Shown one piece after another: positions 1-54,146 of a stretch of 54,146 bases of DNA. Every line of letters starts with the position of its first letter. The first letter of the stretch is position 1. Both the position numbers and the translations under genes were made by a program. Source of the DNA: Anabaena sp. UHCC 0187 (GTDB lineage Bacteria; Cyanobacteriota; Cyanobacteriia; Cyanobacteriales; Nostocaceae). The notes below the pieces were generated by a model. It searched no databases. It was not told the origin of the DNA and worked only from the letters and a program-made list of their open reading frames with translations. The stretch is from positions 1 to 54,146 of the forward strand of contig NZ_VILB01000028.1 of assembly GCF_009712035.1 (NCBI RefSeq), written 5' to 3'.

Positions 1-34
1 GCCGTGAGTCGTTTCCTCTCTTCGGCACTTAATC

Positions 35-63
35 AATATAGCAATCCTTCCTTTTCCTGTCAA
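35..63 (-). promoter_or_regulatory. Strong sigma70-type promoter pointing out of the left edge
   Basis: Read on the minus strand, there is a perfect -35 hexamer TTGACA (58-63), a 17-bp spacer and a -10 TATATT (35-40). Transcription would start near position 28 and leave the window. The transcribed edge begins GCCG and ends CGGC, so it could fold. The product lies outside the window. Between 64 and 317 I see no gene or clear signal. Confidence 0.6.
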
Positions 64-317
64 GGGTTTTGGAAAATATTTTTTTGGGACGGGAAAATAA
101 TGGCTGAAAGCTTTGTGAGAGTAGGGAACCAGCCTATTTTTAAGTGATCAGGTCAGCAATAATATAGTGTGTTAGGTGAAAAACTAAGAGTCGTCTTCTA
201 TATCTAATGCAGGTTAGCGAAAGAATCAATCGGCAATAAGGGGTTTAAACTCCGTATTTATGAATTTTGGTGTTACTCATGGATTTTTGCCATCCTGATC
301 ATGGAATTTGACATTAT

Positions 318-803
318 TTATTTGGAGGTTTTTGAGGGAGAAGCCTTTTGTAAGCGCAGTAGCGTATTATATAGTTGTCGTTTTAAATTATTATTGTTTT
401 GGATTTCTAAGGTGATTTTATTGAATCTTTCCACGCTGAGACCACTATCCTCAACTATTTTTTGAGAATGGTTGCAGTAATTTACGGCAATATCTTTTGC
501 TTTGCCTGGTAGTGCATTGACACTTGTAGAATCATTACAGATCACTTGGGGAATGTCTTTACTACCGATAAGTTTTTTAATTTCCTCAAAGGCTTGCTGA
601 CGGACTGGCTCCATTCCTAGTACAGCTTTTGCATAGTTAGTTACTTCTGTATTATTTACGTTTAAGGTTTGAGCGACTACTTGAGAATTGCCGCCAAAAC
701 TACCAGAAATAAGACTTACAGTGGCAATACTTGCCAAAATCAAGGGTTGAGAGAAAATTTGCTGCAATCGTTTGGTTAAATGAACATTGTAAATTTTGAG
801 CAT
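318..803 (-). CDS. DUF4168 domain protein, exported
   Basis: The protein has a hydrophobic N-terminal segment ending near VVAQ, as in a signal peptide or anchor. A DUF4168 domain follows, recognisable by the NYAKAVLGMEP region, an EIKKLI helix, two cysteines in contexts VICN and NYCN, and the SGLSVERFNKIT stretch. The family is common in cyanobacteria and has no firm function; export to the periplasm is likely. The frame is open upstream to 881, but the Met at 803 puts the signal peptide at the N terminus, so I prefer it. The start is uncertain because no clear ribosome binding site is visible. Confidence 0.75.
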   Translation of the reverse strand: MLKIYNVHLTKRLQQIFSQPLILASIATVSLISGSFGGNSQVVAQTLNVNNTEVTNYAKAVLGMEPVRQQAFEEIKKLIGSKDIPQVICNDSTSVNALPGKAKDIAVNYCNHSQKIVEDSGLSVERFNKITLEIQNNNNLKRQLYNTLLRLQKASPSKTSK

Positions 804-908
804 AAAACAGGTGACACAGAGGGAAAATAGGGAATACCATAATGAGTCTGAATTATTTTCTGAATTAGAAGTTCCAGTCAAGATGGAATATATATATTGA
901 TGGGGATA

Positions 909-1895
909 TCAACTGCGGCGACATATTTGACTAAGTTCAATAACTTTAGTTTGTAGGGTTGAAGTTTCCGCTGCACCTTGCTTAAGGCTGACTTCTAACT
1001 CCAATAGCAGAGGTAACGCAGAGATGAGTTGCTGTAGGGAGAGAGATTTGACTTCCTGCTGTAGGAAATAGATGCGTTTAGGGTTAGAGATTTCCGCCCC
1101 TTGAGCGATGGCTTGGGGATTCCGTTCACCACTTTCCATCATCATTTTTACTAATAACCAGGTGCGAAATTGACCAATGAGTGTGGCAACTATCCGTAAA
1201 CCCGGTTCGGCTGCATTGCTGAGATCACCTAATATCCCTAAAGCTTTGGGGGTATCTCCAGTTCTGATGGCTGTTGCTAGTTGTAAGGTATTTTGGGTAG
1301 TATTTCTGACTAACTCAGATACTGTATTTACGTCTAAAGGTTTGCCACTGCCTTCAGTATAGAGACGTAATTTCTCTAATTCATTGTAGAGAAGACGGGT
1401 ATCATTACCGACTGATTCGGCTAATATTTCGGCTATCAGGGGACTTATTTTTATCCCCACAGTTTGAGCAGCTTGTTGAACTGATAGGACTAATAGTTCG
1501 GTTTTCCAAGGAGGAATCAGGGGAAATTCGGAAACTGTAGCAAACTGTTTCAGGAGTTTTGTACTTTTAAGGCGTTCATCTGGTTTATTCCGACTGGTCA
1601 ATAGTAAAGTAGAATCTGCCGGAATGACCTTGAGAGTGCGTTGTAATTCTGCTAAGATGTGATCTGGACAATTTTGGCAAACAGTAGTGTTAATGAGCCA
1701 CACCAACCGCCCACCAGCACCAAATGGCGGTGTCATTGCCTGATTTAAAGCTTGGACAATAGCATCGGGTTGATCTGGGGAAAATGAGGTATAATTAAAA
1801 CTTGTCCACAGGGGATCAAGAATGCGATCGCGCAAAATTACTACAGCTTTTTCCATAGCAAAATCATCTTCACCCCAGTAAACATATATTGGCAT
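909..1895 (-). CDS. holA: DNA polymerase III subunit delta
   Basis: This 328-residue protein is the clamp-loader delta subunit, which opens the beta sliding clamp during replication. The N terminus (MPIYVYWGEDDF) and the arrangement of an AAA-like N-terminal domain followed by an all-helical C-terminal domain fit HolA, as does the length (family about 320-350). The run from LLTSRNKPDERLKS through GNDTRLLYNELEKL is characteristic. It is transcribed away from the DUF1868 gene, with 82 bp between them. The N-terminal P-loop is degenerate, as is normal for delta subunits. Confidence 0.9.
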   Translation of the reverse strand: MPIYVYWGEDDFAMEKAVVILRDRILDPLWTSFNYTSFSPDQPDAIVQALNQAMTPPFGAGGRLVWLINTTVCQNCPDHILAELQRTLKVIPADSTLLLTSRNKPDERLKSTKLLKQFATVSEFPLIPPWKTELLVLSVQQAAQTVGIKISPLIAEILAESVGNDTRLLYNELEKLRLYTEGSGKPLDVNTVSELVRNTTQNTLQLATAIRTGDTPKALGILGDLSNAAEPGLRIVATLIGQFRTWLLVKMMMESGERNPQAIAQGAEISNPKRIYFLQQEVKSLSLQQLISALPLLLELEVSLKQGAAETSTLQTKVIELSQICRRS

Positions 1896-1977
1896 AGCAA
1901 TTTTAAATTGAAAATTAATTTAGTCAAATTGAGTAATTTTCCCTACAATCTATCAAAAGAGCAAAAGGTGATCAAGA

Positions 1978-2763
1978 TTGGACGACAACTACCAAATCTA
2001 TTTAAATCGGGTAGCACGCATGACGCTACCAGAAGCTTACAAAACCCAGATTCAGCATATTCAGGAATCTTCTAAATTCCAGGTTCAGGCTGGAGTGAGA
2101 GAGGCTGCTCCTTTTCCAGGCTATACGCTGATTACCCCACCAGCAGCAGAAGATTTAAATAATGCTGCCTTCTACAGCCAAATACAGGCTTATCAACAGC
2201 AATTATTAGAGCTACCCATTTGTAGTGATTTAATTGTACCTGTTCCTCCTGCTAGTTTTCATGTGACAGTGGCAGATTTAATTTGGGACAGTGCTTTTCA
2301 TCATGCTTGTACGAAAAATCCCCAATTTGCTGAAGACTTGAATTCTCAGTTAACTGAGAGGTTTCAAGAATATCAAAAATTGATGACAAAGGGATCTCCT
2401 ATATCTTGGCAAATGTTGGGATTGATTGTCATGCCCAGGGCTGTCGGTGTGTGTTTAGTCCCTAAAGATCAACGTTCCTATGAGGAAATTATTCAGTTCC
2501 GGCGAATAATTTATCAAAATCGCAAGTTAATGGGCTTGGGTATTGAGCAGCATTATCATTTTACGGCTCATGTAACATTGGGTTATTTTGGCGAAATTCC
2601 CCCAGAATTAGACCGGGTAAACCTCAATACAATGTTTTGTGAGTTTAATCAATCATTGCCGTTAGATACCCCAGATTTTCTCATTAATAAGGTGGAATTA
2701 CGAAAATTTGATAATATGATCCACTATTATCGTCAACCAGACTGGCCGAGTTTGGATTTTTAA
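1978..2763 (+). CDS. DUF1868 protein, 2H phosphoesterase-like
   Basis: The 261-residue protein carries two H-x-T motifs, FHVT (H95/T97) and AHVT (H198/T200). This is the signature of the 2H phosphoesterase/2'-5' RNA ligase fold, in which the two histidines act on 2',3'-cyclic or 2'-5' phosphodiester bonds. The overall sequence matches the cyanobacterial DUF1868 family. The substrate is unknown. The start codon is TTG, supported by an AAAGGTG ribosome binding site about 7 nt upstream, and the next in-frame Met (residue 15) is inside the conserved N terminus. A hairpin terminator follows at 2800. Confidence 0.8.
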   Translation: MDDNYQIYLNRVARMTLPEAYKTQIQHIQESSKFQVQAGVREAAPFPGYTLITPPAAEDLNNAAFYSQIQAYQQQLLELPICSDLIVPVPPASFHVTVADLIWDSAFHHACTKNPQFAEDLNSQLTERFQEYQKLMTKGSPISWQMLGLIVMPRAVGVCLVPKDQRSYEEIIQFRRIIYQNRKLMGLGIEQHYHFTAHVTLGYFGEIPPELDRVNLNTMFCEFNQSLPLDTPDFLINKVELRKFDNMIHYYRQPDWPSLDF

Positions 2764-2799
2764 GTTCAAAAGGTGATTGGAAATCACGGCTATACAGGT

Positions 2800-2821
2800 A
2801 AAACCCACGCTGGTGGGTTTT
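2800..2821 (+). terminator. Hairpin terminator after the DUF1868 gene
   Basis: A perfect 9-bp inverted repeat (AAAACCCAC / GTGGGTTTT) with a GCTG loop lies 37 bp after the stop codon. It ends in a U-rich tail and is the obvious intrinsic terminator for the upstream gene. Confidence 0.65.
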
Positions 2822-3462
2822 AAATCTTTGATTTTTCCTAAGTCGGCGCAGGATTTGGGTGATAACCTATCGCTGAAACGATTGATTGATCAATATTCAA
2901 TAATGGGTAGGGGTAAAGCATTGCTAAATCCCATATAAATTAGAGACATACTGATTCACACGCAGTCTTTATCAGTATTTAAACGGATAATCGTTTGAGC
3001 GCGGCTTTTTAAGTAATTACTCTCCAATTATGATAAATTAATATCAAAAACAATAGTTATATTTACACAAAATAGTATTTTGACTAAATTCTTTTCAATG
3101 CTAATCTTCAGAGCTTATTCACAGCTTTCTGATAGTGATATAGCTTGTGTTTATTTGTAACTAATTTTACACTTGTATCGAATTTAGAATATCTGTTTAA
3201 TTTCACCGTAATTTCATAAATATGCCGTTTTCATGAAGATGAGATAATTTTGGGCTGAGAAAAATTCAGTGGAAATGCGGGTGTTTTTTTTACAAATAAG
3301 GAATAGTGATTATAGACAAATGACTTGTCACTACTTAACTAGATTCAATTATCTAACTGTAGAGCGACCGACTTATCGAGTCTAACACACCCTGTATAAA
3401 TCATAAAGTTTAGTAATCAATTATCATTACCAAGATTTATTTCTACCAGGAAAATAACAAAT
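2822..3462. other. Intergenic stretch without a recognisable gene
   Basis: About 640 bp of AT-rich sequence. It contains one palindromic dispersed element (2911-2932) and a weak inverted repeat AAACG...CGTTT near 2981-2996. I see no coding frame of any length and no confident promoter, although one for the secreted protein at 3463 must lie in its right-hand part. Confidence 0.5.
2911..2932. repeat. Palindromic dispersed element, copy 1
   Basis: The imperfect palindrome GGGTAAAGCATTGCTAAATCCC matches the perfect palindrome at 35574-35594 (GGGTTTAGC AAT GCTAAACCC, read on the other strand) apart from a few bases. Its presence in two unrelated intergenic regions suggests a small dispersed repeat, not a gene-specific terminator. 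Confidence 0.55.
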
Positions 3463-3804
3463 ATGAAACCAACTCAGGTCTTTACGAAGTGGGTTATTCC
3501 ATCCTGCTTGTTGATATTAGCTGGCTTATTTATGCCCATAAATCAAGCTCATGCAGGTGGTTATGATGATTTTGATTCATTAACAGCCGAAGAACAAATG
3601 TCAAGATTGCGAACGCTTCCGGCGGTCTTGAGTTGGGAAAAATGGGAAAAACCTTATGTATCAGGAGGCGATTTATGCAGATATAAAAATGGTGATGTAG
3701 TTTGTTTATCTATTTGTTTATCTACAGATATGGCTAAAAAAGTGGGAGCGCATATTTATTCACCTAAAAAACCCATACCTTCCCCAACAGCTAAACGCAA
3801 ATAA
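3463..3804 (+). CDS. Small secreted protein of unknown function
   Basis: A 113-residue protein with a clear Sec signal peptide: basic MKPTQVFTKW, a hydrophobic core, and the cleavage-like motif QAHA-GG near residue 32. The mature part holds three cysteines (one in GGDLCRY, two in VVCLSICLS) and a basic C-terminal tail ending TAKRK. An AGGAAAA sequence about 9 nt upstream supports the ATG. I do not recognise the family. It precedes the lectin/peptidase gene on the same strand and could be cotranscribed with it. Confidence 0.6.
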   Translation: MKPTQVFTKWVIPSCLLILAGLFMPINQAHAGGYDDFDSLTAEEQMSRLRTLPAVLSWEKWEKPYVSGGDLCRYKNGDVVCLSICLSTDMAKKVGAHIYSPKKPIPSPTAKRK

Positions 3805-3969
3805 GTTTCCCTGCTATTAATACCTTTGTCCATAACAGCAAATTAACAGGAATCAAAACATCATGTCTAACAACAATCACAAATCCACAGGTTTAAAATC
3901 TGCATCCGTTAACACTGTTCAATATCAGACCAACAGTTTCAAGTATCGTCAGGTAGTCGTGGTGGTGTT

Positions 3970-4848
3970 TTGTTAAAGCACCGTTCTACTGGTAAGTGTT
4001 TGAATGCCTATCGCACTAGCAACGGTTCAGAAATGAATGTGTGGCCGTGTAATCCTGCCGATTTAGACCAAAACTGGAATATAATTCCAGTCGGTGATGG
4101 TTATAACTTAATCCAACGAGTGGGTACAAATCGCTGTGTTGATACTCCCACAAGAAATAATTCAGGAAGAGTGCATTTATGGGATTGCGATCGCAATAAT
4201 GGAAACCAACGTTGGAAGAGCAGTAATGGAGGAGGCGTAACTCCTACAAATGGGCAAATAAACTTACCATTTAAAAATGGTCAAACCTGGTATGTTTGTC
4301 AAGGTTATCGTGGTGGAGTTACCCATAACTATGAAAATCCTAATAATTATCACAATATTTACTCCCTTGACTTGACAGTTGAGAATAATTCTTGGGGTTC
4401 AAAAGGATGTTATAGCCTTAATGATGTTAATAAATCTGCGGGTAATCAAATCTTGGCTCCAGTGGCTGGAAATACTGAAAGAGTGAGTTGGGCAGATGAT
4501 CTTGTCTGTCTGACAAATGATTCTCGAACTAAGAGTTTTATGATTGGTCATATGACCCCATCAACTAGAGTTATAGGGCGGGTAAATCAGGATACAGTGA
4601 TAGGTACAGTCAAAAAATATACAACATCAAATGGTTATGCTCATATACATATAGCTGCATATAATGGATCTGGATGTAAAGGAGCATCAATCTACACCAG
4701 CTTGCAATGCGTAGCCCAAGAGTCAGTTAATGTGGTGACAGTGGAAGACCCCGTAGAATATGTATTACCAGGAATTACCCAAACCCAAGTCAATGAAGCG
4801 GCGGGTATGTCCCCACTGTGCCGAGTCTTATACTCCCACTATGGCTGA
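3970..4848 (+). CDS. Ricin-type lectin plus M23-like peptidase, fused at its end to a PilB/GspE remnant
   Basis: Residues 1-85 form a ricin-B-type lectin domain with two QxW-type repeats (DQNW, NQRW) and GKCLNAY. Residues 100-245 resemble an M23/LasA-like metallopeptidase, with HNIYSLD and AHIHIA as candidate zinc-ligand motifs and an ILAPVAG strand. Such proteins cleave cell-wall peptides. From residue 252 the sequence is unrelated: it reads VNVVTVEDPVEY, a secretion/pilus ATPase motif. The start is unsure. An ATG at 3863 with an AGGA site opens a different frame that ends in a stop just after 3970, while this frame is open only from 3913, so a frameshift near 3915-3950 probably removed the true N terminus. 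No signal peptide remains. Probably a damaged gene. Confidence 0.6.
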   Translation: MLKHRSTGKCLNAYRTSNGSEMNVWPCNPADLDQNWNIIPVGDGYNLIQRVGTNRCVDTPTRNNSGRVHLWDCDRNNGNQRWKSSNGGGVTPTNGQINLPFKNGQTWYVCQGYRGGVTHNYENPNNYHNIYSLDLTVENNSWGSKGCYSLNDVNKSAGNQILAPVAGNTERVSWADDLVCLTNDSRTKSFMIGHMTPSTRVIGRVNQDTVIGTVKKYTTSNGYAHIHIAAYNGSGCKGASIYTSLQCVAQESVNVVTVEDPVEYVLPGITQTQVNEAAGMSPLCRVLYSHYG

Positions 4849-5197
4849 TTTGCGTAAACTTGGTTTAGAACCCACAGCAGCAACAACTAAGGGATGGAAA
4901 AAAGGTAAAGGATGTCCGCAGTGTTTTAATTCTGGCTATTTGGGACGGGAAGCCATTGTGGAGTTGTTGGATATTGATGATCGGGTGCGAGAATTAATTT
5001 ATGAAGGAACTATGACTCAGTTAAATCGTTATCTCCAAGAAATCAATTTTGTTTCTTTTCGGGTGTCTGCTGTGCAAAAGATAACAACTGGAGTGACGAC
5101 GATAGAGGAGGTGCTGAGAGTTCTACCCCATACTGTGTTTGCTCATCCACCTTCTTCCCCTTCTGTGACTTGGTTGCCTATAGCAGCGGTTTCTTGA
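4723..5197 (+). pseudogene. Internally deleted PilB/GspE-type ATPase remnant
   Basis: Two pieces of a type II secretion/type IV pilus assembly ATPase are joined here. The first (4723 to about 4803) encodes NVVTVEDPVEYVLPG, the region after Walker A. The second (about 4797-5197) encodes RRVCPHCAE through GKGCPQCFNSGYLGREA, the four-cysteine zinc motif and C-terminal domain. The segment that should lie between them, with Walker B and the His box, is missing, and the two halves are in different reading frames, so the junction near GCGGCGGG is a frameshifting deletion. No N-terminal half is present. It cannot make a working ATPase. Confidence 0.8.
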
Positions 5198-5552
5198 AAG
5201 GAAGACAAGATGTAGGAGAATTTTCGTTAATAACTCAAGTTGCTAGTTATCTGCTTGAGCTTGGTAATGGGTAATTGGTGAGTAAATTTCTGTTTTCATC
5301 CTGTTAATCCTTTAATCAGTGGACATCCTGATATGGCTTGCGCCACGCTTCCCTATCAGACAGTTACCTCCAGCAGATTGTATATCAACGAGGTACAGAA
5401 TCTAAATTGAAACCTATACACAAAGCCAGTTTTACTCCTGACTCCTGCTGTAACATAAATAGCCACTTTAACTTCAAAAGTGTGGGATTCGCCATAAATC
5501 GTGATTCAGACGAATTATCACGTAAATAGCCCATTATGGATGAAAATTGACT
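5198..5552. other. Intergenic stretch holding a dispersed repeat
   Basis: About 355 bp downstream of the ATPase remnant and convergent with the RDD gene. It holds a TAATGGGTAATTGG-type STRR fragment near 5265-5280 and the dispersed repeat at 5390-5453. An open frame at 5338-5529 overlaps the repeat and has no ribosome binding site or recognisable family, so I do not call it. Confidence 0.5.
5390..5453 (+). repeat. Dispersed ~65-bp repeat, copy A
   Basis: This segment (starting GAGGTACAGAATCTA, containing AAGCCAGTTTTACT, ending CTGCTGTAA) is matched in inverse orientation at 52537-52608, with a small insertion and a few substitutions. Both copies lie next to degenerate coding DNA and contain an ACTCCTG heptamer. 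It is a dispersed repeat of unknown origin. Confidence 0.65.
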
Positions 5553-6332
5553 CTAAAATTCAGGTTGTTGATAGGCAAGATAAACAGCTTCTAAAAATAC
5601 ATCTGAGGCAATATTTGCTGGGAGAATTTCTAAATTAATAATAGATTGAACTTGTTGAGTAAGTTTTAAAGAAAGTGCTATCCTGGCTTTTGTGGACATT
5701 CCATTTCGTCTCAGTAAATATTCTCGAATAATGGCAAAATCATCGGGTAATAAAGGTGATAAATCTGCTATTTCTCGTAACTGGATATGAAAAGATTTAG
5801 CCTCTTCGGAAATTTCTAAACTGGATGATTTTGCAACTGTTTCCACTTGAATAACAATTGTCCCCGCAACTAAATCACCAAGACGTTTTTCTCGGTTACT
5901 AAAAGTAATTAAAAAAGCACCAATAAATAAAAATTCATCAAGGGGACGGAGTAAAGCTCGTAATGCTGCTTGTTGTAAACCCACAGGTCTACCATCATCG
6001 CGCACAACGCGAATTTTAGCAATACGTTTACCTGGTGTTTGTCCTTGCCAAAGAGTTTCAAAAAATACGAAATAACCTGTGTAAATAAAGAACAGACTTA
6101 ATAGAGAAATGGCTATCAACCACAAGCCAAAATTAGAGCCAAAAAGACTAACTCCAATATCAGTTACTCGCTCAAAAATAACTGACCATATTAACGCTAT
6201 TACAACTAAAGTAAAAGCTAAAATCAGATAGTCAATCATTAATGCTAAAGCCCGACTACCAATTCCAGCTAGGGTAAATTCTATTTCCACACTTTCGGGT
6301 GTGCTGAATTTAATGCGATTAAAAAGGTGCAT
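5553..6332 (-). CDS. RDD family membrane protein
   Basis: The 259-residue protein begins with a short cytoplasmic lead and then GIGSRALALMIDYLIL, the Arg/Asp signature of the RDD family. Two more hydrophobic helices follow, and the second RDD motif occurs at GKRIAKIRVVRDDGRPVG. A soluble C-terminal region of about 100 residues follows. The function of RDD proteins is poorly defined; transport or membrane-stress roles have been proposed. It sits 15 bp after the membrane protein gene at 6348, so the two are probably one operon, and it is part of the MoxR cluster ending at 12662. Confidence 0.8.
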   Translation of the reverse strand: MHLFNRIKFSTPESVEIEFTLAGIGSRALALMIDYLILAFTLVVIALIWSVIFERVTDIGVSLFGSNFGLWLIAISLLSLFFIYTGYFVFFETLWQGQTPGKRIAKIRVVRDDGRPVGLQQAALRALLRPLDEFLFIGAFLITFSNREKRLGDLVAGTIVIQVETVAKSSSLEISEEAKSFHIQLREIADLSPLLPDDFAIIREYLLRRNGMSTKARIALSLKLTQQVQSIINLEILPANIASDVFLEAVYLAYQQPEF

Positions 6333-6347
6333 TATATTTGAATTGAA

Positions 6348-7199
6348 TTAAATATCGTGGTCACGTAATTGTAAACCCAAACCTTCACGGCGACTTCTGA
6401 GATCATAGTAAATTACAGCTTTAACTGCTTGCAAGAAAGGTACAATTAATGCCCCACCTGCAAAACTTAATCCAACTATTAAGACGAAATAAATTATTGA
6501 AAAAGCAATATTACCTTGATTTACTAAAGGTGTGAATATTAGTTGAATAATAGTAGTGATGATTTGAATTACAAATTGGATAGGAATGGTAATTAAAACA
6601 CTCACAAAAGAGATTGTAAGAATTCTGCCAATATTTCCTTTAGTTAATTCCCAACTCCGATTAATCGTGGAACTACCATTAACATTCTCCTCAATTGCTA
6701 GGGGAACATCTACTAAGTAAAATCTAGTTCCTATCCACAAAATACCTGTAATGGCAATGATCATTACCAGCAAACTTATTAAAATGATAATACCTATATT
6801 AGCTGGATTTATATTCTGTAATCCTCCTATTAATGCCGCTGGTATACCTATTAGTAAACCGGCAATGACTACAAAACCAAGACTAATTCCTATACTAATC
6901 GCCAGCATAAGTAACATGGTAATAAAAAATTCCCACAACCGAGAATTGACAAACCGCTCACCTGATGAAACACTTTCAGGTTGGTTAACCAATTCACCAA
7001 AAGCTAACCGAGAAATCAGGGCTGACAGGGCGTAAAATTTCACCCAACCATAAACAGGAATCAATAACCACGCATAAGCTTTAAGGGCGATAAAAAAATA
7101 GTTTTTAAAATGAGAACGATACAATCGCATTCCCGCACTCACAACACTACCTACAGTTAAAGTTTGAATAGGATTAGGAGAATCAAAGTTTTTAGACAT
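6348..7199 (-). CDS. Polytopic membrane protein of the MoxR/RDD cluster
   Basis: The 283-residue protein has a soluble N-terminal lead with TVGSVVSAGMRLYRSHFKNYF, then about six hydrophobic helices. This resembles the membrane domain associated with glycerophosphodiester phosphodiesterases and related polytopic proteins, but I see no catalytic motif. It is divergent from the SpoIIM gene (80 bp apart) and lies just upstream of the RDD gene. Function unknown; a role with its membrane-protein neighbours is an inference from context only. Confidence 0.65.
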   Translation of the reverse strand: MSKNFDSPNPIQTLTVGSVVSAGMRLYRSHFKNYFFIALKAYAWLLIPVYGWVKFYALSALISRLAFGELVNQPESVSSGERFVNSRLWEFFITMLLMLAISIGISLGFVVIAGLLIGIPAALIGGLQNINPANIGIIILISLLVMIIAITGILWIGTRFYLVDVPLAIEENVNGSSTINRSWELTKGNIGRILTISFVSVLITIPIQFVIQIITTIIQLIFTPLVNQGNIAFSIIYFVLIVGLSFAGGALIVPFLQAVKAVIYYDLRSRREGLGLQLRDHDI

Positions 7200-7278
7200 G
7201 GTGTTAATTTTTTCCTAAAATACGGTGCTTACTTTGAAGTTATCTTAAGCTAATCTGTACTCAGTATTTAGAAAGTTT

Positions 7279-8235
7279 ATGAATATTCAACGTTGGATAG
7301 GAAGACGAGAGGCCAATTGGCAGCGTTTAGATGCTTTATTGAAGAAAGTAGAACAAAAACGTTTAAAGTCCCTGCGTTCTGGGGAAATTAGGGAATTAGC
7401 GAGTTTATATCGTTCTGTAGCAGCGGATTTAGCTAGGGCGCGGACTCAGCAAGTAGGTAAAACTTTAATTCAAAGTTTACAATCTTTGACAACTCGCGCC
7501 TATACACAAATTTACCAGGGTTCGCGGCGACAGGAATGGCTTGCAGCGAAGGAATTTTACCTGTGGGGATTTCCTCAAGTGGTGCAGCAAACCTTCTTAT
7601 ACATTGCCACAGCCACCGCTATGTTTATTTTAGGAGGCTTAATTGCTTGGTGGTATGCTTGGCAAGATCCGAGTTTTATGTCGTTGGTAGTACCGGAAAG
7701 ATTGATTTCTCTGGTGCGAGATAAGGGTGAATTATGGATGGGTTCGATAGTGGGAATTGAACCTTTAGCTTCTAGTAATATTATGATGAATAATATTTCT
7801 GTGTCTTTTGGGGCTGTAGCTGGAGGAATTACAGCAGGATTATATACTAGCTATTTAATGATATTTAATGGCTTGTTAATTGGTGCTGTTGGTGCTTTGG
7901 TAGGACAAAATAATCTAGCTTATCCGTTTTGGGCATTTGTGTTTCCTCATGGGGCTTTGGAATTACCTGCAATATTTTTTGCAGGTGGTTCAGGTTTGTT
8001 ACTTGCAAAAGCAATTTTATTTCCTGGTAAATATCGCCGTCGGGATGCTTTGAAGTTTTATGGTTCTTTGGCGGTACAATTGGTTTTTGGGATTGTGCCG
8101 ATGTTGATTGTGGCTGGTTTAATTGAGGGTTTTTTCTCGCCAAATCCGATGATTCCAGAGCCAATTAAATATTTGGTTGGGATGGGTTTGTTTGTGGTTT
8201 TGGTGCGGTATTGTAGTCGGAAAAAGAAAATATGA
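7279..8235 (+). CDS. Stage II sporulation protein M family membrane protein
   Basis: The 318-residue protein has a basic, helical N-terminal third (IQRWIGRREANWQRLDALL) and a C-terminal multi-helix SpoIIM domain containing FPHGALELPAIFFAGGSG, the family's most conserved stretch. In sporulating Firmicutes SpoIIM belongs to a peptidoglycan-degrading complex; in cyanobacteria, which do not sporulate, the family travels with MoxR/DUF58 genes and its role is unknown. It is divergent from the RDD pair and convergent with DUF58. An STRR (CGCAGAGACGCAGAGG) lies just after its stop. Confidence 0.8.
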   Translation: MNIQRWIGRREANWQRLDALLKKVEQKRLKSLRSGEIRELASLYRSVAADLARARTQQVGKTLIQSLQSLTTRAYTQIYQGSRRQEWLAAKEFYLWGFPQVVQQTFLYIATATAMFILGGLIAWWYAWQDPSFMSLVVPERLISLVRDKGELWMGSIVGIEPLASSNIMMNNISVSFGAVAGGITAGLYTSYLMIFNGLLIGAVGALVGQNNLAYPFWAFVFPHGALELPAIFFAGGSGLLLAKAILFPGKYRRRDALKFYGSLAVQLVFGIVPMLIVAGLIEGFFSPNPMIPEPIKYLVGMGLFVVLVRYCSRKKKI

Positions 8236-8307
8236 ACTACATTTTTTCTCACGCAGAGACGCAGAGGCACAGAGAGAAATAATTTACAGTTGATTTCTCG
8301 CTTTAAG

Positions 8308-9603
8308 TTATAAATATCTATCAACTAATTGTTCGGAAATTTGATTTGCTGGTGCGTCAAGAACTAATACTCCTTTTTGTTTTAATTGGGCAAATGCCAG
8401 TTGTCTTTGTGCTAATAAATCTAGGGCAACTGCGCGAATATAAGATTGTGTGGTATCTTCAGTAAAAGTATGTGCTAATTTGTCAACTTGAGGATCTCGG
8501 AGAGTGACGCAAAAGGGTAAGTAGCGGGGTGCGAGTCTGGTAAGGGCAGCCAGAAGTTCGGAGGAAGCGGTGATATCAACTAAGTCTGTAATGATGACTA
8601 CTAACGCCCTGCGGGTTTGTTGTTTGACGACGTGGGTAACTGCACCTAAATAATCAGATTCCAGTAATTCTGGTTGAATGGGGGTGAGTTTATCAATTAG
8701 TTGATTGAGGTGATTTTGTCCCCGTTCTGGAGGTATCCACGTATGTAATTTGTTGTCAAATACACCAATGCCAACGCGATCGCCTCTGTGTAATCCTGCT
8801 AATGCTAGGGATAATGTGGTATTTAAACCCCAGTCAAATCGTTGCAAACCTTGAACTTTTGCCGTCATCAATCTGCCACGATCTAATAATATTAATAATG
8901 TTTGTTCTTGTTCTGGTTCTAAAACTCTGACTAAGGGACCTGTGTTTCCGTAACTACGTCTAGCGGTAGCTTTCCAATCAATAAAGCGTAAGTCGTCACC
9001 GCTGCGATAGTTCCGCAATTCTGCAAATTCTGTACCTATTCCCATTTGTCGAGTTTTACGAATTGAACCTGAAGATTGCAATGTGAGACGAATGGAGAGC
9101 GATCGCAATCCCACTAAATCAGGATATACTTTTACCTGTGTACTTTGGGGAATTTGCCAATCATGCCATACTAAACCCCAACTTCCCAACTGTCGTACTT
9201 GGATATTTCCCCAAGCAAATTCTCCTCTTTGATTTGGGTAAACTGTGTAAGTTAATTCTTGGTTTTGATTAGCATTAATATTAGCTGTAACTGTGGTTGT
9301 GGAAACAGTAAATTCTGATGGATAATAATCGCGGATTTTAATAACTGCATCAATTTTCCCAGCTTGAACTTTGAATATGACTGGATTATCTCTACCAATA
9401 GATAAACGTGAAGGTAATTCGCGGGTAATTTCTACGCGCTTTGTTTTCATTCCCAAACCGTCAACTACCATTAAAATCAAAACGGTAATATCAAATAAAC
9501 AAATTACGATTATGGTGCTAGAAATTCCCAAAATTATAGATAGAATTGGGGCAATAAATATTCCCGCAATTAATAGAAAATAAACTTTTTTAGATGGAAT
9601 CAT
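8308..9603 (-). CDS. DUF58 domain protein, membrane-anchored
   Basis: About 431 residues. The N terminus has two hydrophobic helices, a beta-rich middle region follows, and then comes the DUF58 core with RSGDDLRFIDWKATARR, the family hallmark, and LLILLDRGRLM, a von Willebrand A-like strand. DUF58 proteins partner MoxR ATPases, probably as adaptors or chaperone clients. The frame stays open to 9645, but that extension is encoded by an STRR (GCAAAGAGG-type units), so the Met at 9603 is the better start. Next upstream in the same direction is MoxR, about 200 bp away. Confidence 0.8.
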   Translation of the reverse strand: MIPSKKVYFLLIAGIFIAPILSIILGISSTIIVICLFDITVLILMVVDGLGMKTKRVEITRELPSRLSIGRDNPVIFKVQAGKIDAVIKIRDYYPSEFTVSTTTVTANINANQNQELTYTVYPNQRGEFAWGNIQVRQLGSWGLVWHDWQIPQSTQVKVYPDLVGLRSLSIRLTLQSSGSIRKTRQMGIGTEFAELRNYRSGDDLRFIDWKATARRSYGNTGPLVRVLEPEQEQTLLILLDRGRLMTAKVQGLQRFDWGLNTTLSLALAGLHRGDRVGIGVFDNKLHTWIPPERGQNHLNQLIDKLTPIQPELLESDYLGAVTHVVKQQTRRALVVIITDLVDITASSELLAALTRLAPRYLPFCVTLRDPQVDKLAHTFTEDTTQSYIRAVALDLLAQRQLAFAQLKQKGVLVLDAPANQISEQLVDRYL

Positions 9604-9611
9604 GATTTTTA

Positions 9612-9767
9612 TTTTGAGCAAAGAGGCAAAGGAGCAAAGTCGCAAAGGAAGAAATACACTAATGAAGATTTACAAAATCAAGTAAATCTATCTGAATCAC
9701 CCAAATACAATGTAACCATCTCTCTTCTATCTACCTCTGCGCTCTCTGCGCCTCTGCGGTTCGTTTA
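9612..9767. repeat. Two STRR-type tracts between DUF58 and moxR
   Basis: Positions 9614-9648 carry purine-rich units of the type AGCAAAGAGGCAAAGG. Positions 9733-9767 carry CTCTGCGCTCTCTGCGCCTCTGCGGTTCG. The second type recurs near 47003-47033 and, as a related form on the opposite strand, at 8249-8275. They are typical intergenic repeats of Nostocales. Confidence 0.7.
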
Positions 9768-9805
9768 AAAAATTGTTTACAAATCAAAGAACTTAAATCA
9801 ATCTA

Positions 9806-10759
9806 TTATCTAGGAACAGGAACTTGATTAATTACCGCAGCAACTACTGCATCAATTTGTAAACCATCTAGCATTGCTTCCGGTTTTAATAATAAGCGGT
9901 GACGTAATAAGGGTGAAGCTACTGATTTTACATCATCTGGAGTGACAAAATTCCTGCCTGATAACCAAGCTGCGGCTTGAGAAGTTTGCAACCAAGCACC
10001 CGCAGCGCGAGGAGATGCACCTAAAGCTAAATCAGGATATTGGCGGGATTTTCTGACAATTTCTAATAAATAATCAACAATTGTTTCTGATACTTGAACT
10101 TGTTTTACAGCTTGTCTGGCTTGCAAAATATCAGCTACTGTGGTGATAGGTTTTAATTTGACAATATCTGAACGTTTTGCTGCAAAACCAGATTGACGAT
10201 TTAATAACATTTGTTTTTCGGCTGCTTGTTCTGGGTAATCAACAATTAACTTAAATAAAAACCGATCTAATTGCGCTTCTGGTAAGGGATAAGTTCCTTC
10301 AAATTCTAAAGGGTTTTGTGTGGCAATTACCCAAAATAAATCAGGTAATGGTAAACTTTCTCCGTCTAGGGTAACTTGCATTTCTTCCATTGCTTCCAAG
10401 AGTGCTGCTTGGGTTTTTGGAGGAGTGCGGTTAATTTCATCAGCTAAAAGAATTTCTGTAAAGACGGGGCCTTTTTTTAATGTGAAATCGCGGGTATTTA
10501 AGTCAAAGATATTTGTCCCTGTAATATCTGACGGGAGAACATCTGGAGTTAGTTGAATTCGGCGAAAATCGGATTGAATTAACTGTGCCAATACTTTAAC
10601 TAAGAGAGTTTTTCCTGTACCGGGAACTCCTTCTAAAATAATATGTCCACCTGCTAATAAGGCGATTAATGTCTGTTTAATCAAAGCGGGTTGGCCGACA
10701 ACTATTTGATTAATTGCTTTCCCCAGGTTGATTAAAATGGAATTATTAGTTTCACTCAT
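9806..10759 (-). CDS. MoxR family AAA+ ATPase
   Basis: The 317-residue protein has Walker A GVPGTGKT, Walker B LLADEINR, the sensor-1 region WVIATQNP and an arginine-rich C-terminal lid. This is a standard MoxR ATPase, a chaperone-like AAA+ family that assembles or activates partner proteins, often ones with von Willebrand A domains. It lies between DUF58 and DUF4350 genes on the same strand, the classic neighbourhood, and its likely client is the DUF58 protein encoded downstream. Confidence 0.9.
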   Translation of the reverse strand: MSETNNSILINLGKAINQIVVGQPALIKQTLIALLAGGHIILEGVPGTGKTLLVKVLAQLIQSDFRRIQLTPDVLPSDITGTNIFDLNTRDFTLKKGPVFTEILLADEINRTPPKTQAALLEAMEEMQVTLDGESLPLPDLFWVIATQNPLEFEGTYPLPEAQLDRFLFKLIVDYPEQAAEKQMLLNRQSGFAAKRSDIVKLKPITTVADILQARQAVKQVQVSETIVDYLLEIVRKSRQYPDLALGASPRAAGAWLQTSQAAAWLSGRNFVTPDDVKSVASPLLRHRLLLKPEAMLDGLQIDAVVAAVINQVPVPR

Positions 10760-10814
10760 ATTTATAAATCACTCACACACAAAATAAAAGGAATCGAAAG
10801 AGATGTTAAAAAAT

Positions 10815-11903
10815 TTAATTTTTAGTTTCTCGTAAATTACGCCATTTCCCTAACCAGCTTATCAGTTCTCGTTCACTTATTCGGCGTTTTTGTAATGGTA
10901 GTTGTAATACTGTATTAAGTATTTCTGCTTTAGTTCCTGTTTGTTTTTCCCAGATTTTCAGTAAAACCTGATTGTCTAAAGGAATTTGACTCAAACCCAA
11001 AGTTTTCTGAAGTTGTATTTGTTCTTCTTTCCCCAACATTTCAACAACAAAATCACTAGATTCTGCTTTTTGGAGAACTCCCGCTAAAGCTTGAATATAA
11101 GCTTGGCTGTTATCTATGACAGGTGTTTCTAATGTTACTGGTTTACCAAAGCGGCGATTTTCCCCCCAAATCAATGCCAATAATAGGACAATTAACTGGA
11201 TAAAGGCTGGTAATAGGGGAGTTTTTGCAAAGTAATTAAATAAACTGTCTTCTCCCGCTTCTTTTTGAGTATCTTTGTCTTGATAGCCATGTATATATTC
11301 GTCTACAAAGACTTTCTGACTATTTTTGCTGACTAAATCTGCTAATAATTTAAAATTGCCTTCATGATCTTGATAGGCATTAGCTGCTAAATATGGTGTT
11401 GTTACTAAAATTACTTTTCCTTTTCCATATTTTCTCTGCCAAATTATTGCTCCAGATTCGTCTCCTAATATGATTTGTTCTCCTTTTGAAGTATTATATC
11501 GGCGACGGGTATCAATCTTTATTTTTCCAAAGGTTGATTGCTGCTGTGTACTAAATGCTGCTGCTGTTACTGGTTTTTTAATTCCTAAAATTACTAGGTT
11601 ATTCCCTTTGTTTACCCATTCTTCTTGTTGTGGATCTGTTTCTATGTTTGTGATGGTGCTATGAACTTGTAATAAGGTAACAGGGTTTTTGGTTATTGGT
11701 AAATCACTAAATGGTTTTTGCCAACGCTGAATACTGATATTTTTATCTTGCATAAAAGCATACCACGCACCATAACCATTGGGGGCGCGATTATAAGTAG
11801 AACCACTAGTTATTTGGGTGCTGGGGGCTGCAATAGTGGACAGTAAGATAATTACAGTTAAGACAATAGCACCCAACCAAACAAGGCGCTGATTGCGTTT
11901 CAT
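10815..11903 (-). CDS. DUF4350 domain protein
   Basis: The 362-residue protein has an N-terminal membrane helix (LVWLGAIVLTVIILL), the DUF4350 signature SGSTYNRAPNGYGAWYAFM, a flavodoxin-like extracytoplasmic domain, and a second membrane helix near residue 235 (FIQLIVLLLALIWGENRRFG) followed by a cytoplasmic tail. Families with this layout occur in MoxR/DUF58 operons and are of unknown function. It lies 55 bp upstream of moxR on the same strand. Confidence 0.8.
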   Translation of the reverse strand: MKRNQRLVWLGAIVLTVIILLSTIAAPSTQITSGSTYNRAPNGYGAWYAFMQDKNISIQRWQKPFSDLPITKNPVTLLQVHSTITNIETDPQQEEWVNKGNNLVILGIKKPVTAAAFSTQQQSTFGKIKIDTRRRYNTSKGEQIILGDESGAIIWQRKYGKGKVILVTTPYLAANAYQDHEGNFKLLADLVSKNSQKVFVDEYIHGYQDKDTQKEAGEDSLFNYFAKTPLLPAFIQLIVLLLALIWGENRRFGKPVTLETPVIDNSQAYIQALAGVLQKAESSDFVVEMLGKEEQIQLQKTLGLSQIPLDNQVLLKIWEKQTGTKAEILNTVLQLPLQKRRISERELISWLGKWRNLRETKN

Positions 11904-12035
11904 GATTTATCCGTATTAATATGGAAATTATTGAAATTATTGATATTTTTGATCATTGTGATGGCAATATTTGCTGAAATAGGATTGAATGAGGGACAAA
12001 ATTTACAAAAAATTATACAGTACAGAAAGAGACTT

Positions 12036-12662
12036 TTACTCCTGACTCCTGACTCCTGACTCCTGAATGCTCTTATAAGCTTGCCAACATTGTTGATAAT
12101 TTTCTGCTAATATCTCATGATCACTAAAGCACAATTGCTCATGGGTAGTAATTAATGTTTGATATGGTTGGATGAGAGTGACGGAGGATTTGAGTAATTG
12201 TAGATATTCTCCATCTGTACGGTTCGGTTGTTGCAGAGCGATCGCTTGTTCATGCAATTGCTGTAACATGGCTAAATAGACACAACGGCAACCCTCTCTG
12301 TAATTATACTGTCGGTGAAATTCCTGGGCTTGGTTTAATAATAAGGCAATTGATGTTTCCCTAGAATCAGCTTTGGTTCTAGAATTCGGAGAATTACTAA
12401 TTGCATTTAGCCAAGCATAGATATAGGGCTTAAATACTTGCCATAATCGCCAACCTATCCACACCACGCATAAACCCAATCCTAACCAAAACAGGATTTT
12501 TAGTAATTCACCTAACCAGGGACTGATTGACCAACCAGGGGGTAATTCTGGTAAAGTTTTTTGAAACCGGGAAAATTGGTATTCTACCCATTCTCCCACT
12601 TGTTTTTGGAATAAAGAAAACTGCCACACCCAATTTGTTTTTTCAAAAGCATCTGTAGACAT
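12036..12662 (-). CDS. DUF4129 domain protein
   Basis: The 208-residue protein has a soluble start, one membrane helix (LLKILFWLGLGLCVVWIGWRLW) and a C-terminal helical DUF4129 region with the REGCRCVYLAMLQQLHE motif. DUF4129 is a usual partner of MoxR, DUF58 and DUF4350. As the most upstream gene on this strand it probably leads the operon. Its last codons and stop lie in a tandem CAGGAGT repeat, giving the tail QESGVRSQE, so the native C terminus has apparently been replaced by repeat sequence. Confidence 0.75.
   Translation of the reverse strand: MSTDAFEKTNWVWQFSLFQKQVGEWVEYQFSRFQKTLPELPPGWSISPWLGELLKILFWLGLGLCVVWIGWRLWQVFKPYIYAWLNAISNSPNSRTKADSRETSIALLLNQAQEFHRQYNYREGCRCVYLAMLQQLHEQAIALQQPNRTDGEYLQLLKSSVTLIQPYQTLITTHEQLCFSDHEILAENYQQCWQAYKSIQESGVRSQE
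12038..12065. repeat. STRR heptamer ACTCCTG, four tandem copies
   Basis: Four exact tandem copies of ACTCCTG (CAGGAGT on the other strand). The array overlaps the 3' end of the DUF4129 gene and supplies its stop codon. The same heptamer recurs at 12807-12823 and 18560-18613. Confidence 0.9.
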
Positions 12663-12775
12663 AAAACAGAATGGCTTAACCTATTATTTATTTACATCAT
12701 TACTGATTTTGCTAATTTTATAGCGGTATGCACTGGAATCAAGTACAAAAATTAGGTCAAAAGCCATACAGCACT

Positions 12776-12823
12776 CTTCCTTCTTCTTCTTCCTTCTTCC
12801 TTCTTCCTGACTCCTGACTCCTG
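12776..12823. repeat. Compound STRR (CTTCCTT-type and ACTCCTG)
   Basis: A pyrimidine tract built from TTCTTCC/CTTCCTT units passes directly into two copies of ACTCCTG. It ends 8 bp before the NADAR gene start, so any ribosome binding site for that gene must lie within or right after it. Confidence 0.8.
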
Positions 12824-12830
12824 CAACAGC

Positions 12831-13283
12831 ATGACTATTTACTTTTATAAGGTTTCCCAGCCCTATGGCTGTTTTTCTAATTTTTCTCCCCACGGTATTG
12901 ACATTGCAGGTACTTACTGGCCAACTGTTGAGCATTATTATCAAGGACAAAAGTTTGTTGGTAGTTCAGATGCCCCAATTATACCTTTAATCCACGCTGC
13001 TGCTACTCCTGAACAAGCGGCTGCTTTAGGTCGTTGTCATACTCGCCGTCTTCGTCTAGATTGGGAATTAGTCAAAACTCAAGTCATGCGGGTTGCTGTT
13101 CTGAAAAAGTTTATGACTCATCCTGAAATAAGAGAAGTATTATTAATTACGGATAATGAAATTTTAGTAGAAGATTCACCTACAGATTATTTCTGGGGCT
13201 GTGGTGCAGATCGGACAGGGGAGAATCACTTAGGTAAAATCCTCATGAGTGTCCGTGCAGAAATACGCGGCTTATTGCCTTGA
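12831..13283 (+). CDS. NADAR family protein (YbiA-like)
   Basis: The 150-residue protein matches the NADAR/YbiA family: YGCFSNFSPHGI, WPTVEHYYQGQKF and YFWGCGADRTGENHLGKILM are the conserved blocks. Characterised members are N-glycosidases acting on damaged riboflavin-pathway intermediates, and some remove ADP-ribose. Length and ends fit a complete single domain. It is a lone gene between the MoxR cluster and the sensor kinase; a repeat tract abuts its start. Confidence 0.88.
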   Translation: MTIYFYKVSQPYGCFSNFSPHGIDIAGTYWPTVEHYYQGQKFVGSSDAPIIPLIHAAATPEQAAALGRCHTRRLRLDWELVKTQVMRVAVLKKFMTHPEIREVLLITDNEILVEDSPTDYFWGCGADRTGENHLGKILMSVRAEIRGLLP

Positions 13284-13606
13284 TCAGAATATTTATCGGT
13301 AGAAGAATAGAGACAAATAGAACTTATATTTGATGAAACCTCTACTGGACGCTGAGAAATGACTTACTCATCTAGCTACTCTTTTCCTATTACCTGCCAT
13401 GTGAAAATTTACTTTATGACTTTAGTGTAATTACTTAACTTGCATAAGAAATATATCTACATAAATAAATATGCTAGACTTGTATAAAAGTTAGTAAAAA
13501 TTTTATTAAAAGTAAAAATCGTAGATTTACCAATCTATAGGCTATAAACTGTAAATTAGAGGCTATTTAGTAAAAATTTCTATTTGCGATTGGGTGAAGA
13601 TAAGCA
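13284..13606 (+). other. Leader region of the sensor kinase gene
   Basis: About 320 bp, AT-rich, with no gene. It must contain the kinase promoter. AT-rich candidates such as TATAAA near 13482 exist, but none has a convincing -35 partner. Confidence 0.4.
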
Positions 13607-16336
13607 ATGACATTTACCGATAAACCAAACGGTTTGCAGCAAAATTTAGACCAAGACAGTTTACTGCACCGAATGATCAAACAGATCAGGCGATCGCTCG
13701 ATCTTCAAGAAATATTAACAACGACTGTTAATGAGGTTCGTTCATTCTTGAATACGGATCGGGTGAAAGTCTATAAGTTTGATCCTGATGGTAGTGGTGA
13801 AGTCATTGCCGAATCTATCCATGAACAACAGCTACCATCCTTATTGGGCTTACATTTCCCGGAAAGTGATATTCCCCTAGAATCCAGAGAGATGTTCTTG
13901 TCAGCACGACAACGTTCAATTGTTGATGTAGCTGGGGGCAAAATCGGATTATCACCTCTCAAATCCACAGAAACTGGTGAAAACTTACTATCTCAAAATA
14001 TTCACTATCGCCAAGTTGATCCATGTCACATCCAATATTTACAGGCTATGGGTGTACAGTCTTCCTTGGTAGTACCAATTTTAAACTATGACCTCACGGA
14101 AGAAGCTTCACAACCAAAACTATGGGGATTGTTAGCATCTCACCACAGTCAACCCAGAACAATTTTCCGGAAAGAACTTAAATTAGTCCAGCAAATTGCC
14201 GATCAAGTAGCGATCGCCATCTCTCAAAGTAACCTTTTGTGCGAAAGCCGTACCCAGCAAAAGCGAGAAGCCATAATTAACCGGATTAGCACTCTTCTGC
14301 ATCAACTACCCACAATGCAAATGCAAAAAGCAGTAGAAGAAACCATAGCTGCTTTTAATGGCATTGGGGGCAGACTTTATATAGAATCTACCCAAGAACT
14401 ATATACATGGGGGCAACAACCCCAACTTCCCGACAACACAGAAAACACCAATATTGAACAGCATCCCATCTGGAAGCAATGGATAACAGCATCCAAACTA
14501 GGGCAAATTCAGGCAATTTCTGACATTTATCAAGAACCATCTTGGCAAATATTAGCCCCAGCCTTTAAACCCACATCAATTCGGGGCATGATGCTAATAC
14601 CCCTTCATTATCGAGAAACTTTCTTGGGAGTATTCAGCATTTTTCGTCCAGAATTTGACACAGAAATTCTTTGGGCAGGTAACAGGGAACAAAATCAATA
14701 CCAACAACTACCCCAGCTTTCCTTTGAGTTATGGCAAGAAACAAAAAAAGGACAAGCGCCAGAATGGAAACGAGAAGATATATCTCTAGCTACAGGTTTA
14801 TGTCATAACTTCTCCATCGCTATTCAACAACAGCAAACATACCAACAACTACATATTTTTAATAATCAGCTAGAACAAAGAGTTCAAGAAAAAACCGCTG
14901 AATTAGAAAAATCATTATCTGTGACTAAAGCCCTAAAACAAGTTACAGATCAAATGCGTGGCACATTAGATTTGAATATCACCCTGCAAACCATCGTCAG
15001 GGAAGTGCGTTCTCTCCTCAATTCTGACCGAGTGCTGATTTATAGATTTTTGAATCAACTTGAAGGTAGTGTGATGGTTGAAGATATTAATAGTAATTGG
15101 CTATCAACCCTGGAAATTCAACTACCATCAGAATGCTTTCCTGACGAATCTGCCAATCTTTACTTGCAGGGTAGAACCAGAACCATTAATAATGTATCTA
15201 CAGAAGCATTAACTCCTTGTCATCGAGAATTTTTACAAAGTTTACAAATCCAAGCTAACCTCATCGTTCCTATCAAAATTGATACCCAACTATGGGGGTT
15301 ACTTATTGCCCACCAATGTTCAGCGCCCAGAATCTGGCAAGCAACAGAAATCAACTTACTACAACAATTAGCAGACCAAGCCGCAGTTGCTATTCAACAA
15401 GCACAACTCTATGAACAAAGCTGTGTGGCAGAAGCAAAGGCTACTACGAAAGCAGCACAATTAGAACAAACCCTACATCAACTCCAAGAAACCCAAACAA
15501 AATTAATTCATAGTGAAAAAATGTCGGGTTTAGGACAGCTAGTGGCAGGGATAGCCCACGAAATCAATAATCCCGTTAATTTTATCTACGGTAACTTAAG
15601 TCATGCCAATGACCACACTGAACAACTTCTAGAAATTCTGCAACTTTATCAGTCCCAATACCCTCAACCCGAAGGGAAAATCAAAGCTGCTTTAGAATCC
15701 ATAGATTTTGATTTTGTGGTAGAAGACTTACCAAAAATCATGTCATCCATGCAGGTAGGGACAAATCGTATTCGCTCCATAGTTCTATCATTACGAAATT
15801 TTTCCCGCCTTGATGAAGCAGAAAACAAAAGTGTTGACTTACATGAAGGCATTAATAACACCTTACTAATTCTCCAACATCGCCTGAAACCACATGGGAG
15901 TTTTCCTGGGATTCAGATTACTAAAGACTTTGGCGAATTACCAAAAATAGAATGTTATGCCGGACAAATGAATCAGGTATTTATGAATGTGATTAGTAAT
16001 GCCATTGATGTCCTCACCCATGAGTCAGGACAAGAGATCACATATTCACCCACTATCCGCATTTCTAGCCGAGTTTCTACAAATAATACTCATATACTAA
16101 TTAGTATTGCCGATAATGGACTAGGCATGAGTAAAGAAGTAAAACAGCGGATTTTTGACCCATTTTTTACAACCAAGCCAGTTGGGAAAGGTACAGGATT
16201 AGGACTAGCAATTAGCTATCAAATAGTAGTTGAAAAGCATGGTGGATTAATGGAATGTATCTCAGAACCAGGTAAGGGAACAGAATTTTGGATTGAAATT
16301 CCTCTGAAATTCAGTCAAGTTGAAAATCGGGATTAG
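13607..16336 (+). CDS. Multi-GAF sensor histidine kinase, candidate cyanobacteriochrome
   Basis: 909 residues: GAF1 (about 30-210), a second divergent GAF-like domain (about 220-410), a coiled-coil linker, GAF3 (about 445-600), another coiled coil, then the kinase core with H651 in GIAHEINNP, the N box near N798, G1 DNGLG, F box DPFFTT and G2 GTGLGLA. GAF1 has phytochrome-like PESDIP (85-90) and C140-H141 in DPCH. GAF3 has SECF (C510) and TPCH (C538), spaced as in dual-cysteine DXCF cyanobacteriochromes, although the Asp is replaced by Ser508. Bilin binding is plausible for both but not proven. There is no receiver or output domain and no membrane helix, so it should phosphorylate a separate regulator in the cytoplasm. 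No response regulator gene lies nearby. Confidence 0.88.
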   Translation: MTFTDKPNGLQQNLDQDSLLHRMIKQIRRSLDLQEILTTTVNEVRSFLNTDRVKVYKFDPDGSGEVIAESIHEQQLPSLLGLHFPESDIPLESREMFLSARQRSIVDVAGGKIGLSPLKSTETGENLLSQNIHYRQVDPCHIQYLQAMGVQSSLVVPILNYDLTEEASQPKLWGLLASHHSQPRTIFRKELKLVQQIADQVAIAISQSNLLCESRTQQKREAIINRISTLLHQLPTMQMQKAVEETIAAFNGIGGRLYIESTQELYTWGQQPQLPDNTENTNIEQHPIWKQWITASKLGQIQAISDIYQEPSWQILAPAFKPTSIRGMMLIPLHYRETFLGVFSIFRPEFDTEILWAGNREQNQYQQLPQLSFELWQETKKGQAPEWKREDISLATGLCHNFSIAIQQQQTYQQLHIFNNQLEQRVQEKTAELEKSLSVTKALKQVTDQMRGTLDLNITLQTIVREVRSLLNSDRVLIYRFLNQLEGSVMVEDINSNWLSTLEIQLPSECFPDESANLYLQGRTRTINNVSTEALTPCHREFLQSLQIQANLIVPIKIDTQLWGLLIAHQCSAPRIWQATEINLLQQLADQAAVAIQQAQLYEQSCVAEAKATTKAAQLEQTLHQLQETQTKLIHSEKMSGLGQLVAGIAHEINNPVNFIYGNLSHANDHTEQLLEILQLYQSQYPQPEGKIKAALESIDFDFVVEDLPKIMSSMQVGTNRIRSIVLSLRNFSRLDEAENKSVDLHEGINNTLLILQHRLKPHGSFPGIQITKDFGELPKIECYAGQMNQVFMNVISNAIDVLTHESGQEITYSPTIRISSRVSTNNTHILISIADNGLGMSKEVKQRIFDPFFTTKPVGKGTGLGLAISYQIVVEKHGGLMECISEPGKGTEFWIEIPLKFSQVENRD

Positions 16337-16623
16337 TAAGAGTGAGAGTGATCAATTTTCCATTGTCCCTATTTGTTTCAAAACTTAAAAAATGCTGAGT
16401 CATTACTCAATTAAGTAAAAATAAAATCACTTCCAAAAATAGTTTGTAATCCCTAAGAATATGGAGTTTTATCAGATTCATCTTCTTGAATCAGTAAAGT
16501 TTAATTGCAAAAATATCCAATCTAATTTAAAGTTGTTATTCTAATAGATGAAGCCACTAGAGCTTCCCTGGCAGATGCAACAGCTTAAGAGAAACAAGCA
16601 AAGAAGAAAAGAAGAAACGTAAG

Positions 16624-16652
16624 TTGAGTAAGAGGTCAAATCGCTGTTTAAT
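16624..16652 (+). promoter_or_regulatory. Promoter of the rod-shaped RNA
   Basis: A -35 TTGAGT (16624-16629), a 17-bp spacer and a -10 TTTAAT (16647-16652) place a start near 16659-16661, just before the outermost stem of the structured RNA at 16670. The fit to sigma70 is 4/6 and 5/6. Confidence 0.5.
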
Positions 16653-16658
16653 TCAAAT

Positions 16659-16848
16659 CTGTCTCGTCAACAAACTACAACACCCAACGCGAAAGCTGAT
16701 ATTCCCTCAAATGAATGAAGATCAGGGGGCGCTGTAACTAGTTTCCATCGCTTGTTTATCAAGATGGTGAAAGGTAGTACATCCCTGGCTAGAAGAAACA
16801 ATAAGAGGGAATCAACAAGCTAGTAGATGTCTGGGTGTTGTTGTTTGT
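16659..16848 (+). ncRNA. Long rod-shaped structured RNA, probable 6S RNA
   Basis: The region folds into one long, nested hairpin. The closing stem is 16670-16686 with 16832-16848 (16 of 17 pairs). Inner stems are AGCT (16694-16697 with 16818-16821), ATTCCCTC with GAGGGAAT (16701-16708 with 16805-16812), CAGGG with CCCTG (16723-16727 with 16783-16787), ACTA with TAGT, and CCAT/CTTG with CAAG/ATGG at the tip. A central bubble of 14 and 17 nt sits between the third and fourth stems. About 190 nt, paired ends, a rod shape and a central bubble are the hallmarks of 6S RNA, which binds RNA polymerase holoenzyme. I identify it by shape only. No protein-coding frame fits this 746-bp gap. Confidence 0.6.
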
Positions 16849-17082
16849 AATATTTTACTAAAATTTAATAACAGAAGAAAACCACCTCTGTGCTAGATTA
16901 TCCCAGGAATCTAGTCTAATTGGACTTATTGAACCAGGAATTTCCGTCTTTTTAGCTTAGAAATTAGTATGTTAAAACTTTAAACAAAATATTATCTGAA
17001 TTTTTAATTTTATGATTCCTCTTTTCAAACTGGTGTAACGTGGTTAACAATGGAGTGAGTGTTTTTTTAGTGGTGTAAATTT

Positions 17083-17331
17083 ATGCCTAGAACTCCAAGC
17101 GAATATGCTGTCTTCCTGCTTTTAGACAGTGGACATCGGGAAGAAGTGCGTTTTTCTACCTTTCCAGACTTTCAGAAATGGTACACTAGCGTATTAACTC
17201 CGAAGCATGATTCAAATGAGTTTATTAACGTACCGATTAAGAATATTCAAGGTGAATATCTAGTGGTACGTCCAGCTAAGATTGCGGGAATCCGGGTAGA
17301 ACCAGTTTTTAATTCCAGTATTGAAAGATAA
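17083..17331 (+). CDS. Small conserved protein upstream of mltA
   Basis: An 82-residue protein with no signal peptide or membrane segment, beginning MPRTPSEYAVFLLLDSG and rich in aromatic and basic residues. I do not recognise a named family. It ends 3 bp before the mltA start, so the two are almost certainly cotranscribed and perhaps translationally coupled. Its promoter should lie between the structured RNA and 17083. Confidence 0.65.
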   Translation: MPRTPSEYAVFLLLDSGHREEVRFSTFPDFQKWYTSVLTPKHDSNEFINVPIKNIQGEYLVVRPAKIAGIRVEPVFNSSIER

Positions 17332-17334
17332 AAG

Positions 17335-18558
17335 ATGAGAAAAAACCTGACTTTGCTTGCCTTAAGCCTGGGAATTGCCTTTATACATCCACTTTCGGCA
17401 GTTGTAGCTCAAGTTCCGACTTCGCAGCCAATAACAGTACCAGTTACCCCTCAACTATCACCAGAGGTATTACCACCTCTTCAACCCATCAACTTGGACA
17501 ATGTTTGTACTCCTCAAAATTGCTTAGGTTGGGATGAACAACTTTGGGGTAAACAGGGGGATAAACAAGCACTGTTAACTTCCATAGATAACAGTTTGCG
17601 CTATTTGACAACTAATAGAGCGATCGCTATTTATCAAAGTTACCCAATTAAGGAAATTACCTTAGATCGGGTGCGTCGGAGTTTAGTCCGCTTCCGGCAA
17701 ATAGTTGTTAGTTCCCAGTCAGCGGCAGAACTACAAGCTGCTGTCCGTCGGGAGTTTGTCTTTTACCAGTCGGTAGGCAACGATGGTAAGGGGACTGTTA
17801 AGTTCACAGCTTATTATGAGCCTGTGTATACTGCCAGCAGAGTCAGAACTTCTGTATACAAGTATCCCCTCTACCGTCTCCCCACGGACTTTCAGAAATG
17901 GCCAAAACCCCATCCCAAACGGGTTGATTTGGAAGGCAAAAATGGATTGCTAGGGAATAAAAGCAAGTTACGGGGCTTAGAAATTCTCTGGTTTCGTAAT
18001 CGTCTAGACGCATACATGGTTCATATTCAAGGTTCTGCCCAAATTAAACTAACCAATGGCCAAAAAACATCCGTTGGTTATGCTGGGGGAACTGATTATC
18101 CTTGGACGAGTATCGGCAAAGAACTGGCAAAGGATGGCAAACTGCCCCTTAGCGGTTTAACCATGCCCAAGTTAATTAGTTATTTTCGCCAAAATCCTAG
18201 AGAGCTAAGTAATTATTTACCCCGTTGGGAAAGGTTTATTTTCTTTGCAGAAACTAACGGTACAGCAGCTACAGGCAGTATTCTTGTTCCTGTAACCGCA
18301 GAACGTTCCATTGCTACAGATAAATCTCTCATGCCACCGGGCGCACTGGCACTAATTATCAATTCATTTCCCTATCCTAATGGTCGTGGCAAACTGGAAT
18401 CTCGTCTAGTTAATCGTTTTGTCTTAGATCAGGATACAGGTAGTGCAATTAAAGGACCAGGAAGAGTGGATTATTTCATGGGATCTGGTCAACTAGCAGG
18501 CGATCGCGCTGGTATTTCCGGCGGTAACGGTTCGCTATTCTATTTATTACTGAAATAA
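17335..18558 (+). CDS. mltA: Membrane-bound lytic murein transglycosylase A
   Basis: The 407-residue protein cleaves the glycan strands of peptidoglycan, forming 1,6-anhydro ends. It has a Sec signal peptide (MRKNLTLLALSLGIAF... to VVAQ) without a lipobox Cys. The MltA beta-barrel domain includes GTVKFTAYYEPVY and DAYMVHIQGSA. A C-terminal 3D domain carries DTGSAIKGPGRVDYFMGSG, which contains the catalytic Asp region. A proline-rich linker follows the signal peptide. It is second in an operon with the 82-residue protein and ends at a long STRR. Confidence 0.9.
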   Translation: MRKNLTLLALSLGIAFIHPLSAVVAQVPTSQPITVPVTPQLSPEVLPPLQPINLDNVCTPQNCLGWDEQLWGKQGDKQALLTSIDNSLRYLTTNRAIAIYQSYPIKEITLDRVRRSLVRFRQIVVSSQSAAELQAAVRREFVFYQSVGNDGKGTVKFTAYYEPVYTASRVRTSVYKYPLYRLPTDFQKWPKPHPKRVDLEGKNGLLGNKSKLRGLEILWFRNRLDAYMVHIQGSAQIKLTNGQKTSVGYAGGTDYPWTSIGKELAKDGKLPLSGLTMPKLISYFRQNPRELSNYLPRWERFIFFAETNGTAATGSILVPVTAERSIATDKSLMPPGALALIINSFPYPNGRGKLESRLVNRFVLDQDTGSAIKGPGRVDYFMGSGQLAGDRAGISGGNGSLFYLLLK

Positions 18559-18559
18559 T

Positions 18560-18614
<55 letters not shown>

Positions 18615-18655
18615 AAGAAGAAAATTTCTCCCCTACTCCCCTGCTACCCTACTAC

Positions 18656-19525
18656 CTAATATGGTGGATAACCAAATTCATCATCATCTGCATAGACATA
18701 AGAATTGGTAACACCAGGTGTTTCTACTTTAGAAGCTTCTGGTTTAATAACTTCCTTACCAAATTCTTTATATTCTTCAAAAGTCTTACAAATCATTTCC
18801 GACTCAGGGGAATCTGAGGCGATCATATAATCTATTAAAGTTGAGATTGTGGGATGTTTATAATCTACAGTTGAAGCTACCAAGGCAATATTTGGTTCTA
18901 TACCTCTTTCTTCAGCTTCAATCATGGGGCAAAAAATCCCATGAGCATGGAATAAAGGCCCTTTGGGCGTTACTGGTTTCTTTTGAAAACCAGCATAGGC
19001 TTTTTCTAATTCTCCAGCAAAACCGCCAGTAATTCTCCCTTGTTGATATTCAGCGTAATTTTTCCCAAAACTAGCACCGGCTGAACCACTCAGAGTTAAT
19101 TGCAGAGGTGATTGGTGTAAAAACTTTTTATCTTCACCTACTAAAAAGATCAGATGCCGAGTAAAGGTTTTAAATTTAACTTTATCAGCTAAAAAAGCAT
19201 CATAATTATCCTTAAATGTCCCTAACTTAATCCCCGTTTCCCGATCTTTTACAGATAATGGCCCACGACGCACAATTACTAGTCTAGGAGTTGTGCTAAT
19301 AAATACAGTTTCTGTTCCCGAACTAAATTCATGGTCTACCTGTTGCCAATTATCATCTGGTTGAAAACCAACAGCTTGGGCATTATCCCGACTAATTGCT
19401 AAACCATAGCTTTGTAAACCATCCTCACCATAGCGAGGATTGATCATTAAACCCCAAGGGAGGACTTGGGACGGTGGGGCGTTAAATTTTTCGTCTTCAA
19501 AGTCGAACTTAGCAGATGCTTTCAT
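18656..19525 (-). CDS. DUF5895 domain protein
   Basis: The 289-residue soluble protein begins MKASAKFDFEDEKFNAPPSQ and matches the cyanobacterial DUF5895 family throughout, including RLVIVRRGPLSVKDRETG. The family has no known function; members often occur on plasmids and in accessory regions. There is no catalytic motif I can name. It is a single gene, convergent with mltA, with a 426-bp gap upstream. Confidence 0.75.
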   Translation of the reverse strand: MKASAKFDFEDEKFNAPPSQVLPWGLMINPRYGEDGLQSYGLAISRDNAQAVGFQPDDNWQQVDHEFSSGTETVFISTTPRLVIVRRGPLSVKDRETGIKLGTFKDNYDAFLADKVKFKTFTRHLIFLVGEDKKFLHQSPLQLTLSGSAGASFGKNYAEYQQGRITGGFAGELEKAYAGFQKKPVTPKGPLFHAHGIFCPMIEAEERGIEPNIALVASTVDYKHPTISTLIDYMIASDSPESEMICKTFEEYKEFGKEVIKPEASKVETPGVTNSYVYADDDEFGYPPY

Positions 19526-19951
19526 GATTTTAGAATATCAGCGTGCTTAATTTTATAACTTTATCTTTTGTACCATATTTTGTACCATCTATTTCAGATA
19601 TCAGGCACTTTCTAAATTAGATTGTAACAATTTCTGTTTAGCTGTTACAGACAAGAATCCAAATCTATTTCCATAAGACACCCCAAAATCCAGAACCAGA
19701 CTGTTACCATATTGAGTTTTCTCGGTTCTGAGGCTGAAGTATGGTTTTTTAATTACAAAGTCTTATTTAGTAATTTATGAATCAGTATTAATACAGTTGC
19801 AATATTCTTGCAAGAACAATTACTTTGTATATATTATACCTGTATAAATTTTATAACATATTGTTTATTGAGATAAAAAGGAAACAGAGTACATCCTAAA
19901 ATGGGGTCAATTCTGGGACTTATCACGTTGATTAATTTTTGGGGATAACTT
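19526..19951. other. Intergenic region upstream of the coiled-coil/HNH operon
   Basis: 426 bp without a gene. It holds a direct repeat TTTGTACCAT (near 19565-19590), an inverted repeat AGAACC...GGTTCT around 19691-19728 and, in its right part, an AT-rich promoter region. Divergent promoters for DUF5895 and for the operon must both lie here. Confidence 0.45.
19808..19835 (+). promoter_or_regulatory. Candidate promoter of the three-gene operon
   Basis: TTGCAA (19808-19813), a 16-bp spacer and TATATT (19830-19835) precede the coiled-coil gene by about 115 bp. The fit is reasonable, but the region is so AT-rich that other -10 boxes are possible. Confidence 0.35.
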
Positions 19952-20536
19952 ATGGCATCAAAGGATCAAATACAAACGACTCTCAAAGAAAAGTATGGTA
20001 TTAACAAGAATATCAGTCAACCACTGGATAAAGAAGAATGTGAAATATTGCTTAATGTTCTCAATAATGAACCTAGTGCAGTCAAATTAGTTGAATCTTT
20101 TGCTGAAAAGAATTCTAGTCTAAGTAAAAATAATCGAAATTATGGCACGCTGCGTTCTCAAGCAGAAAAGAAACTAATATCTTTACAAGCAGAATATCTT
20201 GAATTAGAAGGGTCTGTTAATACCCTAGAAGAATCGAAGATAATACTTGATAATAGAAAAAAGCAATTAGAAGAAGAAAGAAAAAAACTCGAAATTGAAA
20301 TTAAAAGTTTCTCATCTGACAATGAAAATTTAAAAGCTAAAGTTCAAGAATTAAACTCTGATAATGAACAGCTAATTGGAGTAAATGATCAACTCAAGAA
20401 AGAGAACAAGGCTTTAAAAAACATAGTTGATGAAATCAAGCTTAAACTAGCTATTGAGATAAAAGGTATGCTGAGATTAGAAGATAGTGAAATTCGTAAA
20501 GGATTAGTTAAGTTATTCAAATCAACACTAGGTTAA
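19952..20536 (+). CDS. Coiled-coil protein, first gene of an unrecognised operon
   Basis: A 194-residue hydrophilic protein. Residues 1-60 form a helical head (LDKEECEILLNVLNN). Residues about 65-165 are a long coiled coil with Leu/Ile at heptad positions, and the last 25 residues form a short helical tail (SEIRKGLVKLFKSTLG). There is no signal peptide, membrane segment or enzyme motif, and I do not recognise the family. It is followed 12 bp later by the second gene. The operon is AT-rich and has no HIP1 sites. A sensor or scaffold role for the HNH protein is speculation. Confidence 0.6.
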   Translation: MASKDQIQTTLKEKYGINKNISQPLDKEECEILLNVLNNEPSAVKLVESFAEKNSSLSKNNRNYGTLRSQAEKKLISLQAEYLELEGSVNTLEESKIILDNRKKQLEEERKKLEIEIKSFSSDNENLKAKVQELNSDNEQLIGVNDQLKKENKALKNIVDEIKLKLAIEIKGMLRLEDSEIRKGLVKLFKSTLG

Positions 20537-20548
20537 AAAAATAAGTAT

Positions 20549-20992
20549 ATGACTAATAAAAAAAGTAACCAGATAAATTTTAAAGGAATGATTTATCGTG
20601 AGGTTCAACGGACTAACTCAAATAATAGAAAGAATCTCCATAAAGAAGATCAAAAACGGTTGAAAGATAATGGATATAAAAATGTTGGTTGGGATAATGT
20701 TATTAAACTTTACCAAGAAATTAAGGATTTTTTAGATAAATATCAGTTACAAGATTTAACGCTTGAAGAATTGTTTTTAGAAGCTGACCACATTGGAAAT
20801 AAATATCTTAGTCATCAGGAGATACAACAATTCAATCAAAAGTTAGCTAAAGAAGTTAATGAGATTGCAGAAGAAATAGATAAGCAGTTTCCTGATACAG
20901 AAATTGAAATTATTGATTTTAGTCGGAAAACTAAGCATAAATATACAAAGAATAAAAATAATCAAAAATTATACAGAACTATTAAATTCTAG
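20549..20992 (+). CDS. Small basic protein, second gene of the operon
   Basis: A 147-residue, lysine- and asparagine-rich protein of no family I recognise. Residues 72-99 (LEELFLEADHIGNKY followed by a Q-rich helix) closely resemble residues 8-37 of the HNH protein encoded next (LSELFKLADKIGKKR...), which suggests a shared small helical module. The C terminus is strongly basic (SRKTKHKYTKNKNN) and could bind nucleic acid. The gene is spaced 12 and 15 bp from its neighbours. Confidence 0.6.
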   Translation: MTNKKSNQINFKGMIYREVQRTNSNNRKNLHKEDQKRLKDNGYKNVGWDNVIKLYQEIKDFLDKYQLQDLTLEELFLEADHIGNKYLSHQEIQQFNQKLAKEVNEIAEEIDKQFPDTEIEIIDFSRKTKHKYTKNKNNQKLYRTIKF

Positions 20993-21007
20993 TGAGAGAT
21001 TATATAT

Positions 21008-21457
21008 ATGAATCTTGAAAATAAAGAACTGAGCGAATTATTTAAGCTTGCTGATAAAATTGGTAAAAAGCGATATCACAAACTTACTTCTCAAGATTTT
21101 GAGAATTATAGAAAATTTGATTATTGGAGATATGTTAATGGTGATGCAGAGTGTGGAACAACTGAGGAAAGTAAAGAATGGGTAAGAGATAATTCAGATT
21201 GGTACTGTCCGATTTGCGGTGACAAATACTCTGAAAGGGATGGCAAGAATATTGATCACAAGTTACCTCGATCACAATATCCTTGGTTATCAATAGAATT
21301 TAAAAATTTATGGGTCATTTGCCGGATTTGTAATCTGGAAAAAAGTGATATGCACTGGTATGAATATGAACATTATATATTTGTTAAATATCCCGATCTT
21401 TATCCTGCTGTGAAAGCTGCACGTCCTGGGAAGTTGCTTCAGTCTTTAAGACTATAA
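21008..21457 (+). CDS. HNH endonuclease, third gene of the operon
   Basis: A 149-residue protein. The N-terminal 40 residues carry the module shared with the preceding protein. The HNH nuclease domain follows: C67-x2-C70 (CPICG), D83-H84 in the IDHKLPRS motif, N100, and C105-x2-C108 (CRIC). The four cysteines form the usual structural zinc site, and His84 is the expected general base. HNH nucleases cut DNA or sometimes RNA; this one has no methylase, integrase or phage terminase beside it. A hairpin terminator follows at 21476. Confidence 0.85.
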   Translation: MNLENKELSELFKLADKIGKKRYHKLTSQDFENYRKFDYWRYVNGDAECGTTEESKEWVRDNSDWYCPICGDKYSERDGKNIDHKLPRSQYPWLSIEFKNLWVICRICNLEKSDMHWYEYEHYIFVKYPDLYPAVKAARPGKLLQSLRL

Positions 21458-21475
21458 ATTATAAGTGAAAATATT

Positions 21476-21503
21476 AACCCCCTGGCTGTGTAAACCAGGA
21501 GTT
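21476..21503. terminator. Hairpin between the convergent HNH and PHP genes
   Basis: CCTGG (21481-21485) pairs with CCAGG (21495-21499), and the flanking AAC/GTT extend the stem with small irregularities. A run of T and A residues follows. It can act as a terminator for the HNH operon. Confidence 0.45.
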
Positions 21504-21524
21504 TAAAAATAGGTAAATACAGAT

Positions 21525-22211
21525 TTACAACCTTTGCAGCAAATTTACACCATGTGTATCAGTACCACAAGTATTAAATAAATCGAATTCCTTCGCTAAC
21601 TGTTGAACTTCCTCAGTTTCCACAAGACTGGGTTTCCAGGGTTTGGGGTTACTGTAAGCGTAGAAAGCCTCAACACCATCAATCCCATTAGCCGCAGCCG
21701 CAGGAATGAGGTCAAAATGCGATCGCCTGTACCGGGCTGGGTGAGCCAGTACCGCTAGTCCTCCCGCTTGGTGAATCGCTGCAATCACGTTAATCGCTTG
21801 ATAAGCCTTACCTACACTGGGCATTCTTTGTAAATAAGGCTTCATGCTGGGATGTTCTGACTCAAAAGCATAAGCCAGAATGTGGACTTCAATATCTAGC
21901 AGATTGGCATTAATTTCGACACCACTCCACAGGTATGGAGTATGGGTATCAGGATTACTCCACTTCCAATCTTCTAACCAAGCATGAGCAGCCTGGTAGC
22001 CACAGATACTGTGATGATCAGTAATTGCTAGACCTTTCAAACCAATTGCGATCGCTTGATTCATTAACTCACTCGGTTCTAGTTTGCCATCCGAGTGAAC
22101 CGTGTGCATATGAAAATTAAATAAATTGGGACAACTTTGTGCATCAATGCGTTGGAATACTTGCTTTAGTAGTTCCTTTGCAACAGTAGTCCGGGCAAAA
22201 TTTACAACCAT
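21525..22211 (-). CDS. PHP domain metal-dependent phosphoesterase
   Basis: About 228 residues. It has the PHP-domain metal motifs: HMHTVHSDG near the N terminus, ITDHHS, the VEINA strand, VLAHPARY and GTDTHG. PHP proteins hydrolyse phosphoesters (for example histidinol phosphate or nucleotides), but the substrate is unknown here. The frame extends to a TTG at 22226; the ATG at 22211 just after an AGAGGGG site is the better start. It is convergent with the HNH operon. Confidence 0.85.
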   Translation of the reverse strand: MVVNFARTTVAKELLKQVFQRIDAQSCPNLFNFHMHTVHSDGKLEPSELMNQAIAIGLKGLAITDHHSICGYQAAHAWLEDWKWSNPDTHTPYLWSGVEINANLLDIEVHILAYAFESEHPSMKPYLQRMPSVGKAYQAINVIAAIHQAGGLAVLAHPARYRRSHFDLIPAAAANGIDGVEAFYAYSNPKPWKPSLVETEEVQQLAKEFDLFNTCGTDTHGVNLLQRL

Positions 22212-22483
22212 AACCCCTCTACACAAAAATTACATTCTTCTCAAAACACCAACACGCCACATTTATAAATGAGATATAACCAATACCGCTAACTAGTAAA
22301 TACAGATACTTCCTCAACTGCACCAATTGATTTTTGCAATATGTTAAGACTACGTTAGCAAATATCTACGCTGACGGCGATGAGTATTTTTGATTACTTT
22401 CATCAAGAGAATTTGAAATTTGTGTATAGGTTGTTCTCATCTCCCCATATTTTCCCTACCCAGCCTACCTTTTACCCCTATGA

Positions 22484-23509
22484 TCACAACAAACCGACTA
22501 ATTCACCCGTACCCTCTATCACTTCACCAATCACATGAGCAGGGATATCCTGAGATTGAAAATGAGTAATTACCTGTTCTACTTGCTGGGGTGGAACTAA
22601 TAACACAAAACCAATACCCATGTTAAATGTATTATACATAGCTTCAGCACCGACAGAACCAGCCCCAGCTAACCAATGGAATACAGGGGGAATAGTCCAA
22701 CTGTCAGGGATCATTTTAATTGATTGACTCTTACTTAAACATCTAGGTAAATTTTCTGGTAAACCCCCACCAGTAATGTGAGCCATACCATGAATTTCTA
22801 AACCTGATTGCAACGCTGCTAAAACAGATTTTACATAAATGCGTGTAGGCGTGAGGCAAGTCTCCCCAATAGATGCTCCATTTAATAACTCTGGGGTATC
22901 AGTCCAAGCAAAACCACCATCACTCACAATTTTGCGGACTAAGCTCAAACCATTACTATGGACACCTGCACTAGCTAAACCTATAGCTACATCACCCACT
23001 TGCACCTGAGAGCCATCCAGCATTCGGCTTTTTTCCACAATTCCCACACAAAAACCAGCCAAGTCATATTCACCAACTTGGTAAAAACCAGGCATTTCTG
23101 CTGTTTCTCCCCCCAGTAAAGCCGAACCTGCTAATTTACAACCCGTAGCTATCCCCGCTACCACCTGGGTTAATTGTTCTTTATCTAATTTACCTGTAGC
23201 CACATAATCTAGAAAAAACAGCGGTTCTGCACCAGATGTCAACACATCATTAACGCACATCCCCACCAAGTCTATGCCAACAGTGTCATGACGGTTGAGA
23301 ATTTGGGCTATTTTCAGCTTTGTTCCCACACCATCTGTTCCCGAAACCAAAACTGGCTCTTTGTAACCTGTGGGTAGTTGAAAGCAACCACCAAAGCCAC
23401 CCAATCCCCCCAAAACCTCTTTTCTGAAGGTGCTGTGAACCAAATTGCGAATTTGGTCTACAAAAGCTCTACCAGCTTCAACATCAACGCCTGCATCCCG
23501 ATAATCCAT
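22484..23509 (-). CDS. purM: Phosphoribosylformylglycinamidine cyclo-ligase
   Basis: The 341-residue enzyme performs the fifth step of purine synthesis, ATP-dependent closure of FGAM to AIR. Conserved blocks seen are [43 protein letters not shown] and [14 protein letters not shown]. Length matches the family. It is a single gene, with about 150 bp to the divergent secreted protein gene and 270 bp to the PHP gene. Confidence 0.95.
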
Positions 23510-23664
23510 GCCTAACTACACCGTTATCAATTCATAACTTTAGGTTATTATCATCACACAATTTAGGTACTAAACCTTTTTTTGATAATATGTGATAAAT
23601 CAAGGTTAACTATTATATCCTAAATAATTTAGAATTGCTATATAAAAAAACTTGGTAAATTTAA

Positions 23665-24051
23665 GTGCATAGTTATCTAATTGCAGGAATAGTCACAACT
23701 ATTTTGTGTTTGTGGCAAGCTGCTTTACCCGATAAGGGTTGGACACAAGCACCTCGCTGTATTCCCAAGACTCTCCCAGAAGTCAGCAACTCCCTAAATA
23801 GTGTCCGAGAAAGTAATATTATTGTGATTGGTAAAGTTCCCAATCGGCGATATGTGGTTATTGTTCCTGGAGAATCAGAAAAATTATTAAACACTGTGAG
23901 AAGTTATGCTGCTGACGCATTTCTCACACGCCATAGGCTTGGTTCTTATATATATGCGGGAGGATCAACCAAAAGAGGGGAAGCGGAATGCTTGTCCTAT
24001 GTGTTGAGATCCTACGGGCTAGATGCCAGGGTTGTCTACTTTCGTAAATAG
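23665..24051 (+). CDS. Exported protein with a SPOR-like C-terminal module
   Basis: A 128-residue protein starting at GTG with a hydrophobic N-terminal segment (LIAGIVTTILCLWQAAL) that looks like a signal peptide. The C-terminal half, including YVVIVPG, LGSYIYAGGSTKRGEAEC and LRSYGLDARVVYF, resembles the SPOR-like repeats of many cyanobacterial exported proteins, which in other bacteria bind denuded peptidoglycan glycan. The assignment is by pattern only. The FecR-domain gene follows 12 bp later, so the two form an operon. Confidence 0.6.
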   Translation: MHSYLIAGIVTTILCLWQAALPDKGWTQAPRCIPKTLPEVSNSLNSVRESNIIVIGKVPNRRYVVIVPGESEKLLNTVRSYAADAFLTRHRLGSYIYAGGSTKRGEAECLSYVLRSYGLDARVVYFRK

Positions 24052-24063
24052 GAAAAATAGAAA

Positions 24064-24897
24064 ATGAAAATAGGGTGGACTGGTAATTTAATATTGGTAT
24101 TACTGGGGCTAATTAGTACCATTAATGCCTCAGTGGCAAATGATCAATTACAGGTTAAAATCAATCGCTGGATAGAAGTACGTCGTACTACTGGTCAAGT
24201 TACCTACTCCCGTGGACAAACATTGCAACCAGCCCGTAAAGGCATCCGACTGCAATCAGTTGGGGATACAATCAGTACAGGATCTGGTTCTAGCGCTGAA
24301 CTAGCAATTGATATAGGAACCGGTTCAATTAAAGTTTCTGAAAACACCAAGATCAAGATCAGCAAACTGCAAACAGGAACTCAAGGTGGACGGGTTACAG
24401 AACTTCAGGTAACAACTGGACAAGTTCGGTTGCAACTGCGGCCATTAAATAATCCCGCTTCTCGTGTGGAGATTCACACTCCTGCGGGAATAGCCGGGGT
24501 GCGGGGGACTACATTTGGTGTCAGCGTTCAGGATAATGGCATAACGGGTGTAGCCACTCAAAAGGGGAGTGTGGCTACCACTGCTCAAGGACAGACAGTG
24601 TTAGTAAATGGTGGTTTCCAAAATCTCACCATTCCCGGAGAGCCACCTTCAGCGCCCATACCGCTACAGGAAGATACCCGTTTGAATATCAGTAAACTCG
24701 CAGCTAATGGTAATCAGGTGCAAATTATTGGTACTGTTGATGCAGTCAATCTCTTGATCATTTCTCAACAACGTCAAAACATTGATCCCAATGGCAAATT
24801 TGATATTACTGTTCCTTTACCCCCTAACCGCAGAGTCAAAGCTGTTGTGGTGACACCTCTAGGAAAACAGCAATTATATGAGTTAGCAGTTCCCTAG
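24064..24897 (+). CDS. FecR domain protein, exported
   Basis: The 277-residue protein begins with a signal peptide (MKIGWTGNLILVLLGLISTINASVA). A FecR domain follows, recognisable by the ALAIDIGTGSIKVSE-like strands and RVEIHTPAGIAGVRGTTF, then a beta-rich C-terminal part. In cyanobacteria these stand-alone FecR proteins are periplasmic or surface proteins, not the iron-signalling regulators. It is cotranscribed with the upstream SPOR-like gene, which points to a cell-envelope role. Confidence 0.8.
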   Translation: MKIGWTGNLILVLLGLISTINASVANDQLQVKINRWIEVRRTTGQVTYSRGQTLQPARKGIRLQSVGDTISTGSGSSAELAIDIGTGSIKVSENTKIKISKLQTGTQGGRVTELQVTTGQVRLQLRPLNNPASRVEIHTPAGIAGVRGTTFGVSVQDNGITGVATQKGSVATTAQGQTVLVNGGFQNLTIPGEPPSAPIPLQEDTRLNISKLAANGNQVQIIGTVDAVNLLIISQQRQNIDPNGKFDITVPLPPNRRVKAVVVTPLGKQQLYELAVP

Positions 24898-24957
24898 AAC
24901 CACAAGCTGGATGCTAAAATAATTAAGTTTTATTTTTAACCAACAACAATAACAGAA

Positions 24958-26442
24958 ATGGGTCAACTTACCCAATTTAATTACACCGCACAGCACAAGC
25001 CCAATCAGTTAATTTACGGAAGTGGGCAAACCGCCGTGATTACAGGGTGGATGGTGAAGCAATCTGTAGCTAAACATCTACAATCAAATGAATATGCTGT
25101 AATTGGACAGTTATACTCACCTACCAGGGGTATAAACTTACTAATTCGCAATTTGTTGTTAAATCCTCATGTTCGCTATTTAGTCATTCTCAACGCCACC
25201 AAAGAAGATAAAAATGCTGGTGCTTGTCAATGCTTAGGCGATTTTTTCCGTCATGGTGTGGAAGAAAATATTAGTGATGCTGGGCGAAAATCTTGGGTAA
25301 TTCGTTCTCAAATTCCTGGTTATATTGATATTGATATTGATATCAATGCTTTGGAAAAACTACGGCATTCTGTAGAAATTCAAGACGCTATATCAATTTC
25401 TGATGCTGTCGAAAAAATTCAATCTTACGCCCAAAAAGAAACAATTGCACCTTGGGGAACACCTGTAGAATTTCCCATGACTACAGTTGAACCAACGGTT
25501 TTACCTGGAACACGCTATGGACATAGAATTGAAGGCAAAACCATCGCGGAAACTTGGGTAAAAATCATTCATAGAATTAAAACCACTGGCACAATTAGAC
25601 CAACTGGTTATGATGGCAAATGGCAAGAATTGATAGATTTAATGGCAGTTGTCACCGACGAACCGGAAGATTTCTATTTTCCTGAACCCAATTATTTACC
25701 AATTGATAGAAGTTTTTTAGAAGAATATATTTCTCAAATTTTAGATGATGCACCAAATCGAGAAGGAGTAAAATACACCTATGGGCAACGTTTACGTTCT
25801 TGGTTTGGACGTGATCAAATTGAGCAGGTCATTGAAAAACTAATTGGAGAAATTGATGCTGCTAGTGCAGTCATGACTTTATGGGATGTGAAAGATCATG
25901 AAAAAGGTGGTAGTCCTTGTTTGAATCATATTTGGTTGAGAGTAGTAGATAACGAATTATCATTAACTGCTATTTTCAGAAGTAATGATATGTTTGCAGC
26001 TTGGCCAGCTAATGCAATGGGATTAAGGTCTTTGCAAAAACATATTAGAAATGAGATTTGTCAACGTTCTCAATATGACTTGAAGCTAGGACCATTGATA
26101 ACTCTGAGTCAGTCTGCTCATATTTATGATGATACTTGGAGTAACGCCGAACAACTGATTAAAGAACAATATTCTGCAATTTGCAAAAAATTAGATTACT
26201 ATGATCCCGCAGGTAATTTCTTAATAGAAATAGCAGAAGAAAAGATAGTTGTTACACATACAACTCCTGGTAGTGGAGAAATTGTTGGTTGTTATTCTGG
26301 GAAAAATCCTTTGAAATTAATCAAAGAAATTTGTGCTGTAATACCAGCAATACGTCCAGATCATGCAGGATATTTAGGTATAGAATTGCAAAAAGCAGCA
26401 AATTGTCTTAAAATTGACAAGCCATACACTCAGGATCAATAA
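24958..26442 (+). CDS. Thymidylate synthase domain flanked by DUF4346 sequence
   Basis: A 494-residue fusion. The N-terminal ~160 residues (YAVIGQLYSPTRGINLLIRNLL) resemble the MtrA-like DUF4346 region. The middle (about 190-410) is a ThyA-type thymidylate synthase with the catalytic Cys321 in GGSPCLNH, RSNDMFAAWP and SQSAHIYDD, the equivalents of ThyA's RSxD and S-x-H-x-Y motifs. The C-terminal 80 residues (PAIRPDHAGYLGIELQKA) again match DUF4346. It should make dTMP from dUMP using methylene-tetrahydrofolate. A hairpin follows its stop, so it is probably not in one transcript with the deaminase genes downstream, though the functions are related. Confidence 0.8.
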   Translation: MGQLTQFNYTAQHKPNQLIYGSGQTAVITGWMVKQSVAKHLQSNEYAVIGQLYSPTRGINLLIRNLLLNPHVRYLVILNATKEDKNAGACQCLGDFFRHGVEENISDAGRKSWVIRSQIPGYIDIDIDINALEKLRHSVEIQDAISISDAVEKIQSYAQKETIAPWGTPVEFPMTTVEPTVLPGTRYGHRIEGKTIAETWVKIIHRIKTTGTIRPTGYDGKWQELIDLMAVVTDEPEDFYFPEPNYLPIDRSFLEEYISQILDDAPNREGVKYTYGQRLRSWFGRDQIEQVIEKLIGEIDAASAVMTLWDVKDHEKGGSPCLNHIWLRVVDNELSLTAIFRSNDMFAAWPANAMGLRSLQKHIRNEICQRSQYDLKLGPLITLSQSAHIYDDTWSNAEQLIKEQYSAICKKLDYYDPAGNFLIEIAEEKIVVTHTTPGSGEIVGCYSGKNPLKLIKEICAVIPAIRPDHAGYLGIELQKAANCLKIDKPYTQDQ

Positions 26443-26452
26443 CCACCAACAA

Positions 26453-26475
26453 ACAACCATTTTAGAAATGGTTGT
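26453..26475 (+). terminator. Hairpin after the thymidylate synthase gene
   Basis: A perfect 10-bp stem, ACAACCATTT with AAATGGTTGT, and a TAG loop start about 10 bp after the stop codon. No U-run follows, so it may stabilise the 3' end instead of terminating by itself. Confidence 0.5.
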
Positions 26476-26483
26476 AGAAAATT

Positions 26484-26594
26484 ATGGTCATTCTTTTTTA
26501 CGAAACAGGTAAGCGGATATCAAGATTTATTCTCGGTATTCCTGATGTAATTGCTGAAATTCAATTTAATGACTATGAAGATGCTTTAAATTAG
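26484..26594 (+). pseudogene. Relic of an NDT-like gene (C-terminal part)
   Basis: The frame from 26484 encodes ILFYETGKRISRF and then GIPDVIAEIQFNDYEDAL, which aligns with the C terminus of the intact gene at 28060 (LIYETGKTISRF, GIPTVLAEIDFQDYQDAL). An in-frame TAG at 26592 breaks it, and matching sequence (LKKRLIKVE) continues beyond the stop. No N-terminal two-thirds is present. It is a dead second copy of the 2-deoxyribosyltransferase-like gene on the other side of the two deaminase genes. Confidence 0.75.
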
Positions 26595-26684
26595 TTAAAA
26601 AACGTTTGATTAAAGTGGAAACAATAGCATTTAAGATTTTTGTTCTCAGCAAAGCAGTATAGTAAACTTTACAATTGAAACATA

Positions 26685-27254
26685 ATGCAAGATATTTCCT
26701 TATCTGACGAATACCATCAAAGACCAACATGGGATGAATATTTCCTCATGTTGGCTAAATTAGCAGCAACTCGCTCAACTTGTCTTGCTTTTCCAGTGGG
26801 CGCTGTAATTGTTAAAAATAAGCAAGTCGTAGCCACAGGTTATAATGGTTCACCGTCAGGTTCGGCTCATTGTACAACTCAAGGATACTGCTATCCAGGT
26901 TTAAATAGCTGTGATGCTAGTAAAACACTACCATCAAGGGCTGTACACGCGGAAGCAAATGCGATTGCTCAGGCGGCAAAGTATGGTATATCTACAGATG
27001 GATCAAGTATATACGTAACGTTAGAACCTTGTTTATCTTGTTTAAAGTTAATTATCTCCGCTGGAATCAAAGAAGTATTTTATGAAACTTCCTTTAACAG
27101 TGGAGAAAAAGCTTTAGTTAGAGATTCCTTTGTTAACGAAGGTTTAGTTAACATTCATCAAGTTCAGCTTTCTGAGTCCATAGCAAAAAAAGCATCATCA
27201 TCTCTACTTTGTTCTACCTCTATGAGTGATGTTGACATAGTACAGAAATCATAA
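26685..27254 (+). CDS. dCMP/cytidine deaminase family protein
   Basis: The 189-residue protein matches the deoxycytidylate deaminase (ComEB-like) family: RPTWDEYFLMLAKLAATRSTC, VGAVIVK, ATGYNGSPSG, the zinc and proton-shuttle motif HAEANAI, and LEPCLSCLKLI (P-C-x-x-C zinc ligands). It should convert dCMP to dUMP, the substrate of the thymidylate synthase encoded upstream. The tail after about residue 150 is longer than in minimal members. It lies 34 bp before the dCTP-deaminase-like gene and is probably cotranscribed. Confidence 0.85.
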   Translation: MQDISLSDEYHQRPTWDEYFLMLAKLAATRSTCLAFPVGAVIVKNKQVVATGYNGSPSGSAHCTTQGYCYPGLNSCDASKTLPSRAVHAEANAIAQAAKYGISTDGSSIYVTLEPCLSCLKLIISAGIKEVFYETSFNSGEKALVRDSFVNEGLVNIHQVQLSESIAKKASSSLLCSTSMSDVDIVQKS

Positions 27255-27288
27255 ACTTACAGAAAGAGTTCTATTTACCATATTGATT

Positions 27289-28011
27289 ATGTTAAGTGAT
27301 GCCGATATTAGAAACCAACTGGAAGAAAGAAAGAACACCCCAGATAAAGGAATTGCGATAGATCCTTTTGAAGAAAAGTCTTTGACTCCTGTTGGATATG
27401 ATTTGAGAGTAGGTAGAAAAGGATTTTCTTGGAAGAGTAAATGTGAAATTAATATTCAACAGGAGGGAATTATTGAAATTCAAGCTAATGATACAGTAGT
27501 GATTGAGACATTAGAGAAAATTAGTTTGTCTAAAGAAGTCGGAGCTACTATACACGCAATGGTATCAAAATCTGTTCTGTACGGTTTATCTCATATTTCC
27601 ACCACTATAGATCCAGGTTGGACAGGAAAACTATTAATTTCAGTTAGCAATTATCGAGATAGTTCTGTAGTGATTCGATTTCAAGATTCTTTTTGTACAG
27701 TTTGCTTTTACAAAGTTGAATCTGAAGCAAAAGTACCTGGTTTTAATCGTCCCGATAGAGATGATATATGGGAAAGACTGCTAATCATAGCTCAAGAAGA
27801 AAAAGATAGACAGACAAGAGAAGGTGAAATAAAGAAAGCAAAAGAAAAAATTGAGAACAGAAATCGTATTGGCTTGATAGTAGGTTTTATCTTAATTGCT
27901 TCTTTTTTCGGTCTTCAAATTTCTTTTAAAGATCCTGCATTAGGTGCATCTCTAGCTGCTTTTCTAGCCGTTGTCAGTCCTAGTATAATTGAGCTATTAA
28001 AACGAAAATGA
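27289..28011 (+). CDS. dCTP deaminase/dUTPase-fold protein with two C-terminal membrane helices
   Basis: About 240 residues from the ATG at 27289. Residues 1-145 follow the dCTP deaminase fold: LSDADIRNQL, IAIDPFEEKSL, VGYDLRVG, and TIDPGWTGKL. The position of the catalytic Glu of dCTP deaminases (after IDPGWxG) is Ser here (LLISVSN), and the GRSS block reads VSKS, so deaminase activity is unlikely and nucleotide binding is the better guess. Residues 160-192 form a charged helix, then two hydrophobic helices (about 194-212 and 216-233) end in a basic KRK tail. A membrane-anchored nucleotide sensor is an inference. Neighbours are a dCMP deaminase and an NDT-like enzyme. Confidence 0.75.
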   Translation: MLSDADIRNQLEERKNTPDKGIAIDPFEEKSLTPVGYDLRVGRKGFSWKSKCEINIQQEGIIEIQANDTVVIETLEKISLSKEVGATIHAMVSKSVLYGLSHISTTIDPGWTGKLLISVSNYRDSSVVIRFQDSFCTVCFYKVESEAKVPGFNRPDRDDIWERLLIIAQEEKDRQTREGEIKKAKEKIENRNRIGLIVGFILIASFFGLQISFKDPALGASLAAFLAVVSPSIIELLKRK

Positions 28012-28059
28012 ATAGTATTCTTAAAAACTAATAATAGAGCTTGTTTACCCTTGACAACT

Positions 28060-28497
28060 ATGAATAAGAAAAAACTGCGTATATACATTTCTGGCGCATT
28101 AACAGGTATTGAAAACCCAACAGTAATCAAAGATTTTTATGTTGCTATTGGGTTACTTTGTGAAAAAGTGGGATTTCAAGCTTATGTTCCCCACCTCAAT
28201 ACTGACCCTCTTAAACATCCTAATATCACTCCTAGCCAAGTTTTTCAAACTGATAAATCTCAAGTTTCTCAAGCTGACTTAGTTATTGGTTATATTGGCT
28301 ATGCTTCAATAGGAGTAGGTATGGAACTTGCCTATGCTGAAACAAACTCTATACCTATTATTCTCATATATGAAACAGGAAAAACAATATCAAGATTTCC
28401 TCGTGGTATTCCTACTGTCTTAGCGGAAATTGATTTTCAAGACTATCAGGATGCCTTAGTTCAACTTGAAATTGCTTTAAAGAAATGGAATACTTAA
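28060..28497 (+). CDS. Nucleoside 2-deoxyribosyltransferase-like protein
   Basis: The 145-residue protein has the features of the NDT/DUF4406-like superfamily: YISGALTG at the N terminus, a DLVIGYIGYASIGVGMELAYA block that keeps the expected catalytic Glu in MEL, and IPIILIYE. Such enzymes break or exchange the glycosidic bond of deoxynucleosides or nucleotides; in some conflict systems relatives act as nucleotide sensors or NADases. The ATG at 28060 is preferred to a TTG at 28051. Its stop overlaps the stop of the convergent CobO-like gene. A dead copy of the same gene lies at 26484. Confidence 0.75.
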   Translation: MNKKKLRIYISGALTGIENPTVIKDFYVAIGLLCEKVGFQAYVPHLNTDPLKHPNITPSQVFQTDKSQVSQADLVIGYIGYASIGVGMELAYAETNSIPIILIYETGKTISRFPRGIPTVLAEIDFQDYQDALVQLEIALKKWNT

Positions 28498-29030
28498 GGT
28501 TGATGACTGCGACGAATTTCTGTAATTTGATCTGCCACATCTAAAAGAGACTTGGGCATTTGAGAACCTGTGAGAATAATATCAACATGAGGGGGACGCT
28601 GAGAAAGAAACTCTAAAACCTCAGTTTCCGGAATTAAACCGAAATTAATCGCTAAACTCAACTCATCTAATACCAGTAAAGAATACTTACCTTCATTCAC
28701 TACCTTTTGGGTATGTTGCCAAAGTTGTTGCAAAGCTTGGTTTTCCGCTGCGTCCAAGTCTGAATTATTAATACAACGGGGCAAATCACAACGAATCCAA
28801 TCTAAATGTTGTCCCATTTGGGTAGGTCGTTCATGTCCTTGACGAATACCACCTTTAAGGAACTGGACTATTAATACTGGTGTACCTTGTCCAGCAATTC
28901 TCAGCGCTTGTGCCATGACGCTCGTAAAAAAGCTACGCTCAGGACTAGTAAAAACTTGCACTAGTCCTTCTACAGAATATGGTAAGCTGAGAGTCGAATT
29001 TAGACCTGGGGTTTCTAGTTGGGCAACCAT
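28494..29030 (-). CDS. CobO/BtuR-like P-loop protein with a degenerate Walker A
   Basis: The 178-residue protein resembles corrinoid adenosyltransferases (CobA/CobO/BtuR) in PVLIVQFLKGG, LLVLDELSLAINFGLI, DIILTGSQMP and ADQITEI. The P-loop, normally GNGKGKT, reads SPERSFFT here, so ATP binding by the usual mode is doubtful. Related proteins with the same altered loop seem to exist in other Nostocales (from memory), so this may be a paralogous family and not a recent loss. It is convergent with the NDT-like gene. Confidence 0.7.
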   Translation of the reverse strand: MVAQLETPGLNSTLSLPYSVEGLVQVFTSPERSFFTSVMAQALRIAGQGTPVLIVQFLKGGIRQGHERPTQMGQHLDWIRCDLPRCINNSDLDAAENQALQQLWQHTQKVVNEGKYSLLVLDELSLAINFGLIPETEVLEFLSQRPPHVDIILTGSQMPKSLLDVADQITEIRRSHQP

Positions 29031-29261
29031 AAGGCAAAGTTTAAAAACTCACTATAAATTTAATGACTTACAATTAAATGCAACTCTTTGCTGATAGCAA
29101 AACATATAGTTATCATACAGCAGTATTTGCAAGTAAAACCGCCTTGATGTTTAGCTTTAAGTTTCTAACTGATTTGGAGATATTTTTTTCCCCAAATGAT
29201 TTAGGATTGCTATAGCAAAATATATTCAAAAATAGGGAATTTTATATATGAGGGTTAAGTT

Positions 29262-29840
29262 GTGGTGAGATTAGTGATTTTAGGGGGTTCTGGGGCAGGA
29301 AAAAGCACTCAAGCCCACAGGCTTGGTAAGTTTTTTGATGTTCCTTTGGTTTCTACCGGTGAAACTTTACGAGAAGCCATATATGGAAATAGTCAGAATA
29401 GTGCCTATAGTGAATTAAATGATTTAGTTATGGAAGCTAAACCTTATTTGGAACAAGGGGAATTAGTTCCAGATGAAATGATGATTGAATTTATTAAGGT
29501 CCGTCTTAAGCAAGCTGATGTCAATGATGGTTGGATTTTAGAAGGTTATCCCCGAACGGCTTTTCAATGTGAAGAATTAGATTTTTTGTTAGAAGATTTA
29601 GGACAAAATCTTAATTGGGCAATTTATTTACAAGTTTCCGCAGCAGTCATGGTTAATCGTTCTTTAGGGCGGTTACTTCCTGATGATCAACCGGAAATTG
29701 TCCAGCGGCGGGTAGAGTTATTTTATGACCGCACTATCCCCATTTTAGAATATTATGATCGGCGGCGGCGGTTATTAACTATTAATGGTGATCAATCTCC
29801 AGAACAAGTACAGCAAAATATTTTGACTTTATTAGGTTAA
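29262..29840 (+). CDS. Adenylate kinase family protein
   Basis: A 192-residue nucleoside monophosphate kinase, starting at GTG. It has the P-loop GGSGAGKST, the NMP-binding region VSTGETLREAI, LEGYPRTAFQCEELD and the arginine-rich end of the lid (IVQRRVELFYDRTIPILEYY). It lacks the longer lid of bacterial Adk. It should interconvert ATP+AMP and ADP, but a paralogous specificity cannot be ruled out, so I give no symbol. rph follows on the same strand. Confidence 0.85.
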   Translation: MVRLVILGGSGAGKSTQAHRLGKFFDVPLVSTGETLREAIYGNSQNSAYSELNDLVMEAKPYLEQGELVPDEMMIEFIKVRLKQADVNDGWILEGYPRTAFQCEELDFLLEDLGQNLNWAIYLQVSAAVMVNRSLGRLLPDDQPEIVQRRVELFYDRTIPILEYYDRRRRLLTINGDQSPEQVQQNILTLLG

Positions 29841-29845
29841 TTGAT

Positions 29846-29876
29846 AATGGGTGATTGGTAATTGGTAATTGGTAAT
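29846..29876. repeat. STRR tract (TAATTGG-type)
   Basis: Tandem units GGTAATT lie between the kinase gene and rph. A related fragment is seen near 5265-5280. It is another heptanucleotide repeat family. Confidence 0.75.
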
Positions 29877-29943
29877 AAATAGTTTTATTGCTATTACTCA
29901 GTTATTCTATAAGGCAGTAAGCAAAATTCAAAAGGCAACTTCA

Positions 29944-30687
29944 ATGACTTGGCAACGTCCTGACGGGAGAACCCCCTGTGAACTCCGTCCCCATAGTTTT
30001 TATCCTAATTTCACCCGCTTTGCACCTGGTTCTGTTTTAGCTAAATGTGGTGATACTCAAGTTCTGTGTACTGTGAGTGTGGCTGAAGGAGTACCTAAAT
30101 TTCTCACTGGCAGTGGTAAGGGTTGGTTGACGGCTGAATATAGAATGTTGCCCTCTGCTACCCAGAAACGCCATGAACGGGAATTAATGAAATTGTCGGG
30201 CAGAACACAGGAAATTCAGCGGTTAATTGGGCGGAGTTTAAGGGCTGCATTGGATTTTGAGGCTTTAGGAGAACGGACGCTGACTGTGGATGCAGATGTA
30301 TTACAAGCGGACGCAGGAACGAGAACAATGGCAATTACAGGGGGGTTTGTGGCTTTGGCTCATGCTATTTCCCAATTATTGCAGCAGGGAGTTTTAGAGC
30401 GATCGCCTTTATGTGGACAAATAGCAGCAGTTTCTGTAGGCTTGTTGGAGGGTGAACCATTTTTGGATCTTAACTACGTTGAAGATGTATCCGCAGATGT
30501 GGATTTCAACGTAGTCATGAATCATAAAATGGGAATTATTGAAGTTCAGGGAACAGCCGAAGCAGGTAGTTTTAGCCGTCAGCAGTTGAATCAAATGCTA
30601 GATTTTTCTGAACAAGGTATCCAGCAATTATTAACTGCTCAAAGAAATGCAATTAGTGATTGGAATACTTTGTTTATTGAAGGTTAA
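29944..30687 (+). CDS. rph: Ribonuclease PH
   Basis: The 247-residue phosphorolytic 3'-5' exoribonuclease trims tRNA precursor 3' ends. Family motifs are [12 protein letters not shown] at the N terminus, [35 protein letters not shown] and [19 protein letters not shown]. The open frame reaches back to 29869, but the added residues have no match to RNase PH, so the ATG at 29944 is the start. Confidence 0.95.
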
Positions 30688-30721
30688 GTTGTCATAATTC
30701 CCAAGTACCAAAATTCAATTA

Positions 30722-31507
30722 GTGGCCGTAAACTTGCAACCAAAAAGAAATTTAGAACAATCTTGGATCATTCGCTGTTTGTCAGCATTTTTGTTGTTCG
30801 GTCAAATTCTATTGCATTTCCTGCGCGGAAAAACCTACTATCGCAAGATATTAGAACATATGGTGACGGCAGGCCCGGCTTCTATTTCTCCAGTCTTGCT
30901 AGTTAGCGGTTTTGCGGGGATGATTTTCACTATTCAAACTGCTAGGGAATTAGTGAGATTTGGGGCTGTAGATAGTGTTGGAGGTGCATTTGCTTTAGCA
31001 TTTTGTCGAGAACTAGCGCCGATTTTAACTGCTAGTATTATCGCTGGACAAGTTGGTTCAGCTTTTGCTGCGGAATTAGGGGCAATGCGGGTGACGGAGC
31101 AGATTGACGCTTTATATATGCTCAGAACAGATCCGATTGATTATCTAGTTTTACCTAGAGTCATTGCTTGCTGTTTAATGATGCCTGTAATGATGATTTT
31201 TGCGGTAGTTACAGGTATCATGGGTGGGGCTTTTGCGGCTGCACAATTTTATCAAGTTGTTCCCGAAACATTTTTAGAATCAGTGAGAGAGTTTTTATTA
31301 CCATCAGATATTTTTATTATTTTACTTAAAGGGTTAATTTTTGGGGCTATAGTTTCTGTTAATGGCTGTAATTGGGGACTGACAACTCAAGGAGGTGCAA
31401 AGGAAGTGGGAGAGTCAGCCACAACAGCAGTTGTTACTACTTGGGTGGCAATTTTTATTATGGATTTTATCTTGGCTTTGCTATTGTTTGAAAAACCTAT
31501 CTTGTAA
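30722..31507 (+). CDS. mlaE: MlaE-type ABC transporter permease
   Basis: The 261-residue polytopic protein is an MlaE/TGD1 permease (DUF140) for lipid trafficking between inner and outer membranes. It shows five to six helices and the signature RELAPILTASIIAGQVGSAFAAELGAM. It begins with GTG, 34 bp after rph. The ATPase and MCE substrate-binding partners are not in the window; in cyanobacteria they are often encoded elsewhere. Confidence 0.88.
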   Translation: MAVNLQPKRNLEQSWIIRCLSAFLLFGQILLHFLRGKTYYRKILEHMVTAGPASISPVLLVSGFAGMIFTIQTARELVRFGAVDSVGGAFALAFCRELAPILTASIIAGQVGSAFAAELGAMRVTEQIDALYMLRTDPIDYLVLPRVIACCLMMPVMMIFAVVTGIMGGAFAAAQFYQVVPETFLESVREFLLPSDIFIILLKGLIFGAIVSVNGCNWGLTTQGGAKEVGESATTAVVTTWVAIFIMDFILALLLFEKPIL

Positions 31508-31575
31508 TTTTAAGTTTATTTATAATACTGCTTGACGCATGGTAACATATAAGTTACTATAAGTTTGCCTCTATT

Positions 31576-31938
31576 ATGAAAGTTGAAGAATATCTTAGAG
31601 AAGATGGTTCAAGTCCTTATCAAGAATGGTTTGATGGATTGGATGCTCAAGCTGCTGCGAAGGTTACTGTTGCTAAGTTTCGTCTGGAGTTAGGTAATAT
31701 ATCAAATGTTAAATGGTTTGAGGGAATTGGTGAATATAAAATTGATTGGGGTCCAGGATATCGGATTTATCTGGCTCAGGATGGTAAGGAACTTATAGTA
31801 TTATTAGGTGGGGGAACAAAGAAAAATCAGCAATCTGATATTAGTCATGCTAAAGAGTTGCACCAAGAGTATAAAAAGCGGAAAAAAGAAGTTAATAGAG
31901 ACCCAGAAACTGACAACAAAAATAGAGAGAAAAGGTAG
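31576..31938 (+). CDS. RelE/ParE superfamily toxin (HigB/Gp49-like)
   Basis: The 120-residue protein resembles the phage Gp49-like/HigB branch of the RelE/ParE toxins: [18 protein letters not shown], the conserved [19 protein letters not shown] and [17 protein letters not shown], then a lysine-rich tail. Such toxins cut mRNA on the ribosome or inhibit gyrase. The gene order is toxin first, with the HTH antitoxin 5 bp downstream, as in higBA systems. Confidence 0.85.
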
Positions 31939-31943
31939 TTATT

Positions 31944-32270
31944 ATGGCACTTACTAGAGATTTCAAAGAAACTGTTAATGCACGAGTGCAAAAAGATTCT
32001 CAGTTTACAATAGCTCTACTTGATGAAGCTATTTTCCTCTTCCTGAATGGTGAACCAGAAACAGCAAGATTGATTTTGAGAGATATTGTTAATGCAACGG
32101 TAGGTTTTGAACAATTGGCAATTGAAACGTCTAAACCTAGCAAGAGTTTACACCGGATGTTATCGGCAAAAGGTAATCCAACAATGGATAATTTGACTGC
32201 TATTTTGAATGTTTTGCGGAAAAAGCTGAATATTGATATCAATGTTCAAACGACAGTTATTTCTTCTTAA
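31944..32270 (+). CDS. HigA-like HTH antitoxin
   Basis: The 108-residue protein is an addiction-module antidote with a C-terminal helix-turn-helix (FEQLAIETSKPSKSLHRMLSAKGNPTMDNLTAILNVL, positions about 55-90). It should neutralise the toxin encoded 5 bp upstream and repress the pair's promoter, which lies before 31576. The pair sits between mlaE and pgl and looks like an insertion into housekeeping DNA. Confidence 0.85.
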   Translation: MALTRDFKETVNARVQKDSQFTIALLDEAIFLFLNGEPETARLILRDIVNATVGFEQLAIETSKPSKSLHRMLSAKGNPTMDNLTAILNVLRKKLNIDINVQTTVISS

Positions 32271-32560
32271 AGATTTTATTTATTGTTTTTGTCTAGTAAC
32301 TTTTGAGGAAATATGAATAAGCTCGTCTGTTTTGTTTATTTACCGATGTATTCTTTATTCTCTCAAGAATCCGCTGCGGTGATGATCAGCGATTAGTACA
32401 ACTGACTACTGACAACCAACCAAAAATAATGGTAAAGAAGGTGGAGGACGATAATTGATGGCTTAACTTGACGATATTAAAAATTTCCAGAGTTAAATCG
32501 GAAAATTGTCAGAAGTTCGCTATGGTATTGCCAAGAAACAAGCTATGTAATGATAATGCC

Positions 32561-33283
32561 ATGAACAAAACTGTTGAAGTCCTACCAGATGTATCGGCAC
32601 TCGTCCAACGGGCGCTAGAATTGATCCTGTCGAAAGTGGAAACTGCTATTAGCGAACGGGGGCAATTTACAATTGCTTTATCAGGTGGCAGCACACCAAA
32701 ACCGTTGTATGAAGCCATAGCTAATCAAAAGTTGCCCTGGGATAAAATTCATGTATTCTGGGGAGATGAGCGTTATGTCCCAGCAGATCATCCTGATAGC
32801 AATGAACTGATGGCGCGACGGGCATGGTTAGATCAGGTTGCACTTCCCCAAGCTAATATTCATGCTATCCCCACTTTATCTGCTAACCCAGAAGTGGATG
32901 CAGCTAAGTATAACCAGCATCTGCAAACATTTTTTAATTCTGGATCGGGAGAGTTCCCGGCATTAGATGTAGTTTTACTGGGAATGGGTGATGATGCCCA
33001 TACTGCATCTTTGTTTCCCCACACGGAAGCTCTCAAGGTATGCGATCGCCTAATTACTGTTGGTAATAAAGATGATAATCTTCGCATCACTTTTACTTAC
33101 CCATTTATTAACGCGGCTCGCAGTGTGATTTTTTTGGCTGCTGGTGCTAATAAAAGACCAGCCTTAGCCCAAATTTTCGCACCTGTGGCAGATGATTTTA
33201 CCTATCCGTCTCGGCTAATTCAACCTCAAGGAGAACTTTACTGGTTGCTAGACGCAGCGGCTGGTTTAGAACTCAAACACTAA
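32561..33283 (+). CDS. pgl: 6-phosphogluconolactonase
   Basis: The 240-residue enzyme hydrolyses 6-phosphogluconolactone in the oxidative pentose phosphate pathway. Family motifs are IALSGGSTPKPLYEAI, VFWGDERYVP, LLGMGDDAHTASLFPH and PFINAARSVIFLAAG. The frame is open to 32468, but the start is best placed at the ATG (32561) that gives the standard N terminus NKTVEVLPD. Confidence 0.93.
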   Translation: MNKTVEVLPDVSALVQRALELILSKVETAISERGQFTIALSGGSTPKPLYEAIANQKLPWDKIHVFWGDERYVPADHPDSNELMARRAWLDQVALPQANIHAIPTLSANPEVDAAKYNQHLQTFFNSGSGEFPALDVVLLGMGDDAHTASLFPHTEALKVCDRLITVGNKDDNLRITFTYPFINAARSVIFLAAGANKRPALAQIFAPVADDFTYPSRLIQPQGELYWLLDAAAGLELKH

Positions 33284-33430
33284 CTATGATTCTTGAGATT
33301 TAGATGATTAAGAATCATCACCAATGATCAACTTGTTCTCACTCTAAGTAATTTTTAGCATTAAAAGCTAAAGTTACTTATGTGCTTGTCAGTAATATTT
33401 TTACAACGACCTTCACTAAGGCTTAAATCC

Positions 33431-34477
33431 ATGATCGTCTGTCCTAACTGCAATCATCCCAACCCAGACGGCGCTGTTCAATGTGAAGCTTGCTATACGC
33501 CGTTACCAGCTACAGCTAGTTGTCCTAATTGTGGAGCAACTGTACAGTCAGATGCCGCTTTCTGTGGTCAATGCGGTTATAATCTGCATTTTCGCACCGC
33601 TGCCACAGTTGCGCCAACTGTTACTCCTAATATCCCTGTACAACCAGCCCCATTGGTCACTCCTGACCTAATGATACAACTGTTGCAGCCCGATGCCTTG
33701 GGCATTGCGACCCCTGTTAACCCTCCTGTTACTTCTAACGTACCGCCAACAGCAGTGGTAGTCCCTGCACCTGCACCTGTAGCTGTAGTTCAGGAACAAG
33801 CCGTTTATGTTCCTTCCGTACCTGCACCTGTAGCATCAGAACCGGAAGTTTATATTCCACCTGCACCTGCACCTGTAGCTGTAGTTCAGGAACAAGCCGT
33901 TTATATTCCTTCCGTACCTGCACCTGTAGCATCAGAACCGGAAGTTTATATTCCCCCTGTGCTGACACCTCCACCCGCACCTGTAGCACCAGAACCAGAA
34001 ATCTATATTCCTTCTGTACTGACACCTGCACCCGCACCTGTAGTTGAGGAAGAGGAAGCTTATATTCCTCCAGCTTATGTACCCCAGATAGATCCCCTGA
34101 CAATTCCCCCAGCACCACAAGCCAAGGTGGCGAACACCCAATTACAACAGGTAGTGGCGCGGTTGTTCTATGTTCAAGCTAACCAAGAAATAGAATTACC
34201 ACAAAATCTCTCGGTTGTTCATATTGGTAAGCAGAATGATCGAATTCCTCCAGATATTGATGTTTCTGGATTCGCTAATTCCGAAATTGTTTCCCGGATT
34301 CACGCAGATATTCGGATTGAGGGAGATGCTTGTTATATAGAAGATGCAGGTAGTTCTAATGGTACTTACATTAACAACTTACCTCTATTACCTGGAAACA
34401 GACATCGCCTCCGTCCAGGCGATCGCATCAGCTTGGGTAAGGGCGATTTAGTCACTTTCTTATTTCAACTCTCTTAG
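33431..34477 (+). CDS. Zinc-ribbon, repeat linker and FHA domain protein
   Basis: A 348-residue cytoplasmic protein. Two CxxC zinc ribbons lie at the N terminus (CPNCNHPN...CEAC and CPNCGATV...CGQCG). A Pro/Val/Ala-rich linker of about 140 residues includes a 32-residue tandem repeat, and a C-terminal FHA domain follows (SRIHADI, SSNGTYINN). FHA domains bind phosphothreonine, so it probably reads the output of a Ser/Thr kinase; no kinase gene is nearby. The frame is open from 33380, but the ATG at 33431 begins the zinc ribbon directly. Confidence 0.85.
   Translation: MIVCPNCNHPNPDGAVQCEACYTPLPATASCPNCGATVQSDAAFCGQCGYNLHFRTAATVAPTVTPNIPVQPAPLVTPDLMIQLLQPDALGIATPVNPPVTSNVPPTAVVVPAPAPVAVVQEQAVYVPSVPAPVASEPEVYIPPAPAPVAVVQEQAVYIPSVPAPVASEPEVYIPPVLTPPPAPVAPEPEIYIPSVLTPAPAPVVEEEEAYIPPAYVPQIDPLTIPPAPQAKVANTQLQQVVARLFYVQANQEIELPQNLSVVHIGKQNDRIPPDIDVSGFANSEIVSRIHADIRIEGDACYIEDAGSSNGTYINNLPLLPGNRHRLRPGDRISLGKGDLVTFLFQLS
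33770..33961 (+). repeat. Two tandem 96-bp units inside the FHA gene
   Basis: Two nearly identical 96-bp units (33770-33865 and 33866-33961) encode the 32-residue unit beginning PAPVAVVQEQAVY; degenerate units follow to about 34070. The near identity implies a recent duplication or repeat homogenisation. Confidence 0.85.
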
Positions 34478-34494
34478 AAATAGGGAAAAGGAAA

Positions 34495-34531
34495 CAGGGA
34501 ACAGGGAATAAATATTTCCCCCTGCTCCCTG
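34495..34531 (+). terminator. Hairpin in an STRR tract after the FHA gene
   Basis: CAGGGA...TCCCTG, with an inner CAGGG...CCCTG pairing, forms a stem of about 11 pairs with one mismatch around an AATAAATATT loop. The units GGGAACA and CCCTGCC belong to an STRR family that continues to about 34550. Confidence 0.55.
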
Positions 34532-34637
34532 CCCCCTGCCCCCTGCCTCTTACTCCCTCTGCTATCATCACAACAGCTTATTAACTCTAGTTGCTAGTTA
34601 TCTCATAAACTAGATCACTAGCAACTTGGGTAATAAC

Positions 34638-35534
34638 ATGATTAATGATACAGAATATATCAGGCAAGCTGAAGCTAATCGCGTAGAAATTCTCAGCGAA
34701 GCACTACCTTACATTCAACAATTCGCTGGTCGTACCGTTGTGGTTAAATACGGTGGCGCAGCAATGAAGGATAGCAACCTCAAAGATAAAGTTATTCGTG
34801 ATGTGGTTTTTTTATCTTGTGTGGGCTTGCGACCAATTTTAGTGCATGGTGGTGGTCCAGAAATTAACAGTTGGTTAGGTAAATTAGGAATTGAAGCACA
34901 GTTTAAAAATGGTTTGCGCGTCACTGATGCAGCTACAATGGATGTAGTGGAAATGGTGTTAGTTGGGCGCGTGAATAAAGAAATTGTCGCTTTGATTAAC
35001 CAAGCTGGAGGAATGGCTGTAGGGCTTTGTGGTAAAGATGGGAACTTAATTACTGCTCGTCCTCAAGGTGATGAAGGGATTGGTTTTGTCGGGGAAGTCA
35101 GTAATGTCAACATCAAAATTTTAGAAACACTTGCTAGTAATGGCTATATTCCCGTTGTTTCCAGCGTTGCTGCTGATGAAACTGGACAGGCTTATAATAT
35201 TAATGCGGATACGGTAGCGGGAGAAATAGCCGCAGCTTTGGGAGCAGAAAAGTTAATTTTGCTGACTGATACCAGAGGAATTTTAAAAGATTATAAAGAC
35301 CCTTCTACTTTAATTCCCAAAGTAGATATTCGGGAAGCGCGACAATTAATTACCGATGGTATAGTCAGTGGAGGAATGATTCCCAAGGTGAATTGTTGTG
35401 TGCGATCGCTTGCTCAAGGAGTCAAAGCTTCACATATCATTGATGGCCGGATTCCCCATGCTTTACTGTTAGAAGTGTTTACAGATGTGGGGATTGGGAC
35501 AATGATTCTTGGTTCTCATCAGTCGAGACAATAA
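34638..35534 (+). CDS. argB: Acetylglutamate kinase
   Basis: The 298-residue enzyme phosphorylates N-acetylglutamate in arginine synthesis. Family motifs are [55 protein letters not shown] and the C-terminal [19 protein letters not shown]. In cyanobacteria it is activated by PII. I use the ATG at 34638; a TTG 12 bp earlier is in frame but less likely. Confidence 0.95.
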
Positions 35535-35573
35535 TCGGGATTGGGGAAAAATTACAGCAGAATTAATTCGGAA

Positions 35574-35594
35574 GGGTTTAGCAATGCTAAACCC
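35574..35594. repeat. Palindromic dispersed element, copy 2 (terminator-like)
   Basis: A perfect 9-bp stem, GGGTTTAGC with GCTAAACCC, and an AAT loop lie 40 bp after argB. Because a near copy is at 2911-2932 after an unrelated gene, this is a dispersed palindrome that may also serve as the argB terminator. Confidence 0.6.
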
Positions 35595-35664
35595 CTACAC
35601 GATTCATTGGTAAAATTTCATTTACCTGCAATCTGCTGTAAGTTAAAATTCAAGCTATTGAGTA

Positions 35665-35695
35665 ACAACTGACAACTGACAACTGACAACTGACT
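35665..35695. repeat. STRR array (CAACTGA)
   Basis: Four tandem copies of the heptamer CAACTGA end just before the start codon of the TPR gene. The same heptamer appears near 46305-46318 and, degenerately, at 32401. Confidence 0.85.
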
Positions 35696-35696
35696 A

Positions 35697-36218
35697 ATGA
35701 CTACAGAAAGTTTAGAACTCGCCAAATCTCGTTATCAAATTGGGACAACTGCTTTTGAAAATGGTCAATATCGGGAAGCTGTAGAAAATTTAGAAAAAGC
35801 CAGCAACCTATTAGGAAAAAATACCCGTTTTGCTGGGGAAGTAGAAATTTGGTTGGTGAATGCTTATGAAGCTGCGGGACGTTCGGAAGAAGCGATAAAT
35901 CTTTGTCAACAACTCGGCCGTCATCCCCATTATGAAGTTCGTCAACAAGCAAAACGCCTACTCTATATTTTAAAAGCACCCAAACTTAACAGACCAAAAG
36001 AGTGGATGACAGAAATTCCCGATTTTGGGATAACTTCTGATAATAAATCCAAAATAGTTGTCACTTCCCAACCTAAAAAAACTACATCTAAACAAAAACC
36101 TGTTGAACGAGAATATATTGACTTGAGTACAGTCAATACTAGAGATAATAATTTTGTTTGGGTAGCTTTAATTGCTGTTGGTTTAACAATTTCCTATTTA
36201 GTGTGGTTGAGTTTTTAG
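35697..36218 (+). CDS. TPR protein with a C-terminal membrane helix
   Basis: The 173-residue protein has two TPR-like helical repeats (residues about 10-95, YREAVENLEKASNLL and SEEAINLCQQLG), a charged linker and a single C-terminal membrane helix (FVWVALIAVGLTISYLVWL). It would be tail-anchored with the TPRs in the cytoplasm. The DUF3153 gene follows 21 bp later, and both look cotranscribed. An STRR abuts the start codon, so there is no ordinary ribosome binding site. Confidence 0.7.
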   Translation: MTTESLELAKSRYQIGTTAFENGQYREAVENLEKASNLLGKNTRFAGEVEIWLVNAYEAAGRSEEAINLCQQLGRHPHYEVRQQAKRLLYILKAPKLNRPKEWMTEIPDFGITSDNKSKIVVTSQPKKTTSKQKPVEREYIDLSTVNTRDNNFVWVALIAVGLTISYLVWLSF

Positions 36219-36239
36219 TAAATCAGGAGAAATTTAGTC

Positions 36240-37055
36240 ATGAATGGATTGACTTTCATTAAGGTTATATCACAGTTAATGAAATCTGTGTTTTTTTTAA
36301 TTAGCAAAATTGTAAAATTTACCAAAATCAAACCTATTGTCTTGATGGTAATATTTTCTTCATTACTATTATCTGGTTGTGTAAAGTATGATTTAGGAGT
36401 CAACTTTAACAGCACTAATAATGGTGAATTAGTACAACATATTCAGTTATCGGAAAAAATCGCTATTTTTAGTAGTGATTATCTATCGCAATGGTTAAAA
36501 ACTTTAGAACAACGAGCGCGAACATTAGCAGGTTCGACAGAAAGAGTTTCCGCGTCAGAAATTATTGTCAAAATTCCCTTTACCAGTGCGAAGGAATTAC
36601 AAGAAAAATTTACTGGCTTTTTCAATACTCAAACCTCTGAAGATAGTGATGGTTCGGAACTATCTAATATTACTTCTACTTTAGTGGCTGAAGATACGAA
36701 TTTTTTCCTATTATCTAGAAATCATCTAGTTTATGATTTAGATTTGCGTTCTTTGGCTATGCTGACTACTAAAAGTGATAGTTCTCTTGTCAATTTAGAC
36801 TTTAGCTTACAAACACCTTGGGGAATTAAGAATATTGAAAATGATGAAAATGCCATCCAACCAGAAAAGCATGGTAATCAACTGATATGGAGACTTAAAG
36901 CAGGAGATATAAATCATGTAGAGGTAGTTTTTTGGTTGCCGAATTTTCTGGGAATTGGGACTTTGTTAATTATTGGATTTGTGTGGTTGGGATTATATCT
37001 GAGATATACGTTATTACCAAATCCGAGTATTCAGTTAACCGCAAAAGAGTTGTAA
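36240..37055 (+). CDS. DUF3153 domain lipoprotein-like protein
   Basis: The 271-residue protein has an unusually long N-terminal lead (about 35 residues) before the hydrophobic core and lipobox LLSGC. The DUF3153 domain begins at VKYDLGVNFNSTNNG, and a C-terminal membrane helix (FLGIGTLLIIGFVWLGLYLRY) follows. This family is found in cyanobacteria and plastid-bearing organisms; its function is unknown. A Shine-Dalgarno-like AGGAG precedes the ATG, though later Met codons could shorten the lead. Confidence 0.8.
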   Translation: MNGLTFIKVISQLMKSVFFLISKIVKFTKIKPIVLMVIFSSLLLSGCVKYDLGVNFNSTNNGELVQHIQLSEKIAIFSSDYLSQWLKTLEQRARTLAGSTERVSASEIIVKIPFTSAKELQEKFTGFFNTQTSEDSDGSELSNITSTLVAEDTNFFLLSRNHLVYDLDLRSLAMLTTKSDSSLVNLDFSLQTPWGIKNIENDENAIQPEKHGNQLIWRLKAGDINHVEVVFWLPNFLGIGTLLIIGFVWLGLYLRYTLLPNPSIQLTAKEL

Positions 37056-37089
37056 GATATCAGAATTTAGGATTTAAGAACTTATAGTA

Positions 37090-37116
37090 GGGTGCGTTAA
37101 TGAAATATAACGCACC
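37090..37116. repeat. Palindromic dispersed element (GGTGCGTTA)
   Basis: The perfect inverted repeat GGTGCGTTA / TAACGCACC with an 8-nt loop lies after the DUF3153 gene. Palindromes with this core are widespread in cyanobacterial genomes (recalled, not searched). It may double as a terminator. Confidence 0.6.
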
Positions 37117-37210
37117 TATTGTCTGAATCAGGATTTCCAGGATTTAGGGATTTTCAGGATAGGTACAATCTTGGTTATAATTAAAAAAAGTTTTATACAT
37201 TTAAAAACAG

Positions 37211-37669
37211 ATGAGGATTCAGCAGATACTTGGGATATTATGTATTGGTTTATCCATTGTTATGGTCGTTAAGCTACCTAACAAAGATGTAGACATTTTG
37301 ACTTGTAATAGTTCATTGACATTTAAAGGATGTAAAGTAGACCGTTTTAGTTGGAGAGGAGAAGAAAGAGTATTAATTTCTACTACTGATTTACGTAAAG
37401 CTGGTGTTGAAAGAAGAAAGTATAAGAATCAGAAGTCAGTTACTTACTTACTAATGCTTGATACTGACAATGAGAGCTTTCCAGTGAGCTATAATGGAGC
37501 TATTGAAGAAAAAGAGAATCTGGCTGATCGCGTAAACAGCTTTATTGAAAATTCTCAAGATGCTGGTTTCTCAGAAAAAATTGAGCAAACTCATTGGGGA
37601 AAGTGGTTGGTTGCTCCAATAGTAGCTGTTTTAGGTATGATGGGAGTTGTTAATAAACAAAAACTTTAA
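37211..37669 (+). CDS. Small membrane protein of unknown function
   Basis: A 152-residue protein with an N-terminal membrane helix (ILGILCIGLSIVMVV), an extracytoplasmic middle containing two cysteines (ILTCNSSL and FKGCKVDRF), and a C-terminal helix (WLVAPIVAVLGMMGVV). I recognise no family. Its stop overlaps the end of the convergent PemK-like gene. Confidence 0.55.
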   Translation: MRIQQILGILCIGLSIVMVVKLPNKDVDILTCNSSLTFKGCKVDRFSWRGEERVLISTTDLRKAGVERRKYKNQKSVTYLLMLDTDNESFPVSYNGAIEEKENLADRVNSFIENSQDAGFSEKIEQTHWGKWLVAPIVAVLGMMGVVNKQKL

Positions 37670-38013
37670 TCACCTAAATTAAGAGATATTTTCAAAGCTA
37701 AATTGGCTTTTCCCATTAATTCTGATGATAAGATACCTAATCTTTGCTGAAAAACAGATTTATTCACAGTTGCTATTTTATCTGCTCTAATTAATGAACT
37801 TTTTTTGAGTCCAGTTTGCTTAAATTCATTATTTTTATCAGAGACTAAAACCCAAGTTTCTCGTAAATCATCATCTGGTATTTTAGAGAAAATTCCTAAA
37901 ATAATTACTTCATCTCGATGAATAGCAATAACTAAAGCAGGTCTAAGTTTATTACTAGTTAAATCACTAAAAGGGAAAGAAACTAACCAAATTTCATTAA
38001 TTTTCGGTTTCAT
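37666..38013 (-). CDS. PemK/MazF-type toxin
   Basis: About 115 residues from the ATG at 38013. The N terminus (PKINEIWLVSFPFSDLTSNKLRPALVI) is the PemK/MazF signature, and SSLIRADKIATVNKSVFQQRLGIL matches its C-terminal half. These are sequence-specific RNases. The first 17 nt overlap the antitoxin gene, which lies upstream on the same strand, so translation is probably coupled. The frame's further extension to 38052 runs through the antitoxin and has no support. Confidence 0.85.
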   Translation of the reverse strand: MKPKINEIWLVSFPFSDLTSNKLRPALVIAIHRDEVIILGIFSKIPDDDLRETWVLVSDKNNEFKQTGLKKSSLIRADKIATVNKSVFQQRLGILSSELMGKANLALKISLNLGD

Positions 38014-38182
38014 TATTATAAATATCCTCTTCTGGATCATTCCATTCATCAAATCCTGTTTCTGCTAGTTTCATAAACTCTTTTATTTCCAGAGCTTTTC
38101 TAATTTCTTCAATTAATTCATTAATTTCTTCTACAGGAAATTGTAGAATCATTGCTTTAATTTCTTCTTGTCTAACATTCAT
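37997..38182 (-). CDS. Antitoxin of the PemK/MazF-type pair
   Basis: A 61-residue acidic protein (MNVRQEEIKAMILQFP... ending EEDIYNNETEN) directly upstream of the toxin and overlapping it by 17 nt. Its size, acidity and position identify it as the cognate antitoxin. I see no DNA-binding fold that I can name. The frame is open further upstream, but the Met at 38182 gives the usual start of this kind of protein. Confidence 0.75.
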   Translation of the reverse strand: MNVRQEEIKAMILQFPVEEINELIEEIRKALEIKEFMKLAETGFDEWNDPEEDIYNNETEN

Positions 38183-38264
38183 GAGTTTAAATTCCTTTTT
38201 GCAATCAACTATGGAATTTCTCTTGTAACTATAATAACTGAGAATAAAAATTATATTCAAGATC

Positions 38265-38332
38265 ATAATCTATAAATTGTTTGTTTCTGACAAATTCGTT
38301 TACCAGTAACTCCTGTAACAATTCCTTTACAA
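38265..38332. repeat. 68-bp direct repeat, left copy
   Basis: Matches 38991-39058 at 65 of 68 positions in the same orientation. The two copies bracket the DUF433/DUF5615 pair. The block includes CGTTTACCAGTAACTCCTG. Confidence 0.9.
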
Positions 38333-38377
38333 CTAAATGCTAAAACTTGCTCAAGGCTGCAAAATTTAACTTATATT

Positions 38378-38713
38378 TCACCTATACAAAGCCAAAATAC
38401 CAGTATTTTGATCTTCAGAAAAAGATAAAATAATTTCGTAGTTATTTCTCAGCATTAATTCTATAGTTTTAGTTGCACAATTTCCTGAACGAATCCAAAT
38501 AACTTTAGGTGGAAAACCTCTCAGAATTGATAATTCATTAAAATCCGCATCTTTGGTAACAATAATATAGTCTTGATTTTTGGCAATCTCCCACACTGTA
38601 TAATCTGATTCTTTATCTAATTGCATTAAATAAAGATGATTAGAATCAGGATAAAGATCAGCCAAAGAATTAACTAAACTGGGTGATAAATTATGATCAA
38701 AAAGTAGTTTCAT
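38378..38713 (-). CDS. DUF5615 PIN-like toxin
   Basis: The 111-residue protein has the DUF5615 PIN-like pattern: MKLLFDHNLSPSLV with the first Asp, then VTKDADFNEL with a second acidic pair, and WIRSGN. PIN-like proteins are Mg-dependent RNases. Its start overlaps the stop of the upstream DUF433 gene by 4 nt (ATGA), which is the arrangement of a VapBC-like toxin-antitoxin operon. Confidence 0.88.
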   Translation of the reverse strand: MKLLFDHNLSPSLVNSLADLYPDSNHLYLMQLDKESDYTVWEIAKNQDYIIVTKDADFNELSILRGFPPKVIWIRSGNCATKTIELMLRNNYEIILSFSEDQNTGILALYR

Positions 38714-38937
38714 GAATTAACTAAAATGGTTTGACGTTCACGATCTGCTGCATAACTGAGACAGGCTAAAATATCTTCTTTAGTTAAATAAGGAAAATCG
38801 GCTAATATTTCTTCAAAAGTCATTCCTGATGCTAAATAGGAAAGAACATCATAAACAGTAATTCTCATACCTCTAATACAAGGTTTTCCGCTTCTTTTTC
38901 CAGGTTCTATGGTAATAATATTTTTGTATGACATCAT
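38710..38937 (-). CDS. DUF433 antitoxin
   Basis: A 75-residue DUF433 protein with the family's PGKRSGKPCIRGMRITVYDVL and FPYLTKEDILACLSYAADRE. It has a winged helix-turn-helix type fold and is the usual partner of DUF5615 toxins. Its gene is first in the pair. The pair is enclosed by the 68-bp direct repeats. Confidence 0.88.
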   Translation of the reverse strand: MMSYKNIITIEPGKRSGKPCIRGMRITVYDVLSYLASGMTFEEILADFPYLTKEDILACLSYAADRERQTILVNS

Positions 38938-38990
38938 GAACTCCTTATCAACATTATTACTTAGTTAATGTAAACTTTACTTCTTAAATT

Positions 38991-39058
38991 ATAATCTATA
39001 AATTGTCTATTTCTGACAAATTCGTTTACCAGTAACTCCTGTAACAATTCCCTTACAA
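38991..39058. repeat. 68-bp direct repeat, right copy
   Basis: Second copy of the repeat at 38265-38332. It ends 43 bp before the acnB start codon, so it may be the original acnB leader sequence from which the left copy arose. Confidence 0.9.
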
Positions 39059-39101
39059 TAAAATAAAGAAAGCAAGACATTACAGGATCAGAATCTAAAC
39101 C

Positions 39102-41732
39102 ATGCTACAAGAATATCGTCAACAGGTTGCCGATCGCACTCAACTGGGTATTCCTGCCTTACCATTAGACGCACAACAAACATCAGCATTGTGTGAATTA
39201 CTGAAAAATCCCCCTACAGGCGAAGAAGAGTTATTATTAAATTTATTACAGAATCGCATTCCCCCCGGAGTAGATCAAGCTGCTTATGTAAAAGCTGGGT
39301 TTCTGACTGCGATTGCTAAAGAAGAAATTACCAGTCCTTTAGTTTCACCAATTGACGCAGTAGAATTACTGGGAACAATGATTGGTGGTTACAATGTTCA
39401 ATCCTTAATTGACTTACTCCAAGTTTCTAGCAGTTCTGTATCAGAATCTTCAGAAACACCCTTGGTCATGGGAGGAGAAGGAAGAGAACAAATCGCCGCT
39501 TATGCAGCCAACGCCCTCAGCAAAATCATGTTGGTGTATGATGCTTTCCATGATGTTTTGGAATTGTCGAAAACCAACCCCTACGCCAAACAAGTGGTAA
39601 ACTCTTGGGCAGAAGCAGAATGGTTTACTTTGCGTCCCACATTACCAGAATTTATCACTGTTACCGTTTTCAAAGTTCCCGGAGAAACTAACACCGACGA
39701 CTTATCACCGGCAACCCACGCTACAACCAGACCAGATATTCCTTTACACGCTTTGGCGATGTTGGAAACTCGTCAACCAGGAAGTTTAGAAACCATTGCA
39801 GAGTTAAAGAAAAAAGGATTTCCCGTTGCTTACGTCGGTGATGTCGTGGGTACAGGTTCTTCGCGCAAGTCTGCAATCAATTCTGTATTATGGCATTTGG
39901 GCAATGATATTCCCTTTGTGCCAAACAAACGGGCAGGAGGTTATATTTTAGGAAGTGCGATCGCTCCAATCTTTTTTAACACAGCCGAAGATGCCGGTGC
40001 ATTACCCATTCAATGCGATGTCAGCAAAATGGAAACCGGTGACGTGATCACCATTTATCCCTACAAAGGCACGGTTCTCAACGCCGCAGGAGAAGTAATT
40101 TCCACCTTCAGCCTCAAACCTGACACCATTTTAGACGAAGTTCGCGCTGGTGGACGCATTCCCCTACTAATTGGGCGTACCCTCACCGATAAAACCCGTC
40201 TAGCATTAGGTTTAGCACCCAGCACATTATTTATTCGTCCTCAAGCCCCAGCCGACAGCGGAAAAGGCTACACATTGGCGCAGAAAATGGTCGGGAAAGC
40301 CGCTGGTTTACCGGGAGTACGTCCGGGAACATCTTGCGAACCAATCATGACTACAGTGGGTTCTCAGGACACTACAGGCCCAATGACAAGAGACGAATTG
40401 AAAGAACTCGCTTGTCTCGGTTTCAGTGCAGACTTAGTAATGCAAAGTTTCTGTCACACAGCCGCATATCCCAAACCTGTGGATATTAAAACCCACCAAG
40501 AATTACCCGACTTTATCTCCTCCCGTGGTGGCGTGGCATTGCGTCCTGGGGATGGTATCATTCACTCCTGGTTAAACCGAATGTTGTTACCCGACACAGT
40601 GGGAACAGGGGGAGATTCCCATACTCGCTTCCCGTTAGGAATATCCTTTCCTGCTGGTTCTGGGTTAGTAGCCTTTGCTGGTGCATTAGGTGTGATGCCT
40701 TTAGATATGCCAGAATCAGTTTTGGTCAGATTTACAGGAGAATTGCAACCAGGAATTACATTGAGAGATATTGTGAATGCAATTCCTTATGTGGCTATGC
40801 AAAAAGGTTTGTTAACTGTCGAGAAGCAGAACAAGAAAAATGTTTTCTCTGGCAAGATTTTGGAAATTGAAGGTTTACCAAATTTGAAAGTTGAACAAGC
40901 TTTTGAATTAACCGACGCTTCCGCAGAACGTTCTTGTGCTGGTTGCACAATTAAGTTAAGTGAAGAAACAATTGCGGAATATTTACGTTCTAATATTGCG
41001 CTTTTAACTAATATGGTAGCACGAGGTTATAGTGATGCCAGAACTATCATGCGTCGTGTAGCAAAAATGCAAGAATGGTTAGACAATCCAGTGTTATTAT
41101 CTGCTGACGCTGATGCGGAATATGCAGAAATAATTGAAATTGATTTAAGCCAAATCAAAGAACCAATTGTTGCTGCTCCCAATGACCCAGATAATGTTAA
41201 GTTATTATCGGAAGTTGCTAATGATCCTGTACAAGAAGTATTTGTCGGTTCTTGTATGACAAATATCGGACATTATCGAGCAACTGCGAAGGTTTTGGAA
41301 GGTGCTGGTGAGGTAAAAGCTCGGTTGTGGATTGCGCCTCCAACCCGCATGGATGAACACCAATTAAAGGCGGAAGGTGTTTATGATGTTTTCGTAGCTG
41401 CAAAGGCGAGAACTGAGATTCCAGGATGCAGTTTGTGTATGGGAAATCAGGCGCGAGTTGATGATAATACAACTGTGTTTTCTACCTCGACTCGTAACTT
41501 CAATAATCGCATGGGGAAGGGCGCTCAAGTGTATTTAGGTTCGGCGGAATTAGCAGCAGTTTGTGCGTTGTTGGGAAGGCTTCCTAATGTTCAGGAATAT
41601 TTGGATATTGTGGCAGAAAGAATTCATCCTTTTGCTGATGATTTGTATCGCTATTTGAACTTTGATCAAATTGCTGGTTTTGAGAATGAGGGAAGGGTGA
41701 TTAGTAAGGAGGAACAGGCAGCTTTGGTATAA
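39102..41732 (+). CDS. acnB: Aconitate hydratase B
   Basis: The 876-residue bifunctional aconitase/2-methylisocitrate dehydratase converts citrate to isocitrate. It has the AcnB domain order: N-terminal HEAT-like region ([25 protein letters not shown]), swivel domain, then the Fe-S catalytic domains. Cluster-ligand candidates are the Cys in [15 protein letters not shown] and the two in [12 protein letters not shown]. Its leader contains the 68-bp repeat, so insertion of the toxin pair may have altered its promoter. Confidence 0.95.
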
Positions 41733-41741
41733 TGTAATTGG

Positions 41742-41762
41742 GGTGAGTCTTGATGACTCACC
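41742..41762 (+). terminator. Hairpin after acnB
   Basis: A perfect 8-bp stem, GGTGAGTC with GACTCACC, and a TTGAT loop starts 10 bp after the acnB stop. It is a likely terminator or mRNA 3'-end hairpin. Confidence 0.6.
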
Positions 41763-41784
41763 TGAATGTTATCATTTATATTTT

Positions 41785-41973
41785 ATGGGGAAGAGTCATT
41801 TTAAGAAAGCAATATCATCTTTGGAATCTCGTATTGCTGAACACAACGAAAAAATCAGGCTAGAATTAGAGAAGGATTTTCCAGATCCAGGTTTGATTAA
41901 TCATTGGGAAAAGGAAATCAAAGCTTTTGAACAAGGGATAAAACAAGCGTTAAAAAGATTGGGGAAAAACTAA
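41785..41973 (+). CDS. Small charged helical protein
   Basis: A 62-residue protein (MGKSHFKKAISSLESRI...) that is helical and highly charged, of no family I recognise. The frame is open back to a GTG at 41743, but that codon lies in the acnB hairpin, so I use the ATG. The next gene starts within its stop codon (TAATG), so the two are coupled. Confidence 0.55.
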   Translation: MGKSHFKKAISSLESRIAEHNEKIRLELEKDFPDPGLINHWEKEIKAFEQGIKQALKRLGKN

Positions 41974-42221
41974 TGACACTCGCAAAATTCAAAATTAGCA
42001 GTGAAAACTCAACTCTTAATCAGTTACTAATGGAATTACAGGAAGAATGCCAAAATGTGATTTCTTTGGTTAATCAGTTACAACTTTCTGAATTAAGCGA
42101 TCGCCAAAAGGGTAAAATACTTTCAGAATTACTGGTAGCTTCAATTCATTTACATTCCCATTGTGATGAAGATTGGCAAAATTTGATTTCTGATGAGTTG
42201 GAAACTTTAGCAGATGATTAG
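41973..42221 (+). CDS. Small acidic helical protein
   Basis: An 82-residue acidic protein rich in Leu, Glu and Gln, beginning MTLAKFKISSENSTLNQLLMEL, with no membrane segment or known motif. Its ATG overlaps the upstream stop by one base, which implies translational coupling. The basic first protein and acidic second protein could be a toxin-antitoxin-like pair, but nothing in the sequence proves this. Confidence 0.55.
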   Translation: MTLAKFKISSENSTLNQLLMELQEECQNVISLVNQLQLSELSDRQKGKILSELLVASIHLHSHCDEDWQNLISDELETLADD

Positions 42222-42256
42222 TGGAGAAAATCTTATGAATAGAAAGAGGTTAAAAC

Positions 42257-42475
42257 ATGATAGAATTACATCCTGAATTTTTAACTAAAAATGGTCAAAA
42301 GCAATTTGCTGTTTTACCTTATGAGGAGTTTTTAAAGATTAAAGAATGGTTGGAAGATTTGGAAGATTGAAGAGATTTGAGAGATGCTAAAGAAGAAGAA
42401 TAAGATAGTCTTTCTGTATCTTTAGAAGATGTAAAAAGTATGTTGTTAATGTTATTAAATTGTTGGTTTTGAGGT
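42257..42475 (+). pseudogene. Dead Phd/YefM-type antitoxin gene
   Basis: The frame starts MIELHPEFLTKNG and continues FAVLPYEEFLKIKEWLEDLED, the pattern of cyanobacterial Phd-family antitoxins. It is then broken by TGA at 42368 and TAA at 42401. Between and after these stops the same frame continues with family-like sequence (RDLRDAKEEE, DSLSVSLEDVKSML). No toxin gene follows; the next gene is a nuclease of another type. The rest of this 378-bp gap is AT-rich and featureless. Confidence 0.75.
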
Positions 42476-42599
42476 ATAGTAACAATTTAGTGCCAGAATT
42501 AACTTAGATTGCAATTTAGTGGTTTAGTAAATTTTGGTATAGTGTTTTAAAATATGGTGTTATCAAGAACAATTCTTTATCTCTCCTACCCTTAACAAG

Positions 42600-43514
42600 A
42601 TGCAAATAAGACTTACTCCACACTTCACACAACTAATTTCAGATGCAGCTTTAAAGTCATTCTGGCGGAAACCAGCTTTAAGGAGTTTCTTGCAACAATG
42701 TGGTGTTTCTGAATCATTATTGGCAACATGGCATGGAGATGAAACAAAAAGAGATTTTTTATCTCGTCTTTTTCCAAAACTTCATGAATCCGATGCTGGT
42801 CAGCAAGTTGTTGTAAAAATAGCTTATTACTTAATGGAGCAGACAACTTTCCCAGACCTCAAAGGCTGGGAAGACAGTAGCAACATGATCCAAGATGCTT
42901 ATACTGCTGTTGAGCGATTGAAGGCTTTTTATAGAGAGCAAAAGGAACAAATCGAAAAAGAGATATCTCAAGAGGAGTCTCAGAAACTTTTGAGAGAATA
43001 CCAAAAAAAGATTGCAGAGTCACAACAAAGCCTGGAAAAGCTTAATGAAGGGCTAAATAATCTCAGTAAGGAGCTTGGAACGCAAGGAGCAGGATATAAA
43101 TTTCAAGATTGGTTTTACGACCTTATGAGATTTTGCGAGATCATTCATAGGAAACCTTATGTTCAAGATGGTAGACAAATTGATGGCTCAATTACAGTGA
43201 AAGATACGACTTATCTTGTTGAGTTAAAATTTACGAGACCACAAGCTGGCGCACCTGATATTGATATTTTCCGTGGGAAGGTAGAGACCAAAGCAGATAA
43301 TACAATGGGAATCATGGTATCTATATCTGGGTATTCATCTGTAGCCATAAACGCAGCTTCCGGTAATAAAACACCATTACTTCTTTTTGATCATGGACAT
43401 TTATACTTGTGTTTAACAGGGATCATGAGTTTTGGAGATGTAATTGATCGCCTAAAAAGAAATGCGTCACAAACAGGCAGAGCATATTTGAATGCAAGTG
43501 AATTTGGTTCTTAA
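42600..43514 (+). CDS. Restriction-endonuclease-like protein with coiled coil
   Basis: A 304-residue protein. Residues 1-110 form a helical N-terminal domain (LTPHFTQLISDAALKSFWRKPALRSFLQQCG). Residues 110-160 are a coiled coil. Residues 170-290 look like a PD-(D/E)XK nuclease, with the acidic residue in RQIDGSI and then YLVELKF as the ExK motif. It resembles stand-alone Mrr-like or type IV restriction enzymes; no methylase is adjacent. The N-terminal domain might recognise a target or partner. It lies in the repeat-rich hotspot, between a dead antitoxin gene and a MITE-like repeat. Confidence 0.7.
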   Translation: MQIRLTPHFTQLISDAALKSFWRKPALRSFLQQCGVSESLLATWHGDETKRDFLSRLFPKLHESDAGQQVVVKIAYYLMEQTTFPDLKGWEDSSNMIQDAYTAVERLKAFYREQKEQIEKEISQEESQKLLREYQKKIAESQQSLEKLNEGLNNLSKELGTQGAGYKFQDWFYDLMRFCEIIHRKPYVQDGRQIDGSITVKDTTYLVELKFTRPQAGAPDIDIFRGKVETKADNTMGIMVSISGYSSVAINAASGNKTPLLLFDHGHLYLCLTGIMSFGDVIDRLKRNASQTGRAYLNASEFGS

Positions 43515-43547
43515 AAATGCGATCGCATCCCTCCAACATCCCAAACC

Positions 43548-43637
43548 GACCTAACCCCCCAACCCCCTTCCCTGCAAGGGAAGGGGGAGAAATCTTGCTC
43601 CCCTCTCCTTGTAGGAGAGGGGCTGGGGGAGAGGTCA
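43548..43637. repeat. MITE-like repeat, copy 1
   Basis: About 90 bp starting GACCTAACCCCCC and ending GGGGGAGAGGTCA, so the ends are imperfect inverted repeats. Inside are two hairpins, CCCCCTTCCCT...AGGGAAGGGGG and CCCCTCTCCT...AGGAGAGGGG. A second copy in the same orientation is at 44060-44150. Confidence 0.85.
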
Positions 43638-43664
43638 AACACGATATAAAAACACACCCCACAA

Positions 43665-44066
43665 ATGAACAACCAACCACCGAAAAAAGACGGACTTCGT
43701 AACATTGTCATTGGACAAAAAATAGAACCCGTAAAACTCGAACGCGCCAAAGAAATGCGTCGCCAAATGACACCAGCAGAAAAAATTCTTTGGGAACATC
43801 TTCGCGCCAACCGCTTGCATAGGTTACATTTTCGCCGTCAACAAATTATAGATGGTTTTATAGTAGATTTTTATTGTCATGCTGCTAGTTTAGTCATAGA
43901 AGTAGATGGAAAAATTCACGAACAACAAATTGAATATGATGCAGAAAGAGATAAAATTTTATCAGCAAGAAGCTTGCGTTTATTGAGATTTAAAAATGAA
44001 GAAATAACAGAGAAAATTGAGCAAGTTTTGATGCGAATTTATCAAACTTGTTGTGAAAAGACCTAA
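43665..44066 (+). CDS. DUF559 endonuclease-like protein
   Basis: A 133-residue protein of the DUF559/Vsr-like PD-(D/E)XK group: KEMRRQMTPAEKILWEHLRANRL, LHFRRQQIIDGFIVDFYCH, LVIEVDGKIHEQQ, and LRLLRFKNEEI. It should be a small nuclease; these genes are very common and mobile in cyanobacteria, but their role is not settled. The gene lies precisely between two copies of a MITE-like repeat, and the second copy supplies its stop codon (ACC TAA). Confidence 0.88.
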   Translation: MNNQPPKKDGLRNIVIGQKIEPVKLERAKEMRRQMTPAEKILWEHLRANRLHRLHFRRQQIIDGFIVDFYCHAASLVIEVDGKIHEQQIEYDAERDKILSARSLRLLRFKNEEITEKIEQVLMRIYQTCCEKT

Positions 44067-44150
44067 CCCACCAGCCCCCTTCCCTACCAGGGAAGGGGGA
44101 GCAAGATTTACTCCCCTCTCCTTGCAGGAGAGGGGTTGGGGGAGAGGTCA
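44060..44150. repeat. MITE-like repeat, copy 2
   Basis: About 91 bp, in the same orientation as the copy at 43548-43637 and nearly identical in its hairpin arms. Its left end overlaps the end of the DUF559 gene and its right end abuts the queC remnant. Confidence 0.85.
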
Positions 44151-44446
44151 ACATAATAAGGAACAGGATCTTCTAACCCCAATTCAGCAAAAGCCGCTAA
44201 CCGCAACCGACAAGAATCACAGACACCGCAAGCTGACTCACCACCAGCATAGCAAGACCAAGTAAGATGCCACGGAACTCCTAATTCATTACCCAATTGG
44301 ATAATTTCCGTCTTCTTCAAATTAATTAACGGGGAAACAATTTGAATAACTTGTCCCTCACGTCCTTGTTTTGTCCCCAAGCGAAAAACATCTTGCATGG
44401 CTTGGATATAATCAGGACGACAATCTGGATAACCAGAGTAATATCT
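44151..44446 (-). pseudogene. queC: Truncated 7-cyano-7-deazaguanine synthase
   Basis: The minus strand encodes the C-terminal part of Que[16 protein letters not shown], then [17 protein letters not shown], and the zinc motif [16 protein letters not shown]. The N-terminal half with the ATP pyrophosphatase loop is absent; at 44446 the sequence changes abruptly to a dispersed repeat. The other end runs into the MITE-like repeat, which adds the foreign tail [13 protein letters not shown]. It cannot make preQ0, so a functional queC must lie elsewhere if queuosine is made. Confidence 0.88.
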
Positions 44447-44534
44447 AGTTCCCAGTCTCTGACTGGGAATGCTATCACAGAGGCTTTGCCTCTAATATTC
44501 TAGAATTCATTCCCACACAGAGTATGGGAACGAG
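44445..44534. repeat. Multi-hairpin dispersed repeat
   Basis: About 90 bp from CTAGTTCCCAGTC to GGGAACGAG. It contains a 9-bp stem TTCCCAGTC/GACTGGGAA, an AGAGGC/GCCTCT hairpin and a third imperfect TTCCCA.../...TGGGAA pairing across the element. Elements of this type are common in Nostocales genomes (recalled). It replaces the 5' half of queC. Confidence 0.75.
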
Positions 44535-44557
44535 AAAAACCATATAATCACAACAAC

Positions 44558-45211
44558 TTAGTGCATTTCGTCGTATTCTGCCGTTTCCACCCTTCTAGAA
44601 TCCATGCGAGAAGAGGGTAAAAATTCAGCCCGACGCACCGGATTTAAAGATGGTGCTTGTCCATTGTAGGGATGAATCACCTGCACAGTCCGAGTAGCCC
44701 GCTGTTTTGGTGCAAACAAAGAAAGAACACCAGCCACCACAACACCCCCACCAATAGTCAACGTAGCACCACCCACAGCCCAAAGCATGGGTGAAGACCA
44801 CCAATTATTTTGTTCAGGTTGTTGTAATGATGTCGCCATTTTTTGTTGATTAGCTTGTTGTGCTAATTGCCACTCCCGTTGGGTAAAGCTTTGAGCTTGT
44901 ACCTGGAATTGTTGGTTTTGTAACTTGAGTTGTTCATTATCAGCTTTCAACTTCTCTAGCTGCATATTCATTTTCAGCTTTTCCATTTCTAGACGCTGAT
45001 CAGAATTGGGAGCAGTTGGGGGCTGATTAGAATACACAGGTTGACCGTAATTAGGAGGATACTGCATCACCTGGGGTGCCATGACTGTTCCTGGCATTTG
45101 GGGGCTAATAGCAAAGTTTGATGATATAGGAGTATTTGTTCCTTTGAGTAAGACTAAAGCCGCTAACCCTGCCACCGCGACTCCGCCAATAAATGCCATA
45201 CTTTCGCTCAT
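44558..45211 (-). CDS. Membrane protein with a central coiled coil
   Basis: A 217-residue protein with an N-terminal membrane helix (AFIGGVAVAGLAALVLL), a Pro/Gln/Asn-rich stretch, a coiled coil at about 75-115 (RLEMEKLKMNMQLEKLKADNEQL), a second membrane helix (LWAVGGATLTIGGGVVVAGVLSL) and a basic C-terminal tail. I know no function; it looks like a cyanobacterium-specific membrane protein. It lies downstream of trpA on the same strand, 230 bp away. Confidence 0.6.
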   Translation of the reverse strand: MSESMAFIGGVAVAGLAALVLLKGTNTPISSNFAISPQMPGTVMAPQVMQYPPNYGQPVYSNQPPTAPNSDQRLEMEKLKMNMQLEKLKADNEQLKLQNQQFQVQAQSFTQREWQLAQQANQQKMATSLQQPEQNNWWSSPMLWAVGGATLTIGGGVVVAGVLSLFAPKQRATRTVQVIHPYNGQAPSLNPVRRAEFLPSSRMDSRRVETAEYDEMH

Positions 45212-45442
45212 TGCTGTTACCCCTCAAATCCTACAGAACAGTAACTCAGTTGTGACTGACGCACTCTCACACGCATAATTTTTTGCCTACTTCGATATTA
45301 TATTAAGAGTCAAGATAAAACAGTGTATCAGTTAGTTTTTTGTCTATCCTAAGATATGCTGTTATTATTTAAGACGATCACAGTCAAATTGTCCACTAGA
45401 ACATCACAAAAAAATACACTGTTTGCCAATTTCTCTCTTTGC

Positions 45443-46246
45443 TTAAGAGGGATTTTTGATGGCTGTCTTGAGACTTTGGCAAAATTCGGCGATCGCATCT
45501 AATCCCTGCTCTGGTGTACCTTCTGCCAGTCGTTTCACAATGGCACTACCCACAATTGCTGCGTCCGCGCCCCATGCTTTCACTTGTCGCGCTTGTTCAG
45601 GGTCAGAAATTCCAAACCCCACACCGATGGGTTTATCTGTCACATTGCGAATTTGTTGGAGTAAATCACCAACTCGCGTTTGCATTTCGGTTCGCATTCC
45701 CGTGACACCAGTAACACTGACCAAATAAATAAATCCTTGGGAAGCGCGAGCGATCGCTTCTATTCTTTCAGGAGAACTCGTAGGAGCTACCAATAAGGTT
45801 AAATCTATTCCCATCTCCGCCGCTGGTTTAATGAGCCCTGCTGACTCTTCCAAAGGCAAATCAGGCACAACTAAACCAGCTACCCCAGCATCTTTAATTT
45901 GCCCCAAAAACTTATCAACGCCCCGATGTAAAATCGGATTGTAATAGGTAAATAAAATAATCGGCGATCGCAAACTCGGACTAATCCCTTTGAGCATCTC
46001 TAACACCTGCTCTAAAGTAGTCCCCCGTGCCAAAGCGCGAGTAGCCGCAGCCTGAATCACTGGGCCATCAGCCAAAGGATCAGAATAGGGTACACCCAAC
46101 TCAATAATATCAGCCCCAGCATGATCGAGAACCTGCAAAGCCTTAGCCGTAGTTTCTAAATCTGGATCACCAGCCGTAATAAAAGGAATCAAAGCGCACT
46201 CTTGATTCCGTCTCAAATTTTCAAAGCAACGAGAAATAGCAGTCAT
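45443..46246 (-). CDS. trpA: Tryptophan synthase alpha subunit
   Basis: The 267-residue enzyme cleaves indole-3-glycerol phosphate to indole for the beta subunit. It shows [14 protein letters not shown] (with the catalytic Glu of [14 protein letters not shown]), [14 protein letters not shown] and [10 protein letters not shown]. The order ndhL, DUF3007, trpA on one strand is a conserved cyanobacterial arrangement. A TCAGTAG-type repeat separates it from DUF3007. Confidence 0.95.
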
Positions 46247-46252
46247 TTCGCC

Positions 46253-46318
46253 TAGTCAGTAGTCAGTGGTCAGTAGTCAGTGGTCAGTAGTTAGTAGTCA
46301 ACAAACAACTGACAACTG
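46253..46318. repeat. STRR array (AGTCAGT/GGTCAGT and CAACTGA)
   Basis: Tandem units of AGTCAGT and GGTCAGT pass into CAACTGA units. The array lies between DUF3007 and trpA, close to the trpA start codon. Confidence 0.85.
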
Positions 46319-46331
46319 AACAATCATAACC

Positions 46332-46643
46332 CTAAACCTGAGATTCTTTTTCCTGTTCAATCTTCGCTTGCAGTTTGGCTAATTCTTCAGGAGAGAGTTC
46401 ATCAAGCCGCTTTTGCAAAAAAGCCGTTTCATAAGCCTCCCGTTGTTGATGGTAGGTCATTTTATTCCCCATCGCGCGGAAAAGATAGGTACATAACCAG
46501 CCAATTAAACCAGCAATCAAGAAAACTTGACTCCAGATACCAGCATTCTGACCATCTAAACCCACCAACTGCAAACCCACATAAGCCAAGCCACCGGCGA
46601 CAAAAACACCGAAACCAATACCAATCGCGTCAATACGTCGCAT
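46332..46643 (-). CDS. DUF3007 family membrane protein
   Basis: A 103-residue protein with two membrane helices (GIGFGVFVAGGLAYVGLQLV and FLIAGLIGWLCTYLF) and a charged helical C terminus (DELSPEELAKLQAKIEQE). The family is restricted to cyanobacteria and plants. Its position next to ndhL suggests a role in the thylakoid membrane, but none is assigned. It starts 27 bp after ndhL. Confidence 0.85.
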   Translation of the reverse strand: MRRIDAIGIGFGVFVAGGLAYVGLQLVGLDGQNAGIWSQVFLIAGLIGWLCTYLFRAMGNKMTYHQQREAYETAFLQKRLDELSPEELAKLQAKIEQEKESQV

Positions 46644-46670
46644 GAGAATAATGACCTACCAATCTTAAAT

Positions 46671-46919
46671 TTAAGCAATTTTTCGCGGACGGGGGTTCAA
46701 ATTCACAAACGGGGAGAGAACTAGCAACCCCGGAAAGAAAAAGAACACCAAAAAGTACATAAACACCCGTTCCACAGAACCACAGGTGTACCATCTTAAA
46801 CTCAAATAGAAAAAGACAGCAATGGGTATTACCAGCAAATAAGCGCCAGCCAAACTCAGATACAGAAGTGCTACAACCATATTCCTTACCGCAATTTGAA
46901 CTATATTTGGTGCATTCAC
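46671..46919 (-). CDS. ndhL: NAD(P)H-quinone oxidoreductase subunit L
   Basis: An 82-residue hydrophobic protein with two membrane helices and the conserved [31 protein letters not shown] stretch (positions about 49-80). It is a membrane subunit of cyanobacterial NDH-1, needed for cyclic electron flow and CO2 uptake forms of the complex. Usual NdhL is about 70 residues; an internal Met at residue 14 would give that length, so the true start may be there. Confidence 0.88.
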
Positions 46920-47277
46920 TTCTTATCATAGGCTGAATGGCTGAGTTGAGGAAATCAGTAATTATGAGAACTGACGCGAAATATCTCTCAAACCCTTATT
47001 CCTCCGTGTCCTCTGCGCCTCTGCGGTTCGTTAATCTAGATAATTTATTTCTTAGAAGTCCCAAAAACCAATTGCCCAAAAATCGAAACTTATGATATAA
47101 TAGTTCCCAGCCATTAAGGGTGAGCTAAGTAGCTAACCTAAGATTTTGTTTGGGTGCTAAATGTCAAATATTAGCCTTAGCAAATAAAATTTTAAAATCT
47201 ACTTGCCAAAAAAAAGCAATTAGTGGTATAACAGACAAGCGGGTGAATACTGCCTCAAAAACAGTAAATAACCTTAC
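46920..47277 (+). other. Intergenic region before the tRNA gene
   Basis: About 360 bp. It holds an STRR (CCTCTGCGCCTCTGCGG, 47003-47033) also found at 9733-9767, and AT-rich DNA with the candidate tRNA promoter at 47203. No coding frame is supported. Confidence 0.5.
47203..47232 (+). promoter_or_regulatory. Candidate tRNA-Leu promoter
   Basis: TTGCCA (47203-47208), an 18-bp spacer and TATAAC (47227-47232) place the start near 47239, giving a leader of about 39 nt before the tRNA. Confidence 0.5.
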
Positions 47278-47362
47278 GGGAGCGTGGCGGAATGGTAGAC
47301 GCTACGGACTTAAAATCCGTTGACCTTAAACGGTCGTGGGGGTTCGAGCCCCCCCGCTCCCA
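47278..47362 (+). tRNA. trnL: tRNA-Leu (UAA anticodon), intronless
   Basis: An 85-nt class II tRNA. The acceptor stem is GGGAGCG/CGCTCCC with discriminator A. The anticodon stem is ACGGA/TCCGT with loop CTTAAAA, so the anticodon is TAA. It has a long variable arm (TGACC...GGTCG) and T arm GGGGG-TTCGAGC-CCCCC. CCA is not encoded. There is no intron in the anticodon loop, although many cyanobacterial trnL-UAA genes carry a group I intron there. Confidence 0.95.
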
Positions 47363-47456
47363 TCTATTAAATTAATTAAAAATGTGCTAGAATCCTGGTC
47401 TGGTTTTTCCATACTGATGTTTCTGGCACATTTTTATATTTGGAGATTTAAACAGT

Positions 47457-48419
47457 TTACAAATCTTTCTGAGGAATCGGTTCGTGAAACTCGATCATCA
47501 ATTGCATTGTTTCCACTTCTAAATCACGTAAATCCTGATTTAGATATACAGCACCTTGAAAACCAAACCAACGGTCAAAAATTGCCACATATTTGGGGTT
47601 ATTGTTCACAAATCCTTGCATAAATTTGACGAGGGAATAATTCACTGAATTGAGGAATTTAGAGTTATTCTCAGGAACCATGCAAGCAATTCCTTCTCGT
47701 GAATAGGGACGAGGAGGTACAATTGCAAAACTATCTGGTTTTTTGGCTGTTTGTAACCATCCTTCTAAAAGAATGCTGTCGGATGCAAAAGCGTCAATTT
47801 TCCCCTGTTCCAAAGCCGCAAATCCTTCTGGTCTAGTTTTCAAATATACAAGCTTGGCTTGGGGTTGTATTTGCTTGATTGCTTGTTCGTTGGTAGTTCC
47901 AGCTAACACACCTACACGCTTGTTAATCAGAGATTCTGGTGAACCTAAATTGCTATCCTTCTTAATTAGGATTTGAGTACCTGTGACACCATAGCTAATG
48001 GAAAAATCAACTTTTTTATCTCGTTCCCAGGTAAAACTACTAGCATCACAGACAATATCAACTTGTCCATTAATGATCTTGGGAATCCTTGCTGCTGGGG
48101 TAACTGCAACTAATTTAAGTTGAATTTTTTTGCCTAATTCTTTCTCTAATTGCTGCTGGATTAAAGTCAACATATCCACAGAATAACCAGTCAATTTTCC
48201 TTGACTGTCAGCGTAGGCAAAGGGCAAAGCATCTTTACTTGTACCAGCGGTTAATACTCCTGTTCGGGCTACTTTTTCCATCACTGTCTCTGCACCGGCA
48301 ACACCTGGCATTAATCCTGATAATATCAAACCGAATACCACAGGGGCAATATTTTTATATATCTTCGACTTAGTGAAAGCAGGTAAATGGGAGAGATTTA
48401 TTTTGGTATTGACAAACAT
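47457..48419 (-). CDS. Amino-acid ABC transporter substrate-binding protein
   Basis: A 320-residue periplasmic protein with a signal peptide (NIAPVVFGLILSGLMPGVAGA) after a 25-residue basic lead. The type 3 solute-binding fold shows in LTAGTSKDALPFAYADSQGKLTGYSVDML, GQVDIVCDASSFTWERDKKVDFS, the RVGVLAGTTNEQ block and GKIDAFASDSILL. It probably binds a polar amino acid. No permease or ATPase gene is adjacent, so it may serve a transporter encoded elsewhere. Confidence 0.88.
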   Translation of the reverse strand: MFVNTKINLSHLPAFTKSKIYKNIAPVVFGLILSGLMPGVAGAETVMEKVARTGVLTAGTSKDALPFAYADSQGKLTGYSVDMLTLIQQQLEKELGKKIQLKLVAVTPAARIPKIINGQVDIVCDASSFTWERDKKVDFSISYGVTGTQILIKKDSNLGSPESLINKRVGVLAGTTNEQAIKQIQPQAKLVYLKTRPEGFAALEQGKIDAFASDSILLEGWLQTAKKPDSFAIVPPRPYSREGIACMVPENNSKFLNSVNYSLVKFMQGFVNNNPKYVAIFDRWFGFQGAVYLNQDLRDLEVETMQLMIEFHEPIPQKDL

Positions 48420-48504
48420 ATTCTAATCTTGAGGAATCCACAGTATCAAAATTAATAAGTTATCTCTATTAATGATCAAGTCAGCAGTTATAGAAATGAT
48501 TCTT

Positions 48505-48629
48505 CACAGAATGAGGATTTTACGTGCAGCTTCAAATGAACCACCAATTGCACCATATTGAGCAATATGCGCCCAAATGCTCGGATTTAAAGAGACATTT
48601 CCTAAAATGCCTCCTTTTTTAGAAAATGT
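48505..48629 (-). pseudogene. Short coding relic after the DUF4351 gene
   Basis: Directly after the TAG stop of the DUF4351 gene, in the same frame, is an open stretch without a start codon that reads TFSKKGGILGNVSLNP, then IAQYGAIGGSFEAARKI, to a stop at 48505. It looks like real protein sequence, but I cannot name its family. It may be the tail of a lost gene. Confidence 0.35.
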
Positions 48630-49538
48630 CTAATCAACCTTAAACCTAGCTAACAATTCCTCACGAGAAAGATTAAGTAATAACTGATTTCTTTCTGTGA
48701 GAGAAAGTTCCATAATTGGAGTCACAATAGTAGATAACTCCTCATCTAAATTACCAAAACGCACCGCTAACAAACTCTCTACCATCAAACGCTGTCCGTT
48801 TTGTTGTCCTTCCTGTCTTCCTTCTTCAAGTCCCTCTTGCTTCCATTCTTCCCGTTGTTTAAGATATGCTGGTGATAAACTCATAATTAACTCTCTTACC
48901 TCTTCATCACTGACATTACTATTTAATTCTAAATTCTTCCGCCAAGATGCGAAAATTTCTACCAGTCTTTCCCATTTATGATTATTTTCCGAAAGTTTTA
49001 CCACTTCGGTAATAGCTTCCGTTTGAGTTTTACCTCTTCCCATTACTCTTAACCATAGTGTATCCTCTGTTATGGGTAATTGGTTAACAGCAACAATGGC
49101 GGTTTTCTGATATTCGGGTAGAAAATAAACTCCTTTTTCCCATCCCTCCTTTGTTTTTGCTCCAAACCCTTCCAGGATTCTTTCAGAACAAGTAGGTGTT
49201 AAAATCCATAGAAGGGGTAATTTTGCTTCAGAAATAGAACATTTTTCTCGTTTCGCTTCTCGCAATAAATCACCCTGAACACTATACAATTTTAACAAAC
49301 AACTTCTAATTTCCACCTCATTAGGTGCATTACGGTAAGGTTCAAACAGACAGCTTGTAGCTGCCATTTTTCCTAATAATCCTAATTCCGAATTTGCAGA
49401 TGTTGTAGTCGGAACAAACCAAACATCTATTTCCTGAACTTCGCTTTTTACATCTTTGCTGGTTTTGACTTCTCCTAGAGGTGCTAATAATTCCTCTAGA
49501 TATTCCTTGGCCAATTGGTCGTGGGGTTGTCGGGTCAT
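48630..49538 (-). CDS. DUF4351 domain protein, Rpn/PD-(D/E)XK-like
   Basis: About 302 residues from the Met at 49538 (MTRQPHDQLAKEYLEELL). The N-terminal two-thirds resemble the cyanobacterial Rpn-like nuclease group, with VKSEVQEIDVWFVP as the acidic core. A charged EEGRQEGQQNG linker leads to the C-terminal DUF4351 motif (VESLLAVRFGNLDEEL, LLLNLSREELLARF). These genes are numerous and mobile in cyanobacteria. Catalytic activity is not certain because the ExK pair is unclear. The frame extends upstream to 49625 without support. Confidence 0.75.
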   Translation of the reverse strand: MTRQPHDQLAKEYLEELLAPLGEVKTSKDVKSEVQEIDVWFVPTTTSANSELGLLGKMAATSCLFEPYRNAPNEVEIRSCLLKLYSVQGDLLREAKREKCSISEAKLPLLWILTPTCSERILEGFGAKTKEGWEKGVYFLPEYQKTAIVAVNQLPITEDTLWLRVMGRGKTQTEAITEVVKLSENNHKWERLVEIFASWRKNLELNSNVSDEEVRELIMSLSPAYLKQREEWKQEGLEEGRQEGQQNGQRLMVESLLAVRFGNLDEELSTIVTPIMELSLTERNQLLLNLSREELLARFKVD

Positions 49539-49659
49539 GAATTTCCTAGTATAGCCATAATTTCTAATCGCCAGGGCTTGTTTTAAAATTAGGAATTGTC
49601 CACTAACTGCCAAAACAGCATACACTTTTTGTGAATTAACCTCACAACAGGAGTTGACT

Positions 49660-50406
49660 GTGACTAAGTTTTTATTCGTAACTGATTTAGATCATACCTT
49701 CGTCGGTGATGATCAGGGATTATCGTCATTGAGCGATCGCTTGCAAAGTCATCGTCAACAATATGGGACAAAGATAGTTTACTCTACAGGGCGATCGCCT
49801 GTTCTTTACCACCAACTCCAACAGGAAAAAAATCTCTTCACACCAGATGCTCTCGTTGCCTCTGTGGGGACGGAAATCTATTTAGATGGTAGCAACAATC
49901 CTGACCCAGAATGGTCAAATATTCTTTCTCAAGGATGGGATAGTCAAAAAATCTTATCTATTACTGAGCAATTCCCCGAATTAGTATTACAACCAGATAC
50001 GGAACAACGTCCTTTTAAAGTCAGTTTTTTCCTAAAGGGAGAATCGTCCGGAATCCTACCACAACTTGAAGCTGAGTTGCAAAAAACTCAACTAAATGTA
50101 AAGTTAATCTATAGTAGTGAAATTGACCTTGACATTTTACCCCATACCAGCGATAAAGGTCAAGCAATGCAGTTTTTACGACAGAAGTGGAAATTTGCAG
50201 CCGAGCAGACTGTTGTTTGTGGCGATTCGGGTAATGATATTGCTTTATTCGCTGTCGGTAAGGAACGGGGAATCATTGTGGGGAATGCTCGTCCAGAGTT
50301 ACTGCAATGGTATCAGCAGAATCCTGCGGACTACCGTTACCTGTCCCAAAACCGTTGTGCTGCTGGGATTATGGAAGGTTTAAAATATTTCGGGTTCTTA
50401 GAATGA
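49660..50406 (+). CDS. spp: Sucrose-phosphate phosphatase
   Basis: A 248-residue HAD-superfamily enzyme that dephosphorylates sucrose-6-phosphate in sucrose synthesis. It shows motif [13 protein letters not shown], motif II YSTGRSP, the cap region, and motif [13 protein letters not shown] with GIIVGNA. I choose GTG at 49660, placed 6 nt after an AGGAG site; an in-frame TTG at 49654 lies immediately against that site. Its stop overlaps the ruvA start (ATGA). Confidence 0.88.
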
Positions 50407-51041
50407 TTAGCTATCTTAAAGGTATCGTCGCCGGTGTCCAAACCATTACTCCTAATCGCGTCATCTTGACCTTAGAAGTCAATGGCACAGGTTATGATTT
50501 GCAAATTCCCCAACGTTTGTCCAACCAGTTAACATCAACTGGGGATGTGATCCAAATCTTTACCCATTACCAGATTCGGGAAGAAATACCTATGCTTTAC
50601 GGTTTTTCTTCTCCTTCCGAACGGGATTTATTTCGTCATTTGCTCAGTGTTAGCGGTATTGGTGCTGCCTTAGCGATCGCGCTCTTGGATACAATGGAAT
50701 TACCAGAGTTAGTCCAAGCTATCGTCGCTGCTAACATCCAAATGCTCATTCAAGCCCCTGGAGTGGGCAAGAAAACCGCTGAACGCATTTGTTTAGAACT
50801 AAAGAGCAAACTAATCGAATGGCGCAAATCAGCGGGCTTCTTCGTGGCTACAGGTGGACCTGCACCCGGAATTTTAGAAGAAGTGCAAATGACTCTATTT
50901 GCTTTGGGATATACTGCCCATGAAGTCAGTCACGCTTTGCACACAGTTAGCGAAAATATTGGTTTACCCAAAAATGCCTATGTGGAAGATTGGATTAGAC
51001 AAGCGATCGCTTATCTTAGCAGTAGTGAAGTAGAGTGTTAA
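50403..51041 (+). CDS. ruvA: Holliday junction DNA helicase subunit RuvA
   Basis: The 212-residue protein binds Holliday junctions and loads RuvB. It has the N-terminal OB fold ([33 protein letters not shown]), helix-hairpin-helix motifs ([15 protein letters not shown] and [16 protein letters not shown]) and a C-terminal RuvB-binding domain. The ATG at 50403 overlaps the spp stop by 4 nt, so translation is coupled. Confidence 0.95.
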
Positions 51042-51050
51042 TAATTCACC

Positions 51051-52226
51051 ATGAATAATAATCCCTATGCTTGGATAAATGAATCTCTTTCCACTATTCA
51101 TCGGGCTGACTGGTATCGTTCCGTGCAAACGATTCACAGCCGACCCGGTGCAACTGTGGTATTATCTGGGCAAGAGGTTATTAATTTTGCCAGTAATGAT
51201 TACTTAGGACTAGCAGGAGATGAACGCTTACAAACAGCCGCCATTACTGCTATTCAACAGTTCGGCACTGGTAGCACAGGTTCTAGATTACTCAGTGGGC
51301 ATCGAGAAATACATAGAGAATTAGAACAGGGCATAGCATCTACTAAGCAAACCGAAGACGCATTAGTATTTAGTTCTGGTTATTTAGCAAATTTAGGGAC
51401 AATTGCTGCCATAGTTGGCAAAAGAGACTTAATTTTCTCCGATGAATATAACCATTCCAGCTTAAAAAAGGGAGCGATTCTCAGCGGTGCAACTGTAATG
51501 GAATATCCGCACGGTGGTACTGCAGTACTGCAAGAAAAGTTACGAGAACACAGGAAAAATTTTCGCCGCTGCTTGATCATTACCGATAGCGTCTTTAGCA
51601 TGGATGGTGATTTATGTCCATTACCCCAACTCCTAGATTTAGCTGAAGAATTTAGTAGTATGCTCCTCCTAGATGAAGCTCATGCTACGGGAGTTATGGG
51701 GAAAACTGGGGCTGGGTGTGTGGAACATTTCGGGTGTACAGGTAGGGAATTAATTCAAATTGGCACATTAAGTAAAGCTTTGGGGAGTTTAGGCGGGTAT
51801 GTGTCAGGCAGTAGCTCCCTCATTGACTTTTTACGGAATCGCGCCCCTAGTTGGATTTATACCACTGCTCTTTCCCCCGCAGACACAGCAGCAGCCTTAG
51901 CAGCTATTAAGATAATTCAACAAGAACCCCAAAGGCGATCGCAACTCTGGCAAAATGTCAATTATTTAAAACAATTAATTCAAGATAATTTACCTAACTT
52001 AAAGTTATTACCGACAGAATCTCCGATATTATGTTTTCAATTACCTAATGCTGCTGCCGCATTAACAGCAGGAAAGCATTTGCGAACATCAGGAATTTTT
52101 GCCCCAGCCATTCGTCCCCCCACAGTTAGTACCAGCCGGATTAGAATATCTGTAATGGCTACCCATGAGTTAGGACATATGCAGAAATTAGTGGAAGTGA
52201 TCAAAACAATGAAAGAATTAGAGTAA
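51051..52226 (+). CDS. bioF: 8-amino-7-oxononanoate synthase
   Basis: The 391-residue PLP enzyme condenses pimeloyl-ACP and alanine in biotin synthesis. Motifs seen are [31 protein letters not shown], the PLP-lysine region [13 protein letters not shown] and RISVMATHE. Length matches the family. It starts 9 bp after ruvA and is probably cotranscribed with spp and ruvA. Confidence 0.92.
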
Positions 52227-52260
52227 GCAACAAGTTTTTTACAAAACAAAGATTAACAAG

Positions 52261-52533
52261 ATGTTACCTCATATCAAAGCATTAATTTCATTGATGGAAA
52301 CTTTACCGTTAAATACTCAAAAACAAGTAGTAGAACATCTTCAGGAGTATATTCAGCAATTTACCCAAAATTTAGATGTCAATAACTTAGAATCAGAAAC
52401 TGTTAAGAATGTTGAAGATAATCAACAGAAAGTTCTCCCAATACATGATTATTCATCAGAACTTTCCCCAGAAGAATTGGAAATATTAAATAATTGCACA
52501 GAATTCCCTGTATGGTCCCCCTTTGATTCATGA
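52261..52533 (+). CDS. Small acidic protein, possibly antitoxin-like
   Basis: A 90-residue acidic protein with an N-terminal helix (LPHIKALISLMETLPLNTQKQVVEHLQEYI) and a C-terminal ELSPEELEILNN... VWSPFDS tail. Short cyanobacterial proteins with such a tail are often first genes of toxin-antitoxin pairs, but no toxin follows: the next DNA is repeat and relic sequence. It is 34 bp after bioF. Confidence 0.5.
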   Translation: MLPHIKALISLMETLPLNTQKQVVEHLQEYIQQFTQNLDVNNLESETVKNVEDNQQKVLPIHDYSSELSPEELEILNNCTEFPVWSPFDS

Positions 52534-52536
52534 CAC

Positions 52537-52608
52537 TTACAGCAGGAGTCACCGAGTCAGAAGTAAAACTGGCTTGGTTTATAGGTTGCAATGTAGATTT
52601 TGTACCTC
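52537..52608 (-). repeat. Dispersed ~70-bp repeat, copy B
   Basis: The inverse-orientation copy of the segment at 5390-5453. Read on the minus strand it contains AAGCCAGTTTTACT followed by the CTGACTC...CTGCTGTAA end, and differs from copy A by a few substitutions and a short insertion. Confidence 0.65.
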
Positions 52609-52643
52609 CTAACTACGCAACCTGCTGTAAATCAACTTCCTGA

Positions 52644-52796
52644 CACCGCCCTTTCCTATTACAGCGTGCTTGTGCCGGAGTGATAACAGAAAATGGTGTA
52701 ATGCCTCGTTCTGTATCAGAATTAACTATAGGAGAAAATTTAGTGAATCAGTTGGCACAAGGTAAGGTAACAGTTAAAGTTATAGAAGTTACCTGA
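52644..52796 (+). pseudogene. C-terminal coding relic of unknown family
   Basis: A frame without its own start codon, open from just after a TGA at 52641, encodes LLQRACAGVITENGV, then PRSVSELTIGENL, and ends VKVIEVT. Its sequence is protein-like and ends at a proper stop, so it is probably the tail of a gene whose front was lost or replaced by the adjacent repeat. I cannot name the family. Confidence 0.4.
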
Positions 52797-52870
52797 AGGC
52801 TAAGTTATGACAAGTAAATTTTTAGACTTCAGACTTCATTTCCAGGATGCTCTACTGTACCATGTAAGCT

Positions 52871-54146
52871 ATGTCCTATCATGATTCTGCCTTATTACAA
52901 AAAATCTGTGTTCATATTTGTCAATCAATAATTGCTATTCAACAACAGCAACCAGAATTATTGATTGCAAAATATCGAACTATTAACTGGCAAATATCTA
53001 CAAATAAATCCGCTTTAAGTACAAAATTTAGAGACATACTCAGTCAAACCCAAACCTGGGATGAATTATTACAAAAACTGCAATCATCACTCAAAGCAGT
53101 GCTTGTTCCCGCAGCTTTTGATTCACAAATACTATCAGATTTAATTTCCTCTATTCACCAGCTAAATCCAGAAAATCCTGATTTAAATACTACACATTTA
53201 CTTCAAAGACAATCTCTGGGTATAGCCATTTTGCTTTTAGATGCAGAAAATCTGCAACTTAATCCTAATACAGAAAAGTTTTTAACTACAACTTGTCATT
53301 GTCCTCTGCAAGTCAAAATTGCCTTTGCAAATTGGTCAAATCGGGGAAAATTAGATGTTGAATTACATCAACGTGGTTATGATTTAATTCATGTTCCCGC
53401 TGGTAGAGATAATGCTGATGGTAAAATGATTGCGGTGGGTTCTTCTATTCATGAACGCTATCCCAATGTTAAAGAAGTTTTTGTTTGTTCCTCCGATAAA
53501 GTAATGACCAACTTATGTAATATATTACAACAAAATGGCATATTAGTTTATCAAGTTAGTCAGCAAGGGGAAAATATCAAATTATTCAATAGTTTAACCA
53601 GCGAAACTATTGATTATTCCCTCAAACCTCTGCCAGAAATACCATCTATAGAGCAGTTTATTGCCCAAATTAAGATTTTAATTAAATTACAGCAAAAACA
53701 AACTGCAAGTTATTGGCTGAAACTTTCAATCCTGTCTAAACTATTTAAAACCAAACATCAATTAACTATTAGTCAAATTATTGCTCATCACTTTCCTGGG
53801 AAACAAGCTAGAGACGTATTTATTAACTATCCATCTGAGTTTGTAGTTCATCAAGTTGACGAAAAATCTGAATTGTATGTCACAATCTTTGAACAGCATC
53901 AACCCAATGTAGAAAATAATCAAGAAAATTCACAACCCCAAACCACGACATCAAAAGTCTTATCTACTATTAATTCTCCCACAGATTTAGAGCAAGCTAT
54001 CAATAATATATTAACTGATTTAAGCAAAGTAGATAATCATAAATCTGTTGATGTTAGTATTTTGGGAAGTAAATTTTATCAGCAATATGGTAAACCAATA
54101 ACTGAACAAATCAAACAATTAAAGATTGCTGGTAGTTTTGTTACCC
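52871..54146 (+). CDS. NYN domain protein with OST-HTH-like region, cut by the window edge
   Basis: At least 425 residues, with no stop before the end of the window. An N-terminal helical region leads to a NYN nuclease-like domain (GIAILLLDAENLQLNP with the acidic D-x-E-N, GYDLIHVPAGRDNADGKMIAVG, VFVCSSDKVMTNL). A basic helical region follows, then an OST-HTH/LOTUS-like segment (SVDVSILGSKFYQQYGKPI) near the edge. NYN proteins are predicted RNases of the PIN-like class; OST-HTH domains bind RNA. The ATG at 52871 is the first in frame after the relic; there is a second possible ATG at 52881 out of frame. Confidence 0.75.
   Translation, partial: MSYHDSALLQKICVHICQSIIAIQQQQPELLIAKYRTINWQISTNKSALSTKFRDILSQTQTWDELLQKLQSSLKAVLVPAAFDSQILSDLISSIHQLNPENPDLNTTHLLQRQSLGIAILLLDAENLQLNPNTEKFLTTTCHCPLQVKIAFANWSNRGKLDVELHQRGYDLIHVPAGRDNADGKMIAVGSSIHERYPNVKEVFVCSSDKVMTNLCNILQQNGILVYQVSQQGENIKLFNSLTSETIDYSLKPLPEIPSIEQFIAQIKILIKLQQKQTASYWLKLSILSKLFKTKHQLTISQIIAHHFPGKQARDVFINYPSEFVVHQVDEKSELYVTIFEQHQPNVENNQENSQPQTTTSKVLSTINSPTDLEQAINNILTDLSKVDNHKSVDVSILGSKFYQQYGKPITEQIKQLKIAGSFVT

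Follow-up and report, generated by a model that had tools for sequence, protein, structure and literature searches.

The thymidylate-synthesis locus studied here, built from a thymidylate synthase (TS) fusion and a dCMP deaminase, appears to have received an exchangeable two-gene cassette. It encodes DCD-TM, a deaminase-dead protein of the dCTP-deaminase fold with a predicted C-terminal membrane anchor, and NDT, a predicted NDT/DNPH1-type deoxynucleoside monophosphate N-glycosidase. The two would most likely act as a membrane-anchored deoxynucleotide sensor and a pool-trimming enzyme, respectively. We give this joint account of locus and cassette a probability of roughly 0.4, and the sensing role is proposed tentatively. 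The case matters because the fold of a thymidylate-precursor enzyme has here lost its deaminase chemistry, become tied (as predicted) to the membrane and been kept under selection beside thymidylate synthase.

Organization of the locus

In the window, i.e., the whole stretch of 54,146 nucleotides that was analysed, the TS fusion (24958..26442, + strand; Pfam PF00303 and PF14251) combines an MtrA-like N-terminus, a TS domain and a pterin-binding DUF4346 domain. It is followed by the relic of a B-type NDT gene (26478..26624, +), a C-terminal third with in-frame stops that matches a profile built on 21 NDTs of the locus (26478-26630, E 8e-16, positions 98-148 of the profile). Next come the dCMP deaminase, a housekeeping source of dUMP (26685..27254, +; PF00383, 7e-28), DCD-TM (27289..28011, +) and the intact NDT gene (28060..28497, +). 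On the right flank lie a gene for a CobO-like P-loop protein (28494..29030, - strand; PF02572, NF005648) and an adenylate kinase gene (29262..29840, +; PF00406). The sequence-only reading had placed relic, dCMP deaminase, membrane-tailed DCD-like gene and NDT-like gene in this same order, which our analysis confirms. Its proposal that they form a single module stands only in part: the genes are real and unusual, but two separate things had been grouped, the housekeeping dCMP deaminase and the DCD-TM/NDT cassette.

The dCMP deaminase and the route to dTMP

The dCMP deaminase carries the zinc-deaminase motifs HAE and PCxxC (as HAEANA and EPCLSCL) and scores 96.9 bits against PF00383 (cut-off 25) and 135.7 bits against TIGR02571, under the cut-off of 219; most relatives of solved structure bear the name deoxycytidylate deaminase. 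Among 80 chosen genomes, canonical dCTP deaminase (Dcd) occurs in 36 and the window-type dCMP deaminase in 44, with no genome having both and none having neither. In the sections of PMC10733785 drawn on here, the major route is described as Dcd in Gram-negative and as dCMP deaminase in Gram-positive bacteria, and coexistence of the two is argued to be possible in eukaryotes; in our cyanobacterial sample, by contrast, such coexistence is absent. The dCMP deaminase is a housekeeping gene. Because it excludes Dcd in 80/80 genomes, a role for it as a defence effector that drains nucleotides, which had been suggested from the sequence, is rejected.

The window genome agrees with this distribution: Dcd was not found in it, DCD-TM is its only DCD-fold gene and it has no dUTPase above the Pfam cut-off. 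It follows that, among the enzymes searched (a scope that leaves aside cytidine deaminase, MazG and dimeric dUTPase), dCMP deaminase and the TS fusion constitute its dUMP/dTMP route. The TS fusion is present in 108/291 genomes of the order sample (E 1e-20) and in 62 of the 80 chosen genomes. ThyX occurs in 16 of the 80, never together with the TS fusion, and two genomes (G103 and G286) have neither by these queries.

DCD-TM and NDT proteins

DCD-TM has the DCD fold, although its scores stay under the cut-offs of TIGR02274 (71.3 bits, cut-off 92.8) and PF00692 (18.7 bits, cut-off 22). Catalytic positions were counted over 45 aligned rows, which take in five non-cyanobacterial proteins and leave out L045, L113, L036 and L110. 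The Dcd catalytic residues (Glu138, Ser111 and Arg115) have almost disappeared from these proteins: the deaminase Glu occurs in 0/44 DCD-TM rows that have a residue there (3/3 in canonical Dcd), while Ser and Arg are each kept in one row of 45. Asn is retained in 44/44 rows; the Asp position holds Asp in 31 rows, Asn in 13 and Ser in one, with Asp kept in subtype A. Activity as a dCTP deaminase is rejected for DCD-TM, since the Glu column is empty of Glu. Note that loss of this residue need not abolish binding, as the E138A variant of E. coli Dcd has been crystallised with dCTP and with dTTP (structure titles 1xs4 and 2j4q), and it may be compatible with triphosphatase activity.

The features that define a dUTPase, namely the motif-2 Ser, the motif-3 Asp and the glycine-rich C-terminal motif, are not found as a set in DCD-TM. 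The motif-2 Ser is lost in 44/45 proteins, in a column that is uncertain in subtype A owing to a one-residue insertion, and the glycine-rich motif is present in 0/45 DCD-TM proteins and in 3/3 dUTPases. The membrane-helix tail pointed out from the sequence holds as a predicted anchor, composed of two C-terminal hydrophobic segments (27868..27924 and 27940..27996, both +) with Kyte-Doolittle 19-residue means of 2.21 and 1.83. A C-terminal hydrophobic helix is seen in 43/45 rows, the remaining two being broken ORFs, and a C-terminal membrane anchor is accordingly predicted for every unbroken DCD-TM examined. Over five A-type pairs, dN/dS ranges from 0.16 to 0.41 for DCD-TM and, in the same pairs, from 0.14 to 0.40 for NDT; DCD-TM is under purifying selection.

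NDT has the Tyr-Asp-Glu catalytic triad and the fold of the DNPH1/NDT superfamily. Its Pro44 and His45 are invariant in 21/21 NDTs and were placed by eye as equivalents of DNPH1 E55 and H56. As the part of PMC10603095 used here identifies DNPH1 Glu55 as the water-activating residue, an apparent Pro at this position puts the hydrolytic competence of NDT in doubt.

Co-occurrence and gene neighbours in cyanobacteria

Three samples were used: an order sample of 291 genomes, 386 genomes drawn evenly from the phylum, and 80 genomes of the same order chosen by hand (38 DCD-TM positive, 30 TS positive and DCD-TM negative, 12 TS negative), whose frequencies are consequently not population frequencies. 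Two of the chosen negatives, G084 and G289, later proved to match a DCD-TM profile weakly. Surroundings of DCD-TM matches and of TS genes were collected, the latter from 104 of the 108 TS genomes, the window's own included, four fragmentary ones (G042, G066, G171 and G205) being left out. All Fisher values ignore phylogeny.

DCD-TM matches occur in 36/291 genomes of the order (E 1e-3). By profile, NDT is present in 22 of the 80 chosen genomes, all of which have both DCD-TM and dCMP deaminase (22/22), and in none of the 36 Dcd genomes. In the phylum sample, 12/386 genomes have NDT, and DCD-TM is found in 12/12; ten of these were already among the 22, and in the other two (G532 and G583, the latter with a broken NDT) DCD-TM adjoins NDT. 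Both samples together thus give 24 different NDT genomes, with DCD-TM in all 24, so that the DCD-like gene with its membrane tail and the NDT-like gene are indeed kept together. The 44 genomes with dCMP deaminase divide into 22 with both DCD-TM and NDT, 18 lacking both and four with DCD-TM alone (Fisher 1.4e-8, uncorrected for phylogeny); the last are G084, G092, G202 and G283, and in three of these the match is weak and belongs to a divergent subtype. DCD-TM and NDT are a unit separate from dCMP deaminase.

The neighbours of DCD-TM were tabulated at 42 loci, a count that excludes L045 (on a contig shared with L037), L038 and L039 (not DCD-TM) and L110 (a fragment), and that includes both of the near-identical loci L064 and L113. 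The downstream same-strand neighbour is NDT at 19 loci, an NDT-dCMP deaminase fusion at five (L063, L064, L067, L072 and L113), dUTPase at five, a HAD hydrolase at three, where DCD-TM is of a divergent subtype, and something else at ten. At five of these ten (L048-L052), canonical Dcd lies directly upstream of DCD-TM; at L048 a PDDEXK-type PADLOC match also adjoins DCD-TM. Canonical Dcd lies convergently downstream at L058, a DCD-NDT fragment fusion is found at L036, a broken DCD-TM has a dUTPase past the break at L054, and at L111 DCD-TM is followed by dCMP deaminase and then NDT. No labelled nucleotide gene lies within four genes of DCD-TM at L047. TS or ThyX is encoded within four genes at 35/42 loci.

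Full-length dUTPase matches are found in 11 of the 80 genomes, eight of which have DCD-TM (p 0.19, not significant) and none of which has NDT (0/11, p 0.03). Subtypes C and D were found without NDT, which, together with the bare locus L047 and the 18/44 dCMP deaminase genomes that have neither gene, indicates that the cassette is dispensable. The sequence-only reading would have been given up had the group been conserved at the same locus with housekeeping genes only throughout Nostocales; this is half the case, as the locus is a housekeeping one, whereas DCD-TM/NDT are patchily distributed in it and vary between congeneric species.

Cassette exchange and relics

Cassette exchange can be followed by comparison with a genome of the same genus (G229), whose locus is 92-94% identical to that of the window at the DNA level. 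In G229, B-type DCD-TM and NDT genes, absent from the window, lie between TS and dCMP deaminase, and window positions 26483 and 26488 bracket the position of the 1.29 kb present there. Conversely, dCMP deaminase and the CobO-like gene, the latter being the right-hand boundary of the difference, are separated by 43 bases in G229 but by approximately 1.3 kb, with an A-type DCD-TM and NDT, in the window. Identity between the two genomes is 97% for TS and 92% for dCMP deaminase, and falls to 67% for NDT and 28% for DCD-TM. The five best matches of the NDT relic are B-type NDTs of family f1 (L060, L066, L070, L062 and L065; 67-82%), the relic being 82% identical to the NDT of G229 and 60% to the window's own intact NDT; its origin as a duplicate of the latter is rejected on these values. 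In comparison with G229, the window has lost a B-type cassette, of which the relic is the remainder. The same A/B difference separates G261 from G235 in another genus. Other remnants are a 32-residue NDT-end relic in G266 (L097), again between TS and dCMP deaminase, and a dUTPase-end relic at the end of NDT, ahead of dCMP deaminase, in G140. Broken DCD-TM copies occur at L036, L041 and L054.

Occurrence outside cyanobacteria and the defence question

Outside cyanobacteria, DCD-TM was seen on six contigs representing five distinct cases, a number that does not allow statistics. On Peribacillus and Priestia plasmids it lies immediately 5' of dUTPase, and on the former a SIR2 gene, a candidate defence gene (PADLOC PDC-S25, 3e-159), is directly upstream of the pair. 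On one viral contig (L170), DCD-TM overlaps dUTPase by 4 bases, with an amidase gene upstream; on another (L165, with L166 being the same match), it adjoins a cytidylyltransferase-like gene, and a Vsr gene is nearby. On a gut scaffold filed, unverified, among phages (L169), an NDT-family gene with a PF05014 match above cut-off starts 2 bases after DCD-TM; this gene differs from the window NDT. The DCD protein of the scaffold, used as a query, found no relative in viral contigs, and besides itself its listed matches in plasmids and phages were Dcd- or dUTPase-annotated or unannotated stretches. Searched at E 0.001, the 50,697 phage records gave no match to the window NDT, and pattern scanning of viral contigs revealed no relative.

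Defence genes near cyanobacterial DCD-TM were sought among unlabelled proteins of at least 100 residues within five genes, using PADLOC models at E 1e-10. The DCD-TM set comprised 139 non-redundant neighbours (from 221) of 41 loci; for the control set, TS loci lacking DCD-TM yielded 275 non-redundant neighbours (from 502), of which a random 139 were taken. Matching models numbered 81 in the former and 76 in the latter, which is no visible excess, in a test that is coarse because PADLOC models overlap and 25 of each list were displayed; the enrichment expected by the sequence-only reading is thus not seen. PADLOC matches of DCD-TM itself were weak at best (E 0.001-0.008), and there were none for NDT, so that DCD-TM/NDT show neither a match to a described defence model nor a defence-rich neighbourhood in these searches. 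At one locus with DCD-TM and dUTPase and TS not nearby (L056), an SNF2 helicase, a nucleotidyltransferase and a Uma2 protein, all PADLOC-matching, lie upstream. The earlier suggestion of sensing or draining linked to infection therefore divides: the relatives on plasmids and viral contigs, once behind SIR2, keep the phage-conflict reading alive, whereas draining by dCMP deaminase and defence enrichment in cyanobacteria are not supported.

Proposed function and alternative explanations

In the sensor and pool-trimming account, DCD-TM would form the trimer usual for its fold and bind, but not convert, a pyrimidine deoxynucleotide (dTTP, dUTP or dCTP). Whether the ligand is bound or not would be relayed via the long helix to the membrane hairpins, making the protein a membrane-anchored sensor or regulator. 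NDT, with its DNPH1-type triad, would remove an unwanted deoxynucleoside monophosphate, be it dUMP, dCMP or a 5-substituted dUMP such as 5-hydroxymethyl-dUMP, that would arise around dCMP deaminase and thymidylate synthase, and would thereby set the level of the nucleotide sensed by DCD-TM. The trigger could be either phage infection or a normal imbalance of the pools. If DCD-TM does sense a deoxynucleotide, dNTP pools would be read at the membrane, and nucleotide homeostasis could be linked to phage conflict. Function is directly testable in laboratory strains, thanks to the exclusion between Dcd and dCMP deaminase, the subtype swaps that occur in nature and the fusions of NDT with dCMP deaminase.

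The same genes could instead form an anti-phage pair, in which DCD-TM senses infection-changed pyrimidine dNTPs or a phage Dcd or dUTPase, its hairpins damage the membrane, and NDT or dUTPase keeps the signal low. We regard this as a possibility of the second rank. The exchange of subtypes at one locus with relics left behind, the 28% identity of DCD-TM in two species that share 97% in TS, the two Bacillaceae plasmids with a pair (preceded by SIR2 PDC-S25 in one case), and the viral contigs with DCD-TM and dUTPase 3' of an amidase gene or with DCD-TM near a Vsr gene all speak for it. So do NDT domains in abortive-infection fusions, described in the excerpted text of PMC3710099, and the dCTP deaminase and thymidylate genes carried by Nostoc phages A-1 and N-1 according to the cited portion of PMC4916379. 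The flat PADLOC comparison, the weak or missing PADLOC matches of the two proteins and the empty phage and viral searches with NDT weigh against it, and purifying selection is compatible with any function. With a like degree of reserve, one can imagine undescribed two-gene conflict modules that cross phyla, where a deaminase-dead trimer of the dUTPase superfamily monitors pyrimidine dNTP levels or traps phage Dcd/dUTPase and works via membrane hairpins, restrained by an exchangeable NDT, dUTPase or Dcd; in cyanobacteria they would have settled in the host thymidylate locus, swapped subtype for subtype.

It is unlikely that DCD-TM is an active membrane-bound dUTPase replacing the one missing from the window genome. 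Apart from the motif losses given above, including Asp replaced by Asn or Ser in 14/45 proteins, DCD-TM lies directly 5' of a dUTPase gene in five cyanobacterial loci, two Bacillaceae plasmids and one viral contig; moreover, 15 dCMP deaminase genomes of the 80 have neither dUTPase nor DCD-TM matches, so that a missing dUTPase does not require DCD-TM. Active sites of the superfamily sit between subunits. This arrangement, the Dcd carried by Nostoc phages, and a fold kept while its chemistry was lost would suit a decoy subunit that enters phage Dcd/dUTPase trimers and poisons them at the membrane; we consider this quite improbable, as the DCD-TM head is only 18-25% identical to the Dcd and Dcd-Dut entries listed, which makes mixed trimers doubtful, and as the NDT partner is left unexplained. 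Least credible of all is a functionless leftover paralogue in an ordinary dTMP operon: some copies are broken, but dN/dS is well below 1 in all five pairs, the new motif is conserved, and DCD-TM co-occurs with NDT and is found in other phyla.

Comparison with known systems

Literature searches turned up no description of the DCD-TM and NDT combination, in line with the sequence-only reading, whose author knew of no such system. An unvalidated predicted system containing dUTPase is mentioned in the consulted part of the DefensePredictor paper (PMC13092281), and an overlap is possible. Compared with dCTP deaminases and DCD-fold dUTPases (E. coli Dcd, Thermococcus dUTPase 8y1w), DCD-TM lacks the deaminase Glu and the Dcd Ser and Arg. 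Differently from these enzymes, it adds a GLSHIST-type motif, a C-terminal 60-residue helix and a predicted membrane hairpin.

In human nucleotide sanitation, dCMP deaminase turns 5-hydroxymethyl-dCMP into 5-hydroxymethyl-dUMP, from which DNPH1 then releases the base. The same two enzyme types are here neighbours or fused; unlike the human pathway, the arrangement is prokaryotic, lies inside a dTMP locus and is tied to DCD-TM, and the substrates of NDT are predicted. With respect to DNPH1/RCL, MilB and the nucleoside 2'-deoxyribosyltransferases, NDT differs in the apparent Pro (by eye) at the position of Glu55 as defined in the cited part of PMC10603095, and in adjoining or being fused to dCMP deaminase. 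The dCMP deaminase shares its zinc-deaminase domain with anti-phage dCTP deaminase (NF041025, 94.7 bits vs a cut-off of 400; PADLOC dCTPase, 8e-34). Unlike these dNTP-depletion defences, it is a 189-residue protein that matches in the deaminase part alone and replaces Dcd. Finally, the phage dUTPase that induces staphylococcal pathogenicity islands by binding the Stl repressor (PMC5593958) is, like DCD-TM in its proposed role, a trimeric protein of the dUTPase superfamily engaged in signalling; as presented in the portion of that paper cited here, which mentions no membrane anchor, it differs from DCD-TM in being phage-encoded, Stl-binding and normally active as a dUTPase.

Thymidylate Synthase Fusion and a Small Gene Pair

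The thymidylate synthase encoded at 24958-26442 of the window carries an MtrA-like N-terminus together with a pterin-binding DUF4346 domain, and a CobO-like corrinoid adenosyltransferase homologue shares its locus. Two small genes lie side by side at 31576-32270 of the window; judged by eye, they look like a HigB/HigA-type toxin-antitoxin pair, and a Pfam search of the two returned no matches at 0.001.

Fused and Interrupted Genes

At five loci (L063, L064, L067, L072 and L113), a single protein of 327-335 residues is a fusion of NDT and dCMP deaminase. A different fusion is seen in Nostoc sp. CHAB 5836 (L036, 6001-6798), where a deletion has joined residues 1 to ~136 of DCD-TM in frame to an NDT without its N-terminus, the membrane helices of DCD-TM having been lost through deletion. 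The canonical dCTP deaminase gene (Dcd) is split in genomes G125 (L101, 5274-6953), G002 (L121, 9901-10956) and G186 (L123, 5251-6984), and likewise in G240 and G256; the interruption, of ~0.5-1.1 kb, lies in each case within a single long open frame, a sequence pattern as expected of inteins. Several ThyX genes have splits resembling those in Dcd.

DCD-TM in Other Gene Neighbourhoods

A DCD-TM of divergent subtype is followed by a HAD hydrolase at loci L069, L071 and L073, and in L069 a DUF2064 gene comes after the hydrolase gene. At L056 (4032-8190), where thymidylate synthase is not adjacent to the DCD-TM and dUTPase pair, this pair is preceded upstream by genes for a DpdE/ZorD-like SNF2 helicase, a nucleotidyltransferase and a Uma2-type protein. 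On plasmid NZ_CP085396 (L167, 4387-7440), SIR2, DCD-TM and dUTPase genes are closely spaced on the same strand, possibly as a three-gene operon, and this SIR2 matches PADLOC PDC-S25.
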